From: Candidatus Kapaibacterium sp.
GTDB lineage: Bacteria; Bacteroidota; Ignavibacteria; Kapaibacteriales; UBA2268
Direction: 5' to 3'
Assembly (NCBI GenBank): GCA_026418625.1
Contig: JAOABA010000056.1
Span: forward strand, 1-64,000
Length of the DNA stretch: 64,000 nucleotides
Within the stretch, counting starts at the first letter, position 1, and every line of letters begins with the position of its first letter. The translations under genes were made by a program, and so were the position numbers. Below are positions 1 through 64,000 of the stretch, in pieces. The notes beneath the pieces are model-generated. The model was not told where the DNA came from, did not search any database, and saw nothing but the letters and a program-made list of their open reading frames with translations.

Positions 1-445
1 CTCTGCGCTCTCTGCGGATTCAATCCTTCCTCATTAGTAAATAAATTTTCTCTCTGCGTTCTCTGCGTGAAACCCCTGAATTTCTCGCAGAGTTCGCAAA
101 GACTGCCGCAGAGTTCGCAAAGATTTATTCAAACAAAGTAAATTTATTAATAATCATAAAATTTTTTCTAACCAAATTTTAAAGTTCTCTGCGGATTCAA
201 TCCTTCCTCATTAGTAAATAAATTTTCTCTCTGCGTTCTCTGCGTGAAACCCCTGAATTTCTCGCAGAGTTCGCAAAGACTGCCGCAAAGTTCGCAGAGA
301 TTTTTTTAAACAAATATAATTTATTAATTATCATAAAATTTTTTTGCTTTTCAATTTTAAAACTCTCTGCGTCCTCTGCGGATTCAATCATTCCTCATTA
401 GTAAATAAATTTTCCCTCTGCGTTCTCTGCGTGAAACCCCTTTAT
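1..445. repeat. CTCTGCG-type tandem repeat array, left part
   Basis: About two and a half units of roughly 177-187 bases. Each unit has a left arm with two CTCTGCG motifs, a short GAAACCCC loop, a right arm with CGCAGAG/CGCAAAG motifs that is largely the reverse complement of the left arm, and an AT-rich tail containing a TTTATTAAT..CATAAAATTTTT block. Units begin near 9, 186 and 373. The third unit stops after its left arm and loop, near 445, just before the nuclease gene. The imperfect inverted arms could fold into a long hairpin. The window starts inside the array, so its left edge is unknown. Confidence 0.9.
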
Positions 446-497
446 TTCCAATAAAGTAACTATATATTAACCTAAAAAATAAAAAGTAGTTAAAAAA

Positions 498-875
498 TTA
501 CAAGTTATTTACCAATCTAATGATGCCGTCTTTTAAAAATTCAACATTGAAATTAATCAACAGTCCTAATTTTTTATTTGATGGTCTCAAATAGGTTAAT
601 AACTGTTTTCTATGAACCGGTGCAATCGCTTCAATTGATTTAATCTCAATAATAACTTTATTTTCAACCAAAATATCTACCCTATAACCAGCTTCTAATT
701 TAATTGCTTCATAAACAAGGGGTATTGGAACCTGCGTTTGAACATATAGACCATGATTTTGTAATTCATATTCCAGAGCTGTTTCGTAAACATTTTCAAA
801 TAAACCGGGACCTAAGATTTTATGTATTTTTAAAGCACAATCAATAATAATCGCTGAAATTTCATTCTCTTGCAT
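498..875 (-). CDS. GxxExxY family protein (PD-(D/E)XK-like nuclease fold)
   Basis: A 125-residue protein with the family signature G24-x-x-E27-x-x-Y30 following a helical N-terminus. It also carries a PD-(D/E)XK-like core with D67 and E77-x-K79 in beta strands. Members of this family (TIGR04256, PDDEXK_3) are predicted nucleases of unknown role; catalysis here is inferred from the motif only. The gene is complete and starts with ATG. It has no operon partner and lies between two halves of a CTCTGCG repeat array. The third repeat unit is interrupted after its left arm at about 445, and repeat sequence resumes near 927. This setting suggests the gene travels with, or acts on, the repeats, which is inference. 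Confidence 0.85.
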   Translation of the reverse strand: MQENEISAIIIDCALKIHKILGPGLFENVYETALEYELQNHGLYVQTQVPIPLVYEAIKLEAGYRVDILVENKVIIEIKSIEAIAPVHRKQLLTYLRPSNKKLGLLINFNVEFLKDGIIRLVNNL

Positions 876-926
876 AAAAGTAAATTCTTGTTATTATTTA
901 AATTATATTTTTAAGAACTTATTATC

Positions 927-1271
927 TGTGTTCTTTGAGTAAACCTCCTGAATTTCTCGCAAAGTTCGCAAAGACCAAGGCAAAGCTCGCAAAGATTTTT
1001 TTAAACAAATTTAATTTATTAATTAACATAAAATTTTTTTGCTTTTCAATTTTAAAACTCTCTGCGTTCTCTGCGTGAACCCCCTGAATTTCTCGCAGAG
1101 TTCGCTAAGACTAACGCAAAGTTCGCAGAGATTTTTTCATACAAAGTAAATTTATTAATTATCATAAAATATTTATTCTAACCAAATTTTAAAGTTCTCT
1201 GCGCTCTCTGCATGAAACCCTTCATTTTCTCGCAGAGTTCGCCATGACTGCCGCAAAGCTCGCAAAGGATA
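927..1271. repeat. CTCTGCG-type tandem repeat array, right part
   Basis: The array resumes after the GxxExxY gene with a degenerate left arm (TCTGTGTTCTTTGAGTAAA) and a good right arm (CTCGCAAAGTTCGCAAAG). Two further units follow near 1057 and 1195. The AT-rich tail blocks match those of the left array. The last unit ends with CGCAAAGG near 1268. From 1272 to 1390 the sequence is AT-rich with no feature I can support. Confidence 0.9.
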
Positions 1272-1390
1272 TTTATAATCAATGAAATACCAAAGGACTA
1301 AATGAATAATCAGAAACAAATATAGTAAAATATTATTAAATTAGTTTTTTTTATCTTGGTTTTTTTAGTCAAAGAACAAACTAATTATTT

Positions 1391-3478
1391 ATGAAACAAT
1401 TAAAAGTTGCTATTCTCTGGCACCAGCACCAACCCTATTATAAGATGGGTGATGAATTTATTCTTCCTTGGGTCAGATTTCACGGAATAAAGGATTACCT
1501 TGATTTGGTTGAGATTCTATATGAATTCCCTGATATTCATCAAACATTTAACCTTGCTCCATCACTGATGGTTCAGATTGAAGAATATATCTCCGGCAAA
1601 ACAAAGGACAAAATTCAAAGATTAACCGAGAAACGCGTAACAGACCTTACCGAAGCTGACAAAAAGCAAATCCTAAAAAGCTTCTTCATTTGTAATTATG
1701 AAAATATGATTCTGCCTTACGAGCGATATAAACAGCTTTTCGATAAGGCTCAGAAAGGCGAGGATGCTTTTTCTTCATTTTCCGATCAAGATTGGCTTGA
1801 TTTGCAGGTTTGGTATAATTTGACTTGGTTCGGTCCTATTACCCGTGAAGAAAAGGGTATTAAAAGGCTTTTTCAAAAGGGAAAAAATTTTACTGAAGAA
1901 GAAAAGCAACTATTGATTGATTTTGATAACGAAACTCTTTCAGCCATTGTTCCAACTTTGAAAAAATTATATTCTCTGAATCAAATTGAAATTAGTGTTT
2001 CCCCTTTTTATCATCCTATTTTACCATTGCTTTGTGATTCTAAAACAGCACTTGAAGCAATGCCTGAGCTTGAACTAAACGGACTTGACTATAGACACCC
2101 TGAAAGTGCAAAATATCATATTGAATCAGCAATTGATTATTATCATTCTCTTTTTGGCTTCAAGCCACTGGGAATGTGGCCCTCCGAAGGCTCTCTATCG
2201 GATGAAGTTTTAAAAATAATGATAGATTCTGGTTTGCAATGGACCGGAACAGATGAAAAATTGCTCGAAAACTCTTTGAAAGATAAATATTTTCACTTAG
2301 AAAAATATTTTAAGCGAAGCTACAAAGCTGAAAATGGAAAAATCTCATTATTCTTCCGTGACCATTATCTTTCTGATGCTATCGGTTTTGTTTATTCAAG
2401 ATGGAATTCTTTTGATGCTGCTAATGATTTTATTAATAAGTTAAAGAAAATCAGAAGCGATATTATTAATCATTATGGCGAATCTGCTCTCGATTTTGCT
2501 GTTGTTCCAGTTATTCTTGACGGTGAAAATTGTTGGGAATATTATAAAAACAACGGATATGAATTCTTAACAGACCTTTATAAGCTTTTCACTCATTCAG
2601 CTGAGTTGAAAACCGTTAAATATTCTGAAATTTTAGGGCAGGAGGATTTTCTTGAACCAATAAATCATATCCAAGCTGGCTCTTGGATTAATGGCAATTT
2701 TTCGATATGGATTGGTCACAAAGATGATAGAGTTGCTTGGCAGGCTCTTTCTGAAGCACATAGTGCTGTTCTTACAGCAAAAGATGCACTTGAGGCTGAG
2801 CCTTTTGAGAAAGCTCTTACCGAAATACATATTGCCGAAGGCTCCGATTGGTTCTGGTGGTATGGCGATGAGCATACTGCTGAAAACAAAGCTGATTTTG
2901 ATGTTATGTTCAGATATCATTTATCGGAAGCTTACCAATATATTGGTGCTATTGTTCCAGACTACCTGTCATATCCATTAGGAAAAAATGGTCTAATCAA
3001 GCAGCTTGTTCATCCAAAAGGTTTAATCACTCCGAAAATTGACGGAAGGATTTATGAATCAGAGTGGGACAATGCCGGTTATTATGATGCAAAGGCTTCT
3101 ATGTCAGCTATGCACAAAGTGGGTGAGTTGATTCACAGAATCTGGTTTGGCTCTGATGAAGATAACATCTATTTTCGTTGCGATAAAACGAGGAAATTTC
3201 AACCCGATGATTATATCTTATTTAGCTTTAAATCACCAAAAGAATTCGATATTTATATCAGGAAAAATTCCTTTGAAATAATTTCTGGCGATGGTATTAA
3301 GATAAATCAATTATCTGTTGCAAAAGATGAAATTATAGAATTCAGTCTTTCAAAAAATACTTTTTTCGAAGGCTTTTTATCGGTTAATAAACCTATGATT
3401 TCAATAATTATTAAGACAAAAACTGCTGACGGTGAACTTTTTTATCCAAATCAAGGAACATTAGATTTAATTTTTTGA
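1391..3478 (+). CDS. Glycoside hydrolase family 57 (amylopullulanase/alpha-amylase-like)
   Basis: A 695-residue protein with the conserved regions of GH57 in order. Region 1 is H11-Q-H-Q-P near the N-terminus. Region 3 is G-M-W-P-S-E with E266 as the expected nucleophile. Region 4 is I-L-D-G-E-N with D377 as the expected acid/base. Region 5 is the tryptophan-rich block S-D-W-F-W-W-Y-G-D near residue 485. The last 150 residues look like a CBM9/DOMON-type beta-sandwich (ID-G-x-I-x-x-x-E-W-D). No signal peptide is visible, so a cytoplasmic alpha-glucan enzyme (glycogen or maltodextrin) is likely. The exact specificity (alpha-amylase, pullulanase or branching) cannot be read from sequence. A cyclophilin gene follows after 13 bases. 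Confidence 0.9.
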   Translation: MKQLKVAILWHQHQPYYKMGDEFILPWVRFHGIKDYLDLVEILYEFPDIHQTFNLAPSLMVQIEEYISGKTKDKIQRLTEKRVTDLTEADKKQILKSFFICNYENMILPYERYKQLFDKAQKGEDAFSSFSDQDWLDLQVWYNLTWFGPITREEKGIKRLFQKGKNFTEEEKQLLIDFDNETLSAIVPTLKKLYSLNQIEISVSPFYHPILPLLCDSKTALEAMPELELNGLDYRHPESAKYHIESAIDYYHSLFGFKPLGMWPSEGSLSDEVLKIMIDSGLQWTGTDEKLLENSLKDKYFHLEKYFKRSYKAENGKISLFFRDHYLSDAIGFVYSRWNSFDAANDFINKLKKIRSDIINHYGESALDFAVVPVILDGENCWEYYKNNGYEFLTDLYKLFTHSAELKTVKYSEILGQEDFLEPINHIQAGSWINGNFSIWIGHKDDRVAWQALSEAHSAVLTAKDALEAEPFEKALTEIHIAEGSDWFWWYGDEHTAENKADFDVMFRYHLSEAYQYIGAIVPDYLSYPLGKNGLIKQLVHPKGLITPKIDGRIYESEWDNAGYYDAKASMSAMHKVGELIHRIWFGSDEDNIYFRCDKTRKFQPDDYILFSFKSPKEFDIYIRKNSFEIISGDGIKINQLSVAKDEIIEFSLSKNTFFEGFLSVNKPMISIIIKTKTADGELFYPNQGTLDLIF

Positions 3479-3491
3479 TATTAATTAGATT

Positions 3492-4202
3492 ATGAAATTA
3501 AATAACATCAAATACATTTTAACAATTTTCATTCTTATTTTCTTCCATTTCTCTTGCAATGAATTGGAAGAGAAAATAGATAAATCAATTGATGACAAGA
3601 CAAATATAAACGACACAGACAAAACAATTGAAGGAGTCAAGCTTCAATATCAGAGTGACACACCAGCAGTAACACATAATGCTCTAATAAAAACATCAAT
3701 GGGAAATATCAAAATTGAGCTTTTCGGAAAAGATGCACCAAAAACCGTGGAAAATTTTGTTAAGCTCTCTAAATCAGGATATTATAATGGAGTGCTTTTT
3801 CATAGAGTAGCAAAAAATTTTTTGATACAGACTGGGGATGGAAATACAAAATTCAAATCAAAAAGAAATGAGTGGGGTTTAGGAGGAAAATCAAGTTTCG
3901 GGAAAGAATTCAATGATGAGATAAATCCCCAGTCACCTTCTTTCAAAATGGGTTACCGCAAGGGAACAGTGGCAATGGCTAATCGTGGACCAAACACCAA
4001 CACAAGCCAATTCTTTATATGTTTGGACGAAGCAATCAATTTAGAACCAAGATGGACTATATTTGGTAGAGTCGTCGAGGGGATGGATGTTGTTGAAAAA
4101 ATTTCAAAAGTTGACATTATTGCCGGAACAATTGACCCTGACGACGGTTTGCCCGTTAAACCAATAAAAATCTTATCTATTACTATCAAAGCTGTTAAAT
4201 AA
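3492..4202 (+). CDS. Cyclophilin-type peptidyl-prolyl isomerase, lipoprotein
   Basis: A 236-residue protein. A hydrophobic N-terminal segment ends at C22 in a lipobox-like H-F-S-C, so it is probably a periplasm-facing lipoprotein. A 45-residue polar linker follows. The cyclophilin domain covers about 68-236, with the motifs T-V-E-N-F-V, F-H-R-V, N-x-N-T-S-Q-F-F-I and F-G-R-V-V-E-G-M-D. These include the active-site arginine (FHRV) and the QFFI segment. It should catalyse cis-trans isomerisation of prolyl bonds in envelope proteins. A glycosyltransferase gene starts one base after its stop codon, so the two are likely co-transcribed. Confidence 0.92.
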   Translation: MKLNNIKYILTIFILIFFHFSCNELEEKIDKSIDDKTNINDTDKTIEGVKLQYQSDTPAVTHNALIKTSMGNIKIELFGKDAPKTVENFVKLSKSGYYNGVLFHRVAKNFLIQTGDGNTKFKSKRNEWGLGGKSSFGKEFNDEINPQSPSFKMGYRKGTVAMANRGPNTNTSQFFICLDEAINLEPRWTIFGRVVEGMDVVEKISKVDIIAGTIDPDDGLPVKPIKILSITIKAVK

Positions 4203-4203
4203 A

Positions 4204-5178
4204 TTGAAAGTTCTAATCACTCAACTTGGGCGAATCGGGGATATGATTTTGTTAACCCCTATGTTTTCAATTCTTAAAGAAAATTATCCGGATTCCACAA
4301 TTGATGTCATTTGCGGAACAAAGAATTATTCCATCATTGCTAATAATCCATACATAAATAATATCTTTATTTTTGATAAATCACCATTCAAGCTGATTAG
4401 ATTTTTTAATCAGGTTAGAGAGACAAATTATGATTATTATATTGATCCAAAAGATCACTATTCTCGGGAAAGTTCCATTTTAGCAGGAATGATAAAAGCA
4501 AAAAATAAGATTGGTTTCAAATCTGATGAAAGGAGTAAATTTAATTTAGGCATACCCACTAATAAAGAAAATGAAGGTAAGCATTACTCGGAAAAAATTC
4601 TTAATCCACTTAAATATCTCAACATTGAAGTGTCAGATAAGAGCCATAAACCAGTGTTGTTCGAATCGCCTGAATCAATTAAATATTTTCAAGAATTTCG
4701 TGAAGTTAATAATTTAGATAAATATATTGTAATTAATATCTCTGCCAGTCAAAAGCGAAAAATGTGGGATAAGGAAAAATGGGTTGAATTTATTAATAGT
4801 GTTAATAGTAAATATGAGGAAAAGGATTTTGATTTTGTGATTACTTCAGCACCAACTGAGTCAGAGGACGTAAAATATATTATCGAAAATACAAGTAATT
4901 TAATACACTTTCAATCAAGAAATATATTAGATGTTGTTTCATTGATTAAAAACAGCTGGTTGCTAATTACCCCTGACACAGCTCTCGTGCATATTGCCGC
5001 AGCATTTAATATTAAATTATTAGGCCTTTTTGCAAATAATCCATTTTTTTATTCGATGTTCCATCCATTAAGCGATGAATTTGAAGTCGTTATGACACCC
5101 GAAGGTAGTGAAAATATTGATGATATAGATTTTACTCAGATATATGAAGCATTCTTGAGGATATCAGAAAAACTTTAA
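4204..5178 (+). CDS. Glycosyltransferase family 9 (heptosyltransferase-like)
   Basis: A 324-residue protein starting with TTG. The start is chosen because M-K-V-L-I-T-Q-L-G-R-I-G-D is the normal GT9 N-terminus; the codon lies one base after the preceding stop. The GT-B fold shows as an N-terminal Rossmann-like half and a C-terminal half with N-I-S-A-S-Q-K-R-K-M-W (sugar-nucleotide/phosphate loop). The diagnostic D258-T-A-L-V-H-I-A-A-A corresponds to the D-T-G-P-x-H-L-A-A-A motif of heptosyltransferases. It probably adds a heptose or related sugar to lipopolysaccharide core at the inner membrane. A sugar-nucleotide enzyme lies 49 bases downstream. Confidence 0.9.
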   Translation: MKVLITQLGRIGDMILLTPMFSILKENYPDSTIDVICGTKNYSIIANNPYINNIFIFDKSPFKLIRFFNQVRETNYDYYIDPKDHYSRESSILAGMIKAKNKIGFKSDERSKFNLGIPTNKENEGKHYSEKILNPLKYLNIEVSDKSHKPVLFESPESIKYFQEFREVNNLDKYIVINISASQKRKMWDKEKWVEFINSVNSKYEEKDFDFVITSAPTESEDVKYIIENTSNLIHFQSRNILDVVSLIKNSWLLITPDTALVHIAAAFNIKLLGLFANNPFFYSMFHPLSDEFEVVMTPEGSENIDDIDFTQIYEAFLRISEKL

Positions 5179-5227
5179 ATCAAATTAACCATAAAAACAT
5201 TAAATTTGTAATTTTTTTGAAAGAGAT

Positions 5228-6166
5228 ATGGCAAAAGTAGTTATAACAGGCGGAGCAGGTTTTCTTGGTTCTCATCTTTGCGACAGGTTCTTAGCCGAAG
5301 GCGACGAGGTTATTTGTATTGACAATTTAATTACAGGAAGTGCTGAAAATATAGCACATAATTTCGGAAATCCTAAGTTCAAATTTATTAATTATGATGT
5401 AACGAATTATACATATATCAGCGGTGAGGTTGATTTCATCCTCCATTTTGCCTCCCCAGCATCCCCGATTGATTATTTGAAATTACCGATTCAAACCCTG
5501 AAAGTTGGCTCTCTTGGAACACATAAAACATTGGGTTTAGCAAAAGAAAAGAAAGCAAGATATTTACTGGCAAGCACAAGCGAGGTTTATGGAGATCCCT
5601 TGATTCACCCACAAGATGAGTCATATTGGGGAAATGTCAATCCGGTTGGTTATCGTGGGGTTTATGACGAAGCAAAAAGATTTGCAGAAGCAATGACAAT
5701 GGCTTACCATCGCTATCACGGTGTTGATACCCGTATAGTCAGAATCTTCAATACTTATGGTCCAAGAATGAGGATTAATGACGGAAGAGCCATACCTGCT
5801 TTTATTTCCCAAGCCCTGAATAATGAAGTTGTTACGGTTTTCGGCGACGGTTCCCAAACACGGTCGGTTTGCTATGTTGATGATTTAATCGAAGGAATTT
5901 ATAGATTGATTAATTCCAATGTTACTCATCCTGTAAATATCGGAAACCCCGACGAAATTACTATGCTGGATTTAGCAAAGGAAATAATAGAACTAACAAA
6001 TTCCAAGAGCCAGATTGTTTTCAAAGAATTGCCCGAAGATGACCCCAAGGTTCGAAGACCGAACATAACATTAGCTAAAAAGCTATTGGATTGGGAGCCA
6101 AAGATACACAGAAGTATCGGTTTAAAGCATACAATTGAAGATTTCAGAAAAAGGCTTGGCTGCTAA
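5228..6166 (+). CDS. uxs: UDP-glucuronate decarboxylase (UDP-xylose synthase), SDR family
   Basis: A 312-residue extended short-chain dehydrogenase. The NAD-binding G8-G-A-G-F-L-G-S is at the N-terminus. The H-F-A-S-P-A-S-P block near residue 75 is typical of UDP-xylose synthases. The catalytic set is S-T-S-E-V-Y-G and Y146-x-x-x-K150. The substrate-loop [10 protein letters not shown] and F-G-D-G-x-Q-T-R-S motifs are present. It would convert UDP-glucuronate to UDP-xylose in the cytoplasm for surface polysaccharide or glycoprotein glycans. A TAAATTTG box at 5201-5208 resembles a -7 element, but no good -33 element precedes it. The stop codon abuts that of the convergent gene with no spacer. 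Another sugar-nucleotide epimerase is a less likely alternative. Confidence 0.88.
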
Positions 6167-9100
6167 TCATCTGATTATATTGAATCTGTCTCGCCAGATA
6201 TGCATATAATCTGATTTCACAGTTATGAAATATGCCCCTGAAATTAAATTGTTTAAATCTAATAGCAATTCTTTTGAGTTTTTATCCACATTCTGTGTAG
6301 TTTGGTAAAGCACATTACCACTTATATCTGTTATAGTAATATAAATATTCATCTCATCAGTTGCTCTAATGTCTGCCTTAAAATGACCGTCAGTTATAAT
6401 CTGATTTTTAGTGGCAATATTCAATTCAGGAATAAATGTGTATTTGATAGCTGCAATTGGCAAACATAAAGGAGTAACCTGAAGCCATCCGTCTTTCTTT
6501 TCAATATCAACTTCTTTATCGCTCTTTATATCAAATTGTTTTAATTCCAATTTTGTAAGATTTGGGTCAGAGGCAAGAGCAATGCCATCAATCCATAGGA
6601 ATTCTCCGGATTGTTTAAATAAATCTTTGACCAATTCCTCATTCAAAGACCCGCTTAAAATTCCGGATTTATAATCAAAAATTGTCTCGATTGGCTTTTC
6701 GTTTGTCCTTAAATATACATTATATGGATAAAAGAGCCAACGGTCAAAAGTAATTGTATAATCAATTTTCGATAGGTTTACTCTCGGGAGGCTGTCCTGC
6801 AAGGAAAGAGCAATCATAAATTTATCTCCGGGTGCAAGGGTATATTCGCCGATAAATACCTTGTTGCTGTATCTTTCCTGAGGTATTCTTGCTATTAAAT
6901 CAACTGAAAAGCTGTCAAGGCAATTTGTTTTTTGAATTATTTCGAGCTTTGCCGTGAAATCTCCTTCACTGCTTCCTATGAATGTAATAGGTACTGACAC
7001 ACTTGCCAATGGCTCTAAACCTAACGGTAAATTTAATTGATATGAGAAGCCGTTATTGTTAGGAATAATTTTTATATCTTGAATTTCAATCCGTGAGGAT
7101 GAATTATTTTGAATAGTTATAGTTCTATTTGATGCCTCGTTTTTCCATACAGAACCAAAATTAAGTTGTGTGGGCGTTACAGACAATTTTGGTGAAATCA
7201 ATTCTGCTGTTACATCAACATTTAAGGTGTAATTGCATATTTTGCTATACAAAGAAAATGTTTCAGTATAGATGCCATCATTTTGAAATTCAACAGGTTT
7301 CAATACAATTGTCAATTCGGCACTATTGTTTGGTTCGACAATTAAAAAATCATCAGGTATAGCAATAAAATGATTTGAAGAACCAGCTTTTGAAATAATT
7401 AGAGTATCAGCCAAGGTGCCACTGTTCTGATAAGTAATTTTAATTTGTTTATCATTTTCGCATTTTTCAAACTTGCCGAAATCGTAGTTAAAACTTTTGG
7501 GTGTTGTTTCAGTTTTTCTAAACTCTCCATTTAGCTTAATCCCGAAATTTTTCCCCTGCATATTCTTAGATTCAATTATAATTTCTCCAGAATGAGTTCC
7601 TTCTGTTAGTGGAAAATAAAGAATCTCAATATCAAGCACTTCGGAAGGCTTTATTATATAAGGTAATTGTGGTTTATTTGTAATTTTAAAATGAGTTTCA
7701 TCAGGGATGATTTCAAGAACTTCAATAGTATCAGCTAAAATTCCAGAATTTGTTATCCTTATTTTGTCTGTCTTAGAGATTGGATTACAGAGTTGCTTCC
7801 CGAAATCAATTGCAGTTTTGTCGAATTCAAGGCTTGGGCTTAAAGATTGAATATTAATCAAAAGACATTGTTCAGCAGGACATTCACCCTCTGCAGCAAA
7901 ACAAAGATTCGTCCTGAAACTTGAATCAATCAAAGGAGTAAAGTTAAATGTAAAATCTATTGTTTGACCGGGGCTAATATCCACAGGTAAATTTGGTGTA
8001 AAATTATAGGAAAAATTACTCAGTTGAGGATTTAAATAGATTTTTGTAATCTTTAAATCAATTGTTCCGGTATTTGTAACTTTGACTATCCGCTGATTTG
8101 GTTGATTTGTAATAAAAATCCCATCAAAGAAAGCTGGATTGAGCCTTAAGCCAGCATCAATTCCTTCTCCAGTAATAGCGATTCTCAAAGTATCATAGCA
8201 GGGCAATGCTGTTATTATCAATGTATCCTGAAATTTCCCTCTTATTGTTGGTCTGAAATTTACAAAGCCACGAACAGTATCAGTCAATAAGGTTAAAGTT
8301 CTTGGAAAAATTGTTGCTGGAAAAGTATATGAGAATTGATTTTTTATAAAACTTGGTCTGTCAATTATCAATGGAAGATTTCCGGTCTTGAAAAATGAAA
8401 GAGGAACCGATATTGAATCGCCTAAACAGATTCTTCCAAAGTCAATATTTTTTACTTTCGTTAACATATTGGCAAACCCATATTCACCGGTTAGGATCAA
8501 TTCCAATGGATTTTTATCACCTCTTGCTGTTGTAACATCATTGTTTTCGAGTCTTAAACGCGTTGCAAATCTTCCGGTTGCACTTGGATTGAAATTGATT
8601 ATGATTGTGTCTTTCTCGCCGGGCTGTAAAGTTATTGGAATGATTTTTCCACTTTTCCAACCGGCAATGGTAAATCCAGTAGCTATGTCAATTATCCTCG
8701 CTGATTTGATAATTAATGAGTCATTACCTGTATTTTTGATTTCAAATTCGAGTTTTCCCTTGTTGATGCACTCAAGTTTGATTTCTTTGCTTGGAGCGTC
8801 TGCGGAGATTATTGGGGAAACTCCATAGGCTCTGACGGTTATAAAAGTATCCCTGTCACAAGGGAAGAGACTTACTTTGAATCTTGCTTCCTGCCATCCG
8901 GTATCCTGCAAGCGAATAGTGAATTTTGTTTCAACACCCATTGTTGTAACCAGCACTGGTAAAGTAACCGAAAAATTAAATTCATTAGAGCCAGAAACCT
9001 TTTGAATCATTGTAATTCGTTCACCTAAGACTTCAGCGGTCCAACGGATAGTTTTTTCGTAAGTTTGTCCGCAAATGGCACGATTGATTACAATAAGAGT

Positions 9101-10411
9101 ATCGGAGGGAACTGCGGTTGCTCTCATTGCATTCCCGGTTAGAGGAATATTGAATTGCCTTGTTCCTTCGGTAATTATTTCAAGATTTGCACTACGATTT
9201 CCGCCTTGAGTTGGATTGAAAACAACAATAACTCTTTGAGAGTCACAGGAATTCATAATAAAATTCTGCGATGGCTCAATAATACGGAAGTCTCCCGGGT
9301 TTGCACCACCAAGTGACCAAGTTCCGGATGCACTCCTGAATGAAAAGTTTTTCACCCAAATTGTGTCGTATTTCGGAGAACCAATGCAAAATTCTCCAAA
9401 ATTGATACTTGATTTCGATACTTTCTGAGTTGAAGGAGATAATTTATAAACCCCTTCACCCACAACCCAACCATTATTTGCATTTATAAACCATAAATCA
9501 TCGAGGTTACCTCTGTCAATACCGCAGTTTCTTAATTCCCAAGTAGCGCCGGCGTCAGAGGTATAATAGACTGCTTGATTATATCCGCAAGCCCAACCTG
9601 TTCTTCCGTCAATCAAAAAAGTTCCGAACATAGGAGTTCCAACTCGGAACTGCGTCCAGTTATTACCTAAATTTGTCGAAAATCGCATACCACCGTCATT
9701 ACCTCCACCCTGACAGGTTGTTCCAGCGTAAGGAACTAAAAATGAAGTGCCAAGATGAGTGATTTCTTCCTGCCAGACCTTTGTCCCAGAATTAGCATAT
9801 ACCTGCCAGGTCGCTCCTCCATCAGTTGTGTTCCAAATTCTGCCACTGCTAACTGCAAATCCCCTTCCATTTGCTTCATAAAGGATTACGTCCGTCATCC
9901 CGCTTTCGGGTTCAGTGCCTGAAAACAATGTCCAAGTATTGCCTCCATCAGTGGTTTTCCAAAAATGCTGATCCGTTACGCAGCAATCGCCTCCTACAAT
10001 ACCATTTAATTCATCAACAAAATAACATCCCCAAAAAAACATACCTGCGCCAGCATCTGCAGGTCTTATGTCGAACCAAGTTACACCTCCGTTTGTTGAT
10101 TTAAAGATCCCGTCAACTCCTGAGGTATAACCGACCGTTCTCGTAGGAAAATGAACACTTTCAAGATGGTAAGCTCCTGCAATAGTTGAACCAGCCCAAG
10201 TATTTCCACCGTCTGTAGTTCTGATTACCATTCCGTTAAAACCACAAGCCCAGCCGTAGTTCGGGTCTCCGGGCAGAAAATAAACATCCAGCCAATAGTT
10301 GGATGAATAACCAATCGGAAGATTAACTTTTTCCCAATATTGAGATTTTAAAGGATAAATGAAAGCTAATAATAATATGATTTTCAATATAATTCGTATG
10401 TTTGATTTCAT
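6167..10411 (-). CDS. Large T9SS-secreted surface protein: YCF48/BNR propeller plus choice-of-anchor-D repeats
   Basis: A 1414-residue protein with a signal peptide (residues 1-23, ending K-S-Q). Residues 25-330 carry YCF48/BNR-type repeats with several T-T-D-G-G-x-T-W motifs, as in beta-propellers. Residues 330-1150 form a string of Ig-like 'choice-of-anchor D'/HYDIN-type domains, each with an I-D-F-G-x-x-x-C-like strand and a T-x-P-I-xx-x-F-x-P strand. Residues about 1160-1320 resemble a cohesin-like sandwich. The C-terminal 85 residues look like a type A T9SS sorting domain (I-T-I-T-D-I-S-G-N ... G-A-Y-F-I-T-V). It is expected to be exported and anchored or released at the cell surface; its ligand is unknown. 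It is convergent with and abuts the uxs gene. Confidence 0.88.
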   Translation of the reverse strand: MKSNIRIILKIILLLAFIYPLKSQYWEKVNLPIGYSSNYWLDVYFLPGDPNYGWACGFNGMVIRTTDGGNTWAGSTIAGAYHLESVHFPTRTVGYTSGVDGIFKSTNGGVTWFDIRPADAGAGMFFWGCYFVDELNGIVGGDCCVTDQHFWKTTDGGNTWTLFSGTEPESGMTDVILYEANGRGFAVSSGRIWNTTDGGATWQVYANSGTKVWQEEITHLGTSFLVPYAGTTCQGGGNDGGMRFSTNLGNNWTQFRVGTPMFGTFLIDGRTGWACGYNQAVYYTSDAGATWELRNCGIDRGNLDDLWFINANNGWVVGEGVYKLSPSTQKVSKSSINFGEFCIGSPKYDTIWVKNFSFRSASGTWSLGGANPGDFRIIEPSQNFIMNSCDSQRVIVVFNPTQGGNRSANLEIITEGTRQFNIPLTGNAMRATAVPSDTLIVINRAICGQTYEKTIRWTAEVLGERITMIQKVSGSNEFNFSVTLPVLVTTMGVETKFTIRLQDTGWQEARFKVSLFPCDRDTFITVRAYGVSPIISADAPSKEIKLECINKGKLEFEIKNTGNDSLIIKSARIIDIATGFTIAGWKSGKIIPITLQPGEKDTIIINFNPSATGRFATRLRLENNDVTTARGDKNPLELILTGEYGFANMLTKVKNIDFGRICLGDSISVPLSFFKTGNLPLIIDRPSFIKNQFSYTFPATIFPRTLTLLTDTVRGFVNFRPTIRGKFQDTLIITALPCYDTLRIAITGEGIDAGLRLNPAFFDGIFITNQPNQRIVKVTNTGTIDLKITKIYLNPQLSNFSYNFTPNLPVDISPGQTIDFTFNFTPLIDSSFRTNLCFAAEGECPAEQCLLINIQSLSPSLEFDKTAIDFGKQLCNPISKTDKIRITNSGILADTIEVLEIIPDETHFKITNKPQLPYIIKPSEVLDIEILYFPLTEGTHSGEIIIESKNMQGKNFGIKLNGEFRKTETTPKSFNYDFGKFEKCENDKQIKITYQNSGTLADTLIISKAGSSNHFIAIPDDFLIVEPNNSAELTIVLKPVEFQNDGIYTETFSLYSKICNYTLNVDVTAELISPKLSVTPTQLNFGSVWKNEASNRTITIQNNSSSRIEIQDIKIIPNNNGFSYQLNLPLGLEPLASVSVPITFIGSSEGDFTAKLEIIQKTNCLDSFSVDLIARIPQERYSNKVFIGEYTLAPGDKFMIALSLQDSLPRVNLSKIDYTITFDRWLFYPYNVYLRTNEKPIETIFDYKSGILSGSLNEELVKDLFKQSGEFLWIDGIALASDPNLTKLELKQFDIKSDKEVDIEKKDGWLQVTPLCLPIAAIKYTFIPELNIATKNQIITDGHFKADIRATDEMNIYITITDISGNVLYQTTQNVDKNSKELLLDLNNLISGAYFITVKSDYMHIWRDRFNIIR

Positions 10412-10509
10412 TTGTTATCAAATTTTTATATTTTACAATTGTTAAGTTAAACAATATTTTGGTTTAACAAATGTAATATAAAAATGTTACACTAAAAAGA
10501 AAAAAACTT

Positions 10510-11403
10510 ATGGTAAAAAAGCTTTCACTTAAACCTTTTGTTCTTTTATCAGCATTATTTTTTATTTTCATATCTTGCAGTAGCTCACGACAGTCAGTTA
10601 CTGAAAAAAAACATTTTCTTTGGGAGGTCAAATCAGGCGAATCAACAGTTTATCTGCTTGGTTCTATTCATATTGCAAAGAAAGAAATTTACCCTCTTGA
10701 CAGTATAATAGAAACTGCTTTCCTTAATTCGAATTTTGTTGCAGTGGAGTTTGATTTAAGAACAGTTGACCCGTTCAAAGTGCTGAAACTAAGCACATTT
10801 AGCGATGAACAAACCTTAAAGGATAATATTGATTCTATCTCATACCAAAAAATTAAAGCTGCTTTTGAAAAAATTGGTATTCCTGAATCTGTCTTTAATA
10901 AATATAAGCCTTGGTTTGCAGCAATTAACCTTGTTATGCTTGATTTGGCTTCATCAGGTTATAATCCCGATGCTGGCATAGATGTTTATTTTATTGATAA
11001 AGCCAAAATTCACAAAAAGAAGGTTTTAGAACTTGAGTCTTTCGAAGAACATATTGCCCTGATGGATACTTTAATACATCTTTTTGGCAATAGTTTTATT
11101 GATTACACTTTGAAAGATTTGGAAGAGACAAAATCTCAGGTTGATGAGTTATTCAAAATTTGGGAGAATGGGGATGTTAAAGCAATGGAAGACTATGTTA
11201 AGTCCAATATTTCGGAAGATAAAACTTATCAGGAAATGTTTTACCTTCTGAACGACAAACGCAACTTCAATATGCTTAAGCGAATTAAAAATTATTTAAA
11301 AGAACCGGGAACATATTTTGTTGTTGTCGGCGCAGCCCATCTGGTTGGTGAAAATGGCTTGGTTAACCTCCTTCGAAAAGATTATGAAGTTATTCAAAGA
11401 TAA
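10510..11403 (+). CDS. TraB/GumN family lipoprotein
   Basis: A 297-residue protein with a signal segment and lipobox ending at C23 (F-I-S-C), followed by a serine-rich stretch. The TraB/GumN (PF01963, Tiki-like) signature is present: L-L-G-S-I-H with H54 near the N-terminus, A-V-E-F-D in the second strand, and V-V-G-A-A-H-L with H277 near the C-terminus. Eukaryotic Tiki members are metal-dependent proteases. The bacterial role is not settled, so protease activity is only possible here. The first GX2H and last GAAH motifs are intact. The next gene, a GT117 membrane protein, begins 65 bases downstream in the same direction. Confidence 0.88.
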   Translation: MVKKLSLKPFVLLSALFFIFISCSSSRQSVTEKKHFLWEVKSGESTVYLLGSIHIAKKEIYPLDSIIETAFLNSNFVAVEFDLRTVDPFKVLKLSTFSDEQTLKDNIDSISYQKIKAAFEKIGIPESVFNKYKPWFAAINLVMLDLASSGYNPDAGIDVYFIDKAKIHKKKVLELESFEEHIALMDTLIHLFGNSFIDYTLKDLEETKSQVDELFKIWENGDVKAMEDYVKSNISEDKTYQEMFYLLNDKRNFNMLKRIKNYLKEPGTYFVVVGAAHLVGENGLVNLLRKDYEVIQR

Positions 11404-11468
11404 TGCTAATGTTATTACTTTTTTAATTTTTTTATAGTTGTTATTATTCAATTTATTAACTATATACT

Positions 11469-13472
11469 ATGAAAATAAGCAGGAATACTATTTATCTTAT
11501 CCTTTCTTTTTTAATACCATTCATTATATATATAATCACAGCGGCACCAGATGTAACATTCACGGACAGCGGCGAGCTCGCCGGTGCTGCAGTAACGTTG
11601 GGGGTAGCACATCCTACGGGTTATCCTCTTTTTACTATTCTTGGTTTTCTTTGGAGCCTTCTGCCGCTTCCTTTTTCGAAAATTTATTCCTTAAACCTTT
11701 TTTCAGGTTTTTTAACAAGTCTTTCTTCACTTGCTTTTTTCATTATTGCAAAGACAATTTTTCTACATTTGCCTGAGTTAAATAAATCCGAGATAAGCGT
11801 TACTATAAAAAAAGGTCAGAAAGGAAAAAAAACATCCTCAATTTTTAAAAAATTAGATGAAAATAATATTTTACTTTTATCTTTTATTTCTGCTCTGTTC
11901 TTTTCATTTGCTTTAACTATCTGGTCTCAGGCTGTATATATCGAAGTTTATTCCTTGCAGATTTTGATAATCAATCTTGTGATTTTATTTTTAATCAAAG
12001 CCACATTCGAAGAAGAAAACAAAGCAAGATATTTTCTATTATCAGCTTTAATGCTTGGTCTTGGATTTACTAATCATATGTCCTCAATAATGCTTATCCC
12101 TGCTTTCATTTTCATTTTTTTCAAACAACCGGCAGAAACTTGGAATTTTACACCTCAAAGATTAAAATTTGGATTAATTTTGCTTATTACATTTCTTTTA
12201 TCTCTTAGTTTATATATTTATCTTCCTCTTCGTTCCTCAGCACTGCCAGAATTTAATTGGGGGTGGGTTCATCGTGGTTTCGATTATTTTCTTTATCACG
12301 TTCAGGGAAAACAGTTTCAAGAATGGATGGGTTTCACGAAAATCTTCAAGGCAATGTTTGGTTCATCTCAGCTTGGTATGGCTGATACAATGAAAGAGGT
12401 TACAGAAATCTGGAATAAAAATGCAGAAATTTTCTTCCGGTTACTTCCGGGACAGCTTGCCTGGCTTGGGCTTATTCCTTTAATATTTGGTTTTTATATT
12501 ACTTATAAAATAAGCAAAACATTTTTCTTTTTTCTTTCATTAATCATTATTTTCTGTATTGCAGTAGCTTTCAATTATCCAATACACGACATTGACTCAT
12601 ACTTTTCAACAGCTTATATCGGTTTGATTATTTTTGCTTCAATCGGGCTTTATTGGTTAGCAACAAAATATATAAGAATTATACCATTTCTCATTGCCTT
12701 GCCACTTTTACAATTGATAATAAATTTTTCGGAGAATGACCGCTCTGATGATGTTATTGTAAAAGAATACACTCATTTTATTGCAAACAATCTTGAACCA
12801 AATGCAGTGATTCTCTCTTCACAGTGGGATTACTGGCTTTCAGCCTTCTGGTATAAACAGAGAGTTGAGGGCTACCGTAAGGATGTTACAATCATTGACA
12901 AGGAACTTCTTAGACGCACTTGGTATCTTCCTCATCTAAAAATGTGGTATCCAAAGACCATAAAACCCTGCGATGATGCTATCAAGAGCTATGATGAACA
13001 ACTTGAATTATTTGAACATAGTAAACCTTACGACCCAAGAGAAATTCAGGCAAGATTTATAAATATGATAAATTGCATTATTGATAAAAATTATGAGAGC
13101 AGACCGATTTATATTACTGCTGATGTTTTTATGAGCGAAGGCAACCAGAATGTAGATAATGATATCGGCAAAGGTTATAATAAAATTCCCGTTGGTTTTG
13201 TTATCAAATTGACAAAGGATACAACTGCACAACTGAATTTAGGAAAATTCAATGTAGATAAATTTGCAGAATCATTAAGAAAAAATTCCGGTCATTTAGT
13301 GGATGGAATCAAAACCACCTCTCTTTATTATTTAGTTGATTTAACAGCTAACTATGCTTTAAGAACAAATCAAAACCAGCAAGCACTGAAAGCACTTAAA
13401 TTAGCTAATAAAATCGCTCCCGAAAATGAGCAGATTTCAGCAATGATTCGAAGGCTTGAGACTGGTCAGTAA
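11469..13472 (+). CDS. DUF2723 / GT117 family membrane protein (TMEM260-like O-mannosyltransferase)
   Basis: A 667-residue protein with about ten to twelve membrane segments in the first 430 residues and a soluble C-terminal part ending in a TPR-like pair of helices. The N-terminus contains A-A-P-D-V-T-F-x-D-S-G-E-L-A followed by A-H-P-T-G-Y-P, the hallmark of DUF2723. The acidic D-S-G-E loop matches the catalytic loop expected of GT-C transferases. Family knowledge: DUF2723 proteins are classed as GT117, and human TMEM260 is a protein O-mannosyltransferase. The protein probably glycosylates exported proteins at the inner membrane, but donor and acceptor here are unknown. Confidence 0.88.
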   Translation: MKISRNTIYLILSFLIPFIIYIITAAPDVTFTDSGELAGAAVTLGVAHPTGYPLFTILGFLWSLLPLPFSKIYSLNLFSGFLTSLSSLAFFIIAKTIFLHLPELNKSEISVTIKKGQKGKKTSSIFKKLDENNILLLSFISALFFSFALTIWSQAVYIEVYSLQILIINLVILFLIKATFEEENKARYFLLSALMLGLGFTNHMSSIMLIPAFIFIFFKQPAETWNFTPQRLKFGLILLITFLLSLSLYIYLPLRSSALPEFNWGWVHRGFDYFLYHVQGKQFQEWMGFTKIFKAMFGSSQLGMADTMKEVTEIWNKNAEIFFRLLPGQLAWLGLIPLIFGFYITYKISKTFFFFLSLIIIFCIAVAFNYPIHDIDSYFSTAYIGLIIFASIGLYWLATKYIRIIPFLIALPLLQLIINFSENDRSDDVIVKEYTHFIANNLEPNAVILSSQWDYWLSAFWYKQRVEGYRKDVTIIDKELLRRTWYLPHLKMWYPKTIKPCDDAIKSYDEQLELFEHSKPYDPREIQARFINMINCIIDKNYESRPIYITADVFMSEGNQNVDNDIGKGYNKIPVGFVIKLTKDTTAQLNLGKFNVDKFAESLRKNSGHLVDGIKTTSLYYLVDLTANYALRTNQNQQALKALKLANKIAPENEQISAMIRRLETGQ

Positions 13473-13535
13473 CCGAATTCTTTGCTATCACCATCAGTGA
13501 AATCAATCGTGTTTCCACGTCATTGCTATGAAGTC

Positions 13536-13640
13536 AGGAAACTTGTTCTTCCCTGTCATTCCTGTGCAGACAGGAATCTCCTTCTCCCTTGTCATTCCTT
13601 GCTTGTCAAGGAATCTCTTTATTACTCTAAGACTCCTGCC
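13536..13640. repeat. GTCATTCCTG-type hairpin repeats (solo copies)
   Basis: Two hairpin units, ATTCCTGtgcagaCAGGAAT and ATTCCTTgcttgtCAAGGAAT, each preceded by a tract like CCCTGTC or CCCTTGTC and followed by CTC. They are in the opposite orientation to the related repeats around the GIY-YIG gene at 28.9-29.5 kb. A degenerate GACTCCTGCCT (13631-13641) may be the remains of the second hairpin type seen there. Confidence 0.8.
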
Positions 13641-13661
13641 TCCAAGTCTGTGTAAAAACCA

Positions 13662-13742
13662 GTCATTCAGAGCCGAAGGCGAAGAATCAATATTATTTAA
13701 ATCATTGAAATTTAATGGACTCTTCACTTCGTTCAGAGTGAC
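13662..13742. repeat. Inverted pair of REP-like repeats (GTCATTCAGAGC / TTCGTTCAGAGTGAC)
   Basis: Two arms, GTCATTCAGAGCCGAAGGCGAAGAATC at 13662-13688 and the reverse complement of a GTCACTCTGAACGAAGTGAAGAGTC copy at 13718-13742, face each other across a 29-base AT-rich spacer. I recall similar sequences as common dispersed repeats in Bacteroidota and Chlorobiota genomes. No gene overlaps them. Confidence 0.7.
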
Positions 13743-13766
13743 AATAAATTTTGTTTCAGAAGTTCA

Positions 13767-13869
13767 ACACCTATGAGGTGTAGGACATCTTTTTTTACAC
13801 TGACAGGGTTGTCTGTTCTAACGGAAAGCACTATTTTAAAAATTTTTTTTCCACTACTTGAAAGTAGTG
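13767..13869. repeat. Two small palindromes in non-coding sequence
   Basis: ACACCTatgAGGTGT lies at 13767-13781 and CACTACTTgaAAGTAGTG at 13852-13869. Both are perfect hairpins. Neither is followed by a clear T-run in the right place, so I do not call them terminators. They are probably parts of further repeat families. Confidence 0.55.
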
Positions 13870-13930
13870 ACTATTCAATTTTAACAAAGCTACCTATCTA
13901 AGCACCAAGTAAGTTGAATATCTTGATTTC

Positions 13931-13976
13931 AGCGCCCTTTGCGTGAAACCCTTTTTCTCGCAGAGCCCGCAAAGGA
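13931..13976. repeat. Relic of the CTCTGCG repeat family
   Basis: The stretch contains CCTTTGCGTGAAACCC followed by TTCTCGCAGAGCCCGCAAAGG. It matches the arm-loop-arm core of the array at 1-1271 but is only one unit and lacks the AT-rich tail. It shows that the family is dispersed rather than confined to the nuclease locus. Confidence 0.8.
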
Positions 13977-14024
13977 ACGAGGAGAGATTGTAATGATTTT
14001 TTAACAAACAACAATTATATTCCC

Positions 14025-17000
14025 TTACCAGTCATAACCGAGAGAGAACCAATATTGCGGCTGTGACCAGCTGTAATATTCATTTCGCCAAGCTATATCA
14101 AACTTCACGGGTAAGCCAAGAAGATAAGTTCTTACTCCGATACCTGCAGACATCAATAAATTATTAGGAATTGTGTTCCCCTGCTGGTCAGTCGTAGTTG
14201 ATTTGAAAGAGGACAAATCACCATACCAAGAACCGCCCATATCAAAGAAAAAAGCACCCATAATATTTCTAAATAGAATAGGTATAGGTCCGGCAAGCAG
14301 TGCCTGAAATAGTGGAAAACGAAGCTCAACATTTGTCAAAAAGTATTTATCCCCATTGATGGCATTAACATCGAAGCCCCTTAATGGCATTACAAATTCG
14401 TTCAAGAAATCCTCGGGTTTGTCAAATGGCAAACTGTTGTTTGAAAAAGAGCGGTTTATCCAATTATCAGTTCCACCCAAATAGAACTTCTGAGGGTTAG
14501 GTCCAAGACTTGCTCCTCCGGCAAATCTTGTTGCAATCGTCATATAATCAAAGAGTGGGATATAGTTTCTGAAATCCCCTGTTATAGTCATAAAACCAAT
14601 ACCATTATCCGAAAATCTTGGGGTCCCCTGAAATCCTACATAAAAACGGCTTCCCTGATATGGAGACATAAAGCCAAAAAGGACATCATCATAAACATAT
14701 CTTGCTTTAGGCATAAAAAGCATCCTGTGCAAATCAGGAAGAGATTGGTCGGTAACGTTTTCTTTTGTCAGATTTATCCAATCCAAACCCCATTCAATCC
14801 TGTCAAATAAGCTGAAAGGATATTGTGCATCAAGCCTTAACCCATAATTTCTGAATCTATAAATATAATTGAAATTATATCCAAAAGAAAGTAATGAAGA
14901 ATGATAACCGCTTATGAAATAATCAATGACTTCGGGCATATATGCATAAGTTGCAAGAATATTGCTGTTTTTGAGGTCAACCCATAAATTTGCTTCAACA
15001 TAAATCTGATGATTTCCTAAAACATCACTAAATAGAATTTGTGCGACACCTTGATAGCCGTATAATGTGCTAAAGCCCGGATTCCCGATGATTACATCAG
15101 GGGTAAATTTTATTTTATAGTCAAACACCTGAAATTCCTGATCATCACTAATAAGACCTGAAATGGCTGTCTTTGAATCTGTTTGATTTTCACGAATGTC
15201 TGGATTTGGTTTGACGAATTGTTGGCGATTAAACTCAATATCGAAATTGCCATAACCAATTAGTTCCCTATCATTTTTCTCATTAGTGATAGATTCGTTT
15301 TGTTTTTCGTTAAGGCTTGAAATGAGAGTCTTCCTTTGAACTTCAGCTTGTTTCAATTTTGTTAAAGGCAAGGTATCCAAATCAAATTTTCTTGTAAATG
15401 GATTTTTTATTTGGAAAATGTCATATCCGCCATTTGTTAAAGAGGAAAAGAAAAGATCGTTACCCGTTGCTGATAGCGACAATTGTGTTATACCATTTAA
15501 AGAATTAGTTTTTGGTTTACTTTTTCCTGTGCTTAAATCAAGCTCATAAATATTTCCAATTCCATTAAGTTCGGAAACATATAAAATCTTCTTTCCATCG
15601 GGAGAAACAGCCAAAGAGGTTTTATTATTTTCGGGGTCAAAAGTAATTCTTTCAATTTTCTTTGTCTCTAAATTATATGAATAAATATCCCGAGAATTGA
15701 AATTGTGTTTCCACATTTTGTTATCATAAGGATTAGATGAAGTATTGAGATAATCACCACGGTCTGATATGAAATAAATCAATTTAGAATTTTTATCCCA
15801 GACAGGCAGAAAATCCGAAAAAACATCATTTGTAAGATTTTCTGTTTTTTTGGTAGTTAGGTTGTAAATATAAACATCACTTGAAATACCGTTAGTGGCA
15901 ATAAAAGCCAGCAAACGACCGTCAGGTGACCAATTAACCGAAGAGATTGAGGAAAAACCGAGTAAAATTCTTTCGTATTTTCCCGATTCGGCATCAACAA
16001 TAAAAATAGCATCTTCGTTGCCGGCTTTTGCAGATATAGCAAGTTTTGTTCCTTCGGGATTCCACGAAATACCCGGAGTTAAAATGTTCAATTCCTCAAA
16101 ATCGGTTCTTCTGAGACTGCTAACTAATTTCTTGGGTTCTTCTTTTTTTGTTAAATCTTGAATAAATATAGCATAAAGACCATCTCTATCGGAAATGAAA
16201 GCTAATTTTGTTCCTGAAGGGGAAACAGCTGGAGAAGAATTGTAGAAATTCTTTTCCTTTTTATGATTTGTTATACGTATTGCAAAATCTTCAGGGCTTT
16301 CAAATCTATCAATATCTGGAAAATAATATCTTTTTATATCTTTTTGCCATTGGTCCGAAAAATCATCAAGACTCATATTAAATGAGCTTTGGAAAGCATT
16401 CTTAATATCACCGCTGATATATAACCTATTTATAAAATCACCAACACGTTGCTCCCCATATTTATCCGCAATATACCAAAAGAAAGACTGTCCACCGCGA
16501 TAAGCATAATAGTTATTCAAATATTGAAGTGGGACTAAATTTTCACTCAATGTAACATCCCGCATAAACATATCAGTTTGAGCGTCAAGTCCCCCGATGC
16601 TCTCCCATTCTGCAAGACCTTCACTAACCCAGATTGGAATTTCATTTAAACTGTTAGTGGATAAGGCTGATTGCAGGGTTCCACCATAAAACAAATCATT
16701 CATAACAGCGTGAACAAGCTCGTGATGGATTACGTGCCGGAATTGTGAGTAGTCTCCTTGAAATGGGACTACTACCCTATTCTTAAATAATTCGGTAACA
16801 CCACCAACTCCTTCTGGTAAATAGCTGCTTATTACATTGGTTTGCTGAAATTCGTTTTTGCTATTGTAAATGATGAGAGCAAATCTTTTATTTAATTTAT
16901 AACTAAGAGTTCTTTCGATTGATTTCAGGGCTGCTTCGCCGTGACGTGCAGCAAATTCCGCTAAATACTTGGCGTCATCATAAAAATATATATCAAAATT

Positions 17001-17120
17001 GGTTGATGATATATATTTCCAGTCAAATTTTCGATATTGAACCTTATTTTTCCCAAATTGACTCAACAAAGGGCTGATTGAAATAAGTAATAAAGTTATA
17101 ATTAAAAATACCTTTTTCAT
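14025..17120 (-). CDS. Secreted gluzincin-like protease domain fused to TolB-type propeller and outer-membrane beta-barrel
   Basis: A 1031-residue protein from the ATG at 17120. A TTG at 17147 would add nine residues, but the ATG gives a clean signal peptide (M-K-K-V-F-L-I... ending L-L-S-Q). Residues 20-270 form a peptidase MA-like domain with H133-E-L-V-H137 and a downstream S-E167-G-L-A-E171-W, fitting a zinc gluzincin with two histidines and a glutamate as ligands. Residues 280-600 carry PD40/TolB repeats (S-P-x-G-x-x-L-A-F, L-Y-A-V-S-P-D-G-K). The C-terminal 350 residues look like a BamA/surface-antigen-type barrel ending in an aromatic residue. It is likely anchored in the outer membrane with a surface or periplasmic protease head; the substrate is unknown. 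Confidence 0.85.
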   Translation of the reverse strand: MKKVFLIITLLLISISPLLSQFGKNKVQYRKFDWKYISSTNFDIYFYDDAKYLAEFAARHGEAALKSIERTLSYKLNKRFALIIYNSKNEFQQTNVISSYLPEGVGGVTELFKNRVVVPFQGDYSQFRHVIHHELVHAVMNDLFYGGTLQSALSTNSLNEIPIWVSEGLAEWESIGGLDAQTDMFMRDVTLSENLVPLQYLNNYYAYRGGQSFFWYIADKYGEQRVGDFINRLYISGDIKNAFQSSFNMSLDDFSDQWQKDIKRYYFPDIDRFESPEDFAIRITNHKKEKNFYNSSPAVSPSGTKLAFISDRDGLYAIFIQDLTKKEEPKKLVSSLRRTDFEELNILTPGISWNPEGTKLAISAKAGNEDAIFIVDAESGKYERILLGFSSISSVNWSPDGRLLAFIATNGISSDVYIYNLTTKKTENLTNDVFSDFLPVWDKNSKLIYFISDRGDYLNTSSNPYDNKMWKHNFNSRDIYSYNLETKKIERITFDPENNKTSLAVSPDGKKILYVSELNGIGNIYELDLSTGKSKPKTNSLNGITQLSLSATGNDLFFSSLTNGGYDIFQIKNPFTRKFDLDTLPLTKLKQAEVQRKTLISSLNEKQNESITNEKNDRELIGYGNFDIEFNRQQFVKPNPDIRENQTDSKTAISGLISDDQEFQVFDYKIKFTPDVIIGNPGFSTLYGYQGVAQILFSDVLGNHQIYVEANLWVDLKNSNILATYAYMPEVIDYFISGYHSSLLSFGYNFNYIYRFRNYGLRLDAQYPFSLFDRIEWGLDWINLTKENVTDQSLPDLHRMLFMPKARYVYDDVLFGFMSPYQGSRFYVGFQGTPRFSDNGIGFMTITGDFRNYIPLFDYMTIATRFAGGASLGPNPQKFYLGGTDNWINRSFSNNSLPFDKPEDFLNEFVMPLRGFDVNAINGDKYFLTNVELRFPLFQALLAGPIPILFRNIMGAFFFDMGGSWYGDLSSFKSTTTDQQGNTIPNNLLMSAGIGVRTYLLGLPVKFDIAWRNEYYSWSQPQYWFSLGYDW

Positions 17121-17248
17121 TTTATTTATGCTTATTTGATTTTTCAATTTAAAATACCATTAGCTTTGACGAACAAAAAGCTATAAGAGTATTAATAATT
17201 ACACTTAAGATTCGAAGATGTTGGACTTAAGGGAAAAGCATTAAAAAA

Positions 17249-17490
17249 TTAATAATCAATTAACTTTTCGGAGATTAATATTTTAGGAAAGATTTTATCT
17301 TTCACTCCTTCAAAAAGCCATATTTGTAAACCTTTGGCTGGATTTTATTGGTAAGGATTTTCAATTTATCTCGTAAATTATTATTTAAGGTCATATATGT
17401 TTCATCATTACTCTTATATATCAATTTATTAAGAATATCATATATGGTGATAATATAAATAATAATTAAATTATTAACTAATTTTTAGGA
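17249..17490 (-). pseudogene. Possible decayed T9SS C-terminal domain
   Basis: In this 440-base gap (17148-17589) the minus strand encodes, in one frame, a segment reading I-I-T-I-Y-D-I-L-N-K-L-I-Y-K that fits the start of a T9SS sorting domain. After a frame change near 17345, another frame reads G-L-Q-I-W-L-F-E-G-V-K ... I-L-I-S-E-K, which fits its end. No upstream coding sequence remains. AT-rich DNA can mimic such short motifs, so this is a weak call. The rest of the gap holds nothing else I can support. Confidence 0.3.
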
Positions 17491-17589
17491 AAATGATAAT
17501 AAACGTTCCTTAGACGTCTCTTCAAACAAAAAAACCATCCGCTTTAGAAGGCTAAACTTATTATTAACAATATGTTATAATATTTCTTG

Positions 17590-17678
17590 CGGAGAGGGCG
17601 AGATTCGAACTCGCGGTAGAGTTTAACCCCTACGACGGTTTAGCAAACCGTTGCCTTCAGCCACTCGGCCACCTCTCC
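17590..17678 (-). tRNA. tRNA-Ser (anticodon GCT)
   Basis: Read on the minus strand, the 89-nt sequence begins GGAGAGGTGGCCGAGTGG and closes with CCTCTCC plus discriminator G. The anticodon stem-loop ACGGT-TTGCTAA-ACCGT gives GCT. It has the long variable arm typical of serine tRNAs and a standard GGTTCGAATC-like T arm (GAGTTCGAATCTC). CCA is not encoded. Confidence 0.96.
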
Positions 17679-17712
17679 TTTTTAAAGGAATACAAAAATA
17701 ATTATTTTTTCT

Positions 17713-19767
17713 TTAATTGAAAAATTCTTTCTCGAATTCTTCAAATCTCAACTGCCGTGCTAATTTTCTTACGACATTAATATATTTTTCCGATTCCTTG
17801 GGATTAATTTTTGAAGTAACTAATGCAATATTACTCAAAGTCATAAGTTGCAATTCCTCAGAGAGTTTCATAGCTCCTTTGGCAGCTTTCTGCAATATAT
17901 TGTAAGCTTCTTCAAAATATCCTTTCTCGAATTTAAGTAATGCATAAGAATTCCAAAGGAATGACTCTGCTATAGGCTCTTCAAGATTTTCAATCATTTT
18001 TATGCCTCTTAAATATTCAGCCTCCGCCTTATCGAATTCCTTCATTTCTGAATAAACTCTAATTAATATGGAGATTAACTCTATCTTTTCAATAATATTT
18101 AATTTATCTTGATTTTCATTGAGAAAGTTAGTAATTATTTTAATTGATTCTTGATAATTGCCCTGATTAAAATTTTCGACGGCATTTCTTCTTGCGTTGA
18201 TAAAATCGGGGTAGATAACTTGCTGTGTAACATTTTGATGTTCTCCGTTTAAAGCCCCATTTATTCCATCATTTTGAGCCGAAATTTGACTAATTAAAGA
18301 AGAAAATTCATAATTCACACTATCATTAGAACTTTCCCCAGTTAGCTTTTTATAATTATCATAAGCTGTTTGAATTATCTCGGTGTTTCCATATTTTTGA
18401 GCACTTTTAGCTGTGAGTAGGAGCATTTCCCTTGTAGTTTCTATATCACCGGCTTCAGAACTATGAGCAGCAAGATAAGGAGCTATTTCTTCTTTGACAG
18501 CATCGTTATTAGCTTCATAAAATTTCCTTTTTAAAAAGTCAGCTATTTGTCCGTGTAATGACTGACTTTCCTCATATTCCAGAGCATCAAGAAAAAAAGC
18601 GTGATAAAATGCCTGAGTAAATTCATATACAGTGGTTTTAATACCATATCTAAACTGCGCTCCTTTGCTACGAATGATACCTGTCTTATTTTGCAAAGAC
18701 TTTAACTTTTTTATGGCAGAGACAACATCAGTATTGAGCAAATGGGCAACAACAAGAGCTGTAAATTCAGTTCCTTCAGCACTACAAATAGAAAGAATAT
18801 TTTTTTCTTCTTCAGTCAATTTTTCGATTGATTGTGAAAAAGCCGAATGGACTGTCGCAGGGAGATATTCTTCTTGGTAAAAATTCTGGTTTAAATTCCC
18901 ATTTTCGTCGAAAGGATTATTTCTTTTAAAGTAGAGAAGATACTCAGCAATCACCCCAACATTTCCAAAACTTTTTGCCATCAACCAATTTTCGAATTCC
19001 CTATTAGTGATATAATTTGGAAAATATACCTTACATAACTGCCTTAATTCCTCCATATTGAAAGGTTCGAGGCTGATTTCCTTGACATCGGGATTTGTTT
19101 TGTTCTGATTTAAAAACGAAAGGATGGGGGAGCCTTGAGTTTCCAAAATGCTTGGAATATAAGAACAAACAATTAAAATTCTTGTTGAATTTATTGACTC
19201 AGCTAAAAGGTTAAGTAATTCAATGGATTGCGAGTCGCTCCAGTGCATATCATCAAGAAGAACGACATAAGGTTTCTTATCGGCATATGAAAGCATAGCA
19301 TCATAGAAATCGGCTGTGGCACTGCTCACTCTACGGCTGGTTTCCGAAGATTTTTCCCTTTTAAATTGTCGCCAGTCCTTTCCTAATTCCTTAATAGCAT
19401 AGAACAGATCTCCTATAAAGGGAATAGCTGTTAATGCAGTCATCCCAACATTTATAGCAAATTGCTTTTCAGCGGATAATGATCTCCTGTTTAATAGAAA
19501 CTCCATTGCCCTCGCAAAAGGGTATAAGGGTTGGATGTTAGAGACATTAAAGTTACCTATTGGAGCCTGACATTGAACATAAATGCTGATTATGGCAAAA
19601 TCATTAACACTTTCGAGAGCTACTTGTTTGAGTAAGGTTGTTTTCCCGTATCCACTCTCACCAGAGACACAGATTATTGAACCAATTCCATTATCTAACT
19701 TGGCGATTGCTTCTCTGATGACTTGAAGATTATTTTCCCTGCCAATGAATTTTCCTGTTACTGACAT
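17713..19767 (-). CDS. STAND-type AAA ATPase with C-terminal TPR-like region
   Basis: A 684-residue protein. F-I-G-R-E at residues 7-11 starts an AAA_16 module, with Walker A G36-E-S-G-Y-G-K-T and Walker B V-V-L-L-D-D-M-H-W-S-D near residue 170. A winged-helix-like segment follows, and then helical TPR-like repeats from about residue 430 to the end. This layout is shared with signal-transduction ATPases (STAND), which switch on binding of a ligand or partner. No output domain (nuclease, cyclase or DNA-binding) is visible, so the output may be a partner protein. It lies 22 bases downstream of infC and may be co-transcribed with it. Confidence 0.8.
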   Translation of the reverse strand: MSVTGKFIGRENNLQVIREAIAKLDNGIGSIICVSGESGYGKTTLLKQVALESVNDFAIISIYVQCQAPIGNFNVSNIQPLYPFARAMEFLLNRRSLSAEKQFAINVGMTALTAIPFIGDLFYAIKELGKDWRQFKREKSSETSRRVSSATADFYDAMLSYADKKPYVVLLDDMHWSDSQSIELLNLLAESINSTRILIVCSYIPSILETQGSPILSFLNQNKTNPDVKEISLEPFNMEELRQLCKVYFPNYITNREFENWLMAKSFGNVGVIAEYLLYFKRNNPFDENGNLNQNFYQEEYLPATVHSAFSQSIEKLTEEEKNILSICSAEGTEFTALVVAHLLNTDVVSAIKKLKSLQNKTGIIRSKGAQFRYGIKTTVYEFTQAFYHAFFLDALEYEESQSLHGQIADFLKRKFYEANNDAVKEEIAPYLAAHSSEAGDIETTREMLLLTAKSAQKYGNTEIIQTAYDNYKKLTGESSNDSVNYEFSSLISQISAQNDGINGALNGEHQNVTQQVIYPDFINARRNAVENFNQGNYQESIKIITNFLNENQDKLNIIEKIELISILIRVYSEMKEFDKAEAEYLRGIKMIENLEEPIAESFLWNSYALLKFEKGYFEEAYNILQKAAKGAMKLSEELQLMTLSNIALVTSKINPKESEKYINVVRKLARQLRFEEFEKEFFN

Positions 19768-19789
19768 ATTGTATATTGTTTATGTTCTA

Positions 19790-20392
19790 TTATTGCTCAG
19801 ATTCAACAGTTTTTTTCTTCTTGCTTTTATCAGGAACAAGAATGACGGATATTGATTTACCTTCAGATTTTATTTCCTGATCAACTTTTGCAATATCATC
19901 GAGAGCAGCAACCAAACGAGTAAGAATTTCTTTTCCGTATTCCTGATAAGTGATTTCTCTGCCACGAAACATAACGCTTGCTTTGACTTTATTTCCTTGA
20001 AGAATGAATTCACGGGCGTGACGCATTTTAAAATTAAAATCATGAGTGTCAATTCTCCATTTAAATCTGATTTCCTTCATTTGTTGTTGCTGTTGATGCT
20101 TCTTTTGGATTTTTTCTCTTTTCTGCAGCTCATATTGAAATTTGCCATAGTCAATAATTTTGCAAACCGGTGGATTAGCATGAGGAGCAATTTCAACAAG
20201 GTCTAATTCTTTTGATTCGGCTAATTTTAGGGCTTCATTTTTGGACATTATGCCCAAAGCAACTCCTTTTTCGTCAACGACACGAACTTCACGTGCTGTA
20301 ATTTGTTCATTCAACCTATGTTTGGTTGGAGTGCCGGCGGGTTCAATTTTTTTTCCGGCTGGTGAGAAATGAGTCAAATACTTTAAGTTCAA
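19790..20392 (-). CDS. infC: Translation initiation factor IF-3
   Basis: A 200-residue protein with the IF-3 N-domain (N-E-Q-I-T-A-R-E-V-R-V-V ... L-G-I-M-S), linker, and C-domain (K-E-I-R-F-K-W-R-I-D-T-H-D-F, F-R-G-R-E). It binds the 30S subunit and proofreads the start codon. The start is TTG with an AAAGGA Shine-Dalgarno sequence six bases upstream and an in-frame stop just before. Unusual start codons are a known feature of infC and its self-regulation. The usual partners rpmI and rplT do not follow; a STAND ATPase does. An IS1-family element lies 78 bases upstream. Confidence 0.95.
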   Translation of the reverse strand: MNLKYLTHFSPAGKKIEPAGTPTKHRLNEQITAREVRVVDEKGVALGIMSKNEALKLAESKELDLVEIAPHANPPVCKIIDYGKFQYELQKREKIQKKHQQQQQMKEIRFKWRIDTHDFNFKMRHAREFILQGNKVKASVMFRGREITYQEYGKEILTRLVAALDDIAKVDQEIKSEGKSISVILVPDKSKKKKTVESEQ

Positions 20393-20473
20393 TTAAATCC
20401 TTTATATGTGAATAATAATCAATATTTATATTCGATTTAAAATAATAATAATTTTATGAATTTCAAAAATGAT

Positions 20474-20505
20474 ATTGGTAATTTAATATACATTTCATAT
20501 ATTTG
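20474..20505 (+). promoter_or_regulatory. Candidate transposase promoter with its -33 box in the terminal repeat
   Basis: ATTG at 20474-20477, inside the left terminal repeat, is followed after 20 bases by TATATTTG at 20498-20505. This fits the Bacteroidota-type TTTG / TAnnTTTG promoter. The transposase ATG is 34 bases further on and has a strong GAGGTG ribosome site. Confidence 0.5.
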
Positions 20506-20539
20506 TAAAAAAATTTTTTTGCAAAACTATGAGGTGAAT

Positions 20540-21237
20540 ATGAAAAATAAAGAATGTCCTAAGTGTAATTCAATAAAAATAGTAAAACATGGGATAGTAA
20601 AAGGCCGACAAAGGTACAAATGTAAGAATTGCAATTATCATTTTACTGTTTTCAAGATAGGAAAAGAGCTAGAGCGTATATATATTGTCAGATCCTTACA
20701 ATTGTATTTAGAGGGTTTAGGATTAAGAGCAATAAGCAGAGTAATCGGTATCAGCCATGTGACAATTTTAAATTGGATAAGAAAATATGGTAAGCAATTA
20801 GAATTCATAAGAATAGAAAGAGACAGAGATGCAATAGTTGAAGTCGATGAGATACATAGTTTTGTTGGCTCAAAAAAAAACGAATATGGATCTGGATTGC
20901 TATTGAAAGAAGGAGTAAAAAAGTATTGGGTTTTGAAATAGGAGATAGAAGTGAGAAGACTGCCGAAAAGCTTTATCAAAAAATAAAGGGTATTGGAGCC
21001 AAGATTTATTATACTGATCATTGGGAAGCTTATAATTGCGTTCTTCCAGAAGCCAGACATAAATCAAGCAAGGCAGAAACTTACACTATTGAAGGGTTAA
21101 ATAGTGTAATAAGACATTTTATAGCAAGGTTTCATAGAAGAACGCATTGTTATTCTAAGTCGGAAGAAATGATAGTTTACACTCTAAACTTATTTTTTCA
21201 TAAAAGAAATTATAAATGTATACTTAATTACCAATAA
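20540..21237 (+). CDS. IS1-family transposase, made by -1 frameshift
   Basis: The start at 20540 has GAGGTG six bases upstream. Frame 0 encodes a zinc ribbon (C-P-K-C ... C-K-N-C), a helix-turn-helix and the first catalytic aspartate (V-D103-E-I-H), then runs to a stop at 20941 with unrelated residues. A -1 slip at the A-AAA-AAC of 20875-20881 moves into a frame that reads W-I-W-I-A-I-E-R and F-E-I-G-D-R-S. That frame contains the second aspartate (Y-T-D160-H-W) and the glutamate (I-E185-G-L-N), giving about 232 residues, the normal IS1 length. The same arrangement is known for the InsAB' transposase of IS1. The stop lies in the right terminal repeat. Confidence 0.88.
20872..20881 (+). other. 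A9C programmed -1 frameshift site
   Basis: Nine adenines followed by C, read in frame 0 as (TC)A-AAA-AAA-AAC. The A-AAA-AAC heptamer is the type used by IS1. The -1 frame restores the conserved transposase sequence immediately afterwards. Confidence 0.8.
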
Positions 21238-21280
21238 CTCAAAAATTTATCAAATTTTTAAAAAAGCAAAAATTAAACCA

Positions 21281-21313
21281 AAAAACCCTGATTATTTTCA
21301 TCAGGGTTTTTTT
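21281..21313. terminator. Bidirectional terminator
   Basis: A perfect 12-bp stem AAAAACCCTGAT / ATCAGGGTTTTT with a seven-base loop TATTTTC, followed by a T-run on the plus strand and by the complement of the A-run on the minus strand. It lies 25 bases beyond the rplY stop and would end the prs-rplY transcript. Confidence 0.88.
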
Positions 21314-21338
21314 GTGAAAAATTATTTTGCTTTAAATA

Positions 21339-21929
21339 TTAACTGGCTGGAGTTTCAGTTGTTTCGGCTGCTTTGGAAACAGCGGCTCTTGGAAGAACGC
21401 AGGAAACAATGACAGTTTCAGGGGATAGTTCAATTGTTGCATTTGGAATATTGACATCCTTAACGTGAATTGCTTTGCCCACTTTTAGATTTGTTATATC
21501 AATTTCTATGTGGGAAGGAATATCTTTTGCCATACATTTGATATGTAATTTATGCAATGTATGTTGAACAATGCCACCTTCCTTTGCTCCAATTGCTTGC
21601 CCAACAAGAACAACTGGAACATCAACCATCATAATTTCATCGGAAATGAACCCAACCAAATCAAAATGTGTAATTGTGTCGTTTACTGGGTCGAATGTTA
21701 CATCTTTCAAGACGCATTCTCTTGGTTCATCGTTATCAATGAAAAGATTAACAAGTTTTGTATCATTAGTAAAAACAATTGAACGAAGAGACAAATAATC
21801 TGAAAGGATTGGAATTGATTCTTTCCCGTGCTGATAAAAAACACCAGGAATAAAACCTGCATTTCTTAAATTCTTTACTTTAGTTTTTCCAGTATCTCTT
21901 CTTTTAACTTTTAAGTCTATTTTTTCCAT
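21339..21929 (-). CDS. rplY: 50S ribosomal protein L25 (Ctc type)
   Basis: A 196-residue protein with the bL25 5S-rRNA-binding domain (residues 1-90; R-R-D-T-G-K-x-x-x-K-x-L-R, G-x-x-P-G-V-x-Y). A TL5/Ctc C-terminal domain (about 95-185) contains V-P-V-V-L-V-G-Q-A-x-G-A-K-E-G-G and H-I-E-I-D-I-T-N-L-K-V-G. The long form is usual outside gammaproteobacteria. It lies 22 bases downstream of prs, a conserved pair. Confidence 0.96.
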   Translation of the reverse strand: MEKIDLKVKRRDTGKTKVKNLRNAGFIPGVFYQHGKESIPILSDYLSLRSIVFTNDTKLVNLFIDNDEPRECVLKDVTFDPVNDTITHFDLVGFISDEIMMVDVPVVLVGQAIGAKEGGIVQHTLHKLHIKCMAKDIPSHIEIDITNLKVGKAIHVKDVNIPNATIELSPETVIVSCVLPRAAVSKAAETTETPAS

Positions 21930-21951
21930 TTTTTCCTCTAAAATTAAATTA

Positions 21952-22890
21952 TTATCTTTCTATCTCGAACAAAGAGTTGATTGAACGATTATCGTGTGTT
22001 CTTATTATTGCTTCAGCCAAAAGTTCTGCAATCGAAATAACTGAAATTTTTTCCGAAGTCTGACGGAATGGAATAGTATCAGTTATGAATAATTTTTTGA
22101 TTGCCTCTGATTTTTCAATTTTTTCTACGGCTTTTCCGGAAAAAACAGGATGAACACATACTCCATAAATATCCAAGGCACCAGCATCTTTGAGTGATTC
22201 GGCACATTGAACAAAAGTGCCACCGGTATCAATCATATCATCAACAATTAATATAGTTTTATTTTTGACTTCACCAATAATATGAACTATTTCAGCTTGA
22301 TTATGAGCATATCTTCGCTTATCCACCAAGACAAGGTCGGCACTCATATTCTTGGCATAAGCTCTTGCTGTCTTAATGCCACCAACATCCGGAGCGGCAA
22401 CAGCAAGATTTTGAAGGTTTAATCTTTGCAGAGTCTTTAATATCACTGGAGATGCATATAAGTGATCTAAAGGAATATCAAAGAAACCCTGAATCTGTGA
22501 AGAATGCAAATCAATTGTGATAATTCTGTCGGCACCAGAGCGAACTAATAAATTAGCAACAAGTTTAGCAGTAATTGATACACGAGGCTGATCTTTTCTA
22601 TCCTGGCGGGCATAGCCAAAATATGGTATAACAGCTGTAACTCTTTTGCCAGAAGCTCTTTTTGCTGCGTCAATCAGCATCAAAAGCTCAAATAAATTTT
22701 CACAGGGCGAGAATGTGGATTGGATAATAAAAAGATCCACGCCTCTGATGTTCTCTTCATATTTTACCCAAAGCTCCCCATCACTGAAGTTTTCTATCAA
22801 AACTTTTGATAGGTTAATGCCAAGATAAGAAACTACTCTTTTAGCTAATTCAGGATTGGATCGCCCACAAGCTACCTTAAAATCAACCAT
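21952..22890 (-). CDS. prs: Ribose-phosphate pyrophosphokinase
   Basis: A 312-residue protein making PRPP from ribose 5-phosphate and ATP for nucleotide, histidine and NAD synthesis. Visible motifs are the flexible-loop Y-F-G-Y-A-R-Q-D-R-K, the metal/ATP site D-L-H-S-S-Q-I-Q-G-F-F, and the PRPP-binding V216-D-D-M-I-D-T-G-G-T225. Length is standard. It is followed by rplY in an operon that ends at the terminator near 21.3 kb. Confidence 0.97.
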   Translation of the reverse strand: MVDFKVACGRSNPELAKRVVSYLGINLSKVLIENFSDGELWVKYEENIRGVDLFIIQSTFSPCENLFELLMLIDAAKRASGKRVTAVIPYFGYARQDRKDQPRVSITAKLVANLLVRSGADRIITIDLHSSQIQGFFDIPLDHLYASPVILKTLQRLNLQNLAVAAPDVGGIKTARAYAKNMSADLVLVDKRRYAHNQAEIVHIIGEVKNKTILIVDDMIDTGGTFVQCAESLKDAGALDIYGVCVHPVFSGKAVEKIEKSEAIKKLFITDTIPFRQTSEKISVISIAELLAEAIIRTHDNRSINSLFEIER

Positions 22891-22911
22891 CTTTGTTCTC
22901 TTTCAATTATG

Positions 22912-22983
22912 CTGGGATGGAAGGATTCGAACCTTCGAATGTCGGCTCCAAAGGCCGATGCCTTACCACTTGGCTACATCCCA
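22912..22983 (-). tRNA. tRNA-Gln (anticodon TTG)
   Basis: The minus strand reads TGGGATGTAGCCAAGTGGTAAGGC..., with anticodon stem-loop TCGGC-CTTTGGA-GCCGA and T arm GAAGGTTCGAATCCTTC, closing with CATCCCA plus G. It is 72 nt and CCA is not encoded. It lies 21 bases upstream of prs. Confidence 0.96.
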
Positions 22984-23021
22984 TTAAAAAAGAATACAAA
23001 ATTAACTGTTATTTAATTAAT

Positions 23022-23699
23022 TTACAAATTTTTATAAACTTTGACTCGATAATATTCAATATTCTTTTTTAAACAAAACAGCTCTTTATTTGTTCTCGGC
23101 AGCTTCCATTCTGAATCAGAATTTACTAATTCATATCGAAAAAAATTGATTGAGTTTAGGATTTCTAAATGATAATTATGAACATCACTAACATCTGTCG
23201 CAATGTATAAAATTCCCTCCGGTTTTAAAATTTTATTTATCATTTCAAGAAATTTTTTGTTAAATGCTCGCCTTTTTATATGTTTTTTTTTGAACCAAGG
23301 GTCCGGAAAAAGATAAAAAACTTTACTAATTGATTCAGATTCGATAAAATCAAGCCCATTGACAACGCTATACCAGATGACTGCAACATTTGGTATGTTT
23401 TCACCTTTTATAATTTGGTTTAGCCACTCGACAGGTCCTTTTCGAAGCTCTAAACCTAAAATGTTTAAATCAGGGTTCAGTTCAGCAAAATCAAGTAGGA
23501 ATTGACCTTTTCCGCAACCAATATCAAGGGCGTCAGGTGCTTTTCCATTTGCAAATAAATCATTCCATCTGATTTCTTCAATCAATGGCGGATAATAATC
23601 GGGAATTGTTTTTAATTCCGATAAAGGTAGATACAAATTTGGTGAGCTATGATGCCTGAACCTCGAAGGCAGTGGATATTTCTTTGAATCAATTTTCAT
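23022..23699 (-). CDS. trmB: tRNA (guanine-N7-)-methyltransferase
   Basis: A 225-residue class I methyltransferase that makes m7G46 in tRNA. The SAM-binding D-I-G-C-G-K-G-Q-F is near residue 60, followed by G-L-E-L-R-K and the TrmB-specific F-P-D-P-W-F-K-K-K-H-x-K-R-R near residue 130. Its ATG overlaps the stop codon of the upstream MlaE-like gene by one base (TAATG), suggesting translational coupling. Confidence 0.95.
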   Translation of the reverse strand: MKIDSKKYPLPSRFRHHSSPNLYLPLSELKTIPDYYPPLIEEIRWNDLFANGKAPDALDIGCGKGQFLLDFAELNPDLNILGLELRKGPVEWLNQIIKGENIPNVAVIWYSVVNGLDFIESESISKVFYLFPDPWFKKKHIKRRAFNKKFLEMINKILKPEGILYIATDVSDVHNYHLEILNSINFFRYELVNSDSEWKLPRTNKELFCLKKNIEYYRVKVYKNL

Positions 23700-24478
23700 T
23701 AAAAAATTGTTCCGAAAATTGCATCAATAATTAAGATAGTTGCTGCAGAAATTGTATATGCACGAACAGTGCTATTTCCCACTCCTTCTGCTCCACCCGT
23801 AGTTTTGAAACCAACGTGACAGCCAATAAGAGCCGTAACACCACCGAACATAAAGGATTTTACTAAACCAATAATTACTTCATTGAGTTTGAAAAATCTT
23901 TGAACTGAATCAAAAAATAAGAAGGTTGAAAAATCGAACTTTACGACAGTCAGAAAGAAACCACCAAGCAATGCAACTACATTTGAGAAAACCGCTAAAA
24001 CAGGCATCATAACAAGTGCTGCAAATACTCTTGGCATTCCCAAAAAACGGTTTTTGTCAATAGCCATCATTTCGAGTGCGTCAATCTGCTCTGATACATT
24101 CATAGTTCCAATCTGTGCTGCCATTGCTCCTCCAACTCTACCAGCTATAACCAATGCAGTCAAAACAGGTGTCAGTTCCGTGAAAACTACGGTTGCTATT
24201 GAAGAACCAATATAAGGTCTAGCTAAACTGATTAAATTAAATTTCTCGAAGAGACTTGTTGCTTGAAGTGCTGCTATAGCTCCAGTAAAAGAACCGATAA
24301 GGATTACTAATGGTAAAGAGTCGGCTCCAACGATAGCCATCTGCTGCAGAACCAAACGTCTGTCCTTCAACACTCTGGGAAAATAAAATATTACATTAAG
24401 AAGAAGGGTTATTACCTCTCCAAATTCTGCTATAAAGTTATATACTTTTCGCCCAATAAAAATTATTATGTTTTTCAT
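23699..24478 (-). CDS. mlaE: MlaE-family phospholipid ABC transporter permease
   Basis: A 259-residue inner-membrane protein with five or six hydrophobic segments and the MlaE signature G-G-A-M-A-A-Q-I-G-T-M-x-V-x-E-Q-I-D-A-L followed by M-G/A-I-D-K-N-R-F-L-G-M-P-R. It is the permease of a complex moving phospholipids between inner and outer membranes. The ATPase (MlaF) and MCE protein (MlaD) are not in this window, so the operon is split or they are encoded elsewhere. It is transcribed with trmB, away from the C25-like gene at 24641. Confidence 0.93.
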   Translation of the reverse strand: MKNIIIFIGRKVYNFIAEFGEVITLLLNVIFYFPRVLKDRRLVLQQMAIVGADSLPLVILIGSFTGAIAALQATSLFEKFNLISLARPYIGSSIATVVFTELTPVLTALVIAGRVGGAMAAQIGTMNVSEQIDALEMMAIDKNRFLGMPRVFAALVMMPVLAVFSNVVALLGGFFLTVVKFDFSTFLFFDSVQRFFKLNEVIIGLVKSFMFGGVTALIGCHVGFKTTGGAEGVGNSTVRAYTISAATILIIDAIFGTIF

Positions 24479-24640
24479 TTAATTAAAAATTTTTAGTCAA
24501 GATTACAAATCTAAAATAATTTCGTTGGAAATAAAATTTCTTGATTGAATTTAAAATCTTGATTATTTTTATTTTTTTTGAAACTTTTTCAATAGTGAAA
24601 TGTCTTTCATTTTGATTATAAAAACAAAAACGAAATCTTT

Positions 24641-26671
24641 ATGCAAAAAAATAAATATATACTAATTAAATTTATTTTCCTTTTTCTCTTTTTCTATTTT
24701 CAAATTGCTTTCTCGCTTGTTCCAAAGGATTTTTCTGTTCTACCAAAAATTACTATTAATCCTTTAACAAAATCAGCTATTATTAGCTGGAACAAAGACT
24801 CACTCGCCAATACATATCAAATATATCGGAAAAAATTGAACGATACTGTTTGGAATATAAGAGGAAGTGTGTTCGATAATTCTAACTTATTCGTAGATAA
24901 TGAACTTCAGGATGGAGTTATTTATGAGTATAAAATAATTAAAATCAACAAAGATAATAAGGGATACGGGTATTTATGCACAGGGATTGAAGTTCCTGCA
25001 AAAGAATACAAAGGAAGATTACTTTTAATAATTGATAAAACTGTCGCTCCCCACCTTGAATTGGAACTCGAAAGATATAAAATGGACTTAATCGGTGATG
25101 GGTGGGTAGTCAAAGAATATCTTGTTCCAAGAAGCGAGGAATTCGACCCCGTAGCCGTTCTGAATATAAAAAACATTATAGATTATGAATATCATTCTTA
25201 TCCTGCGGATTTGAAAGCTGTAATTTTGTTTGGTAGAATTGCCGTTCCTTATTCGGGCAATTATGCTTTCGATGGGCATTTCAATCACGTAGGAGCTTGG
25301 CCCGCCGATGTTTATTATGGGATTATAAATGGTCAGTGGACTGACATTTATGTTAACAACCAGAACGCAGATAGTAGTTTTAATCATAATATTCCTTTTG
25401 ACGGTAAATTTGACCAGACAAATATTCCGAATAGAGTCATTCTTCAAATCGGAAGAATTGATTTTTATAATCTCCCGGTTTTCAAAGAAAGTGAAATTGA
25501 GCTTTTAAGAAATTATCTCGACAAAAATCATAATTTCCGGCATAAAAAATTTAATGTCCCAATCAGGTCTATTATTGATGATGGTTTTGGAATGTATTCA
25601 CCAGAAGCTTTTGCCTCGAATGCATGGACAAATTTTTCGGCTTTAATGCCCGAGGATAGCATTTACGAGGGTGGTTTTATGGAAAGATTAAAAAAAGAAC
25701 CCTACTTTTGGGCTTATGGTTGTAATTCAGGTGCATTTGATAATATTTTGAGTATTGCTTATGCTGACCAATTTGCTTCCCAAGAAGCAAATGCTATTTT
25801 CACGCTTTATTTGGGCTCTTGGCTTGGAGATTGGAATACTAAAAACAATTTATTAAGAGCTTCGATTGCATCTTCACCTTCAATTTTAGGCAGTTTCTTC
25901 TCTGGAAGACCATTTTGGCATTTCCATCAAATGTCAATGAACGAAAGTATAGGCTTTTGCACCGTTATTTCCCAAAACAACAAAAATTTATATGAGTCCG
26001 CTGGTATGAATGGCTATAACGGTATTCATATAGCTTTGATGGGCGACCCAACTATCAGAATGTATTATGTTACTCCACCTGAAAACCTTAGATTGGCTCT
26101 TTCTACTGTTTCTGGCAATAAAATGATTAATCAACTTAACTGGGATGCAGTCAATGATGATATAATTGGTTATAATATTTATAGAACCACAGATTTAAAT
26201 GCAAAATTTAAAAAATTGAATGATTCGCTGATAAAAGGAACATTTTATAAAGATACTGTCATATCTTCAAACAAATATATTTATATGCTAAAGTCTGTGA
26301 AGTTAGAAAAATCCTATACAGGTAGTTTTTTCAACGAAAGTCAAGGTAAATTTCTTACTGTTGATAAAATTAATAGTATATTGGAATCATATAATATAGT
26401 AAGTGAATTACAAGTATCCCCAAATCCTGCTTTGGAATTCTTTAATATTGAATTTGAGTTAAAAAATCCAAATTTAGTTGAGTTGCAATTTCTGGATATT
26501 AACGGTAAAATAATTAAAACTGTATTTTCGGGCTATCTCAACCAAGGAAAGCATAAATTTAGATTAAATCTTGACGATAATATCTGTTCGAATTTAGTGT
26601 CTGGTTTTTACTTGATTAAATTGAAAACAAGTGAACAAATTATTTTTGGAAAAGTTTGTATTATCCCTTAA
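24641..26671 (+). CDS. Gingipain (C25)-like T9SS protein, probably lacking the catalytic pair (copy 1)
   Basis: A 676-residue secreted protein: signal peptide (about 1-27), an FN3-like domain (about 30-115), a gingipain-like caspase-fold region (about 120-480), a second FN3-like domain (about 485-570) and a C-terminal T9SS sorting domain (N-P-A-L-E-F ... F-L-D-I-N-G-K). The core shows A-W-P-A-D-V-Y-Y-G, Q-I-G-R-I-D-F and M-G-D-P-T-I-R-M, all C25-like. Where active gingipains have G-H-G this protein reads Y-G-C-N-S-G. Where they have the catalytic cysteine (S-C-x-x-G-D-F) it reads L-G-S-W-L-G-D-W. A non-proteolytic or altered function is inferred. Its paralogue follows after 48 bases. Confidence 0.78.
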   Translation: MQKNKYILIKFIFLFLFFYFQIAFSLVPKDFSVLPKITINPLTKSAIISWNKDSLANTYQIYRKKLNDTVWNIRGSVFDNSNLFVDNELQDGVIYEYKIIKINKDNKGYGYLCTGIEVPAKEYKGRLLLIIDKTVAPHLELELERYKMDLIGDGWVVKEYLVPRSEEFDPVAVLNIKNIIDYEYHSYPADLKAVILFGRIAVPYSGNYAFDGHFNHVGAWPADVYYGIINGQWTDIYVNNQNADSSFNHNIPFDGKFDQTNIPNRVILQIGRIDFYNLPVFKESEIELLRNYLDKNHNFRHKKFNVPIRSIIDDGFGMYSPEAFASNAWTNFSALMPEDSIYEGGFMERLKKEPYFWAYGCNSGAFDNILSIAYADQFASQEANAIFTLYLGSWLGDWNTKNNLLRASIASSPSILGSFFSGRPFWHFHQMSMNESIGFCTVISQNNKNLYESAGMNGYNGIHIALMGDPTIRMYYVTPPENLRLALSTVSGNKMINQLNWDAVNDDIIGYNIYRTTDLNAKFKKLNDSLIKGTFYKDTVISSNKYIYMLKSVKLEKSYTGSFFNESQGKFLTVDKINSILESYNIVSELQVSPNPALEFFNIEFELKNPNLVELQFLDINGKIIKTVFSGYLNQGKHKFRLNLDDNICSNLVSGFYLIKLKTSEQIIFGKVCIIP

Positions 26672-26719
26672 TTTAAGAATTTATAAAAAAATTAATATTA
26701 AGAATTATAGGATTTTTGT

Positions 26720-28855
26720 ATGAAAAAACTATTAATACTCTTTATTGTTTATTTTGTTCTTACCAGCTTAACAGTATTAGAAGTTTATTCTCAAAGAAGG
26801 GTTCAACCTCAAGATTTAGCAGTAATGGCTACAGCACATCTTCAAAGCAATCCACCGGGGATAGTTCTGCGATGGAATAAGCGAGACAATGCATTGCAAT
26901 ATCAGATTTCGAGAAAGATGAAAAATGAATCATCTTGGTCAGCGCCACTTGCAACACTCGAGAGCGATGCCACAACATATATCGATTTAAATGTTGAAGA
27001 GGGTAAAGCCTATGAATATGAAATAGCTGCATTAAGCACAGGTCAAATCGCTGCGAAAACCTCTGACAATCGTGACACAATAGTTCAAATTAATTTTATT
27101 GGTTATGGCTATGTTTATGCTGGATTTAATAAGGAAGTAGAAGGAAATATCGGTTCTGTTATATTGCTTATTGACAGCTTGACTGCTGAAGCACTTGCCG
27201 GCGAAATTGCTATACTCGAAAATGATTTGATTTCTGAAGGCTGGGGTGTCATCCGAAAATACACACCAAGAGCCGAACAGTTCAAAGGTGATGCAGTCAA
27301 AACCACCAAAAGTTTAGTTCTGGAAGAATATAACAAAGATCCTGAAAACATTAAAGCAGTTTTTATTATCGGGCGAGTGCCGGTTCCTTATTCTGGTCTT
27401 TTAAATCCCGATGCTCACCCTGACCATAAAGGTGCTTGGCCCGCAGACGTATATTATGGAGTAACCAATGACGCATCGTGGACTGACTTATACGTAAATG
27501 ATACTACATCTGCCACGAGGAAAGAAAACAAAAATGCTCGAAATGATGGAAAGTTCGATGTTACTACTCTAACTACACCAGCCAAATTGCAGGTTGGTAG
27601 AGTGGATTTCTATAATATGCCAGCATTTTCAAGCTCTGAGATACAACTTCTGAAACAATACCTCGACAGAAACCATAAATATCGAAATGGAGAAATTCCT
27701 TATGAGTATAAGGGTCTGATTGATGATAATTTCGGTATGTATACTCTTGAAGTCTTTGGAAATAATGGGTGGAGAAACTTTTCACCTCTAATTGGTGATT
27801 CAAATGTTAAGGGGGGTATTGACTGGTTCGGGACCTTGAAAAATGAAAGTTATCTTTGGGCTTACGGCTGTGGAGGTGGAAGTTACACAAGTTGCGGTGG
27901 AATTGGTTATACAAAAGATCCGGATACATCCAAGAAAAACGATTTTGTGAATAATCAAGTAAAAGCATTATTTACAATGCTCTTTGGGTCATACTTCGGT
28001 GATTGGGACAGTCAAAATAATTTTATGAGAGCAGCATTAGCAGCCAAAGGAAATGTTTTGACTTGTGCTTGGGCTGGACGTCCATCTTGGTATTTCCATC
28101 ATATGGCATTGGGCGAAAACATTGGCTTTTCAACTATTCTTTCTCAAAATAATTATACTACATATAAACCAAATGCTTGGTATTTAAGTGCCAATGCAAC
28201 AATATATCAGGTTGGTATGCAGCAAATCCATATCGCTTTGCTTGGTGATCCTACTTTAAGAATGTATATGGCTACTATACCTCAGCCTAAGAATTTAACG
28301 GTTATACAGAATTTCAAAAAAATAAATTTAAGTTGGGAAAAACCATCTGAGGATGTTGCCGGCTATAATATCTATCGAGGAGTAAGCCGAACCGGTCCTT
28401 TCATAAAAGTTAACGATAAAATGATTAAAGAAACAAATTTCGAAGATGATTTTAATCACGAAGGGATGGTTTATTATATAGTTAAAGCTGTGAAACTTCA
28501 GACTACTTTCAGCGGAACTTTTTATAATGAAAGCAAAGGACTGGTTCAAAATGTTCTTGCCACCGATGTGCCTGAATTAGTTGATAATTTTGAAATTGAA
28601 ATTTATCCGAATCCTGCAATAACTAATGTAAATATTACTCTGCCTGTAAATTATCAAAAGTCAGTCATTATTGATGTTCTCGATATTCAAGGCAAAATAG
28701 TAAAAACTATTTATAATGCTCAATTAAGTATTGGGACACATCAACTTGTCTGGAACTTGGAGGATAATCAGGGGCAAAGGGTTTCTCCGGGAGTATATTT
28801 CCTAAGAATATTGAGCAACGGAAAAACAAAAACAGAAAAAGTGATAGTGTTTTAA
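26720..28855 (+). CDS. Gingipain (C25)-like T9SS protein, probably lacking the catalytic pair (copy 2)
   Basis: A 711-residue paralogue of the preceding gene with the same order: signal peptide (ending V-Y-S-Q), FN3-like domain, C25-like core, FN3-like domain (about 535-610) and T9SS sorting domain (Y-P-N-P-A ... G-V-Y-F-L-R). Shared core motifs are A-W-P-A-D-V-Y-Y-G, V-G-R-V-D-F-Y-N, D-R-N-H-K-Y-R and L-G-D-P-T-L-R-M-Y. The usual G-H-G and S-C-x-x-G-D-F sites are again replaced, by Y-G-C-G-G-G and F-G-S-Y-F-G-D-W. The same substitutions in both copies argue for selection rather than decay. The substrate or ligand is unknown. Confidence 0.78.
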   Translation: MKKLLILFIVYFVLTSLTVLEVYSQRRVQPQDLAVMATAHLQSNPPGIVLRWNKRDNALQYQISRKMKNESSWSAPLATLESDATTYIDLNVEEGKAYEYEIAALSTGQIAAKTSDNRDTIVQINFIGYGYVYAGFNKEVEGNIGSVILLIDSLTAEALAGEIAILENDLISEGWGVIRKYTPRAEQFKGDAVKTTKSLVLEEYNKDPENIKAVFIIGRVPVPYSGLLNPDAHPDHKGAWPADVYYGVTNDASWTDLYVNDTTSATRKENKNARNDGKFDVTTLTTPAKLQVGRVDFYNMPAFSSSEIQLLKQYLDRNHKYRNGEIPYEYKGLIDDNFGMYTLEVFGNNGWRNFSPLIGDSNVKGGIDWFGTLKNESYLWAYGCGGGSYTSCGGIGYTKDPDTSKKNDFVNNQVKALFTMLFGSYFGDWDSQNNFMRAALAAKGNVLTCAWAGRPSWYFHHMALGENIGFSTILSQNNYTTYKPNAWYLSANATIYQVGMQQIHIALLGDPTLRMYMATIPQPKNLTVIQNFKKINLSWEKPSEDVAGYNIYRGVSRTGPFIKVNDKMIKETNFEDDFNHEGMVYYIVKAVKLQTTFSGTFYNESKGLVQNVLATDVPELVDNFEIEIYPNPAITNVNITLPVNYQKSVIIDVLDIQGKIVKTIYNAQLSIGTHQLVWNLEDNQGQRVSPGVYFLRILSNGKTKTEKVIVF

Positions 28856-28870
28856 AATATATCACTCTTT

Positions 28871-29085
28871 CACTCCTGCAGATGTAGGAAACTCGACTCA
28901 AACCGTTACTCCTGCGGATACAGGAGTCTAAAAAAAGAATAGAGATTCCTGTTTGCACAGGAATGACAGGGAAATTGAGGGTGTCACTCCTGCGGATGCA
29001 GGAGTCTAAAAAAAAGAATAGAGATTCCTGTCTGCACTGGAATGGCAGGGGTTTTGATGATGTCACTCCTGCGGATGCAGGAGTC
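28871..29085. repeat. Tandem hairpin repeats (ACTCCTGC / ATTCCTG types) upstream of GIY-YIG gene
   Basis: Two hairpins alternate. Type B is GTCACTCCTGCggatGCAGGAGTC at 28905-28928, 28983-29006 and 29062-29085, with a degenerate copy at 28871-28894. Type A is AGATTCCTGtttgcaCAGGAATGACAGGG at 28941-28971 and 29020-29051. The period is 78-79 bases, and B and A are joined by a 12-13 base A-rich linker. After the last B copy the GIY-YIG gene begins in place of the linker. Confidence 0.9.
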
Positions 29086-29102
29086 TCAAGGGATTAGCTA
29101 CT

Positions 29103-29390
29103 ATGAATAAATATTATGTTTATATAATGACCAACAAGAGTAATAAAGTTTTATACATTGGTGTTACAAATAATTTAATTAGAAGAATCTACGAACATAG
29201 GAATGGTTTATTAGATGGTTTCACAAAAAAGTATAAATGCACGAAGTTAGTTTGGTTCGAAGAAACTAATAGCATCTATTCAGCAATAGAAAAAGAAAAA
29301 CAAATGAAAAAATGGAAAAGAGAATACAAAGTAAATTTGATTAATAGTATTAATCCAAATTGGATTGATTTATACGAAAAATTATTATAA
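29103..29390 (+). CDS. GIY-YIG nuclease domain protein
   Basis: A 95-residue single-domain protein of the UPF0213/YhbQ-like group. Motifs are Y-Y-V-Y-I-M at residues 4-9, L-Y-I-G-V-T near 18-23, the catalytic-type arginine in L-I-R-R-I-Y-E-H, and a basic C-terminal helix (E-K-E-K-Q-M-K-K-W-K-R-E). GIY-YIG domains cleave DNA; the role of these short stand-alone proteins is unclear. The gene starts 17 bases after a type B hairpin, and its TAA is directly followed by a type A hairpin. It therefore occupies the linker of a repeat unit. Confidence 0.9.
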   Translation: MNKYYVYIMTNKSNKVLYIGVTNNLIRRIYEHRNGLLDGFTKKYKCTKLVWFEETNSIYSAIEKEKQMKKWKREYKVNLINSINPNWIDLYEKLL

Positions 29391-29502
29391 AGAGATTCCT
29401 GCCTTCGCAGGAATGACAGGGGTTTTGACGATGTCACTCCTGCGGATGCAGGAGTCTGAAAGGAAAGATAAGAGATTCCTGTATGCACTGGAATGACAGG
29501 GG
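29391..29502. repeat. Hairpin repeats downstream of GIY-YIG gene
   Basis: Type A at 29391-29421 starts at the first base after the gene's stop codon. Type B is at 29433-29456 and type A again at 29470-29502, with a 13-base linker. A degenerate B half (GTTACTCC) follows near 29513. The rest of the gap to 29722 is AT-rich and carries the htrA leader with an AAAGG ribosome site. Confidence 0.9.
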
Positions 29503-29722
29503 ATTTGGCGATGTTACTCCATCCTTTGGTGAAATTGACATCTTAAAAGACTCCAGCCTCTACAAAAATTAAAAATTGATATTTCATTCTATACCTACAA
29601 ATCTTAATCAAAGCAAAAATCCACAATTAGTTTTTTAGTAGAATAGTAAAAATTTCATAAAAAGAATTCATTGAATTTTTCGTTAATAAACCAGAAATTT
29701 CAATAAATAAAAGGATAATTTT

Positions 29723-31237
29723 ATGAATGCGAGATTAGTAAAGAAGATTGGTATTTTTGCACTCATTGGAATACTAATAGTAGGAATTGTTCTATCTCTA
29801 AACACGCAGTTTGGTTCACATCTTTTCGCTGACGACCAGATTGGTGCTTCAAAACCACCGGTTACAATTAATCCTTATGCAAAAGCTTTAAATGATGCTT
29901 TGCAGGAAGCATCAAAAGCTGTTATACCTGCTGTAGTAAGTATAAAAGTTGAAATTGATACAAAGCAGCAGCAGAACCCTGATAGAGATATGTTCAGGGA
30001 GTTTTTCCGATTTTTTGGAGATCCCTTTGAGGATCAAGGACCACGTGAAGCAAGTGGTTCCGGCGTGATTATTTCTGAATCTGGTTATATTGTTACTAAT
30101 AATCACGTTATTGAAAACGCATCTGTGATAATTGTTACAACTGATGATAAAAAAGAGCACAAAGCAAAACTTATTGGGCGAGACCCTCTGACTGACTTAG
30201 CCGTCATAAAGATTGAAGGAGGACCATTCCCTTACGTTCATTTCGGAAATATGGATAATGTAAAAGTTGGAGAAATGGTGATAGCAGTTGGGAATCCACT
30301 TGGACTAAATTCAACCGTTACAGCTGGTATAATTAGTGCAATTGGAAGGGGTGGTTTGGCATTATTACGAGAACGCAGTCCCTATGCAGTTGAAAACTTC
30401 ATACAAACTGACGCTGCTATTAATCCCGGTAATAGCGGTGGTGGACTTTTTAATCTTGAAGGAAGTCTGATTGGTATTAATACAGCTATCGCAACCAGAA
30501 CCGGAACTTACATCGGTTATGGTTTTGCAATACCAATTGACCTTGTGAAATCCGTGGTTTTGGATTTGATTGATGACGGTAAGATTAACAGAGGTTATAT
30601 CGGTGTTCAAATCAGAACAATTGATGAAATCATTGCAAAATCTGTTGGGTTGGACAAAGTCGAAGGTGTAGTAGTAAATGATGTTGTTAAAAAAGGTCCT
30701 GCCGAAAAAGCCGGAATAGAACCCGGTGATGTTATTCTGGAAATTGACGGAAATAAAGTAGCTACCTCGAACGAACTTCAAAGCTTTGTAGCTAAAAAAC
30801 GGGCAGGTGATAAAGTTACATTGACAATTTGGAGAGATGGTAAAAAAATTAACAAAACTGTCAAATTAGAGCCTCGTGACACAGAGACTGACACTGCTTC
30901 TGATAATGCTATACCCGGCGAAGATGAATCAACTTGGGAAGATAAGCAGGAAGTAAAATTTGATAAACTCGGATTTACTGTTAATTACCTGACAGCCAAT
31001 CAAAAAGAAGATTATAAGGTTGATAAGGGTGCTTTCATAACTCGAGTGGAAAGAAACTCAGTTGCTGCAAATCGTGGGATGGCTCCGAACGGTGTCATTG
31101 TTAAAGCTGATAAAAAAGAAGTCGCTTCCCCTAGAGAGTTAAAAAAATTAATTGACTCAAAAAAATCAGGCGATGTTGTTATCTTTCAAATTAAATATAT
31201 TGATTCGAATAGAATCATAGCTATGGAAATTCAGTAG
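29723..31237 (+). CDS. htrA: Do/DegP-family periplasmic serine protease (HtrA)
   Basis: A 504-residue protein with an N-terminal hydrophobic export or anchor segment (residues 8-28). A trypsin-like domain has the triad H128 (T-N-N-H-V), D158 (L-T-D-L-A) and S238 (G-N-S-G-G-G). Two PDZ domains follow (about 290-385 and 415-500; G-Y-I-G-V-Q, G-P-A-E-K-A-G, and a second set of G-V-I-V-K-A-D). It degrades or refolds damaged envelope proteins. Length and layout are those of DegP/DegQ. A strong terminator follows 18 bases after the stop. Confidence 0.96.
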   Translation: MNARLVKKIGIFALIGILIVGIVLSLNTQFGSHLFADDQIGASKPPVTINPYAKALNDALQEASKAVIPAVVSIKVEIDTKQQQNPDRDMFREFFRFFGDPFEDQGPREASGSGVIISESGYIVTNNHVIENASVIIVTTDDKKEHKAKLIGRDPLTDLAVIKIEGGPFPYVHFGNMDNVKVGEMVIAVGNPLGLNSTVTAGIISAIGRGGLALLRERSPYAVENFIQTDAAINPGNSGGGLFNLEGSLIGINTAIATRTGTYIGYGFAIPIDLVKSVVLDLIDDGKINRGYIGVQIRTIDEIIAKSVGLDKVEGVVVNDVVKKGPAEKAGIEPGDVILEIDGNKVATSNELQSFVAKKRAGDKVTLTIWRDGKKINKTVKLEPRDTETDTASDNAIPGEDESTWEDKQEVKFDKLGFTVNYLTANQKEDYKVDKGAFITRVERNSVAANRGMAPNGVIVKADKKEVASPRELKKLIDSKKSGDVVIFQIKYIDSNRIIAMEIQ

Positions 31238-31255
31238 AATCATTATAAACAAACA

Positions 31256-31315
31256 AGGGATGTTTGTTCTACTTTGTTTTTAATTTAAGTAGTTTAAACA
31301 TCCCTATTTTATTTT
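31256..31315 (+). terminator. Rho-independent terminator after htrA
   Basis: Outer stem AGGGATGTTT / AAACATCCCT with an inner stem CTACTT / AAGTAG around a T-rich loop, followed by ATTTTATTTTT. It lies between the convergent htrA and E2 genes and may serve both. Confidence 0.8.
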
Positions 31316-31347
31316 TCTTAGATTTTTATAAAAGAATAAAAGTCACT

Positions 31348-33042
31348 CTACAAACTAATTGTCTTTTCGTTCATTGATTCTAAACTTTTAACAATTGCAG
31401 CAAGGCACTGTCCTGCTAATTGCCCATCAATAACCCGATGATCGTAAGTAATAGAAACATAAGCAATATGGCGGACAACAATAATATCTTCACCATCAAT
31501 TTCTTTGACAACTGGGCGTTTTTTAATTGCTCCAATTCCCATAATTGCTGTTTGAGGTTGATTAATAACAGGTGTTCCGAATAATGTGCCGAAGGTTCCG
31601 ACATTTGTTATTGTAAATGTGCCACCTTGAATGTCATCAGGATTAAGCTTTTTGCTTCTTGCCCTTGTAGAAAGATCATAAACAGCCCTTGCAAGACCTG
31701 ATATGCTTAAAGCATCTGCATTTTTTATTACTGGAACTATCAAATTGCCATCCTCAAGCGCAGTTGCAACGCTTAAATGTATTTTTTTGTGTAAAATGAT
31801 ATTTTTTCCATCAACACTGACATTCACTCTTGGAAAAGCCCTGACCCCATCAACAGCAGCTTTAGCAAAAAATGGAGTGTAAGTTAATTTAAAGCCTTCA
31901 CGTTTTTCAAATTCAGTTTTGTATTTTTCTCTGAATTTGACTATTCCGGTTACATCTGCTTCCGCAACGCTTGTAACGTGGGCTGAAGTGTGCTTTGAAT
32001 AAATCATATGTTCAGCTATAAGCTGCCTTACCCTATCCATCGGAATAATTTCAACATCAGCACCGACTGAGGGTGGAGTAATAATTGGAGATGGTTCAGT
32101 CTTTTGTGGAGCTGGTTTAACAGTTTCAATTCTTTTTTGTTCCTCTACTATTGGTTTGGTTTCTTGAACTGGAGCTTTCTTACGATTTTCAATGTATTTC
32201 AAAATATCATTTTTGGTAACTCTACCTTCTAAACCAGTTCCCTGAATTGTATCAAGCTCTGCAAAACTAATTCCCTCTGCCTTGGCAATGCTTTTCACAA
32301 GAGGAGAATAAAATCTGTTACTTGCTTGTGATGTTTGTTCTTCTTCAATAGTTTTTTGTGGAATTTCAATTTTTGTTTCTTGAGATATTTCTTCGGTTAC
32401 TGCCTGAACTTCTGACGGTTTTCCAACTGAACTACCATCAGCAACAGAAATTTTAGCTATAACTTTTCCTACTTCGACTGTCTCGCTTTCCTTTGCCAAT
32501 ATTTGGATTAATACTCCGCTAACCGGTGAAGGGACTTCTGTATCAACTTTGTCGGTGGAAATTTCGAGTATCATTTCGTCTCGTTCAACAGCATCTCCTT
32601 CTTTTTTGAGCCATTTAAGGATTGTTCCTTCCTGCAATGATTCACCCATTTTGGGCATAACAACATCAACTATTGATGAAGCCTGAACTGAGGAAGCAAT
32701 GTCAGTTTTTATTTCTTCTTTGCTTGGTTTTTCAACAATTTTCTCTTCGACTTTTGGTTCAGTTTTTGCCACTGGTTCGTCTTTTGGCATAGCTTCTGCG
32801 ACTCCTTCCGTTTCGATGTAAGCTATAACTTTGCCAACCTCTACAGTTTCATTTTCAGGAAAGAGAATTTTGGATAGAACCCCAGAAACGGGCGAAGGCA
32901 CTTCTGTGTCAACCTTATCGGTAGAAATTTCGAGTATCATTTCATCTCGTTCAACGGCATCTCCTTCTTTTTTGAGCCATTTAAGGATTGTTCCTTCCTG
33001 TAATGATTCACCCATTTTGGGCATAAGTATTTCAACTCTCAT
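31348..33042 (-). CDS. Dihydrolipoamide acyltransferase (2-oxo acid dehydrogenase E2), two lipoyl domains
   Basis: A 564-residue protein. Two lipoyl domains (about 1-78 and 123-200) each carry the lipoylated lysine in T-D-K-V-D (K43 and K165) and are nearly identical. An E3-binding domain follows (about 245-285; S-P-L-V-K-S-I-A-K-A, G-T-G-L-E-G-R-V-T-K-N-D-I). The catalytic domain ends with D-H-R-V-I-D-G, holding the active-site histidine and aspartate. It transfers the acyl group to CoA in an oxoglutarate, branched-chain or pyruvate dehydrogenase complex; sequence alone does not choose. E1 and E3 are not adjacent. Confidence 0.93.
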   Translation of the reverse strand: MRVEILMPKMGESLQEGTILKWLKKEGDAVERDEMILEISTDKVDTEVPSPVSGVLSKILFPENETVEVGKVIAYIETEGVAEAMPKDEPVAKTEPKVEEKIVEKPSKEEIKTDIASSVQASSIVDVVMPKMGESLQEGTILKWLKKEGDAVERDEMILEISTDKVDTEVPSPVSGVLIQILAKESETVEVGKVIAKISVADGSSVGKPSEVQAVTEEISQETKIEIPQKTIEEEQTSQASNRFYSPLVKSIAKAEGISFAELDTIQGTGLEGRVTKNDILKYIENRKKAPVQETKPIVEEQKRIETVKPAPQKTEPSPIITPPSVGADVEIIPMDRVRQLIAEHMIYSKHTSAHVTSVAEADVTGIVKFREKYKTEFEKREGFKLTYTPFFAKAAVDGVRAFPRVNVSVDGKNIILHKKIHLSVATALEDGNLIVPVIKNADALSISGLARAVYDLSTRARSKKLNPDDIQGGTFTITNVGTFGTLFGTPVINQPQTAIMGIGAIKKRPVVKEIDGEDIIVVRHIAYVSITYDHRVIDGQLAGQCLAAIVKSLESMNEKTISL

Positions 33043-33119
33043 AATATCTCCATTAAAAACTAATTTTCATTAAAAAGTTTTATAAATTAAAAAAAAATAA
33101 TATATGTTTGGGAAATTTT

Positions 33120-33851
33120 CTATGGTATGGTGAATAAACTGTCATCAATTGGATTATTTACCTGAATATTGTCAATTATTACTTTTGTCAATCTTTGATT
33201 ATTTTCAACTTTTGATTCGATTATTCTTGGAAAAACTATACCATTCAAAGCATAAAAGTCTGATAATTTAAGATGAAACGTAAGATTGGTATTACTCAAA
33301 ACAACTGTGTGGAAAAGATCAATATAAGTTGTTGGATCGATTGAATATATAAAGTGATGTTTTTTAGGTGTTGTAAAAGCTAAATTGAAAACTTTCTTAC
33401 CATCAAAAGTAGCTTGATAAAGAGAATCAAGAACTATCCCTTTACTTTTATAATCAATTAGCATATCGGAATAAAACGAAAAGATACAATTAAGCATTGG
33501 CTTAATAGAATTGATTTCAGCTGATGAAAGGATTTGGGGACTTAAAATATTCTGGGAAGGATCGACAATCCATCCTTGATCTCCATTAAAAACCGTAATA
33601 CCGCTTTGTCCCATTAAATCAATTTGTATTCTATATTTATCTGGAGATTTATAATAATAAACCATTGGAAATTCAATTCCCTCAGTTTCAATTTTTCCGA
33701 TTATTCTGAAAGTCTTTAAATTTTGTAAGCTATCTATATTACCTCTGGCTCTTAAATTTTTTTCAACTATGCTTTCAGGAGTTTCTGAGAAAAGATAATT
33801 ATTAACAGAAATCAATAAAAACATTAATAATATTTTATTTTGCAATTTCAT
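33120..33851 (-). CDS. LolA/LolB-like periplasmic protein
   Basis: A 243-residue protein with a signal peptide (about 1-22, ending L-F-S-E). It then shows alternating strands in the pattern of outer-membrane lipoprotein-sorting-like domains: R-A-R-G-N-I-D-S-L-Q-N-L-K-T-F-R-I-I-G-K, Y-Y-Y-K-S-P-D-K-Y-R-I-Q, V-F-N-G-D-Q-G-W. A closely similar pattern forms the C-terminal part of the M16 homologue at 34829-36934. It probably binds a lipid or lipoprotein moiety in the periplasm; the partner is unknown. It is not a canonical LolA by sequence. Confidence 0.7.
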   Translation of the reverse strand: MKLQNKILLMFLLISVNNYLFSETPESIVEKNLRARGNIDSLQNLKTFRIIGKIETEGIEFPMVYYYKSPDKYRIQIDLMGQSGITVFNGDQGWIVDPSQNILSPQILSSAEINSIKPMLNCIFSFYSDMLIDYKSKGIVLDSLYQATFDGKKVFNLAFTTPKKHHFIYSIDPTTYIDLFHTVVLSNTNLTFHLKLSDFYALNGIVFPRIIESKVENNQRLTKVIIDNIQVNNPIDDSLFTIP

Positions 33852-33996
33852 TTATTTAAAAAGGATTATAGAAATTTCAATATTTAAAAACGTTTGAATT
33901 TTCTCAATATTGAAAATATTTAACAAAATATTATTATAAAAAAAAGGAAGAAATGATAAAAAAAGGATTTATCACGAAGAAATTTACTTCTCTTGC

Positions 33997-34067
33997 TGCC
34001 CCGCCAGGGCTCGAACCTGGACTCTTCTGATCCAGAGTCAGACGTGTTGCCAATTACACCACAGGGC
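33997..34067 (-). tRNA. tRNA-Gln (anticodon CTG)
   Basis: The minus strand reads GCCCTGTGGTGTAATTGGC..., with anticodon stem-loop TCTGA-CTCTGGA-TCAGA and T arm CCAGGTTCGAGCCCTGG, closing with GGGGC plus A. It is 71 nt. It lies 13 bases downstream of tRNA-Ala and is probably on the same transcript. It is the second glutamine isoacceptor in the window. Confidence 0.95.
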
Positions 34068-34080
34068 AAATTATTTGTCG

Positions 34081-34153
<73 letters not shown>

Positions 34154-34235
34154 AATTAGAATTACAAAATTATCAAATTAATCGTTAATATTAAAACTAT
34201 TTTTCATATATTTATTATTTTTCAGAAATTTTCTT

Positions 34236-34826
34236 ATGAAAATCGTTTTTGCAACTAATAACAATAATAAATTAAAGGAAATAAAATCAATTTTTAAAAA
34301 AATGAACTTAAATTCTTTTTCCATTTTGAGTTTGAAGGATTTAGGCCTCGATAACTTATACATTGAGGAAAACGAAGAAACAATTGAAGGAAATGCTGAG
34401 CTTAAAGCTTCAATAATTAGTGATTTATCAGGTTTGCCCTCTTTTGCTGATGACACTGGCTTGGAAATAGACGCTTTAGATGGTAAACCGGGTGTTCATT
34501 CATCAAGATTTGCAGGTGAAGAGTCCAATGATGCTGAAAATCGGAAACTTGTCCTGAAATTACTCGAAAATGTCCCAGATGATAAAAGAACTGCAAGATT
34601 CAAAACTGTTATAGCTTTTGTTGATAAAAAGCAATCTTATCTATTCGAAGGCCTTTGTTATGGAAGAATAATTAAAGAAGAAAGGGGTAATAATGGTTTC
34701 GGGTATGATTCTATTTTCATACCCGATGGATTTGATATTACTTTTGCCGAAATGGAACCTGATTTAAAAAATCAGATTAGCCATAGAAGCATTGCTTTCG
34801 GAAAATTTGTTAACTTCCTTTCTTAG
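34236..34826 (+). CDS. rdgB: XTP/dITP diphosphatase (RdgB/HAM1 family)
   Basis: A 196-residue enzyme that hydrolyses non-canonical purine nucleoside triphosphates (dITP, XTP) to monophosphates, keeping them out of nucleic acids. Motifs are the N-terminal A-T-N-N-N-N-K12-L, F-A-D72-D73-T-G-L-E with the catalytic aspartates, S-S-R-F-A-G, G-F-G-Y-D-S-I-F and the C-terminal S-H-R-S-I-A-F. Length is standard. It starts 82 bases from the divergent tRNA-Ala, and its stop lies two bases from the stop of the convergent M16 gene. Confidence 0.95.
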   Translation: MKIVFATNNNNKLKEIKSIFKKMNLNSFSILSLKDLGLDNLYIEENEETIEGNAELKASIISDLSGLPSFADDTGLEIDALDGKPGVHSSRFAGEESNDAENRKLVLKLLENVPDDKRTARFKTVIAFVDKKQSYLFEGLCYGRIIKEERGNNGFGYDSIFIPDGFDITFAEMEPDLKNQISHRSIAFGKFVNFLS

Positions 34827-34828
34827 TA

Positions 34829-36934
34829 TTAATTTTTCTCACCTGTTTTTGGTGGTGAAAACAATGAATCTTCTAAATTGGGGTTAATCTCAAAATTATA
34901 ATTGATTTCCATATTAAACATAGGATTCGAACTTTCAACTTTTTTAGGTAATAAAACCCCTCCAAAATTAGAATAATCTGAAAATGTAATAGTTACAGGA
35001 AGTGGCGGCTGACCTTTACCAACTACTTCGAATCCTTCTATTTTATTTATTAAGAATGTATTAGCATCAAAATAATATGTTCTATTCAATGATTCATTAT
35101 CGTTCATTTCAGCTTTCATTAATATCTCGTTGCCTTGTTTTCCAAGCACTTTAAGGTTATAACCAAGAGATGATAATTTAATATCATTGAAAAGAACAGC
35201 ATCAATCAATAGCTTTTTTGCTTCAGGACCTTGTTGCAATTCGGCCGGTCCTTGAACTGAAGACCAAGCATTTTCACCATCAACCCAGATTTTTTGTGAG
35301 TACATACCAAAGTCTGCGGTCTGGAATTTTTTATTAGGGACTTTGTAGTTTTCAACAATTTCAACAGGAATATTTCTCCCTTGAACAGCTAAGGAAGCTT
35401 TTCCAGTTTTTGTAAGCGTTTTAATGTTATTTATTGCATTTGAACCGCCAATTGCTTTGATATATTTTTCAATCAGTTCATTTGGTGTGATTGAAACTTT
35501 CTCCAATTTAGCTTTTTCGCCTGTCAACGGCTCAAGGTCAAGGTTATAAACGAATACTTTACCAAATTTATTAAGTTTTTCTTTTACTTCTGGAGCACCA
35601 ACAACAATTATGAATGCATTCTTGGGGTTCATATACCTTTCTGCTGAACGATGAAGGTCGTAATTACTTAGTGCTAGCATTCTTTGGGGATATGATTTTA
35701 CGCTAGCCATCGCTTTGCCGTGAAAATCTGCATTCTGAATTAATCCAGCAATAAAATTGGAACTTTCGAAATTCATCAAATATTTCCCGACCTGTGCCCT
35801 TAGAATTCTGTTTACTTCTTCTTCGGTTGGTGGTTGTGTTGCCAATAATGTCATTTGCTCCAACATTACTGCTAAAGCGGAATCTGTAACACTATTTCTA
35901 ACGTCAGCCCCACAGAAAAATCTATTCATAAATTTTAGTGATGTTTGGGAAGCATAAGGTGAATAAGTGTAAGAATATGTTTCTCTGAGTGTTCTGGAAA
36001 GGCGACCACCAAATCCGCCTCCAATCAAAGCGGCTGCCATATCAAGCGTTTCGTATTCAAAATCAAGATAATCTACAGTTCTTGTAGTAATAATAATGGT
36101 TGATTGAACTGAACCGGGTCGCTCAACAAAATAAATTCCAAGTGGCATAGGATTAATCCCCGGTAGCTTGATTCGCTCTGAATTTGCTTTAGACCAACTC
36201 AACAAGTCTTTTTCTATTGTGCTGATAATTTCTCTTTTTTTGACATCACCAGTTATAACAAGCGATGCAAAATCAGGCACAAAATATTTTTTATAGTAGT
36301 CGCGGACATCCGATAATTTTATTGATTTAATTGATTCTTCGGTTTCTTTTTTTCCATAAGGATGGTCTTCACCAAAAACCACTCTTCGTGCTAATGCTTG
36401 TGCCAATCTCGATGGTTGGGCTTTTTCCTGTTTAATTCCGGCAATTAGCTTTGGGATTAATTTGTTGAACTCACTTTCAGGAAAAGTAGGTTGAAGCAAG
36501 CAATCCTTGAAAATCTCAAAAACTGTTGGAAAGTGTCTTTTTAATGAAAACACCGATATTGTGATATAATCGGGCGTAGCAGAGACATTTATGGATGCAC
36601 CTAAACCATCGAGAGTCTTTGCAATATCCAAAGCAGTTCTTTTTCCTGCACCTTTGGTTAAAAGACTTGCTACAATATTTGCAAGTCCCGGTAGATTACC
36701 ATCTTGAGAAGTCCCCCCGGGTATTAATAAACTCAAATTAATGGTTGGTTGCTCGTTATCTTCGACCACGAATATCTTTAGACCATTTGCAAGCCTTGTT
36801 TCAGAATAATCGGGGAATTTAAATTCTTTTTCATTTAGAGGTTCGGGTTTGACGTTGGGGTCAAAATTATCCTGTGAGTAAACAAATAATTGTCCTAAAA
36901 GAAAAACCACAAGTAAAAACAAAACTCTTTTCAT
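34829..36934 (-). CDS. M16-family non-catalytic subunit with LolA-like C-terminal domain
   Basis: A 701-residue protein from the ATG at 36934; a TTG at 36949 would add five residues, but M-K-R-V-L-F-L-L gives a clean signal peptide. Residues about 40-460 form two M16 halves. In place of the zinc motif H-x-x-E-H it has G-L-A-N-I-V-A-S, so it cannot bind zinc there and should be the structural partner of the active peptidase next door. Residues about 480-700 resemble LolA-like domains (I-K-T-L-T-K-T-G-K-A, W-V-D-G-E-N-A-W). The pair is 28 bases apart and should act in the periplasm. Confidence 0.88.
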   Translation of the reverse strand: MKRVLFLLVVFLLGQLFVYSQDNFDPNVKPEPLNEKEFKFPDYSETRLANGLKIFVVEDNEQPTINLSLLIPGGTSQDGNLPGLANIVASLLTKGAGKRTALDIAKTLDGLGASINVSATPDYITISVFSLKRHFPTVFEIFKDCLLQPTFPESEFNKLIPKLIAGIKQEKAQPSRLAQALARRVVFGEDHPYGKKETEESIKSIKLSDVRDYYKKYFVPDFASLVITGDVKKREIISTIEKDLLSWSKANSERIKLPGINPMPLGIYFVERPGSVQSTIIITTRTVDYLDFEYETLDMAAALIGGGFGGRLSRTLRETYSYTYSPYASQTSLKFMNRFFCGADVRNSVTDSALAVMLEQMTLLATQPPTEEEVNRILRAQVGKYLMNFESSNFIAGLIQNADFHGKAMASVKSYPQRMLALSNYDLHRSAERYMNPKNAFIIVVGAPEVKEKLNKFGKVFVYNLDLEPLTGEKAKLEKVSITPNELIEKYIKAIGGSNAINNIKTLTKTGKASLAVQGRNIPVEIVENYKVPNKKFQTADFGMYSQKIWVDGENAWSSVQGPAELQQGPEAKKLLIDAVLFNDIKLSSLGYNLKVLGKQGNEILMKAEMNDNESLNRTYYFDANTFLINKIEGFEVVGKGQPPLPVTITFSDYSNFGGVLLPKKVESSNPMFNMEINYNFEINPNLEDSLFSPPKTGEKN

Positions 36935-36962
36935 ATCTTTTCTTCTCAATTATGTAATAAAA

Positions 36963-38303
36963 TTAACTTTGTTTAGGGACATAGATTAAAACAACTTTCT
37001 TATCAGTATCCAGATATTTTTTAGCAACTCTCTGAATATCTTCTTTAGTAACCTTCAGATATTTTTCTAAATCAGTATTGACTAAATCAGGATTGCCAAG
37101 GAATTGCCAAGTCATAGATAAATCCTGAGCTTTTTTAAGAACATTCTTTTTATCGCGTATGAATTCTACTTCCAAGATATTTTTTGCTTTGGTTAATTCT
37201 TCATCTGTAATACCGTTTTTTACTATTTTATTAATTTCATCATAAATCAACTTTTCGACATCCTCGATTTTCTTTCCCGGAGAAGCAACGCCATAAAATA
37301 AAACTCCACCAATCTTATGAAAAGACAAGTTGTTTGAAGCTGCTTGAACAGCCACTTGTTCTTTGTCAACTAATCTTTGATATAATCTTGAACTTTCGCC
37401 ACGTGATAAAATCTGGTTTAATAGCTCAAAAGCATAAATGTCGTTATCCAACATTGAGGGTGCTCGATAGCTGATAAATACAGCAGGTAATTGGGCTTTC
37501 TGGTCTTCGACTATCTCCCTGTAGCCTTCTTTTAGTTCCGCAATTTTAAAAGGTTCTCTTTTTGGGGTTGGAGCGGGAGGTATATTTCCAAAATAGTCAC
37601 GAACAAGCTTTTTAGTTTCTTGTATGTCTATATCACCAACAATAGCCAAAACAGCATTATTTGGCTGGTAAAAATTGTCATAAAACGTTCTAAATTCATC
37701 AATTGTTGCTTTGTCAATATGTTGTTCACTACCAATAGGTGTCCAAGCATAGGAACTTCCTTTGAAAAGGTGCTGCACGGTTTTTTCGAGCATAGTTCCA
37801 TAAGGTGTGTTGTCGTTTCTCATTTTCCTTTCTTCCTTGACAACTCCCCTTTGTGTTTCTACTCCAATTGTGTCAACTTTGAGTCCTCTCATTCTTGAGG
37901 ATTCAACCCATAACGGCAGTTTGATTTCATTAGAAGGAACTTTGATAAAATACGAGGTTTGGTCGAACCCAGTGCTCGCATTCAGTTGTCCTCCAGCTTC
38001 ATCAACAAATTTATCAATTGAAGCTCTTTCATAATTTTTTGAAGCTTCGAACATCAAATGCTCAAAGAAATGGGCAAACCCTGTTCTATCGGGGTTTTCA
38101 TCTTTTGAACCTACCATATAGTTCACAACAACAGCTACTACTGGAGCGCTTTTGTCCACACTATAAATTACCTTGAGTCCGTTCGGCAAAGAATCTTTAA
38201 CAAAATTAATCTTGTTAAATTCAACTCTTTCAAGTGAAAATAAATTGTTAATGCTAAAAGTTAATATCAGAAATGGCAGAATAAATTTAATTCTTTTCAT
38301 CAT
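36963..38303 (-). CDS. M16-family zinc metallopeptidase, catalytic subunit
   Basis: A 446-residue protein with a signal peptide (about 1-24). The active M16 half carries H78-F-F-E81-H82, followed about 70-80 residues later by the acidic segment V-V-K-E-E-R that should supply the third zinc ligand. The C-terminal half contains the R-G-E-S-S-R-L-Y-Q motif typical of M16 chamber closure. It degrades peptides in the periplasm together with the zinc-less partner encoded downstream. Two adjacent ATG codons (38303 and 38300) are possible starts. Confidence 0.93.
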   Translation of the reverse strand: MMKRIKFILPFLILTFSINNLFSLERVEFNKINFVKDSLPNGLKVIYSVDKSAPVVAVVVNYMVGSKDENPDRTGFAHFFEHLMFEASKNYERASIDKFVDEAGGQLNASTGFDQTSYFIKVPSNEIKLPLWVESSRMRGLKVDTIGVETQRGVVKEERKMRNDNTPYGTMLEKTVQHLFKGSSYAWTPIGSEQHIDKATIDEFRTFYDNFYQPNNAVLAIVGDIDIQETKKLVRDYFGNIPPAPTPKREPFKIAELKEGYREIVEDQKAQLPAVFISYRAPSMLDNDIYAFELLNQILSRGESSRLYQRLVDKEQVAVQAASNNLSFHKIGGVLFYGVASPGKKIEDVEKLIYDEINKIVKNGITDEELTKAKNILEVEFIRDKKNVLKKAQDLSMTWQFLGNPDLVNTDLEKYLKVTKEDIQRVAKKYLDTDKKVVLIYVPKQS

Positions 38304-38351
38304 TAATCCTAAAATATGATTTCAAATGTTATAATACGTAAACTTTTTTAA

Positions 38352-38921
38352 TTAGTTCAATAATTTTTCAATTTCTGGTGCAATTTCTTCCGGGGTTTTA
38401 TTGGAGCCAAAGCGGTCAACAACATTACCGTTTTTATCAATAAGGAATTTAGTAAAATTCCATTTAATATCCTTTGTTCCCATAATGCCCGGCTTTTTAT
38501 CTTTAAGATAGATGTAAAGAGGATGAGCTCCATCCCCATTCACATCAATTTTATCAAAAAGTCGGAAAGTAACATCATATTTCGATGAGCAAAAGTTTTT
38601 TATTTCTTCATTGGTTCCGGGTTCCTGATTCCCAAACTGATTGCAGGGAAATGCTAAAATCTCGAATCCTTTGTCTTTATATTTTCTGTAAATTGCTTCA
38701 AGACCTGAATATTGTTTGGTGTAGCCACAATAGCTTGCCACGTTTACAATCAGAAGGACTTTCCCTTGATATTCTGATAAGTTGACCTCTTTCCCGTCAA
38801 TGTCTTTGACAACAAAATCATATACACTATTCATTTTTAACTCCTGAGTTTTCTTGTCATTACAAGATAGATTGCTAAATAAGCTAATAATTAGAAATAT
38901 CAAAATTAATATGTTTTTCAT
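38352..38921 (-). CDS. Glutathione peroxidase-family lipoprotein
   Basis: A 189-residue protein from the ATG at 38921, which has an AGAGG ribosome site; a TTG at 38966 is less likely. The signal segment ends in a lipobox at C20 (N-L-S-C). The thioredoxin-fold domain has N-V-A-S-Y-C-G-Y-T with the peroxidatic cysteine (not selenocysteine), F-P-C-N-Q-F with the glutamine and likely resolving cysteine, and K-W-N-F-T-K-F with the active-site tryptophan and asparagine. It should reduce lipid or hydrogen peroxides at the envelope, probably using thioredoxin-like donors. Confidence 0.92.
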   Translation of the reverse strand: MKNILILIFLIISLFSNLSCNDKKTQELKMNSVYDFVVKDIDGKEVNLSEYQGKVLLIVNVASYCGYTKQYSGLEAIYRKYKDKGFEILAFPCNQFGNQEPGTNEEIKNFCSSKYDVTFRLFDKIDVNGDGAHPLYIYLKDKKPGIMGTKDIKWNFTKFLIDKNGNVVDRFGSNKTPEEIAPEIEKLLN

Positions 38922-39033
38922 ATAACCTCTTTTAATTTTTAAGCTTTTCAATTGACGTAATATCAATTTGATTATTCTTTATAATGATTTTTAAATCTAT
39001 CTAAACTTGATTTGTTAAATTTGTTATTTTTTC

Positions 39034-40695
39034 TTGGATAAAAAAGTGAAAAAGGGGAAAAACATATTACTATCTTTACTAACAGGTTTTTTACTTGGGA
39101 TATCCTTCCCACCAATGCCTTTTTCTCTTTTAGCTTTTATCGCTTTTGTGCCGCTCTTCTCAGTATTGGAGAAAAAGCCCAAAAGACCATACCTTTTAAT
39201 CTATTTTTCTTTTTCTTTGTATCATTTAATAAGCAATTGGTGGTTAAGCAGTTGGCAGTCTGATACTGATCCATACCTCATTGTATCAGGTATAGCTGTT
39301 TGGCTTGTCCATCCTTTATTTTTTATACTCCCTTCTATCATTTATAAAATTATAAGGAAAAAGCTTTCATTTGAATTTTCTATAATGATTTTTCCCTTTA
39401 TTTGGACTGTCTTTGAGTGGTTCAGGACATTTGGAGACTTGGCATATCCTTGGCTGACTATTGGTTACACTCAGGTTTATAATCTTTACTGGTTGCAATT
39501 TATTGATTTAACAGGAATTTTCGGGGCAAGCTTTTTCATTGTTTTGTTTAATTCCATATTTTTAATAATTCTGAAAAAAATTCAGAGCAATAAATTACTT
39601 CCGAACCCCGTTGGTTTTTTAAAAATAAAAAATTTAAAGCTTTTATTATTATCTCTTATAGCGATTATCATCATACCTTATATTTATGGCTTTGTTAAGG
39701 TCAATGAATATAATTTTGAGAAAATAAAAGACAGTAGCAAATTTGCAAGAATCGGGGTTGTTCAAGGGAATATTAATCCTTGGCGGAAATGGGAAATAAG
39801 CACATTAGAACAAATCTTTCTTCATAAAAATCTGCAGGATTCTCTTATTAACACGGTTGGAAAATTAGATTTAGTGATTTGGCCCGAAACTGCTATAACC
39901 TTTCATAGTATAGAATTAAATTCTGAATATAATTTCAATTTTTTGATTGAAGACCTTGTCGAAAAGCAAACATCTCTTTTAACAGGATTTGCAGATATAG
40001 TATTTTTGAAACCCGGCGAAAAAATATCAGCTACTTCAAAAAAATTCTTTGGTGATGAAACAAGATATTACAATTCCTATAATTCTGTTCTTGTTCTAAA
40101 TTACTTTGAAGATAAAACCAAAAATCCTCAAATATATCATAAAATGAAATTGACCCCTTTCGGCGAGAGGGTGCCTTATGTTGAACACCTTAAATTTGCA
40201 TTAAAATGGCTTGAATGGGGGGTTGGGATTTCAAGTTGGTCTATTGGAACCGAACAGAAGAATTTAATAATTGAAAACCCTGAACAAAATTTTAAAATTG
40301 CACCAATAATTTGCATTGAGTCAGTTTATCCCGAATTCGTGTCGAACTTTTCAAAATTAGGTGCTGATATCCTTTGTGTGATTACAAACGACGGTTGGTA
40401 TGATTATACTTTCGGTCCTGAACAACATTATCAGATAGCCGTAGCTCGAGCAATTGAGAACAGAAAATTTTTGGTTAGGTGTGCAAACACAGGGATTTCG
40501 GGAGTAATTCAACCTACGGGTTTTTCTTTGATAAAAGCTCCACAGTATTCAAGAATGGCGTTTGCGTCCGAAGTTCCCATAATTAAAGGATCAACATTTT
40601 ATGCTCAATATGGAGATTGGCTTCCCTTATCTTCTCTTTTCATTCTAATTGGTGTTATTATCCTTGTTATTATAAAATCTTTTGTTAAAAAATAA
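39034..40695 (+). CDS. lnt: Apolipoprotein N-acyltransferase
   Basis: A 553-residue protein: an N-terminal membrane region of several helices (about 8-225), a nitrilase-like periplasmic domain and one C-terminal helix. The catalytic triad is E285 (W-P-E-T-A), K370 (Y-H-K-M-K-L-x-P-F-G-E) and C427 (I-I-C-I-E). It adds the third acyl chain to lipoproteins, which fits the many lipobox proteins around it. The start is TTG; a GTG four codons on is the alternative. A TAAATTTG box lies 11 bases upstream of the TTG, very close for a promoter. Confidence 0.94.
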   Translation: MDKKVKKGKNILLSLLTGFLLGISFPPMPFSLLAFIAFVPLFSVLEKKPKRPYLLIYFSFSLYHLISNWWLSSWQSDTDPYLIVSGIAVWLVHPLFFILPSIIYKIIRKKLSFEFSIMIFPFIWTVFEWFRTFGDLAYPWLTIGYTQVYNLYWLQFIDLTGIFGASFFIVLFNSIFLIILKKIQSNKLLPNPVGFLKIKNLKLLLLSLIAIIIIPYIYGFVKVNEYNFEKIKDSSKFARIGVVQGNINPWRKWEISTLEQIFLHKNLQDSLINTVGKLDLVIWPETAITFHSIELNSEYNFNFLIEDLVEKQTSLLTGFADIVFLKPGEKISATSKKFFGDETRYYNSYNSVLVLNYFEDKTKNPQIYHKMKLTPFGERVPYVEHLKFALKWLEWGVGISSWSIGTEQKNLIIENPEQNFKIAPIICIESVYPEFVSNFSKLGADILCVITNDGWYDYTFGPEQHYQIAVARAIENRKFLVRCANTGISGVIQPTGFSLIKAPQYSRMAFASEVPIIKGSTFYAQYGDWLPLSSLFILIGVIILVIIKSFVKK

Positions 40696-40763
40696 GTTTT
40701 ATTATCAAGAAAATTATTTTTAAGTTTGTGTTATAATATTAACTCATAAATTTTTGGGGGGTT

Positions 40764-41540
40764 ATGAGAAAGTTAATAATTTTAGTTTTTAGTATTTTTA
40801 TCATTTTTAGTTATTTAGCTCAATCTCAAGCTGAAAGAGTAAGAGTTTATCTAAAGCAAATATCATTAGGCAAAATGGAAGAAGCAAGAAAGGCTCTTCC
40901 TGATTTACTAGCTGATTATCCTGATGATCCAGCCGTTATGATGCTTCACGGGTCAGTCCTCGAGGATATTAATAAGTCAATTTTAATTTTTGAAAGACTT
41001 GTGAAAAAATATCCCTTAAATGAATTTGCTAATGATGCTTGGTGGAAGATTATTCAGTATTATGCACTTAAAGGAGATACAAGCAAAGCCCGACAAGAAT
41101 TGGAAAATATGAAGAAGAATTTCCCAAACTCGAATTATATTTCTCCAGCGTCTGACTTAGTTAGAACTGCTGTTTCTCTTTTTAAATCAGGTGTTAAGCC
41201 TATTCAAACAACGAAAAGTAATGAAGAGACTAATCAATCAGACACACAAATAAAGAAAAGCCAAACAACTCAGCAAAATCAAATAATTGAAGATGAAGAG
41301 GATGATAAAATTTCTTATGGGTTGCAAGTCGGTGTTTATAGCACTATGGATGCAGCAAAAGCGGAAGTTGAAAGGTTTAAAAAGCTGAGGCTACGAGCTG
41401 AAATAATCACCAAAAAAATTGATAAAAATACAATGTATGCTGTGATTATTGGAGATTACGCTACAAGAGAAGCTGCAGAAGCTGCTAAAAATATCGTTTC
41501 ACCTCAATGCGGCTGTGACCCATTGATTTTTGTTAAGTAA
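40764..41540 (+). CDS. TPR and SPOR domain protein, exported
   Basis: A 258-residue protein with a signal peptide (about 1-21, ending Q-S-Q). Two or three TPR-like helices (about 25-140) are followed by a polar glutamine/serine-rich linker (about 145-185) and a SPOR domain (about 188-255; Y-G-L-Q-V-G-V-Y-S, A-V-I-I-G-D-Y-A-T-R-E-A-A). SPOR domains bind denuded septal peptidoglycan, so a division or cell-wall role is likely. The ATG is preceded at two bases by GGGGGG. It is convergent with the gene at 41558. Confidence 0.85.
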   Translation: MRKLIILVFSIFIIFSYLAQSQAERVRVYLKQISLGKMEEARKALPDLLADYPDDPAVMMLHGSVLEDINKSILIFERLVKKYPLNEFANDAWWKIIQYYALKGDTSKARQELENMKKNFPNSNYISPASDLVRTAVSLFKSGVKPIQTTKSNEETNQSDTQIKKSQTTQQNQIIEDEEDDKISYGLQVGVYSTMDAAKAEVERFKKLRLRAEIITKKIDKNTMYAVIIGDYATREAAEAAKNIVSPQCGCDPLIFVK

Positions 41541-41557
41541 GAATCTGATTTCTTTCT

Positions 41558-42790
41558 TTATTTAATTAAATTGAATTTAAGCAGGTTAGTGTTTAGTTTT
41601 GATTTGATTAAAATAAAGTAAATACCCGAAGTTAAATTGTCAGATGATAATTTATAAAAATTTAATCCTTTCAGGATTTCAAAATTTTGATTTATTAGTG
41701 AATTTCCGTTCAAATCGAAAATATCATAAGTTGCAGGAGTGCTTTCATCGCTAAAAATCTGAAGAAGAATTTCCCCATTATCACTATTTACCGAAAAAGA
41801 TTGTTCGCTGTTATCTTTGATCTGTTCACTCGATGTTAATTCCCTTGAATAATCGTAAACCCTTTTAGAATAAAAAACCCAATTATCATCTTTCCAAACA
41901 TTCAAATAAATTTCGTTGATTGTTAAATTTAAATTATAATTATAAAATTGTTTCCAAACGTTATTCCATTTATTTTTATCCCAAATAGAATAATACCATT
42001 CTATAAGTTTGAAAAATTTATCGTAATAAAAATATTCAAAAGAGTTATTTACCCAGATAGAATCAAGATAACTAAGTGTTAATGTAGAATCTTTTAAATT
42101 CAAGTCGGAATAACTGTTTTTTACTTTTCTAAAAGGCTCCCATTTTTGATTGTTCCATTTGTAGTAAGTATTTTCTAATTCACTTCCAAATTTATTATAT
42201 GTATATTCAATTTTGAAATAATTTTCCCACTGACCGTTTTCCCAAATTTTGGATATCCACTCAGAATTCTGATTAAGATTGTTAAGCAGAAATGTGTCTT
42301 GAGAGTGATATTTCCATTCATTATCTACCCAAGTTCTGCTGATTCTTTTTTTCAATTTTTGGTTGTCATAATAATAATTAGTTATTCTTTCAGAGAAAAT
42401 CCAAGTGTTATTTTCCCATCTTTCTGAAATTTCTTCGTAAAGCAAACCAAGTGTATTATATTTATATGACCAACGCATAGCATTGACCCAATTGTCAAGA
42501 TTCCATTTGAGGTATAATTTATCGGTGTTTCTTCCTAAAGAATCATAATAGAATAGCCATTTTGCGGAAAAAACCCAAGTGGAGTCTTTCCAATTATAAA
42601 TTATTATTTGTCTTGGTAAGTTAATATTATTGCTGTCGTCATCCTTTAATTCAATCAAAGTTTCATTAAATGTATTATGCTTATCTAATAAAATTTCTTT
42701 TGAGAACAATTTGTCATAATTTGCATAGATAAGTAAAGTTAGAAAGAAAAACAGCTGAAATAATTTTAATATTTGAAAAAAATTAGTCAT
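41558..42790 (-). CDS. Tryptophan-rich repeat protein with T9SS sorting domain
   Basis: A 410-residue secreted protein. The N-terminal hydrophobic segment (about 5-25) acts as the signal. About eight to nine repeats of some 35-40 residues follow (residues 50-320), each with a W-x-x-x-x-W or W-x-N-x-x-W core and a Y-x-Y/Y-x-D-x strand. The spacing suggests a beta-propeller or elongated beta structure like RHS/YD-type proteins. The C-terminal 75 residues resemble a T9SS sorting domain (T-Y-D-I-F-D-L-N-G-N ... G-I-Y-F-I-L-I). The function is not recognisable. Only 14 bases separate it from coaD upstream. Confidence 0.72.
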   Translation of the reverse strand: MTNFFQILKLFQLFFFLTLLIYANYDKLFSKEILLDKHNTFNETLIELKDDDSNNINLPRQIIIYNWKDSTWVFSAKWLFYYDSLGRNTDKLYLKWNLDNWVNAMRWSYKYNTLGLLYEEISERWENNTWIFSERITNYYYDNQKLKKRISRTWVDNEWKYHSQDTFLLNNLNQNSEWISKIWENGQWENYFKIEYTYNKFGSELENTYYKWNNQKWEPFRKVKNSYSDLNLKDSTLTLSYLDSIWVNNSFEYFYYDKFFKLIEWYYSIWDKNKWNNVWKQFYNYNLNLTINEIYLNVWKDDNWVFYSKRVYDYSRELTSSEQIKDNSEQSFSVNSDNGEILLQIFSDESTPATYDIFDLNGNSLINQNFEILKGLNFYKLSSDNLTSGIYFILIKSKLNTNLLKFNLIK

Positions 42791-42804
42791 TATAACAAAT
42801 TATC

Positions 42805-43284
42805 TTAAAATTTTTCTTTTAATTTTTTTGAAACGAATTCCGACACGAATTCATCAACATTTTGACCATATTTAGCAAGTTCCCTAATAATACTTGAATT
42901 CAAGTAAGTATATTTTTCATGAGGCATTAAAAATATTGTTGTAACCTCAGGCTCTAATTTTCTATTCATCAAAGCAATTTGGAATTCGTATTCGAAATCG
43001 GATATAGCTCGAATTCCACGTATGATAGCTTTAGCTTTCTTTTTTCGAGCAAAATCAACGGTTAGTCCTTTGTGTAGTTCAATTTCTACATTTTTTAGAT
43101 GGTTTAAGGACTGAACTGCCATTTCATATCTTTCTTCTTCAGAAAACAGGGTTGTTTTTTTTGAGTTAATTGATATAACTACAATGACTTTATCAAAAAG
43201 TTGAGCTGCCCTTTCAATTACATCAACGTGTCCGTTCGTAATTGGGTCAAATGTGCCGGGATAAATGGCTATTCTTTCGCTCAT
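42805..43284 (-). CDS. coaD: Phosphopantetheine adenylyltransferase
   Basis: A 159-residue enzyme of the penultimate step of coenzyme A synthesis. Motifs are Y-P-G-T-F-D-P-I-T-N-G-H-V-D (nucleotide-binding T/HxGH loop), G-I-R-A-I-S-D-F-E-Y-E (pantetheine site) and Y-L-N-S-S-I-I-R-E-L (ISSxxxR-like). Length is standard. Its ATG overlaps the stop codon of the upstream permease gene (ATGA), indicating coupled translation. Confidence 0.96.
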   Translation of the reverse strand: MSERIAIYPGTFDPITNGHVDVIERAAQLFDKVIVVISINSKKTTLFSEEERYEMAVQSLNHLKNVEIELHKGLTVDFARKKKAKAIIRGIRAISDFEYEFQIALMNRKLEPEVTTIFLMPHEKYTYLNSSIIRELAKYGQNVDEFVSEFVSKKLKEKF

Positions 43285-44564
43285 ACAATTTTTGTTACTT
43301 TATAACCAATATCTTCGATAGCTTTTTTAAGATTGACAATGTCAACATCACCTTCAACCCAAGCTGAGTTATCAACAAGACTTACGTCGAATTCTTTCAC
43401 ACCTTCGGTTTTTTCAATTGCTTTTTTGACATTTGCAACGCAATGATTACAAGTCATTCCTTCTATGTTCAGTTTTATCATATTGCTTAAATCCACTTTT
43501 GGAACATTTTCATTTTTTCTAAAATACTTAGAAATGGTTTTCCTATAGACGGACGAAATTAATAATACTGCAAATAAAATTGAAACAATAAAATAAAACA
43601 ATGGTGTTGAATGAGTTGTATGGTCGTGTATATGTGCTATCTGGCTCATTGGATCAATCGAAAATAATTTAAAGATAAGGTCTAATAATAAGCCAAACAA
43701 GATTGATAGCACTGATATAGCAGCAATGTAAGCGATAGTTAAATTTTTCCCAATTACTTTTAAAAGTATAGTTATCGAGGCTGCATTTGTTGCCGGTCCA
43801 GCAGCAAGAAACACAAAAGCTACTCCGGGCGAGAAACCTTTCATTATTAGGCTTATTGCTATTGGTATTGATGCGGTAGCACAGACATACATTGGAATTC
43901 CAACTGCTAACATAATTAGCATTCCCAACAATCCATTATTATAGCCTTTATCGAGAAAAAAGCCATCGGGTATGAAATAAGTTATCAAACCAGCAATCAG
44001 TAAACCAATTATAAACTGAATCGAAATATCATCAAGAAATTCAACAAAAGAATATCTTAAAGTATTTTTTATTCTTTCAGGAAATGGTAATTTTTTTTCG
44101 TTGATTTTTATAACATTATTATTTTTTTTCTCATCGGTTTTATTATCAAGTTCGGGAGATTTTATGAACTGCCCAAAAACCCCGCCTATAATACCCATAA
44201 AAAAAGCTGCTATTGGACGATAAATAGCTATTATTGGTCCCATCATACCATAAGTAGCTATGATGCTGTCGAAACCTGTTTGAGGCGTAGCAATCAAAAA
44301 GGATAATACCGCTCCCTTTGAAGCTCCGTTTTTAGCAAGGTAAACTGTTGATGGTATTACACCGCAAGAACAAAGGGGAAGAGGAATTCCAAAAAGAGCA
44401 GCTTTAAAAGTGGATAAAAAATTGTTTTTTCCGGAATGCTTTATTATAAATTCTTTATTTATCAATAGGTTAAGTAATGCCACAAATACTAATCCCAGCA
44501 TTATATATGGTGCCATCTCCAGAAATAACAGCCATATAACTCGCAATATATCTAAGATAATCAT
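43281..44564 (-). CDS. ArsP/DUF318-type permease fused to a heavy-metal-associated (HMA) domain
   Basis: A 427-residue inner-membrane protein with about eight to nine helices (residues 5-345) and the PF03773 features P-L-P-L-C-S-C-G-V-I-P and A-T-P-Q-T-G-x-D. The C-terminal 65 residues are a ferredoxin-like HMA domain with G-M-T-C372-N-H-C375, as in CopZ and metal-ATPase N-termini. The permease family exports organoarsenicals or other soft-metal species. The fused HMA suggests a soft metal ion as cargo or regulator, which is inference. A histidine-rich loop H-I-H-D-H-T-T-H-S lies before the last helix. Confidence 0.88.
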   Translation of the reverse strand: MIILDILRVIWLLFLEMAPYIMLGLVFVALLNLLINKEFIIKHSGKNNFLSTFKAALFGIPLPLCSCGVIPSTVYLAKNGASKGAVLSFLIATPQTGFDSIIATYGMMGPIIAIYRPIAAFFMGIIGGVFGQFIKSPELDNKTDEKKNNNVIKINEKKLPFPERIKNTLRYSFVEFLDDISIQFIIGLLIAGLITYFIPDGFFLDKGYNNGLLGMLIMLAVGIPMYVCATASIPIAISLIMKGFSPGVAFVFLAAGPATNAASITILLKVIGKNLTIAYIAAISVLSILFGLLLDLIFKLFSIDPMSQIAHIHDHTTHSTPLFYFIVSILFAVLLISSVYRKTISKYFRKNENVPKVDLSNMIKLNIEGMTCNHCVANVKKAIEKTEGVKEFDVSLVDNSAWVEGDVDIVNLKKAIEDIGYKVTKIV

Positions 44565-44690
44565 ATCAAATTAAAAAACTAATTAACTTAATAAAATTTA
44601 AGAAGATTAATCTTTTCAAATATTATAGTTACAGCCAATTTAAAATTTTTTTAGATAAATTTTATCTTTGCAAAATTAATCTACTCTTCT

Positions 44691-45779
44691 TTATTTATTA
44701 ATTTCATTAATAACAATTTTGATATCTCCCAATTGCTTTTTTGTTATCATTGTCGAATTTTGTAAGTCTGGGTTTTTAAAAAATTCTTTGGCTTTTTCAA
44801 AATTTCGGTTAAGCAAATTAATAACTGTCAGTATATATAATCTCAAGCCTTCTCTGTTTGTGTCATTTGAAACAAAATCCAAAAATTCTTCTGCTCTAAC
44901 AAAATTATTTCTTTGAAGTTCAATTTGAGAAAGTCTCAATCTTACCATCTCGTAATGTTCAATCGGATAATTATTTGGGTTTTGATGATAATTTTCAAAT
45001 AAGCTTAAAAACAGCTCTTCGGCTTCATTAATATTACCAGCAGTGAAATATGTTTCAGCTAAATGAAACTTAAGCCAAATGTCCTCAGGCTGATTATCAA
45101 GTTCAGATTGAATTAATTCAAGATTTCTTTTAATTTTTTCAGTGTTTTTTTCAAAGTAACCATAATGGTTAATTATTATATTTGAATCAAAGATTTCAAA
45201 ACCTTTATTTTGAATCGAATCGGATATTTGTTCGTGAATTTTTCCTCTGAACTGAAAATTTAAAAAATATCCATCAAAGCTTTTATGCCTAATTATCCTT
45301 GTGTATTTATGCTCAGTAATGCTAACATCTTCTTTTTCTTCTGAGTTAAAACCGCTATTTCCAGAACTTAAAAAATTTCTGAGGGTTAATCTAATACCAC
45401 CAAGATTTTTTATATCAAAAAGGCTAATATCATTATAAATGGAATCTGCAACTAATTCCTCGTCTGAGTCAAGAATAATAGCCCAGTCAGTCCTTAAGAA
45501 TTTAAGCGAATAATTTCTGGCAGCAGAAAAATCGTTTATCCATTCAAAGAAATGGACTTCAGCGCCTAATCTTGAAGCAATTGAGGGTGTCGAATCGAAA
45601 GAACCTGTATCAACCACAACAATTTGTCTGCAAATAGGAATGACAGACCGAATTGCCCTTTCAATGGTTTTTTCGGCATTCCGAACAATCATTGCACAAC
45701 CAATTGATAGCTTGTCCTTTAAATCCAAACTTAAAATCCTCAAATCAATGAGTAAAAATACAAAAATTATTCCAAACAT
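44691..45779 (-). CDS. Family 2 glycosyltransferase with C-terminal TPR region
   Basis: A 362-residue protein. The GT-A domain begins with L-S-I-G-C-A-M-I-V-R-N-A-E near residue 25 and has V-V-D-T-G-S-F-D-S-T and the metal-binding D-S-D-E-E near residue 105. Residues about 230-350 are helical TPR-like repeats. The first 18 residues are hydrophobic and unusual for this family, so the true start may be a TTG in the L-R-I-L-S-L-D-L stretch. It probably transfers a sugar to a surface glycan; donor and acceptor are unknown. The divergent terminase gene begins 75 bases away. Confidence 0.85.
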   Translation of the reverse strand: MFGIIFVFLLIDLRILSLDLKDKLSIGCAMIVRNAEKTIERAIRSVIPICRQIVVVDTGSFDSTPSIASRLGAEVHFFEWINDFSAARNYSLKFLRTDWAIILDSDEELVADSIYNDISLFDIKNLGGIRLTLRNFLSSGNSGFNSEEKEDVSITEHKYTRIIRHKSFDGYFLNFQFRGKIHEQISDSIQNKGFEIFDSNIIINHYGYFEKNTEKIKRNLELIQSELDNQPEDIWLKFHLAETYFTAGNINEAEELFLSLFENYHQNPNNYPIEHYEMVRLRLSQIELQRNNFVRAEEFLDFVSNDTNREGLRLYILTVINLLNRNFEKAKEFFKNPDLQNSTMITKKQLGDIKIVINEINK

Positions 45780-45854
45780 ATTTTATGAGAAGAACACTTT
45801 AGATAACATTTTCTAATGCTTATTTATGCAATAATATAATTTCAATTTAAACTT

Positions 45855-47351
45855 ATGAAAAGAACATTAAAAGATAGAAATATAAACCTGACAGACAATT
45901 TCCCTGAAACTCCAGCTGAATTTGCTGAACTTATTTCAAATGGCAAATGGAAAAGAGCACCTCACTTAGAGTTAATAAATCAACTTCTTGTGAGCTTGAC
46001 ACTAAGAAAAGAAAAAAAAGTAATAGTTAACCTTCCACCAAGGCACGGAAAATCAGAATTTATCTCGAAATTTTTTCCTGCTTGGTATTTGATGAAAAAT
46101 AAAACACACAGAATAATTTTAACTTCTTATGGTAATAAATTTTCAGCAAGTTGGGGCAAAAAGGTTATCCAGATTATTGAAAACTGGGGCGAAAAGTTAG
46201 CCAACGTAAAAATAAGTCCAAAATCAAAATCTGCATCGAGTTTTGATTTAGAAGAATTTGGCGGTGGTATGGACTGCGTTGGTATTAGTGGAGCTTTGAC
46301 TGGTAAAGGTGCAGATTTGCTTATCATCGATGACCCAATTAAGAATGACAAAGAAGCCCATAGTAAAAAAATTAGAGATAATATTTGGGAGTGGTTTCTT
46401 TCGACTGCTTTCACCCGACTCGAACCAGACGGAATAATAATTATTGTTATGACAAGATGGCACGAAGATGACCTTGTTGGTAGAATAATTGAGAAAAAGG
46501 ATATTGAAGAACATAGCAATATCAATATATTTGATTGGAAATTTATAAAATTACCAGCTATTGCCGAAGAGTCCGACATTTTAGGGCGAAATCACGGAGA
46601 AGCCCTATGGAGCGAAAGATTTAACAGTCAAAAATTGTTGGAAATTAAAGAAATTCTTGGGTCTTATTGGTTCGAAGCACTTTATCAACAAAATCCCCGA
46701 CCAGCCGGTGGAGAAATTTTCAAACGTAAATTTTTCAAATATTATTATGAGGATTTAGAACACTATTACCTGAGAATTTCAAGTGCATCAAATAATAAAC
46801 AGGTTAAAATTGTTAGAAAAATTGACTGTTCGCTTTTTGCGACGGTTGATTTAGCCGTCTCAACAAAGAATTCTTCGGACTTCACAGTTATAATAGTATT
46901 TGGTCTTACACCCGATAAAGAAATAATTTTGTTGGATTTAATCAGAGACCGTATAATTGGCTCTGAACATTTAAATTTAATCAGGGATGTTTTTAAGAGA
47001 TGGGAAGGTATTCTTGTAGGAATCGAATCCGTTCAATATCAAGTATCTCTTATTCAAACATTCGAAAGAGAGGGTTTGAAAGTAATTGCTCTTAAACCCA
47101 TAAAAGACAAATTATCAAGAGCTTTACCTATATCAGCCAAACTTGAAGCAGGTTATGTGTTTTTTCCCGAAAATTCTCATTGGTTAAAAAATTTTGAGGA
47201 TGAACTACTCGCTTTCCCGAATTCTAAATACGATGATCAAGTTGATGCTTTTTCATATATTTCTTACCTTATCGAGAAAATATCTCTATCAACACCAGCT
47301 TCTTCTCTATTGAAAAAATTAACAAAAAACAATATAACGAGTAATTTTTAA
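45855..47351 (+). CDS. Phage-type terminase large subunit, orphan
   Basis: A 498-residue protein with both terminase activities. The ATPase has Walker A-like P61-P-R-H-G-K66-S-E, L-T-S-Y-G-N-x-F-S (adenine/coupling motif), Walker B L-L-I-I-D159-D160-P and M-T-R-W-H-E-D-D. The RNase H-fold nuclease has D332 in T-V-D-L-A, G-I-E-S-V and the C-terminal D-D-Q-V-D-A motif. Length is normal and all key residues are present. No portal, capsid, small terminase or integrase gene is nearby. It is either a lone prophage remnant that stayed intact or a domesticated motor-nuclease. Confidence 0.88.
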   Translation: MKRTLKDRNINLTDNFPETPAEFAELISNGKWKRAPHLELINQLLVSLTLRKEKKVIVNLPPRHGKSEFISKFFPAWYLMKNKTHRIILTSYGNKFSASWGKKVIQIIENWGEKLANVKISPKSKSASSFDLEEFGGGMDCVGISGALTGKGADLLIIDDPIKNDKEAHSKKIRDNIWEWFLSTAFTRLEPDGIIIIVMTRWHEDDLVGRIIEKKDIEEHSNINIFDWKFIKLPAIAEESDILGRNHGEALWSERFNSQKLLEIKEILGSYWFEALYQQNPRPAGGEIFKRKFFKYYYEDLEHYYLRISSASNNKQVKIVRKIDCSLFATVDLAVSTKNSSDFTVIIVFGLTPDKEIILLDLIRDRIIGSEHLNLIRDVFKRWEGILVGIESVQYQVSLIQTFEREGLKVIALKPIKDKLSRALPISAKLEAGYVFFPENSHWLKNFEDELLAFPNSKYDDQVDAFSYISYLIEKISLSTPASSLLKKLTKNNITSNF

Positions 47352-47467
47352 TCAATAAACTTGATTTATACGTATAAGGTTAAATAAAAATAATTGAAAT
47401 TGAGTGATTATTTTTGTAATTTACAATGCGGCATAATTTAACTCCTATTTTTTTTCTAAGGGTTAAT

Positions 47468-50400
47468 ATGAATTTTATTTATTTAAAAATGTTTTTACGT
47501 TTAGAATTAAAAAAATTTATTTTAATTTCATCAATATTCTTTCTTTCAAGAGTATTTCTCTATTCAACAATCAACGAAGAATTCTATTCAAACAGTTTTT
47601 TGGAATACACAAAAAGCAAAGAATTTTTCGATTTGTATCTTTTATCATTATCGAAAGAGTCAACTCAAAAAGCTTTTAATCGCTTTAGTGAACTTGACAA
47701 CTATGGAGCAGCAACATTATTAAGAGCAAGAAACGAATTCTATAGCGGAAATTACTCTTATGCTGACAAAATTTTGTTGAGGTTTCAGGAGGAAAAGAGC
47801 AATTCACCTTTTATTCCATTAATTATCTATGAGAGAGCTTTTTTTGCTTTTGAAAATGAAGAGAATACTAAAGCACAAAAGTTATTTGCTCAATCAAAAA
47901 AAAGCTCAGAGGAATTTTTCCTGAAAATAAAAGATTCAACATATATTGAATTAGCACATAACAGCCTTTTCTGGAATGCTATTTCATTTGTTCGTCAAGG
48001 TAAATATCAGGATGCTGAACCATTGTTTGAGGAATGTTACAAAAAATATCCGAATTTAACCTACTCTGATGATGCTATTTATGCACTTGGTATTATTGCA
48101 GAAATCAATAGAGATTACGACAAAGCTAAAATCTACTATAGAACAAATATCAAACTCTATCCAAAAAGAAATACAATCATTGCCTCAAGTATTAGAGAAA
48201 TTAATAATAATATAATTTTGCGAGATTATCAAACTGCAATTAATAACATAGAACAAGCTGAAACTGTTTGGAAGCAAATTCTAAATAACGATCAAAACGC
48301 TCAGGACTACGAAAAGCAGACTTATAGCGAGTCTGCTTCGGAAGAACTTCTTTATCTGAAAGGTGAAGCTTACAAACTGAGTAGGTTTATTGATAGAGCA
48401 ATTATAGCTTATAGCTTATTTCTTGATACATTTACTGAATCTAAATTAACTAACTATGTTAGGCTTGGAATAGCTTGGTGTTATTTAAATAAAGCCGACT
48501 ATCCCAAAGCGATATCATATTATGATGCAGTAATAAATACTGAAAAGGACAATGAATCAATTCTAAGGGCATCAGCATTACTATTTAGAGCCGTTGCTAT
48601 GAAACGAGCGGGTGATGTTGAAACTGCGAAAAAAGAGTTTATTCATTTATCCACCGAAGTTAAAAATCCCAATATAGCATTAGCACTAATAGAATTGGGT
48701 CAGATTTACTTCGAGGAAGGTGAATATGAGAAAGCTGTCAGGATTTTCGAACGAAGCGAACGAGAAGCAACAGAAGCCAGTTCAATTGTCAGAACTTATT
48801 TATTGCTTGGAGAATCATATTTCGAGCTCAAGAATTGGGATAAAGCAATAAAATCATTTAATTCTGCTGAGCAAATTGCTATGAAAAGTTCTGATTACCT
48901 TTTACCACAAAAATCCTGGTATATTTCACATTCCAGATTAAGAAAAGGTATTGCGTTAGTAAAAAACAATAGAAATGGCGAAGCTATTCCAGCTCTTTTA
49001 TCTTATTTAGCTACTAACACCGGACATAACCGAAATGATGAAGCATTATATTGGCTTGCTGAAGCTTATTATAGATCGGATTTACTAAATAATTCAATAG
49101 ACAAATATAAAACCTTAATTGACCTTTATCCTCGAAGTCATTATCTTGAAGAAGCTTATTACGGACTTGGCTGGTCTCACTTCAGATTAAAAGAATTTAA
49201 AAAATCTACCGAAGTTTTTGAGCGAATGATTAGACTTTTTCCTGATTCTAAACATACATTAGAAGTTCTAATACGTCAGGCTGACGGATACTATTATATC
49301 AGAGATTTCAATAAAGCTGCTGAATTTTACAGAAGAGCCTCAAGATTAGCACCCGCTAATAGCGATGAAGGAGAATATAGTAGTTTCCAATTGGCTCAAG
49401 CTCTTTACAGGCTTCAAAAAAATGAAGAAGCAATTACTGAATTGCTGGTTTTTGTCAGAAAATTTCCAAGATCCCCTTATGCACCTTATGCTCTTTATTT
49501 AACGGGCTGGATAAGGTTCGAGCAAAAGAAATATAATGAGGCTATAGAAAACTTTAATTTTTTAACTCAGGCTTATCCACAAAGTATTTTAGTTCCTCGA
49601 GCTTATTATTCCATAGGCGACGCTTACTACAATCAGGGTGATTATGATAATGCTATCGCAAATTATAAAATAGTGGTTGAATCTTATCCATCCAGCACTC
49701 TTGCACCAGATGCTCTAAAAAGTATTCAATTCTGCTATATGGTGCTTGGAAAAACTGACGAAGCAATGAAAATAACTGACCAATACGTGGAAAGCAACCC
49801 GAATTCACCCTTTGCACCTGAATTTCTTTTCAAGAAAGGAGAAATGTTCTATACCGGCAAGAGATTTAAAGATGCTATTACCGAATATGAAAACTTCGTT
49901 CAAAAATTTCCGGGTAACGAAAAAAATTCTGAAGCAATTTACTGGATGGCAAAAAGTTATCTATCGCTAAACGATCTCGAAAATGCCGAAAAGACCTTCA
50001 AGCGTGTGCTAACATCGTTCCCGAAATCGGATTATGCTGCACAAAGCCTTTTGGAAATTGCTTTAATCAAAAAACAGCAGGCTGATATTTCAGCAGCGGA
50101 CTCCATTTTAAAATTACTTCAAAAAAATTATCCTGATAATCCTGCTTCTGCTCAAGCTGGTTTCGAGTTGGCTTCAATAAAATACAGCCTTGGTGACACA
50201 GTCGCTGCAATAAAATTATTCAGGGAAATAGCAGAAAAATTCAAAGGCATTGAATATGCTGACCAAAGCAGATATAGACTTGCTATGCACTATAGACTAA
50301 CTGGTAAGACAGATTCAGCATTAACTGAATTTTCCTATCTTGCAACCAATCCTGATATTAACGCAAACAATCCGTCGCTTTCTGCTGAAGCTCAATATAG

Positions 50401-50665
50401 AATTGGAGAAATTTATATGCGTTCGGGTAATTGCCTTGATGCAATCAAATCTTATAAAGTTGTGCAGGATAGATTTGTGGGATTTGAAGATTGGTTTACA
50501 TTATCCTTGTTAAATTTAGGAGAATGTTACGAGCGAATTGGAGATTATTCCTCTGCTGCTGTTGCTTATGAGGAAATTATTAAGTATAGAGCCGATGATG
50601 ATTATGGTAAAACTGCAAAACGCAGACACAGTTTACTTAAAAATCTTGAAAAAAATAGGAATTAA
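47468..50665 (+). CDS. Giant tetratricopeptide-repeat protein, exported
   Basis: A 1065-residue protein from the ATG at 47468, chosen for its AAGGG ribosome site; an ATG at 47426 would add 14 residues. A hydrophobic export segment (about 15-35) is followed by more than twenty TPR units covering nearly all of the protein, many with the F-P-x-S or Y-P-x-S turns of BamD/YbgF-type TPRs (D-x-A-L-Y-W-L-A-E-A-Y-Y). It probably scaffolds an outer-membrane or periplasmic complex. It is the first gene of a co-directional set; the barrel protein begins six bases after its stop. Confidence 0.82.
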   Translation: MNFIYLKMFLRLELKKFILISSIFFLSRVFLYSTINEEFYSNSFLEYTKSKEFFDLYLLSLSKESTQKAFNRFSELDNYGAATLLRARNEFYSGNYSYADKILLRFQEEKSNSPFIPLIIYERAFFAFENEENTKAQKLFAQSKKSSEEFFLKIKDSTYIELAHNSLFWNAISFVRQGKYQDAEPLFEECYKKYPNLTYSDDAIYALGIIAEINRDYDKAKIYYRTNIKLYPKRNTIIASSIREINNNIILRDYQTAINNIEQAETVWKQILNNDQNAQDYEKQTYSESASEELLYLKGEAYKLSRFIDRAIIAYSLFLDTFTESKLTNYVRLGIAWCYLNKADYPKAISYYDAVINTEKDNESILRASALLFRAVAMKRAGDVETAKKEFIHLSTEVKNPNIALALIELGQIYFEEGEYEKAVRIFERSEREATEASSIVRTYLLLGESYFELKNWDKAIKSFNSAEQIAMKSSDYLLPQKSWYISHSRLRKGIALVKNNRNGEAIPALLSYLATNTGHNRNDEALYWLAEAYYRSDLLNNSIDKYKTLIDLYPRSHYLEEAYYGLGWSHFRLKEFKKSTEVFERMIRLFPDSKHTLEVLIRQADGYYYIRDFNKAAEFYRRASRLAPANSDEGEYSSFQLAQALYRLQKNEEAITELLVFVRKFPRSPYAPYALYLTGWIRFEQKKYNEAIENFNFLTQAYPQSILVPRAYYSIGDAYYNQGDYDNAIANYKIVVESYPSSTLAPDALKSIQFCYMVLGKTDEAMKITDQYVESNPNSPFAPEFLFKKGEMFYTGKRFKDAITEYENFVQKFPGNEKNSEAIYWMAKSYLSLNDLENAEKTFKRVLTSFPKSDYAAQSLLEIALIKKQQADISAADSILKLLQKNYPDNPASAQAGFELASIKYSLGDTVAAIKLFREIAEKFKGIEYADQSRYRLAMHYRLTGKTDSALTEFSYLATNPDINANNPSLSAEAQYRIGEIYMRSGNCLDAIKSYKVVQDRFVGFEDWFTLSLLNLGECYERIGDYSSAAVAYEEIIKYRADDDYGKTAKRRHSLLKNLEKNRN

Positions 50666-50671
50666 ACTAAT

Positions 50672-52273
50672 ATGAAAATGAAAAGATATCTTTTATTTTT
50701 AGTATTATGGCTTTGTGGCTTTTTTCCGTTGTTATCTCAACAAAAAGAATTGCCAAAAACAAATGAGACAAGACCACTTGAACTTCCAACCATTTTTATC
50801 GAAGGTAAGGAAAATTTAAATGTCCAATCTGGAACCAAGCAATTTTTGGATAAAACTCAACCTTTGACAAAAGATGATCTTGATTCAATCAACTCACTCG
50901 AGAAACAGATTTCGATGCTGATCCCATTCAAACCATTAAATGAAAGTATGACCTCCCTATCATTTAAAAAAGGATATTTTTCAGGTGAATATGGAATGTA
51001 TAATACACCAAAGTTTTTAGCAGGTTATAAATTATCAATTGATGATTATAAATTATCATTTGACGGTGGTCTGGATTTAAGTCAAGGGCATATTAAAAAT
51101 TCAGACTACACTAAAATTTTTGCCAAAGTCGGTTCTGAATATATAGCACCGGAGAAATTTCTATTTTTTGGAGGTAGTTTAACAACTTTAGATTTCAATT
51201 TTAAGCATAATAATTATAAGCTTTACGCTTTTTCTGATGCTACCGAAAGAAGCACAACATTACTATCACTCGACATAATGAGCGATGGCAGATACGATGT
51301 TTTTGATTTTAAAACAGGCGCCCAGCTGAAGACACACATACTTTCCCAATCAAATAAGAACACAGCGGATAATACAATTAATGGTTTTTTGAATATAGAT
51401 GGAAACTTCGAGAATTTCCTTTTTGGTGCAGGTGCATCCATTGATTTTCGAAATTTAAGAAATAATCCTTACACTTTTTTTGAAATCTATGGAAAAGTCA
51501 AATATGATTTTAATGATTTAGTTTTCAAGGGCAGAGGTGGAATTCAAATGACACAATCAACTTTGGGCGAAAGCAGACAAGGAGTAATTGTTGATGCCGA
51601 ACTGTCCTATGTTTTTAATAATTTTTTTAATGCTGCCGCTTCATTTTCAACCTCTCTGGAAAAAAACAGTTTTTCCACAGCACTCGAATTAAACCCATAT
51701 ATAACAGATAGTTCCGTTATTGATTTTGCCTATCCAGTTAGTTTCCAAGCATCCGTTAATTATCATCCCGATAAGAATTTTTATATCATTGCTAAAGGAA
51801 AATATAGTGTAATTGACAGGACACCATATTTTTTAAATGCAGACACAGGCACATTTAATTTACATTATGACAAATCGAGTTCGCTTAATTTTGAAATTGA
51901 AGGCATCTACAATTTTTCAGATGACGATTTGTTAAGTGTTCTTTTCTTATTGCAAAATAATGAGTTATCCTCAGGTAAAAAAGTTCCTTACAAAGAACCC
52001 TTCAGACTTTCCGGAAATTACCGAAAAAAATGGTTTGAGAGTCTCAGAACTAATTTAGAAATATTTTATGTCGGTTCGAGATATGTTGATAAGGAAAACA
52101 CAAAAGAAGTTGGCGGATTCATTGATTTTAATTTTGGTGGAACTTATTCATTCTCGAAAAATTTTGATGTTTTTCTAAAAATAGAGAACTTATTTAACTC
52201 CGACATAAAATATTGGAATGGTTATAAAGAGAGAGATATATTTTTAACAGCGGGTATTTTCTGGAAATTCTGA
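50672..52273 (+). CDS. Outer-membrane beta-barrel protein (TonB-receptor-like barrel without plug)
   Basis: A 533-residue protein with a signal peptide (ending L-L-S-Q) and a short periplasmic N-terminal stretch (about 24-100) containing L-E-L-P-T-I-F-I-E-G-K, a TonB-receptor-like start. About 400 residues of alternating amphipathic strands end in G-I-F-W-K-F, a typical outer-membrane C-terminus. No full plug domain or clear TonB box is present. It is similar to the barrels that follow TPR proteins in FCB genomes. The next gene is 11 bases downstream. Confidence 0.75.
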   Translation: MKMKRYLLFLVLWLCGFFPLLSQQKELPKTNETRPLELPTIFIEGKENLNVQSGTKQFLDKTQPLTKDDLDSINSLEKQISMLIPFKPLNESMTSLSFKKGYFSGEYGMYNTPKFLAGYKLSIDDYKLSFDGGLDLSQGHIKNSDYTKIFAKVGSEYIAPEKFLFFGGSLTTLDFNFKHNNYKLYAFSDATERSTTLLSLDIMSDGRYDVFDFKTGAQLKTHILSQSNKNTADNTINGFLNIDGNFENFLFGAGASIDFRNLRNNPYTFFEIYGKVKYDFNDLVFKGRGGIQMTQSTLGESRQGVIVDAELSYVFNNFFNAAASFSTSLEKNSFSTALELNPYITDSSVIDFAYPVSFQASVNYHPDKNFYIIAKGKYSVIDRTPYFLNADTGTFNLHYDKSSSLNFEIEGIYNFSDDDLLSVLFLLQNNELSSGKKVPYKEPFRLSGNYRKKWFESLRTNLEIFYVGSRYVDKENTKEVGGFIDFNFGGTYSFSKNFDVFLKIENLFNSDIKYWNGYKERDIFLTAGIFWKF

Positions 52274-52284
52274 TATTTTAAAAA

Positions 52285-53919
52285 ATGGATTCTATATTCA
52301 ATGAAGAACTAAAGGAAGAAGAACTTCTTTCAGGATTTGAGCTATTAAATACTGATGATGAATCCTTCTTGCTGGATAATGGAGTAGAATATCCCGGCAA
52401 ACTTCCTTATAAGCTTTCGCCCAATGAAATAAAGGATGCTGTTGCGAGTGAAAAATTGATAAAGGATTTTTTAGAGCAGCAAAAACAAGAGACTAATCAT
52501 TCAGAAGAAACTAAAGCAACAATATGGAATTTGTTTGATGAAGATGAAGAAGAATTGCAAAAATTGAATAAAAAAAATGATGCTTCAGAAGATGAAAATT
52601 TAAAATTAGGGAATAATTACGATAACGAATTACTTCATAAAGAGAAACTTGGCTTTGAACAAACTGATGAAGATGAAATTCTAAATGATTCAGCAACTAA
52701 TATAGATAACGATATTGAGGATACTACTTCAGATAAATTAATTCACGATAATAATGAGGAAACTGTATCAGAACAGTATCAAAATCAATTCGTGGATACT
52801 AAAATAGATGAAAATAATAATTCAGATGAAAAGGTTAAGCTTGATGATGATTTCTTAAGTTTGCTTCAAAGCGATATAAACAAATCAGTTACGAAAAAAA
52901 CTGATGAGACAAAAGAACAATCAAATCAAATACCAGAAGAAGAAGTCAAGCTTGATGAAGATTTTTTAAGTTTGCTTCAAGGCGATCTAAATAAATCACT
53001 CCTGAAAAAAACTGATGAAGTATCAAATCAGACCAATCCAATCAATCAAGAAAGTAATGTTGATTTTAATGATTTTAAACCTGTTGATGAGTTGGAAGAC
53101 TCTATTTTGATAGAATTCGACTCAATTGATATTAATAAGCCGAGCGAAATCAAAAAAGAGGAAATAAAAGTTAAATCAACCCCGACAAAAAAATTAAAGG
53201 TTCCAAAAAATATAAAGGAAAAAAAGGAAAACCCAGAAAAAAAACCCAGAAAAAAAATAGCTCTACCCGTTTTACCTTGGAAAAAAATCGCTCTTTTCTC
53301 TTATTCTTTTACCTTTTTTATAGGTGTAATTTTATTGGCTTATTATCTTTTCTTTATTGACAGTGAAACTCAACAACAGATTCAAAAAATTAAATCTTTA
53401 GGTAGCAAAAAAAATAATATCGCTGATACCATTAAAGTTACAAAAGCTGCAGAAAAAATTGAGATTGAAACAAATAAACCCCAAGATTCTTTAAAAACTC
53501 AGAAGGATACAATCCCCCAAACAAATGCTTCGATTGATTTTGCCTTAAATGAGAAAAAAATTGATGAAGACCTTCCAAAATTCTCTACACCAAAAAAATA
53601 TCCAAAAAACAATTCAAATAATATCCAAATTCCCTCTCAACCAAATAAAAACACTAACAGACCTAATAACACGTTTAGTATAACGGATGATAGGATTTAT
53701 GTAGTTGAGGTCTTTTCAACCCCTATCAAAGAAGAGGCTGAAAAATGGTTGTTAAGGTTACACGCTGAAAAAATTTACGATGGTGTGATTAGGACGCAAA
53801 AAATAAGAGATGAAATTTGGTATAAAGTCAGGTTTGGTAATTTTTCGAATTATGAAGATGCAAAGCTGGCTGTTTTAAAAAATGGCATAAAAAATGCAAG
53901 AATTGACAGAATAAAATAA
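52285..53919 (+). CDS. Bitopic SPOR-domain protein with acidic cytoplasmic region
   Basis: A 544-residue protein. Residues 1-280 are acidic and low-complexity, with two near-copies of a V-K-L-D-D/E-D-F-L-S-L-L-Q block (about 190 and 225). A basic lysine-rich stretch (about 290-325) precedes one transmembrane helix (about 333-355). A periplasmic linker rich in N and P leads to a SPOR domain (about 465-540; I-Y-V-V-E-V-F-S-T, W-Y-K-V-R-F-G-N-F). The topology matches SPOR proteins that link cytoplasmic division partners to septal peptidoglycan. The acidic region may bind a partner; none is identified. Confidence 0.82.
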   Translation: MDSIFNEELKEEELLSGFELLNTDDESFLLDNGVEYPGKLPYKLSPNEIKDAVASEKLIKDFLEQQKQETNHSEETKATIWNLFDEDEEELQKLNKKNDASEDENLKLGNNYDNELLHKEKLGFEQTDEDEILNDSATNIDNDIEDTTSDKLIHDNNEETVSEQYQNQFVDTKIDENNNSDEKVKLDDDFLSLLQSDINKSVTKKTDETKEQSNQIPEEEVKLDEDFLSLLQGDLNKSLLKKTDEVSNQTNPINQESNVDFNDFKPVDELEDSILIEFDSIDINKPSEIKKEEIKVKSTPTKKLKVPKNIKEKKENPEKKPRKKIALPVLPWKKIALFSYSFTFFIGVILLAYYLFFIDSETQQQIQKIKSLGSKKNNIADTIKVTKAAEKIEIETNKPQDSLKTQKDTIPQTNASIDFALNEKKIDEDLPKFSTPKKYPKNNSNNIQIPSQPNKNTNRPNNTFSITDDRIYVVEVFSTPIKEEAEKWLLRLHAEKIYDGVIRTQKIRDEIWYKVRFGNFSNYEDAKLAVLKNGIKNARIDRIK

Positions 53920-53979
53920 ATTTTGTTAATTATTTGAAATTGTTTAAATTAGGATTGGAATTTCGGGGGGAATTCAAAT

Positions 53980-54750
53980 ATGTATGTTCCTTTAAGAGAC
54001 GAAACGCAAATTAATTTCAAAATCCCTTGGGATCAAAACACTGCAAGAGGATTTGGAATTGCTATTGTTTTGACACTAATTATCATAGCTCTGCTGAGAA
54101 CCATTTACGTCGAAAAACCAAAATTCGCTGAAAGGGAATCAAGGATAATTCCATTAGAGCTTATTAATTTTGGTGCAGGCGATGGAACCGGTATGAGCAA
54201 AGGTAATCTTGCAAAAGAGGGAATGGCTCATCAAGGTGCTAACCCCCCAAGCGAGCTTGATGATGCTTCGAAAGCTATGCAAACTAAAGTGGGGCAAAGT
54301 GTTTCCAATGATCCCACACAGTCAATGAATATCATTGCTGCTAATCAGTTATCTTCGGATCAGAAGAATAACGATCAAAAAAATGGGTCATCCCAAAGGA
54401 ATATCGGGTCTCCCGATGGTTCTCCCGATGGAACCGGTTTAGGGGTTAAAGGTTCTGGTCCCGGTCTCGGGGAAGGACTTGGTGATATTGAATGGGGTGG
54501 CGGTGGAAATCGTGTTGTTTTATTCAAAAAAATACCAAATTATCCCGCAGGAGTCAATACAAACGCCCAAATAAAAATTAGATTTACCGTTTCAGCTGAC
54601 GGCTTTGTTACAAGTATGATACCAATGCAAAAAGGTGATCCAGTGCTCGAAAGAGCTGCTATGGAGGCACTTCGCCAGTGGCGTTTTAATCCCTTGAAAG
54701 AAAACAAAGAAATGTATGGAATTATCACTTTCAGATTCCGATTAAGTTAA
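53980..54750 (+). CDS. tonB: TonB-family energy transducer
   Basis: A 256-residue protein with one N-terminal membrane helix (about 26-43), a glycine-, serine- and asparagine-rich periplasmic linker (about 70-165), and a C-terminal TonB domain (about 175-256; Y-P-A-G-V-N, I-K-I-R-F-T-V-S-A-D-G, A-A-M-E-A-L-R-Q-W-R-F-N-P). It should pass proton-motive force to an outer-membrane protein, possibly the barrel encoded two genes upstream. ExbB and ExbD are not in the window. GGGGGG lies 9 bases before the ATG. The linker is not proline-rich as in classical TonB. Confidence 0.88.
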   Translation: MYVPLRDETQINFKIPWDQNTARGFGIAIVLTLIIIALLRTIYVEKPKFAERESRIIPLELINFGAGDGTGMSKGNLAKEGMAHQGANPPSELDDASKAMQTKVGQSVSNDPTQSMNIIAANQLSSDQKNNDQKNGSSQRNIGSPDGSPDGTGLGVKGSGPGLGEGLGDIEWGGGGNRVVLFKKIPNYPAGVNTNAQIKIRFTVSADGFVTSMIPMQKGDPVLERAAMEALRQWRFNPLKENKEMYGIITFRFRLS

Positions 54751-54755
54751 ATAAA

Positions 54756-54971
54756 ATGTTATTGGCTTTTATACAAAATTTTTTTCTATTCCTTCTTAAT
54801 CTACCGCCCGAAGGGAAAGTTATTCTTGCTGTAATCTTGGTAGTAATAGTAATATCTCTGATAAAAAAATTCATAAAGTTCGCAATTTCACTTGCTGTTC
54901 TTACAATTTTAGTATTGATAATAATAAAACTACTTAATTCCATTAATATAGATTTATCCCTGATTTATTAA
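54756..54971 (+). CDS. Small two-helix membrane protein
   Basis: A 71-residue protein starting five bases after the tonB stop. Two hydrophobic segments (about 20-37 and 42-62) are separated by a short K-K-F-I-K loop. I do not recognise a family. The tight spacing and the terminator 14 bases beyond its stop support it as the last gene of the operon. Low-complexity hydrophobic reading frames can arise by chance in AT-rich DNA, so it remains uncertain. Confidence 0.55.
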   Translation: MLLAFIQNFFLFLLNLPPEGKVILAVILVVIVISLIKKFIKFAISLAVLTILVLIIIKLLNSINIDLSLIY

Positions 54972-54984
54972 AGAAAATAAAAAA

Positions 54985-55010
54985 AGAGGAGTTTAAACAC
55001 TCCTCTTTTG
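54985..55010. terminator. Bidirectional terminator between tonB cluster and ahcY
   Basis: A perfect stem AGAGGAGT / ACTCCTCT with a six-base TTAAAC loop, an A-run before and TTTT after. It lies between convergent genes and can end both transcripts. Confidence 0.88.
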
Positions 55011-55056
55011 TAAAATAATATGCTTCTTTTTCAAGAAACTAAATCATTTAAAATTA

Positions 55057-56367
55057 TTAAGTTCCTTCGTTATAATTCTTAATATAATTAAGTTGATCTT
55101 CGGTTAGGACGTCAATTTCAATACCCATCATTTTAAGTTTAGTTCGGGCTATGAATTCATCCTGCTCAACTGGAATATCTAAAACTTCAAGAGGAAGTTT
55201 TGTCCCATTTTTATGATTTTCTACCAATCTCAAATGCGACATAAACTGATTAGCAAAGGACATATCCATTACCTCTGAAGGATGACCTTCGGCAGCGGCA
55301 AGATTAACAAGTCTGCCTTGAGCTAAAAGGAACAGCTTTTTCCCATTTTTTAAGGTATATTCTTCGCAGTTGGGTCTAATAGTTCTTTTAGAGACAGAAA
55401 TTTCTTCTAATTCAGGTATATTTATTTCAACGTCATAATGACCGGTATTGCAAATGATTGCACCATCTTTCATAGATTCAAAATGCCATTTTCGGATTAC
55501 GTCCTTCACACCGGTAGCAGTGACAAAAATATCTCCAACTTTTGCTGCCTCGTCCATAGGCATTATTTCGTGACCCTCCAAAACAGCTTTAAGGGCTGCA
55601 GTGGATTTTACTTCGGTGCAAATAGTATTTGAACCCATCCCTTTTGCTCTTTTGGCAACGCCCGAACCACAATGACCATAACCTGCTACAACAAAGTTCT
55701 TTCCTGCGAGAAGAACCGATGTAGCTCTAATAATACCATCAATAGTTGATTGACCAGTGCCATAGACATTGTCAAAATCCCATTTAGTTTCTGTATCATT
55801 AACAGCATAAACAGGATAGAAAAGCTGTTTAGCTTCGGCTCTTGCTCTTAATCTCTGGATTCCTGTTGTAGTTTCTTCAGTTCCTCCAATCACAAAATTT
55901 TTTGCCATATCAGGATATTTTTCGTGGACTGTGTTTATTAAATCACATCCATCATCAAGAGTGAGATGAGGCGGCACATCAATAGTTCTATCAATACACC
56001 AATAGAAATCCTCTTTGTTGTCATACCAAGCAAAAATCGAAACACCCTCGGCAGCAAGAGCTGCAGCGACAGCGTCATTTGTAGAGAGTGGATTGCAGCC
56101 AGACCAAGAAACTTCTGCACCTGCTTCGACAAATGTTCTGATAAGAACAGCGGTTTCTTTGGTAACATGGAGGCAACCAGCTATTTTATAGCCCTTGAAA
56201 GGCTTAGTTTCTTTATAAATTTCTCTTAAGTGCATTAGGACTGGCATTCTGGATTCAGCCCAGTCAATTAAAAGTTTGCCGCTTTCCGCCAGTGAAAGGT
56301 CCCTAACGCAATATTTACCCGGGACTTCATCGAATTTACCTTCGGCTTTCTTTGGTTCGTAGTTCAA
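55057..56367 (-). CDS. ahcY: Adenosylhomocysteinase
   Basis: A 436-residue NAD-dependent enzyme cleaving S-adenosylhomocysteine to adenosine and homocysteine. Motifs are A-G-C-L-H-V-T-K-E-T-A near residue 45, the NAD-binding G-Y-G-H-C-G-S-G-V-A near 230, I-C-N-T-G-H-Y-D-V-E-I, and E-G-H-P-S-E-V-M-D. It lies 39 bases downstream of metK, so the two halves of the SAM cycle are in one operon. No SAM or SAH riboswitch is visible in the short spacers. Confidence 0.97.
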   Translation of the reverse strand: MNYEPKKAEGKFDEVPGKYCVRDLSLAESGKLLIDWAESRMPVLMHLREIYKETKPFKGYKIAGCLHVTKETAVLIRTFVEAGAEVSWSGCNPLSTNDAVAAALAAEGVSIFAWYDNKEDFYWCIDRTIDVPPHLTLDDGCDLINTVHEKYPDMAKNFVIGGTEETTTGIQRLRARAEAKQLFYPVYAVNDTETKWDFDNVYGTGQSTIDGIIRATSVLLAGKNFVVAGYGHCGSGVAKRAKGMGSNTICTEVKSTAALKAVLEGHEIMPMDEAAKVGDIFVTATGVKDVIRKWHFESMKDGAIICNTGHYDVEINIPELEEISVSKRTIRPNCEEYTLKNGKKLFLLAQGRLVNLAAAEGHPSEVMDMSFANQFMSHLRLVENHKNGTKLPLEVLDIPVEQDEFIARTKLKMMGIEIDVLTEDQLNYIKNYNEGT

Positions 56368-56406
56368 AGTTTCATTTCCTTAATTTATTTTACATATAAT
56401 ATACTT

Positions 56407-57552
56407 TTAAATACTTTTGAAAAGATTAATCAAATCAAGTTGCTCCCAAGGAAGCTCGGGTTTTCCGAAATGACCATAAACAGAAGTCTGCCTGTAAATA
56501 GGTCTTCTTAGGTCAAATCTTTTTATAATGCCATTTGGAGTGAGATCAATATTTTTCTTAATGACTTCTTCAATTTTTCTATCGCTAACCTGAGCAGTTC
56601 CATTTGTATTAACGTGAATTGAAATTGGCTCAGAAACTCCAATGGCATAAGATAACTGAATGGTGCATTCCATAGCAAGACCAGAAGCAACCACATTTTT
56701 TGCTAAATGGCGTGCTGCATAGGCTGCAGATCGGTCAACTTTTGTTGGATCTTTGCCGGAAAATGCTCCACCACCGTGTGGCGCTCTTCCTCCATAGGTA
56801 TCTACAATTATTTTTCTACCGGTTAAACCTGTATCTCCGTGAGGACCACCTATGACAAATCTTCCAGTAGGATTGACGTGGTAAATTGTTTTCTCATCAA
56901 GATATTCAGCCGGCAAGACATTTTTTATGACATTTTCGATAACGTCTTCTTTAATCTGTTCAACTGTAACATCAGGGTCGTGTTGAGTAGAAATAACAAC
57001 GGTGTCAATTCTCAAAATCTTGCCTGAATTTGTGTATTCAATTGTTACCTGCGATTTTGAGTCAGGCCTTAAATAAGGCATTAGATGATTGTGACTCTTT
57101 CTGATCTCAGATAGCCTTTTTACGAGTTTGTGAGCATACATTATTGGTGCTGGCATTAGTTCAGGGGTTTCGTTACAAGCAAAACCAAACATCATACCTT
57201 GATCTCCAGCTCCCCCTTTGTCAACTCCTAAAGAAATATCAACCGATTGGTGATTGATAACATTGATAACTGCACAAGAATTTGCATCAAATCTATATCC
57301 ATCTTTTGTATATCCAATATCGTGAATAACCCCACGAACAAGGGTTTGAAGATCTATGTAAGATTCGGTTCTGATTTCCCCTCCAACAACAATCATTCCA
57401 GTTGTTGCAAAACATTCACAGGCTACACGACTGTTTGGGTCTTTTTCTAACATTGCATCCAGAACAGCATCAGAGACCTGATCGCAAATCTTATCCGGAT
57501 GTCCCTCGGAAACCGACTCCGAAGTAAATAAATATGTGTCACCTGAAATCAT
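56407..57552 (-). CDS. metK: S-adenosylmethionine synthetase
   Basis: A 381-residue enzyme joining methionine and ATP to SAM. Motifs are [11 protein letters not shown] near the N-terminus, [12 protein letters not shown], and [21 protein letters not shown] and G-G-G-A-F-S-G-K-D in the core. Length is standard. It is preceded at 23 bases by the nucleotidyltransferase gene and followed by ahcY. A GAGGAG ribosome site precedes the ATG. Confidence 0.97.
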
Positions 57553-57575
57553 TTATGACTCCTCCTAAATTTTTA

Positions 57576-58553
57576 CTATTGATAATTTATTTCGCTTGAA
57601 TTCCCAACGTTGAATTTATTAAAATGCCCTTTAACGATAGCATTATTTCCAACGATTGACTTTTTTAATAATGAACTTGAAACCCTTGCACCGTCACTTA
57701 TTATTGAGTCTCGGACGAGGCTATCCTCAACTATTGCACCAGATGCAACAGTTGCAAACGGACCAACCACAGATCTTCGAATAATAGCATCATCTGCAAT
57801 AAATACCGGAGGTATAATGACAGCGTCCTTAAATTTTCTCGATTTTGATGATTGGTTTAAAAGATATCTGTTAGTTGCTAAAAGTGTTTCCGGTTTTCCG
57901 CAATCATACCACCCATCAACTCTGAATGTATTAAATTTCTCTCCTTTTTCAAGCATAAGTTGTAGAGCATCAGTCAATTGATATTCATCTCGAGTTCTTA
58001 TATCGTTATCAATTAAATATTCAAGACTTTCTCTGAGCAAAGAAGGATTTGAAATATAATATATTCCAACAATGGCAAGATTTGAGGTAGGCTGTTCCGG
58101 TTTTTCAACAAACTTTTTTATTTGCCCTTTTTTGTCAAGGATAACAACACCGAATCTTCGGGGATCATCAACTTCCTTTACACCAATTGTAGAATAGCTG
58201 GTTTTTTTGGAAAAAGTTAAGTCTGCATCAAATATTGTATCGCCGAGTATAATCATCAAAGGTTCATTGTCGAACGTCTCGCGAGCAGTCCAGATTGCGT
58301 GCCCAAGCCCTAATGATTCTCTTTGAGGAACAAAAGTAACGTCAATTTTATAATTTGCCAAGACATATTCTTGAACTAACTTACCCATATAACCAGTAAC
58401 AATCGTGCATTTTGTTATATCCTGTTCTATTAATGCATCTAATATATGAGCAAGAATAGGCTTGCCTGCTACGTTGAGAAGAACTTTTGGCAAGGTATAT
58501 GTATGTGGTCTTAATCTTGTTCCAACTCCAGCTACGGGAATAATTGCTCTCAT
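57576..58553 (-). CDS. Sugar-1-phosphate nucleotidyltransferase with left-handed beta-helix tail
   Basis: A 325-residue protein with the nucleotidyltransferase signature G-V-G-T-R-L-R-P-H-T-Y-T-L-P-K near residue 10, I-L-G-D-T-I-F-D (metal site) and F-V-E-K-P-E-Q-P. From about residue 240, hexapeptide-like repeats (A-I-I-R-R-S-V-V, A-I-V-E-D-S-L-V) form a short beta-helix. It makes an NDP-sugar, perhaps dTDP- or UDP-glucose or GDP-mannose, for surface glycans; the substrate is not decided. It lies between metK and an FKBP in a co-directional run. Confidence 0.88.
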   Translation of the reverse strand: MRAIIPVAGVGTRLRPHTYTLPKVLLNVAGKPILAHILDALIEQDITKCTIVTGYMGKLVQEYVLANYKIDVTFVPQRESLGLGHAIWTARETFDNEPLMIILGDTIFDADLTFSKKTSYSTIGVKEVDDPRRFGVVILDKKGQIKKFVEKPEQPTSNLAIVGIYYISNPSLLRESLEYLIDNDIRTRDEYQLTDALQLMLEKGEKFNTFRVDGWYDCGKPETLLATNRYLLNQSSKSRKFKDAVIIPPVFIADDAIIRRSVVGPFATVASGAIVEDSLVRDSIISDGARVSSSLLKKSIVGNNAIVKGHFNKFNVGNSSEINYQ

Positions 58554-58585
58554 CTAAAAATAAAAATTTAAGTTAATTAAACAAA

Positions 58586-59326
58586 CTATTCAGCTTTTTT
58601 GAGTTCCTGCATTTGATTAGCATCCATAACTTCAAGGAGTTCGACTTCAAAAATTAATGTTTCATTTGGTCCAATTAATTGGCCGGCTCCTCTTTCGCCA
58701 TAGGCAAGGTCTGGTGGAATCATCAACATCCATTTGGAGCCTTCTTTCATCATCAGTAATGCTTCAGTCCAACCTTTAATAACTCCATTAACTGGGAAAA
58801 CTGCGGGTTCGTTTCTATCGTAAGAGCTATCGAACTTTCTTCCATCAATAAGTGTTCCGGTGTAATGAACTTTGACCTGACTTGTTTCTTTTGGCGTTTT
58901 ACCAGTTCCATCTTTTAATATTTGATATTGTAAACCTGAGGGTGTTGTAACAATTCCGGGTTTCTTTTTCATATCAGCGTGGAATTGTTGGCTTCTCTTA
59001 AGATTCTTTTCTTTTTCGATATTAGCAGCTTCTTCCCTTTTTTGCATTATCTGTTCTTGTAATATCATAATTAATTGCTGTGCCTGATCATTTGATATTA
59101 TACCTTTTTGTTTTAGTAACCCATCGCTAAAACCAGTTATCATAGCTTGTGCATTGTAGGGGATTGAATCACCTACCAAGTTATTAAACAAACCCAGACC
59201 ATAATTAAGACCAATTGAATATGAAATTGAATCTGTCTGGTTTTTTAATGATAAATTCTGAGAGTAGATATCGTGGGATAAAAAAATTGTTACAAAAAAC
59301 ACAAGAGCTATGACTCTTTTAAACAT
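58586..59326 (-). CDS. FKBP-type peptidyl-prolyl isomerase, periplasmic
   Basis: A 246-residue protein with a signal peptide (about 1-22, ending D-I-Y-S-Q). An FKBP_N dimerisation helix region (about 25-125) has D-S-I-S-Y-S-I-G-L-N-Y-G. The FKBP domain (about 140-238) has V-H-Y-T-G-T-L-I-D-G-R-K-F-D-S-S, V-I-K-G-W and I-P-P-D-L-A-Y-G-E-R-G-A. It is of the Mip/FkpA type and assists folding of exported proteins. It heads the leftward run towards ahcY; the divergent ribH gene begins 139 bases away. Confidence 0.94.
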   Translation of the reverse strand: MFKRVIALVFFVTIFLSHDIYSQNLSLKNQTDSISYSIGLNYGLGLFNNLVGDSIPYNAQAMITGFSDGLLKQKGIISNDQAQQLIMILQEQIMQKREEAANIEKEKNLKRSQQFHADMKKKPGIVTTPSGLQYQILKDGTGKTPKETSQVKVHYTGTLIDGRKFDSSYDRNEPAVFPVNGVIKGWTEALLMMKEGSKWMLMIPPDLAYGERGAGQLIGPNETLIFEVELLEVMDANQMQELKKAE

Positions 59327-59465
59327 TCTGCCTCCAATGAAAAAAATTAAAAACTCATTGACGAAATATTAATTAAATCATTTATAAATTAAAAACATTT
59401 TAAAAAAAAAAGCGTCATTTTTTGTTTATTCATAAATTTATCCATAATAAAAGGTTATTAATTAA

Positions 59466-59933
59466 ATGGCAAGAATAATTGAAGGAAAATTTGACGCAAA
59501 AGACAAAAAATTTGCAATAGTCGTTTCTCGCTGGAATCAAATAGTAGTTAATAAAATGCTTGACGGTGCTCTTGATGCACTAAAAAGGCACAATGCTGAT
59601 GAAGATAAAATCACAATTGCTTACTGCCCGGGTGCTTTCGAAATTCCTATGGTAATGAACAAGTTGGCAAGATTAAAAAAATACGATGCCATAATTGCTC
59701 TTGGGGCTGTCATTCGAGGCTCAACCCCCCATTTTGAATATATTGCAAATGAAGTTACAAAAGGTGTTGCTAAAATCGGTATAGAATCAGGTGTTCCTTG
59801 TATTCTTGGTGTTTTAACAACCGACACCATTGAGCAGGCAATTGAGCGTGCAGGTAGCAAAGGTGGAAACAAGGGGTTCGATGCAGCTATGTCTGCCATT
59901 GAAATGGTTACTCTTATGGAAGCTCTTGGCTGA
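59466..59933 (+). CDS. ribH: 6,7-dimethyl-8-ribityllumazine synthase
   Basis: A 155-residue enzyme of riboflavin synthesis that condenses the ribityl-aminopyrimidine with dihydroxybutanone phosphate. Motifs are V-S-R-W-N near the N-terminus (substrate stacking), P-G-A-F-E-I-P, and [17 protein letters not shown] with the catalytic histidine. The start has no strong ribosome site. The propeller gene begins 52 bases downstream. Confidence 0.95.
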
Positions 59934-59985
59934 TGCCTATGGAATCTTTTTAGCTACCAAATTAACTAACAACTTGGGTATTTTT

Positions 59986-62238
59986 ATGTTCCTAAAAATT
60001 TGGATTCTAATTTCCTTTGTATCTTTGTTCTGTTCAGTAAATTTATTTGCACAATTTACTCTTGATAATTGGAGAAACTACTCAAATCTGCTTGACCTCT
60101 ACACTGCAGCAATTGATCACAAGGGAAGAATCTGGGCTGGCTCCAATGGAGGTGCTTTTGTTCTCGATCCAAAAGATAATGATTTCAGAGAATTTACTAA
60201 TATTGAAGGTTTGCTCAGTCTGCAGGTTTCTGTTATTCGTTCTTACCCAAAAGAAAAGTTAGTTTTTTTCGGAACAGATGACGGCGTTATTGATATTTTG
60301 ACGAAGGATTTTGAGTTTGTTCATATCAGTGATATAAAAAATTCAAGGTTTTCGAAGCCGAGAATAAATGATATTGTTTTTAGGGATTCAATTGCTTTTA
60401 TAGGTGGTGGTTTTGGGTTAACTTTATTTCATATCAAGGACAAAGTTTTTTTGAGAACACCCACTAAATTAGGAATATTCCAGCCGAATACAGAAGTTAA
60501 TCAAATTCTTCTTCATAATGACAAAATTTGGGTTGCCACAGCATCTGGAATTGCTGTTGCAAATATTAATGCTCAATTAATCAATCCTGAAGTTTGGAAA
60601 AACTATAATTTATCAAATGGTCTGCCTGAAGAAAATACGACAAACTTATGTGCGGTTGGCGATGATATCTATTTTTCAACAGTAAGACACATTTGCAAAA
60701 TCAGTGGTGACTCAGCTATAGTTATTAAATCCTTTCCCGATTATGATAGAGTCAAATCTCTATTTATATTTAATAATAATTTAGCTTATACAAATTTATT
60801 TCAGGTTGCTGATATAAATGATAGACTTTATTATAGTGTTAGCGATACTGCTCTTATAAACACTTCAATACTTGGCATTGAATCGGAGCCAACTATTGTA
60901 ATTCTCCTTAAAGATAAAGGATTGGTCTATTTGAAAAACAACAGGTTTTACAATTTTATCCCTAATTTTCCAGCCTCAAATCTATTTATGGATATTGCTT
61001 TTAATACATTTGATAATAGGTTGTGGATTGCTACCGAAGACAAATTTGCTGGCAGGGGTGTAATGACATTTGAAAATAACAAATGGACTGTTTTTAACAG
61101 TAAAAATACTCCGGAATTGATGACAAATTTCTATCATAGAGTGAATATCGGGAAAAAGGGCGAAGCTATCCTAAGCGGTTGGGGGACTGGTTTTGTTTTA
61201 GCTGATGCTTCATCTAATCCTATCTCTTTTAAAAGATTTGACAATAAAAATTCTCCACTTCAGGGTGTAACAGATAATCCCGATTATGTTGTTGCTGGTC
61301 AAGCTACTTATGACCCAAAGACTGATTTATATTGGATTGTCAATTGGGGGAAATATAGCCCCGGACCTATTCTTATCTCTATGAATTCCAAAGGGGAATT
61401 CACCGCTCATTATAATAAATTCACTGCCACAAACAGAACTTATATGTATTTAGTTATAGACAATTTTGGAACTAAATGGCTTGGTTCGAACGAAAATGGA
61501 GGGATTTATTATTTCAACGAAGGTTCCTTAAATAATCCATCTGATGATATTGATGGCATTCTAACTCAATCTAATGGTCTTCCAAATAATTTCATTACTT
61601 CAATGGCAATTGATGGTAACGGTTGGATTTGGGTCGGAACCCCAACAGGGCTTGCCCGAATTTTAAATCCATCGGCTATTTTGCGAGGATCAAACCCTAT
61701 AGTTCAAACAATAAAATCTTTAGGGCAAAAACTTGTAAATGATGTGATGATTGATGCTCTAAATAATATTTGGGTGGCAACAAATGAGGGTGTTTTCGTC
61801 CTTGATCCCGAAGAAACATTCCCCATCGGTAGTTTCAATACTTCTAATAGTCCTATCATTGCCGACGACATAATATCTTTAGCAACAGATGTCAAAACTG
61901 GCAAGATTTTCTTTGGAAGCCGTGCAGGTTTATCTATGGCAACAAGTTTTTCAATTTTGCCAGAGAAAGAATATTCAATCGAATGCTATCCTCAACCATT
62001 CTATCCTGAAGTTGATGAATACCTCACAATAGAAGGATTAGCAAGAGATTCACATATAAAAATCCTCACAACAAACGGGGAGCATATCAGAACCATTAAT
62101 ACTACAAGTCGCAAAGTTATTTGGGATGGTAGAGATGAGTTTGGAAACCTTGTTTCATCAGGAATTTATCTGATTGTAGCAAACTCTCGAACCTCCGATG
62201 TTGGTGCAACCGCAAAATTTTCCGTGATTAGAAAATAA
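59986..62238 (+). CDS. PorZ-like two-propeller secreted protein
   Basis: A 750-residue protein from the ATG at 59986, which gives a proper signal peptide (ending L-F-A-Q); an in-frame ATG 156 bases upstream lies inside ribH and is rejected. It contains many regulator-propeller repeats (W-A-G-S-N-G-G-A-F-V-L-D, W-V-G-T-P-T-G-L-A, N-G-L-P-x-N). The N-terminal half resembles PorZ, which presents anionic lipopolysaccharide to the T9SS sortase. The C-terminal 85 residues (I-E-G-L-A-R-D-S ... W-D-G-R-D-E-F-G-N-L-V-S-S-G-I-Y) match the PorZ/T9SS C-domain. The PorZ assignment is inference; a generic T9SS propeller cargo is the alternative. Confidence 0.72.
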   Translation: MFLKIWILISFVSLFCSVNLFAQFTLDNWRNYSNLLDLYTAAIDHKGRIWAGSNGGAFVLDPKDNDFREFTNIEGLLSLQVSVIRSYPKEKLVFFGTDDGVIDILTKDFEFVHISDIKNSRFSKPRINDIVFRDSIAFIGGGFGLTLFHIKDKVFLRTPTKLGIFQPNTEVNQILLHNDKIWVATASGIAVANINAQLINPEVWKNYNLSNGLPEENTTNLCAVGDDIYFSTVRHICKISGDSAIVIKSFPDYDRVKSLFIFNNNLAYTNLFQVADINDRLYYSVSDTALINTSILGIESEPTIVILLKDKGLVYLKNNRFYNFIPNFPASNLFMDIAFNTFDNRLWIATEDKFAGRGVMTFENNKWTVFNSKNTPELMTNFYHRVNIGKKGEAILSGWGTGFVLADASSNPISFKRFDNKNSPLQGVTDNPDYVVAGQATYDPKTDLYWIVNWGKYSPGPILISMNSKGEFTAHYNKFTATNRTYMYLVIDNFGTKWLGSNENGGIYYFNEGSLNNPSDDIDGILTQSNGLPNNFITSMAIDGNGWIWVGTPTGLARILNPSAILRGSNPIVQTIKSLGQKLVNDVMIDALNNIWVATNEGVFVLDPEETFPIGSFNTSNSPIIADDIISLATDVKTGKIFFGSRAGLSMATSFSILPEKEYSIECYPQPFYPEVDEYLTIEGLARDSHIKILTTNGEHIRTINTTSRKVIWDGRDEFGNLVSSGIYLIVANSRTSDVGATAKFSVIRK

Positions 62239-62300
62239 ATTTGGATAAATTAATTTTATTTTTTAATTTTCCAATCATTTATTTATTAAAGGAGACAAAG

Positions 62301-63551
62301 ATGAAAAATTATTACTCCTCTCCAAAAAATGCATCAAACCAAACAAATAATAGCATTCCTTTCAGAAATATAATTTGGTTTTTGATGTTTTTCCTCATTT
62401 TTAGCAATTTAAACATTCATTCCGCTGATAACAGCAATTCAAATAATGTAAATTCGCACTTGCTGAAAACAGGAAGTCAAAATTTAATCGATCTTTCATC
62501 TCTTAAAGGAAAAGATTTAATTATGATAGACGACCCTGAACCCGGTGAGATTGTTATTCCTACACTTTATACTTACGATGTTTCTAATATTTCTGGTCTT
62601 AGTGCTTCTTCTGGTGGAAATTCTATTACAGATGGTAATGGAAATATTAGCGAGAAAGGTATTGTTTGGAGCACAAATCCTAACCCAACTATTGACAATA
62701 ACGAGGGTAAAACTTCGAATGGAACTGGAACTAATGACTTTTCAGCAAATCTTACTAATCTTAATTTGAACACTTATTATTATGTTAGAGCTTATGCAAC
62801 AAATGAAGCTGGAACTGGCTATGGTAACGAAGTTACTTTTATGACATTAAGCTATTATCCACCTCCATCACGCCAAAGCAGTAATATAACTATTTATGAT
62901 TTAAGAAGCACAAATATGAGGATAAGCTGGACTAATGGTAATGGTTCTGGCACAATGGTAGTTGTGAAAACAGGGAATGATTTTGATAATAACGATATAC
63001 CTCAATCAGGAGGTTATTATGATGATTACAACAACGATTTCAGCATTGCTCCTGAAGTTGTATCAGGAAGTGGAGGAGGAAGAATTGTTTATTATGGTTC
63101 AGGAAACTCTATTACAATGACCGGCTTAACAGCATTAACACGCTACAGAATTAGATTATTTGCTTACAGAGGCAATCCTGCAGGTTCTTCAGCTGGTTTT
63201 AATCAAAACACTTCTACTAATAACCCTATTGTTCAACGTTCAGCAAGATTCAAAGAAATTTTTGATGATGACGACTTAATAAAAGGTGATGATAATATTG
63301 TAAATGTTTATCCAATACCTGCAAAGGATTATGTTAACATTCAAATTAAAAAAATTGAGGGTTATAATCCTAATATTAAAATATTTGATCTTAATGGGAA
63401 AGAATTTCAAGTAATTCCAAGAACATTAAACATAAATGATGAATCTAAATTATTTCAATTAGATTTGGAAAATTTTGCTCCCGGAGTGTATAACATAATT
63501 ATCCAATACAGCGATGAAATTCTTATTGAAAAAGTAATAATAAATAAATAG
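62301..63551 (+). CDS. Secreted FN3-like protein with T9SS sorting domain
   Basis: A 416-residue protein. The ATG at 62301 is preferred over an in-frame TTG at 62241 because AAAGGAG lies nine bases before it. The signal segment is about 22-42. An FN3-like domain with the motif G-I-V-W-S-T-N-P-N-P-T and Y-Y-V-R-A-Y-A-T-N-E-A-G-T-G-Y-G covers about 90-190. A second FN3-like region (about 200-310) ends in T-R-Y-R-I-R-L-F-A-Y. The C-terminal 85 residues are a T9SS sorting domain (V-Y-P-I-P-A-K-D ... F-D-L-N-G-K). It is a surface or secreted protein of unknown ligand. Confidence 0.82.
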   Translation: MKNYYSSPKNASNQTNNSIPFRNIIWFLMFFLIFSNLNIHSADNSNSNNVNSHLLKTGSQNLIDLSSLKGKDLIMIDDPEPGEIVIPTLYTYDVSNISGLSASSGGNSITDGNGNISEKGIVWSTNPNPTIDNNEGKTSNGTGTNDFSANLTNLNLNTYYYVRAYATNEAGTGYGNEVTFMTLSYYPPPSRQSSNITIYDLRSTNMRISWTNGNGSGTMVVVKTGNDFDNNDIPQSGGYYDDYNNDFSIAPEVVSGSGGGRIVYYGSGNSITMTGLTALTRYRIRLFAYRGNPAGSSAGFNQNTSTNNPIVQRSARFKEIFDDDDLIKGDDNIVNVYPIPAKDYVNIQIKKIEGYNPNIKIFDLNGKEFQVIPRTLNINDESKLFQLDLENFAPGVYNIIIQYSDEILIEKVIINK

Positions 63552-63604
63552 AAAATAAATCAGCTCTCTTAAAATCTTTTTTTACTTGTCAAAAGTAATT
63601 TGAA

Positions 63605-63636
63605 TTTGTTTCAAAAATACTTTCTTTGTATTTTTG
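63605..63636 (+). promoter_or_regulatory. Promoter of Bacteroidota type before the ftsL-like gene
   Basis: TTTG at 63605-63608, a 20-base spacer, then TATTTTTG at 63629-63636 match the TTTG / TAnnTTTG consensus with ideal spacing. The leader that follows contains GGGGGG at 63649-63654, nine bases before the TTG start. Confidence 0.6.
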
Positions 63637-63663
63637 ATTAGTTGATTTGGGGGGATTTAATCA

Positions 63664-63984
63664 TTGATTGAAGAAAAGAATAAGATTAATTCTAATGGGA
63701 GGAGTGCATCCAAAAGGATGTTCGTTTTCCTCTTTATTATTATTTCATCCATTCTAACAATCTTTTATATTGATAATGTCTTCAAAGTCAACAGTCTGAT
63801 GAAAGACATCCATACAATCAGCAAAGAAAACCAAAGGATTCGGGACGAAAATACTCTTTTAAGGATGGAAATCAATAAACTCACTTCATTAGAAAGAATA
63901 TCCAAAATTGCCGAAGAAAAACTTGGTATGGTTAGAAGCGAGAAAACACCCATAATAATATATAAGAAAGATACAGTAAAATGA
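63664..63984 (+). CDS. FtsL/FtsB-like cell division protein
   Basis: A 106-residue bitopic protein: a polar N-terminus, one membrane helix (about 19-38), a leucine-zipper coiled coil (about 42-80) and the tail L-E-R-I-S-K-I-A-E-E-K-L-G-M-V, which is the FtsL/septum-initiator signature. It should join the FtsQBL complex at the septum. The start is TTG at 63664 with GGGGGG nine bases before; an ATG at 63718 would remove the cytoplasmic tail. Its stop overlaps the ATG of the next gene (ATGA), as expected in a division or cell-wall cluster. Confidence 0.8.
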   Translation: MIEEKNKINSNGRSASKRMFVFLFIIISSILTIFYIDNVFKVNSLMKDIHTISKENQRIRDENTLLRMEINKLTSLERISKIAEEKLGMVRSEKTPIIIYKKDTVK

Positions 63985-64000
63985 TTGGCGATATTTCAAT
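63981..64000 (+). CDS. Start of a gene cut off by the window end
   Basis: An ATG overlaps the stop of the FtsL-like gene by four bases, and the frame reads M-I-G-D-I-S before the window ends. Position suggests a cell-wall or division gene, but six residues allow no identification. Confidence 0.4.

Follow-up and report, generated by a model that had tools for sequence, protein, structure and literature searches.

The window analyzed here, a 64,000-nucleotide stretch from Candidatus Kapaibacterium sp., begins at base 1 of contig C33 and carries an array of hairpin repeats over its positions 1–1270, together with a short gene of the GxxExxY family and, beyond the array, a longer flanking gene (Table 1). 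A complete unit of the array consists of a left arm (CTCTGCGnnCTCTGCG), a loop (TGAAACCCCTGAATTTCT), a right arm (CGCAGAGnnCGCAAAG), a second CGCARAGnnCGCARAG and an AT-rich spacer. The regular CTCTGCG..CGCAGAG units described in the initial annotation were recovered: a search for CTCTGCGNNCTCTGCG with up to three mismatches gave 20 matches in the window against 0.6 expected, a number reached in none of 100 shuffles, and 17 of the 20 fell within 1–1267. The array extends beyond the window, because the end of contig C52, which itself lies in the same array, shares an exact 110-bp overlap with the start of C33. Elsewhere in the window, far from the gene, another degenerate hairpin copy of the CTCTGCG repeat was found at 13928–13974. 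Tandem repeats of another palindromic type, at 28908–29086 and 13519–13599 (ACTCCTGCGGATGCAGGAGTC; GTCATTCC...), are unrelated to the CTCTGCG units.

Table 1. Features of the hairpin array and its boundary in the window
Feature	Position	Strand	Basis or remark
Left-arm pair CTCTGCGCTCTCTGCG	1..16	.	Contig edge; array runs on into contig C52
Intact hairpin unit with left arm, loop and double right arm	51..122	.	DNA fold z -4.1
Intact hairpin unit	228..299	.	DNA fold z -3.8
Additional left-arm pair CTCTGCGTCCTCTGCG	365..380	.	Motif search
Half unit: left arm and loop, without right arm	416..447	.	Motif search
GxxExxY / PDDEXK_3 nuclease gene (predicted), 125 aa, intact	498..875	-	Profile matches, invariant residues, AF2 model
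Decayed TIR arm (left end) on the upstream side of the gene; TTTACTCAAAGAACACAGA in gene orientation	925..945	-	
Right arm of the unit beyond the gene	958..994	.	Motif search
Intact hairpin unit	1059..1130	.	DNA fold z -3.7
Hairpin unit, partly degenerate	1196..1267	.	DNA fold z -1.6
Flanking gene and leader, array boundary	1300..3478	+	85% protein identity to G303 counterpart

The protein encoded within the array matched PF13366 (138.7 bits; cut-off, 22) and TIGR04256 (142 bits; cut-off, 35) over its full length, and it keeps all of the residues that are invariant across 23 family sequences (E27, Y30, D67, E77-x-K79, Q91 and Y95). Its AF2 model (pLDDT 94) adopted a PD-(D/E)XK fold; no sequence relative was present in the PDB up to an E value of 5. 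Among solved folds, SSO0001, a Cas4-group protein, was closest (Z 9.3), followed by members of other groups (Z 8.6 and 8.2), and several restriction enzymes were among the nearest structures. Hjc resolvases scored Z 6–7, within the common noise band. The best Foldseek E value was 0.008, and for subfamily placement the fold scores lie in or near that band. By family and by modelled fold, the window gene is thus a predicted PD-(D/E)XK nuclease gene. Cas4/RecB-like and Holliday-junction-resolvase nucleases are its fold neighbours and have in common with it the order E..D..ExK..QxxxY of the invariant residues; unlike them, the GxxExxY protein stands alone.

Reading the array unit by unit in the orientation of the gene, we found the decayed left end (945–925), the gene, a right end whose iterons are gone and of which GAAAT remains, and then the next unit, whose left end is the half unit at 416–447. 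The gene takes the place of the right arm and AT-rich spacer expected after this half unit. The gene had been proposed to sit at the loop of a hairpin; its place within the hairpin array stands, but it occupies the spacer slot between hairpins and not a loop. The ends of the window copy itself are decayed, and both units that touch the gene no longer fold as DNA (923–995, z +1.5; 416–487, z −1.6).

BLAST placed 56 copies of the unit at roughly 30 sites of the assembly (3.3 Mb, 58 contigs), which has only one GxxExxY gene; the pattern CGCARAGN{1,3}CGCARAG had 127 matches against this one gene. The other repeat sites that we inspected in the window genome were gene-less hairpins, either single or arrayed, and no GxxExxY remnants were seen by eye in them. 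The true number of copies is probably higher than the assembly shows, since further contig ends, those of C24 (L064, end) and C14 (L065, start), also break within the hairpin repeat. A second dispersed motif, approximately GTCATTCTGAACGAAGTGAAGAATCC, lies beside many hairpin copies of this genome (L066, L068, L072, L073 and L076). A RAYT as mobiliser was considered and found unsupported, the sole Y1_Tnp of the genome having an internal stop and lying at C14:42262, away from the array.

The other genome of the genus, the sister G303 (94% complete), had neither a copy of the repeat nor a GxxExxY gene. In G303, the counterpart of the flanking gene, which we take to be GH57-like, has an aldo-keto reductase gene as its neighbour, and no array intervenes. 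In the window species, these two genes are separated by about 3 kb of inserted DNA that includes the hairpin array. This insertion also holds a MazF-like gene and a further ORF (L062, 4336–4788 and 5102–6085; contig C52), both of which are missing from the corresponding site in G303.

We collected 80 relatives with their flanks from Bacteroidota, Cyanobacteria, Acidobacteriota, Planctomycetota and other groups; these loci are the best matches to the window's own alignment, and the sample leans to the window subfamily. Repeat pairs occurred at 5.93 per kb within 50 bp of the gene and at 0.008 per kb at a distance of 3–6 kb, usually with CGCAAAG upstream of the gene and CTTTGCG downstream; the genes are thus not mostly away from such repeats. 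When only noncoding DNA was counted, the densities were 4.35 pairs per kb near the gene and 0.109 far from it, a difference of roughly 40-fold. A pair was present in the adjacent noncoding DNA at 35 of 80 GxxExxY loci but in only 6 of 285 other intergenic gaps (Fisher p 1e-20). In a pattern-free test, which scored the inverted-repeat match between the 200 bp before and the 200 bp after a gene, TIRs were detected at 40/74 GxxExxY genes versus 9/441 neighbour genes (OR 56, p 2e-30), and the median score was 35.5 compared with 17 in far controls. In a separate sample from the class, 23 of 30 genes and none of 27 far controls scored at least 30. Some GxxExxY loci had no detectable TIR (21/74 scored below 30). 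Flanking by repeats beyond chance, as anticipated from the window, therefore holds in both comparisons, and the GxxExxY gene is normally bracketed by matching inverted repeats. An ordinary explanation, by which gene and repeats meet by chance or share a preference for intergenic, recombination-prone islands, could draw on the position of the window array inside an insertion that also holds a MazF-like gene; it is hardly credible against the roughly 40-fold excess over other noncoding DNA at the same loci and against arms that match each other across the gene.

The outer ends could be placed in 61 loci, giving a median element length of 498 bp including TIRs. Each TIR consists of two to four iterons of about 9–10 bp, CTYTGYG-like in sequence and spaced about one DNA turn apart; the arms showed a periodicity of 9–10 bp and a further peak at 21 bp, corresponding to about one and two duplex turns. 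The iteron sequence varies by locus, while within a locus the arms match each other, perfectly so at L112 (52/52). Loci with more similar proteins also had more similar arms (rho 0.23, higher than in any of 1000 permutations). The initial annotation had proposed a search of genomes for the repeat core. Repeats do flank the genes in other genomes, but a single universal core is ruled out by locus variants such as CTTTGCG, CTCTGTG, CATTGCG, CACTGCG, TTTGGCG and ATCTGTG: each locus has a variant of its own. The elements end in GGTTAA, GTGAAA, GTGAG and similar sequences, which are not GTAG/CGTC-headed REPs. Outside the TIR ends of the 61 elements, which are fuzzy, no consistent target-site duplication was seen by eye.

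Gene and repeat were also distributed together across genomes. The GxxExxY gene was present in 197 of 294 genomes of the class, and CGCARAGN{1,3}CGCARAG had a median of 5 matches per genome with the gene versus 0 without it (p 5e-17, 294 genomes), counts that in part represent the ends of the GxxExxY genes themselves. The reversed pattern, used as a control, had almost no matches. When gene presence was permuted within families, none of 5000 permutations reached the observed difference. Thirteen genomes without a GxxExxY gene had at least four repeats. The repeat is therefore not equally common in genomes that lack the gene, and the sister G303 lacks both. Spread by plasmids or phages left little sign: relatives were found in 8 of 72,556 plasmid records and on one viral contig.

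We compared orthologous sites in related genomes. In a genus represented by 13 genomes, one intergenic site carried the gene in G016, G167, G175 and G110, and inverted ends were seen directly at the filled site in the first three. Eight relatives had a short intergenic region without the gene at this site, and G220 retains a single arm; G167 carries tandem gene-less copies beside its gene-bearing copy. At a second orthologous site, G257 has the gene, whereas G299 has no gene and keeps both TIRs. At a third, G078 holds a derivative whose opening 10 codons (MTENEIGEVV) continue, without loss of frame, into the closing codons of the gene (NYGIRRVANN); in G124, a comparable internal-deletion derivative lies next to a full copy. 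Presence and absence alone do not distinguish gain from loss. Gene-less copies do arise by internal deletion of gene-bearing copies, because derivatives of the G078 and G124 type retain the termini of the gene. The comparison of sites suggested at the outset thus yielded gene-bearing, gene-less and internally deleted versions, but not clean excision as such. In G165, six GxxExxY paralogues, each with its own TIR at an unrelated site, are only 34–68% identical; recent copying of the gene within this genome was not seen. As a separate observation, G149 and G218 have a gene-less repeat at an orthologous site upstream of an apparent prpD/MmgE-type gene (L244 and L246), and in a Neomarinimicrobiota genome a GxxExxY gene precedes a similar prpD/MmgE-like gene (L145).

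The site comparisons also bear on a homing-type reading, by which a free-standing PD-(D/E)XK homing endonuclease cuts the empty allele, recombination copies the gene and its ends there, and the TIRs are recognition or protection sites. The PD-(D/E)XK fold is also found in homing endonucleases, presence and absence at conserved orthologous sites would be expected, and so would the lack of a consistent target-site duplication among the 61 elements with their fuzzy ends. We regard this reading as improbable: it leaves unexplained the long iteron TIRs, the roughly 30 dispersed gene-less sites in a single genome, and the many paralogues with their own TIRs at unrelated sites.

Six of the nine TIR-bearing neighbour genes encode four-helix-bundle proteins of PF05635. 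Genes of this family (23S_rRNA_IVP; L162–L191) are enclosed by inverted repeats built from short iterons of other sequence, for example CTAACCACTAATCACT and CTCAATACCCAATAC; more cases were noted at L090 (4445–4774), L110 (4251–4622), L113 (2004–2378), L141 (4255–4632), L150 (2662–3009) and L151 (7319–7693), and several of these elements lie less than 2 kb from a GxxExxY element. PF05635 genes in iteron TIRs are a parallel element family. We had considered that they might share the CTYTGCG repeat with GxxExxY; this proved wrong, as the CTYTGCG pair was found at none of 30 PF05635 loci. Because non-nuclease genes share the architecture, mobilisation need not be the work of the encoded protein, and because these genes occupy elements of the same type, shared host machinery could act on the ends.

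Carried further, this gives a model in which the repeats are spread, or kept palindromic, by other machinery, with host replication template switching, SbcCD/RecA repair or another transposase as candidates, and the GxxExxY gene is cargo. Two unrelated families, PD-(D/E)XK and PF05635, in one TIR architecture would be natural under such a model, and arms that are near-identical within a locus and different between loci are what template switching also gives. We nevertheless consider GxxExxY as cargo unlikely. The two families use different iterons, with no CTYTGCG pair at the 30 PF05635 loci, so the arms track the gene; arm similarity follows GxxExxY protein identity; and the only RAYT-type Y1_Tnp of the window genome is broken and lies elsewhere.

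The shared architecture is also compatible with an element acting at the RNA level, whose arms would serve in the transcript as RNase III-like processing stems, terminators or autoregulatory binding sites. The 23S rRNA intervening sequences, which carry a four-helix-bundle gene, are a precedent. Against such a role, to which we assign a low probability, the GxxExxY protein is modelled as a DNA nuclease, the 9–10/21-bp spacing fits helical phasing of duplex DNA, and the gene-less copies are dispersed over many intergenic sites in the window genome and in others.

The initial annotation had taken the gene and its palindromic repeats for one unit with gene-less derivatives, and the association with TIRs, their architecture, the co-distribution, the site polymorphism and the deletion derivatives bear this out. 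Because the gene is bracketed by repeats and gene-less copies litter the genomes that carry it, these features suggest a tiny selfish element with the nuclease as its only gene. Our preferred reading, to which we give a probability of about 0.6, is that GxxExxY is the sole gene of an iteron-TIR element of about 0.5 kb, that the nuclease cuts the arms, and that the gene-less copies are non-autonomous derivatives. Arguing by analogy, the GxxExxY protein would recognise or bind the arms, cut them, and mobilise or maintain the element. The iteron arms may be recognised extruded as a hairpin or cruciform, or bound as duplex; the nuclease would cut at the recognised arms, and repair after cutting would spread, duplicate or maintain the ends. 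Gene-less copies would be served in trans, and in the window genome the surrounding array and the roughly 30 other sites would represent such gene-less, non-autonomous ends. More tentatively, GxxExxY elements may be a widespread class of one-gene selfish or domesticated elements, moved or maintained by a stand-alone PD-(D/E)XK nuclease that acts on their iteron-built palindromic ends, with the PF05635 elements as a second class, the design having arisen or been adopted twice.

By analogy, the REPIN-RAYT system is the closest counterpart of the GxxExxY elements. RAYT genes have been described as always flanked by two inverted REPs (PMC2817692), and several RAYTs in a genome as distinct single-copy genes (PMC3116915). 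Both systems have one gene between two inverted palindromic ends, many dispersed and clustered gene-less palindromic copies, several distinct paralogues within a genome, each paired with a repeat variant of its own, and orthologous genes whose ends drift yet stay palindromic. They differ in the enzyme, a predicted PD-(D/E)XK nuclease versus the Y1 HUH tyrosine transposase of RAYT (Pfam01797), and in the ends, iteron arms versus the GTAG-headed REP. Like MITEs, the gene-less derivatives have undergone internal deletion with the TIRs kept (G078, G299); unlike the MITEs of insertion sequences, GxxExxY elements have no DDE transposase and, among the 61 elements with their fuzzy ends, no target-site duplication was seen. 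The 23S rRNA intervening sequence with its S23/IVP gene likewise places a small gene between inverted repeats over about 0.4–0.5 kb, and the 428-nt sequence of Coxiella, with its S23 ORF, has been described as a selfish element (PMC4990558). The GxxExxY elements differ from it in protein family, in iterons, and in lying between genes and not in rRNA. Within the literature covered by our search, which most subscription journals lay outside, no paper was seen to link GxxExxY to inverted repeats, TIRs or derivatives. There is a fair chance that GxxExxY elements form a class of their own.

GxxExxY genes occur in two thirds of the sampled genomes of the class (197/294) and in several other phyla, and we know of no function for their products. 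A gene that travels with its own repeats and with gene-less derivatives gives the family a directly testable one, that of acting on these ends. The element accounts for a large set of intergenic repeats of the CTTTGCG/CTCTGCG type and would add a nuclease-based counterpart to RAYT-REPIN. Through their matching architecture, the four-helix-bundle genes, a second orphan family, are tied to the same question.
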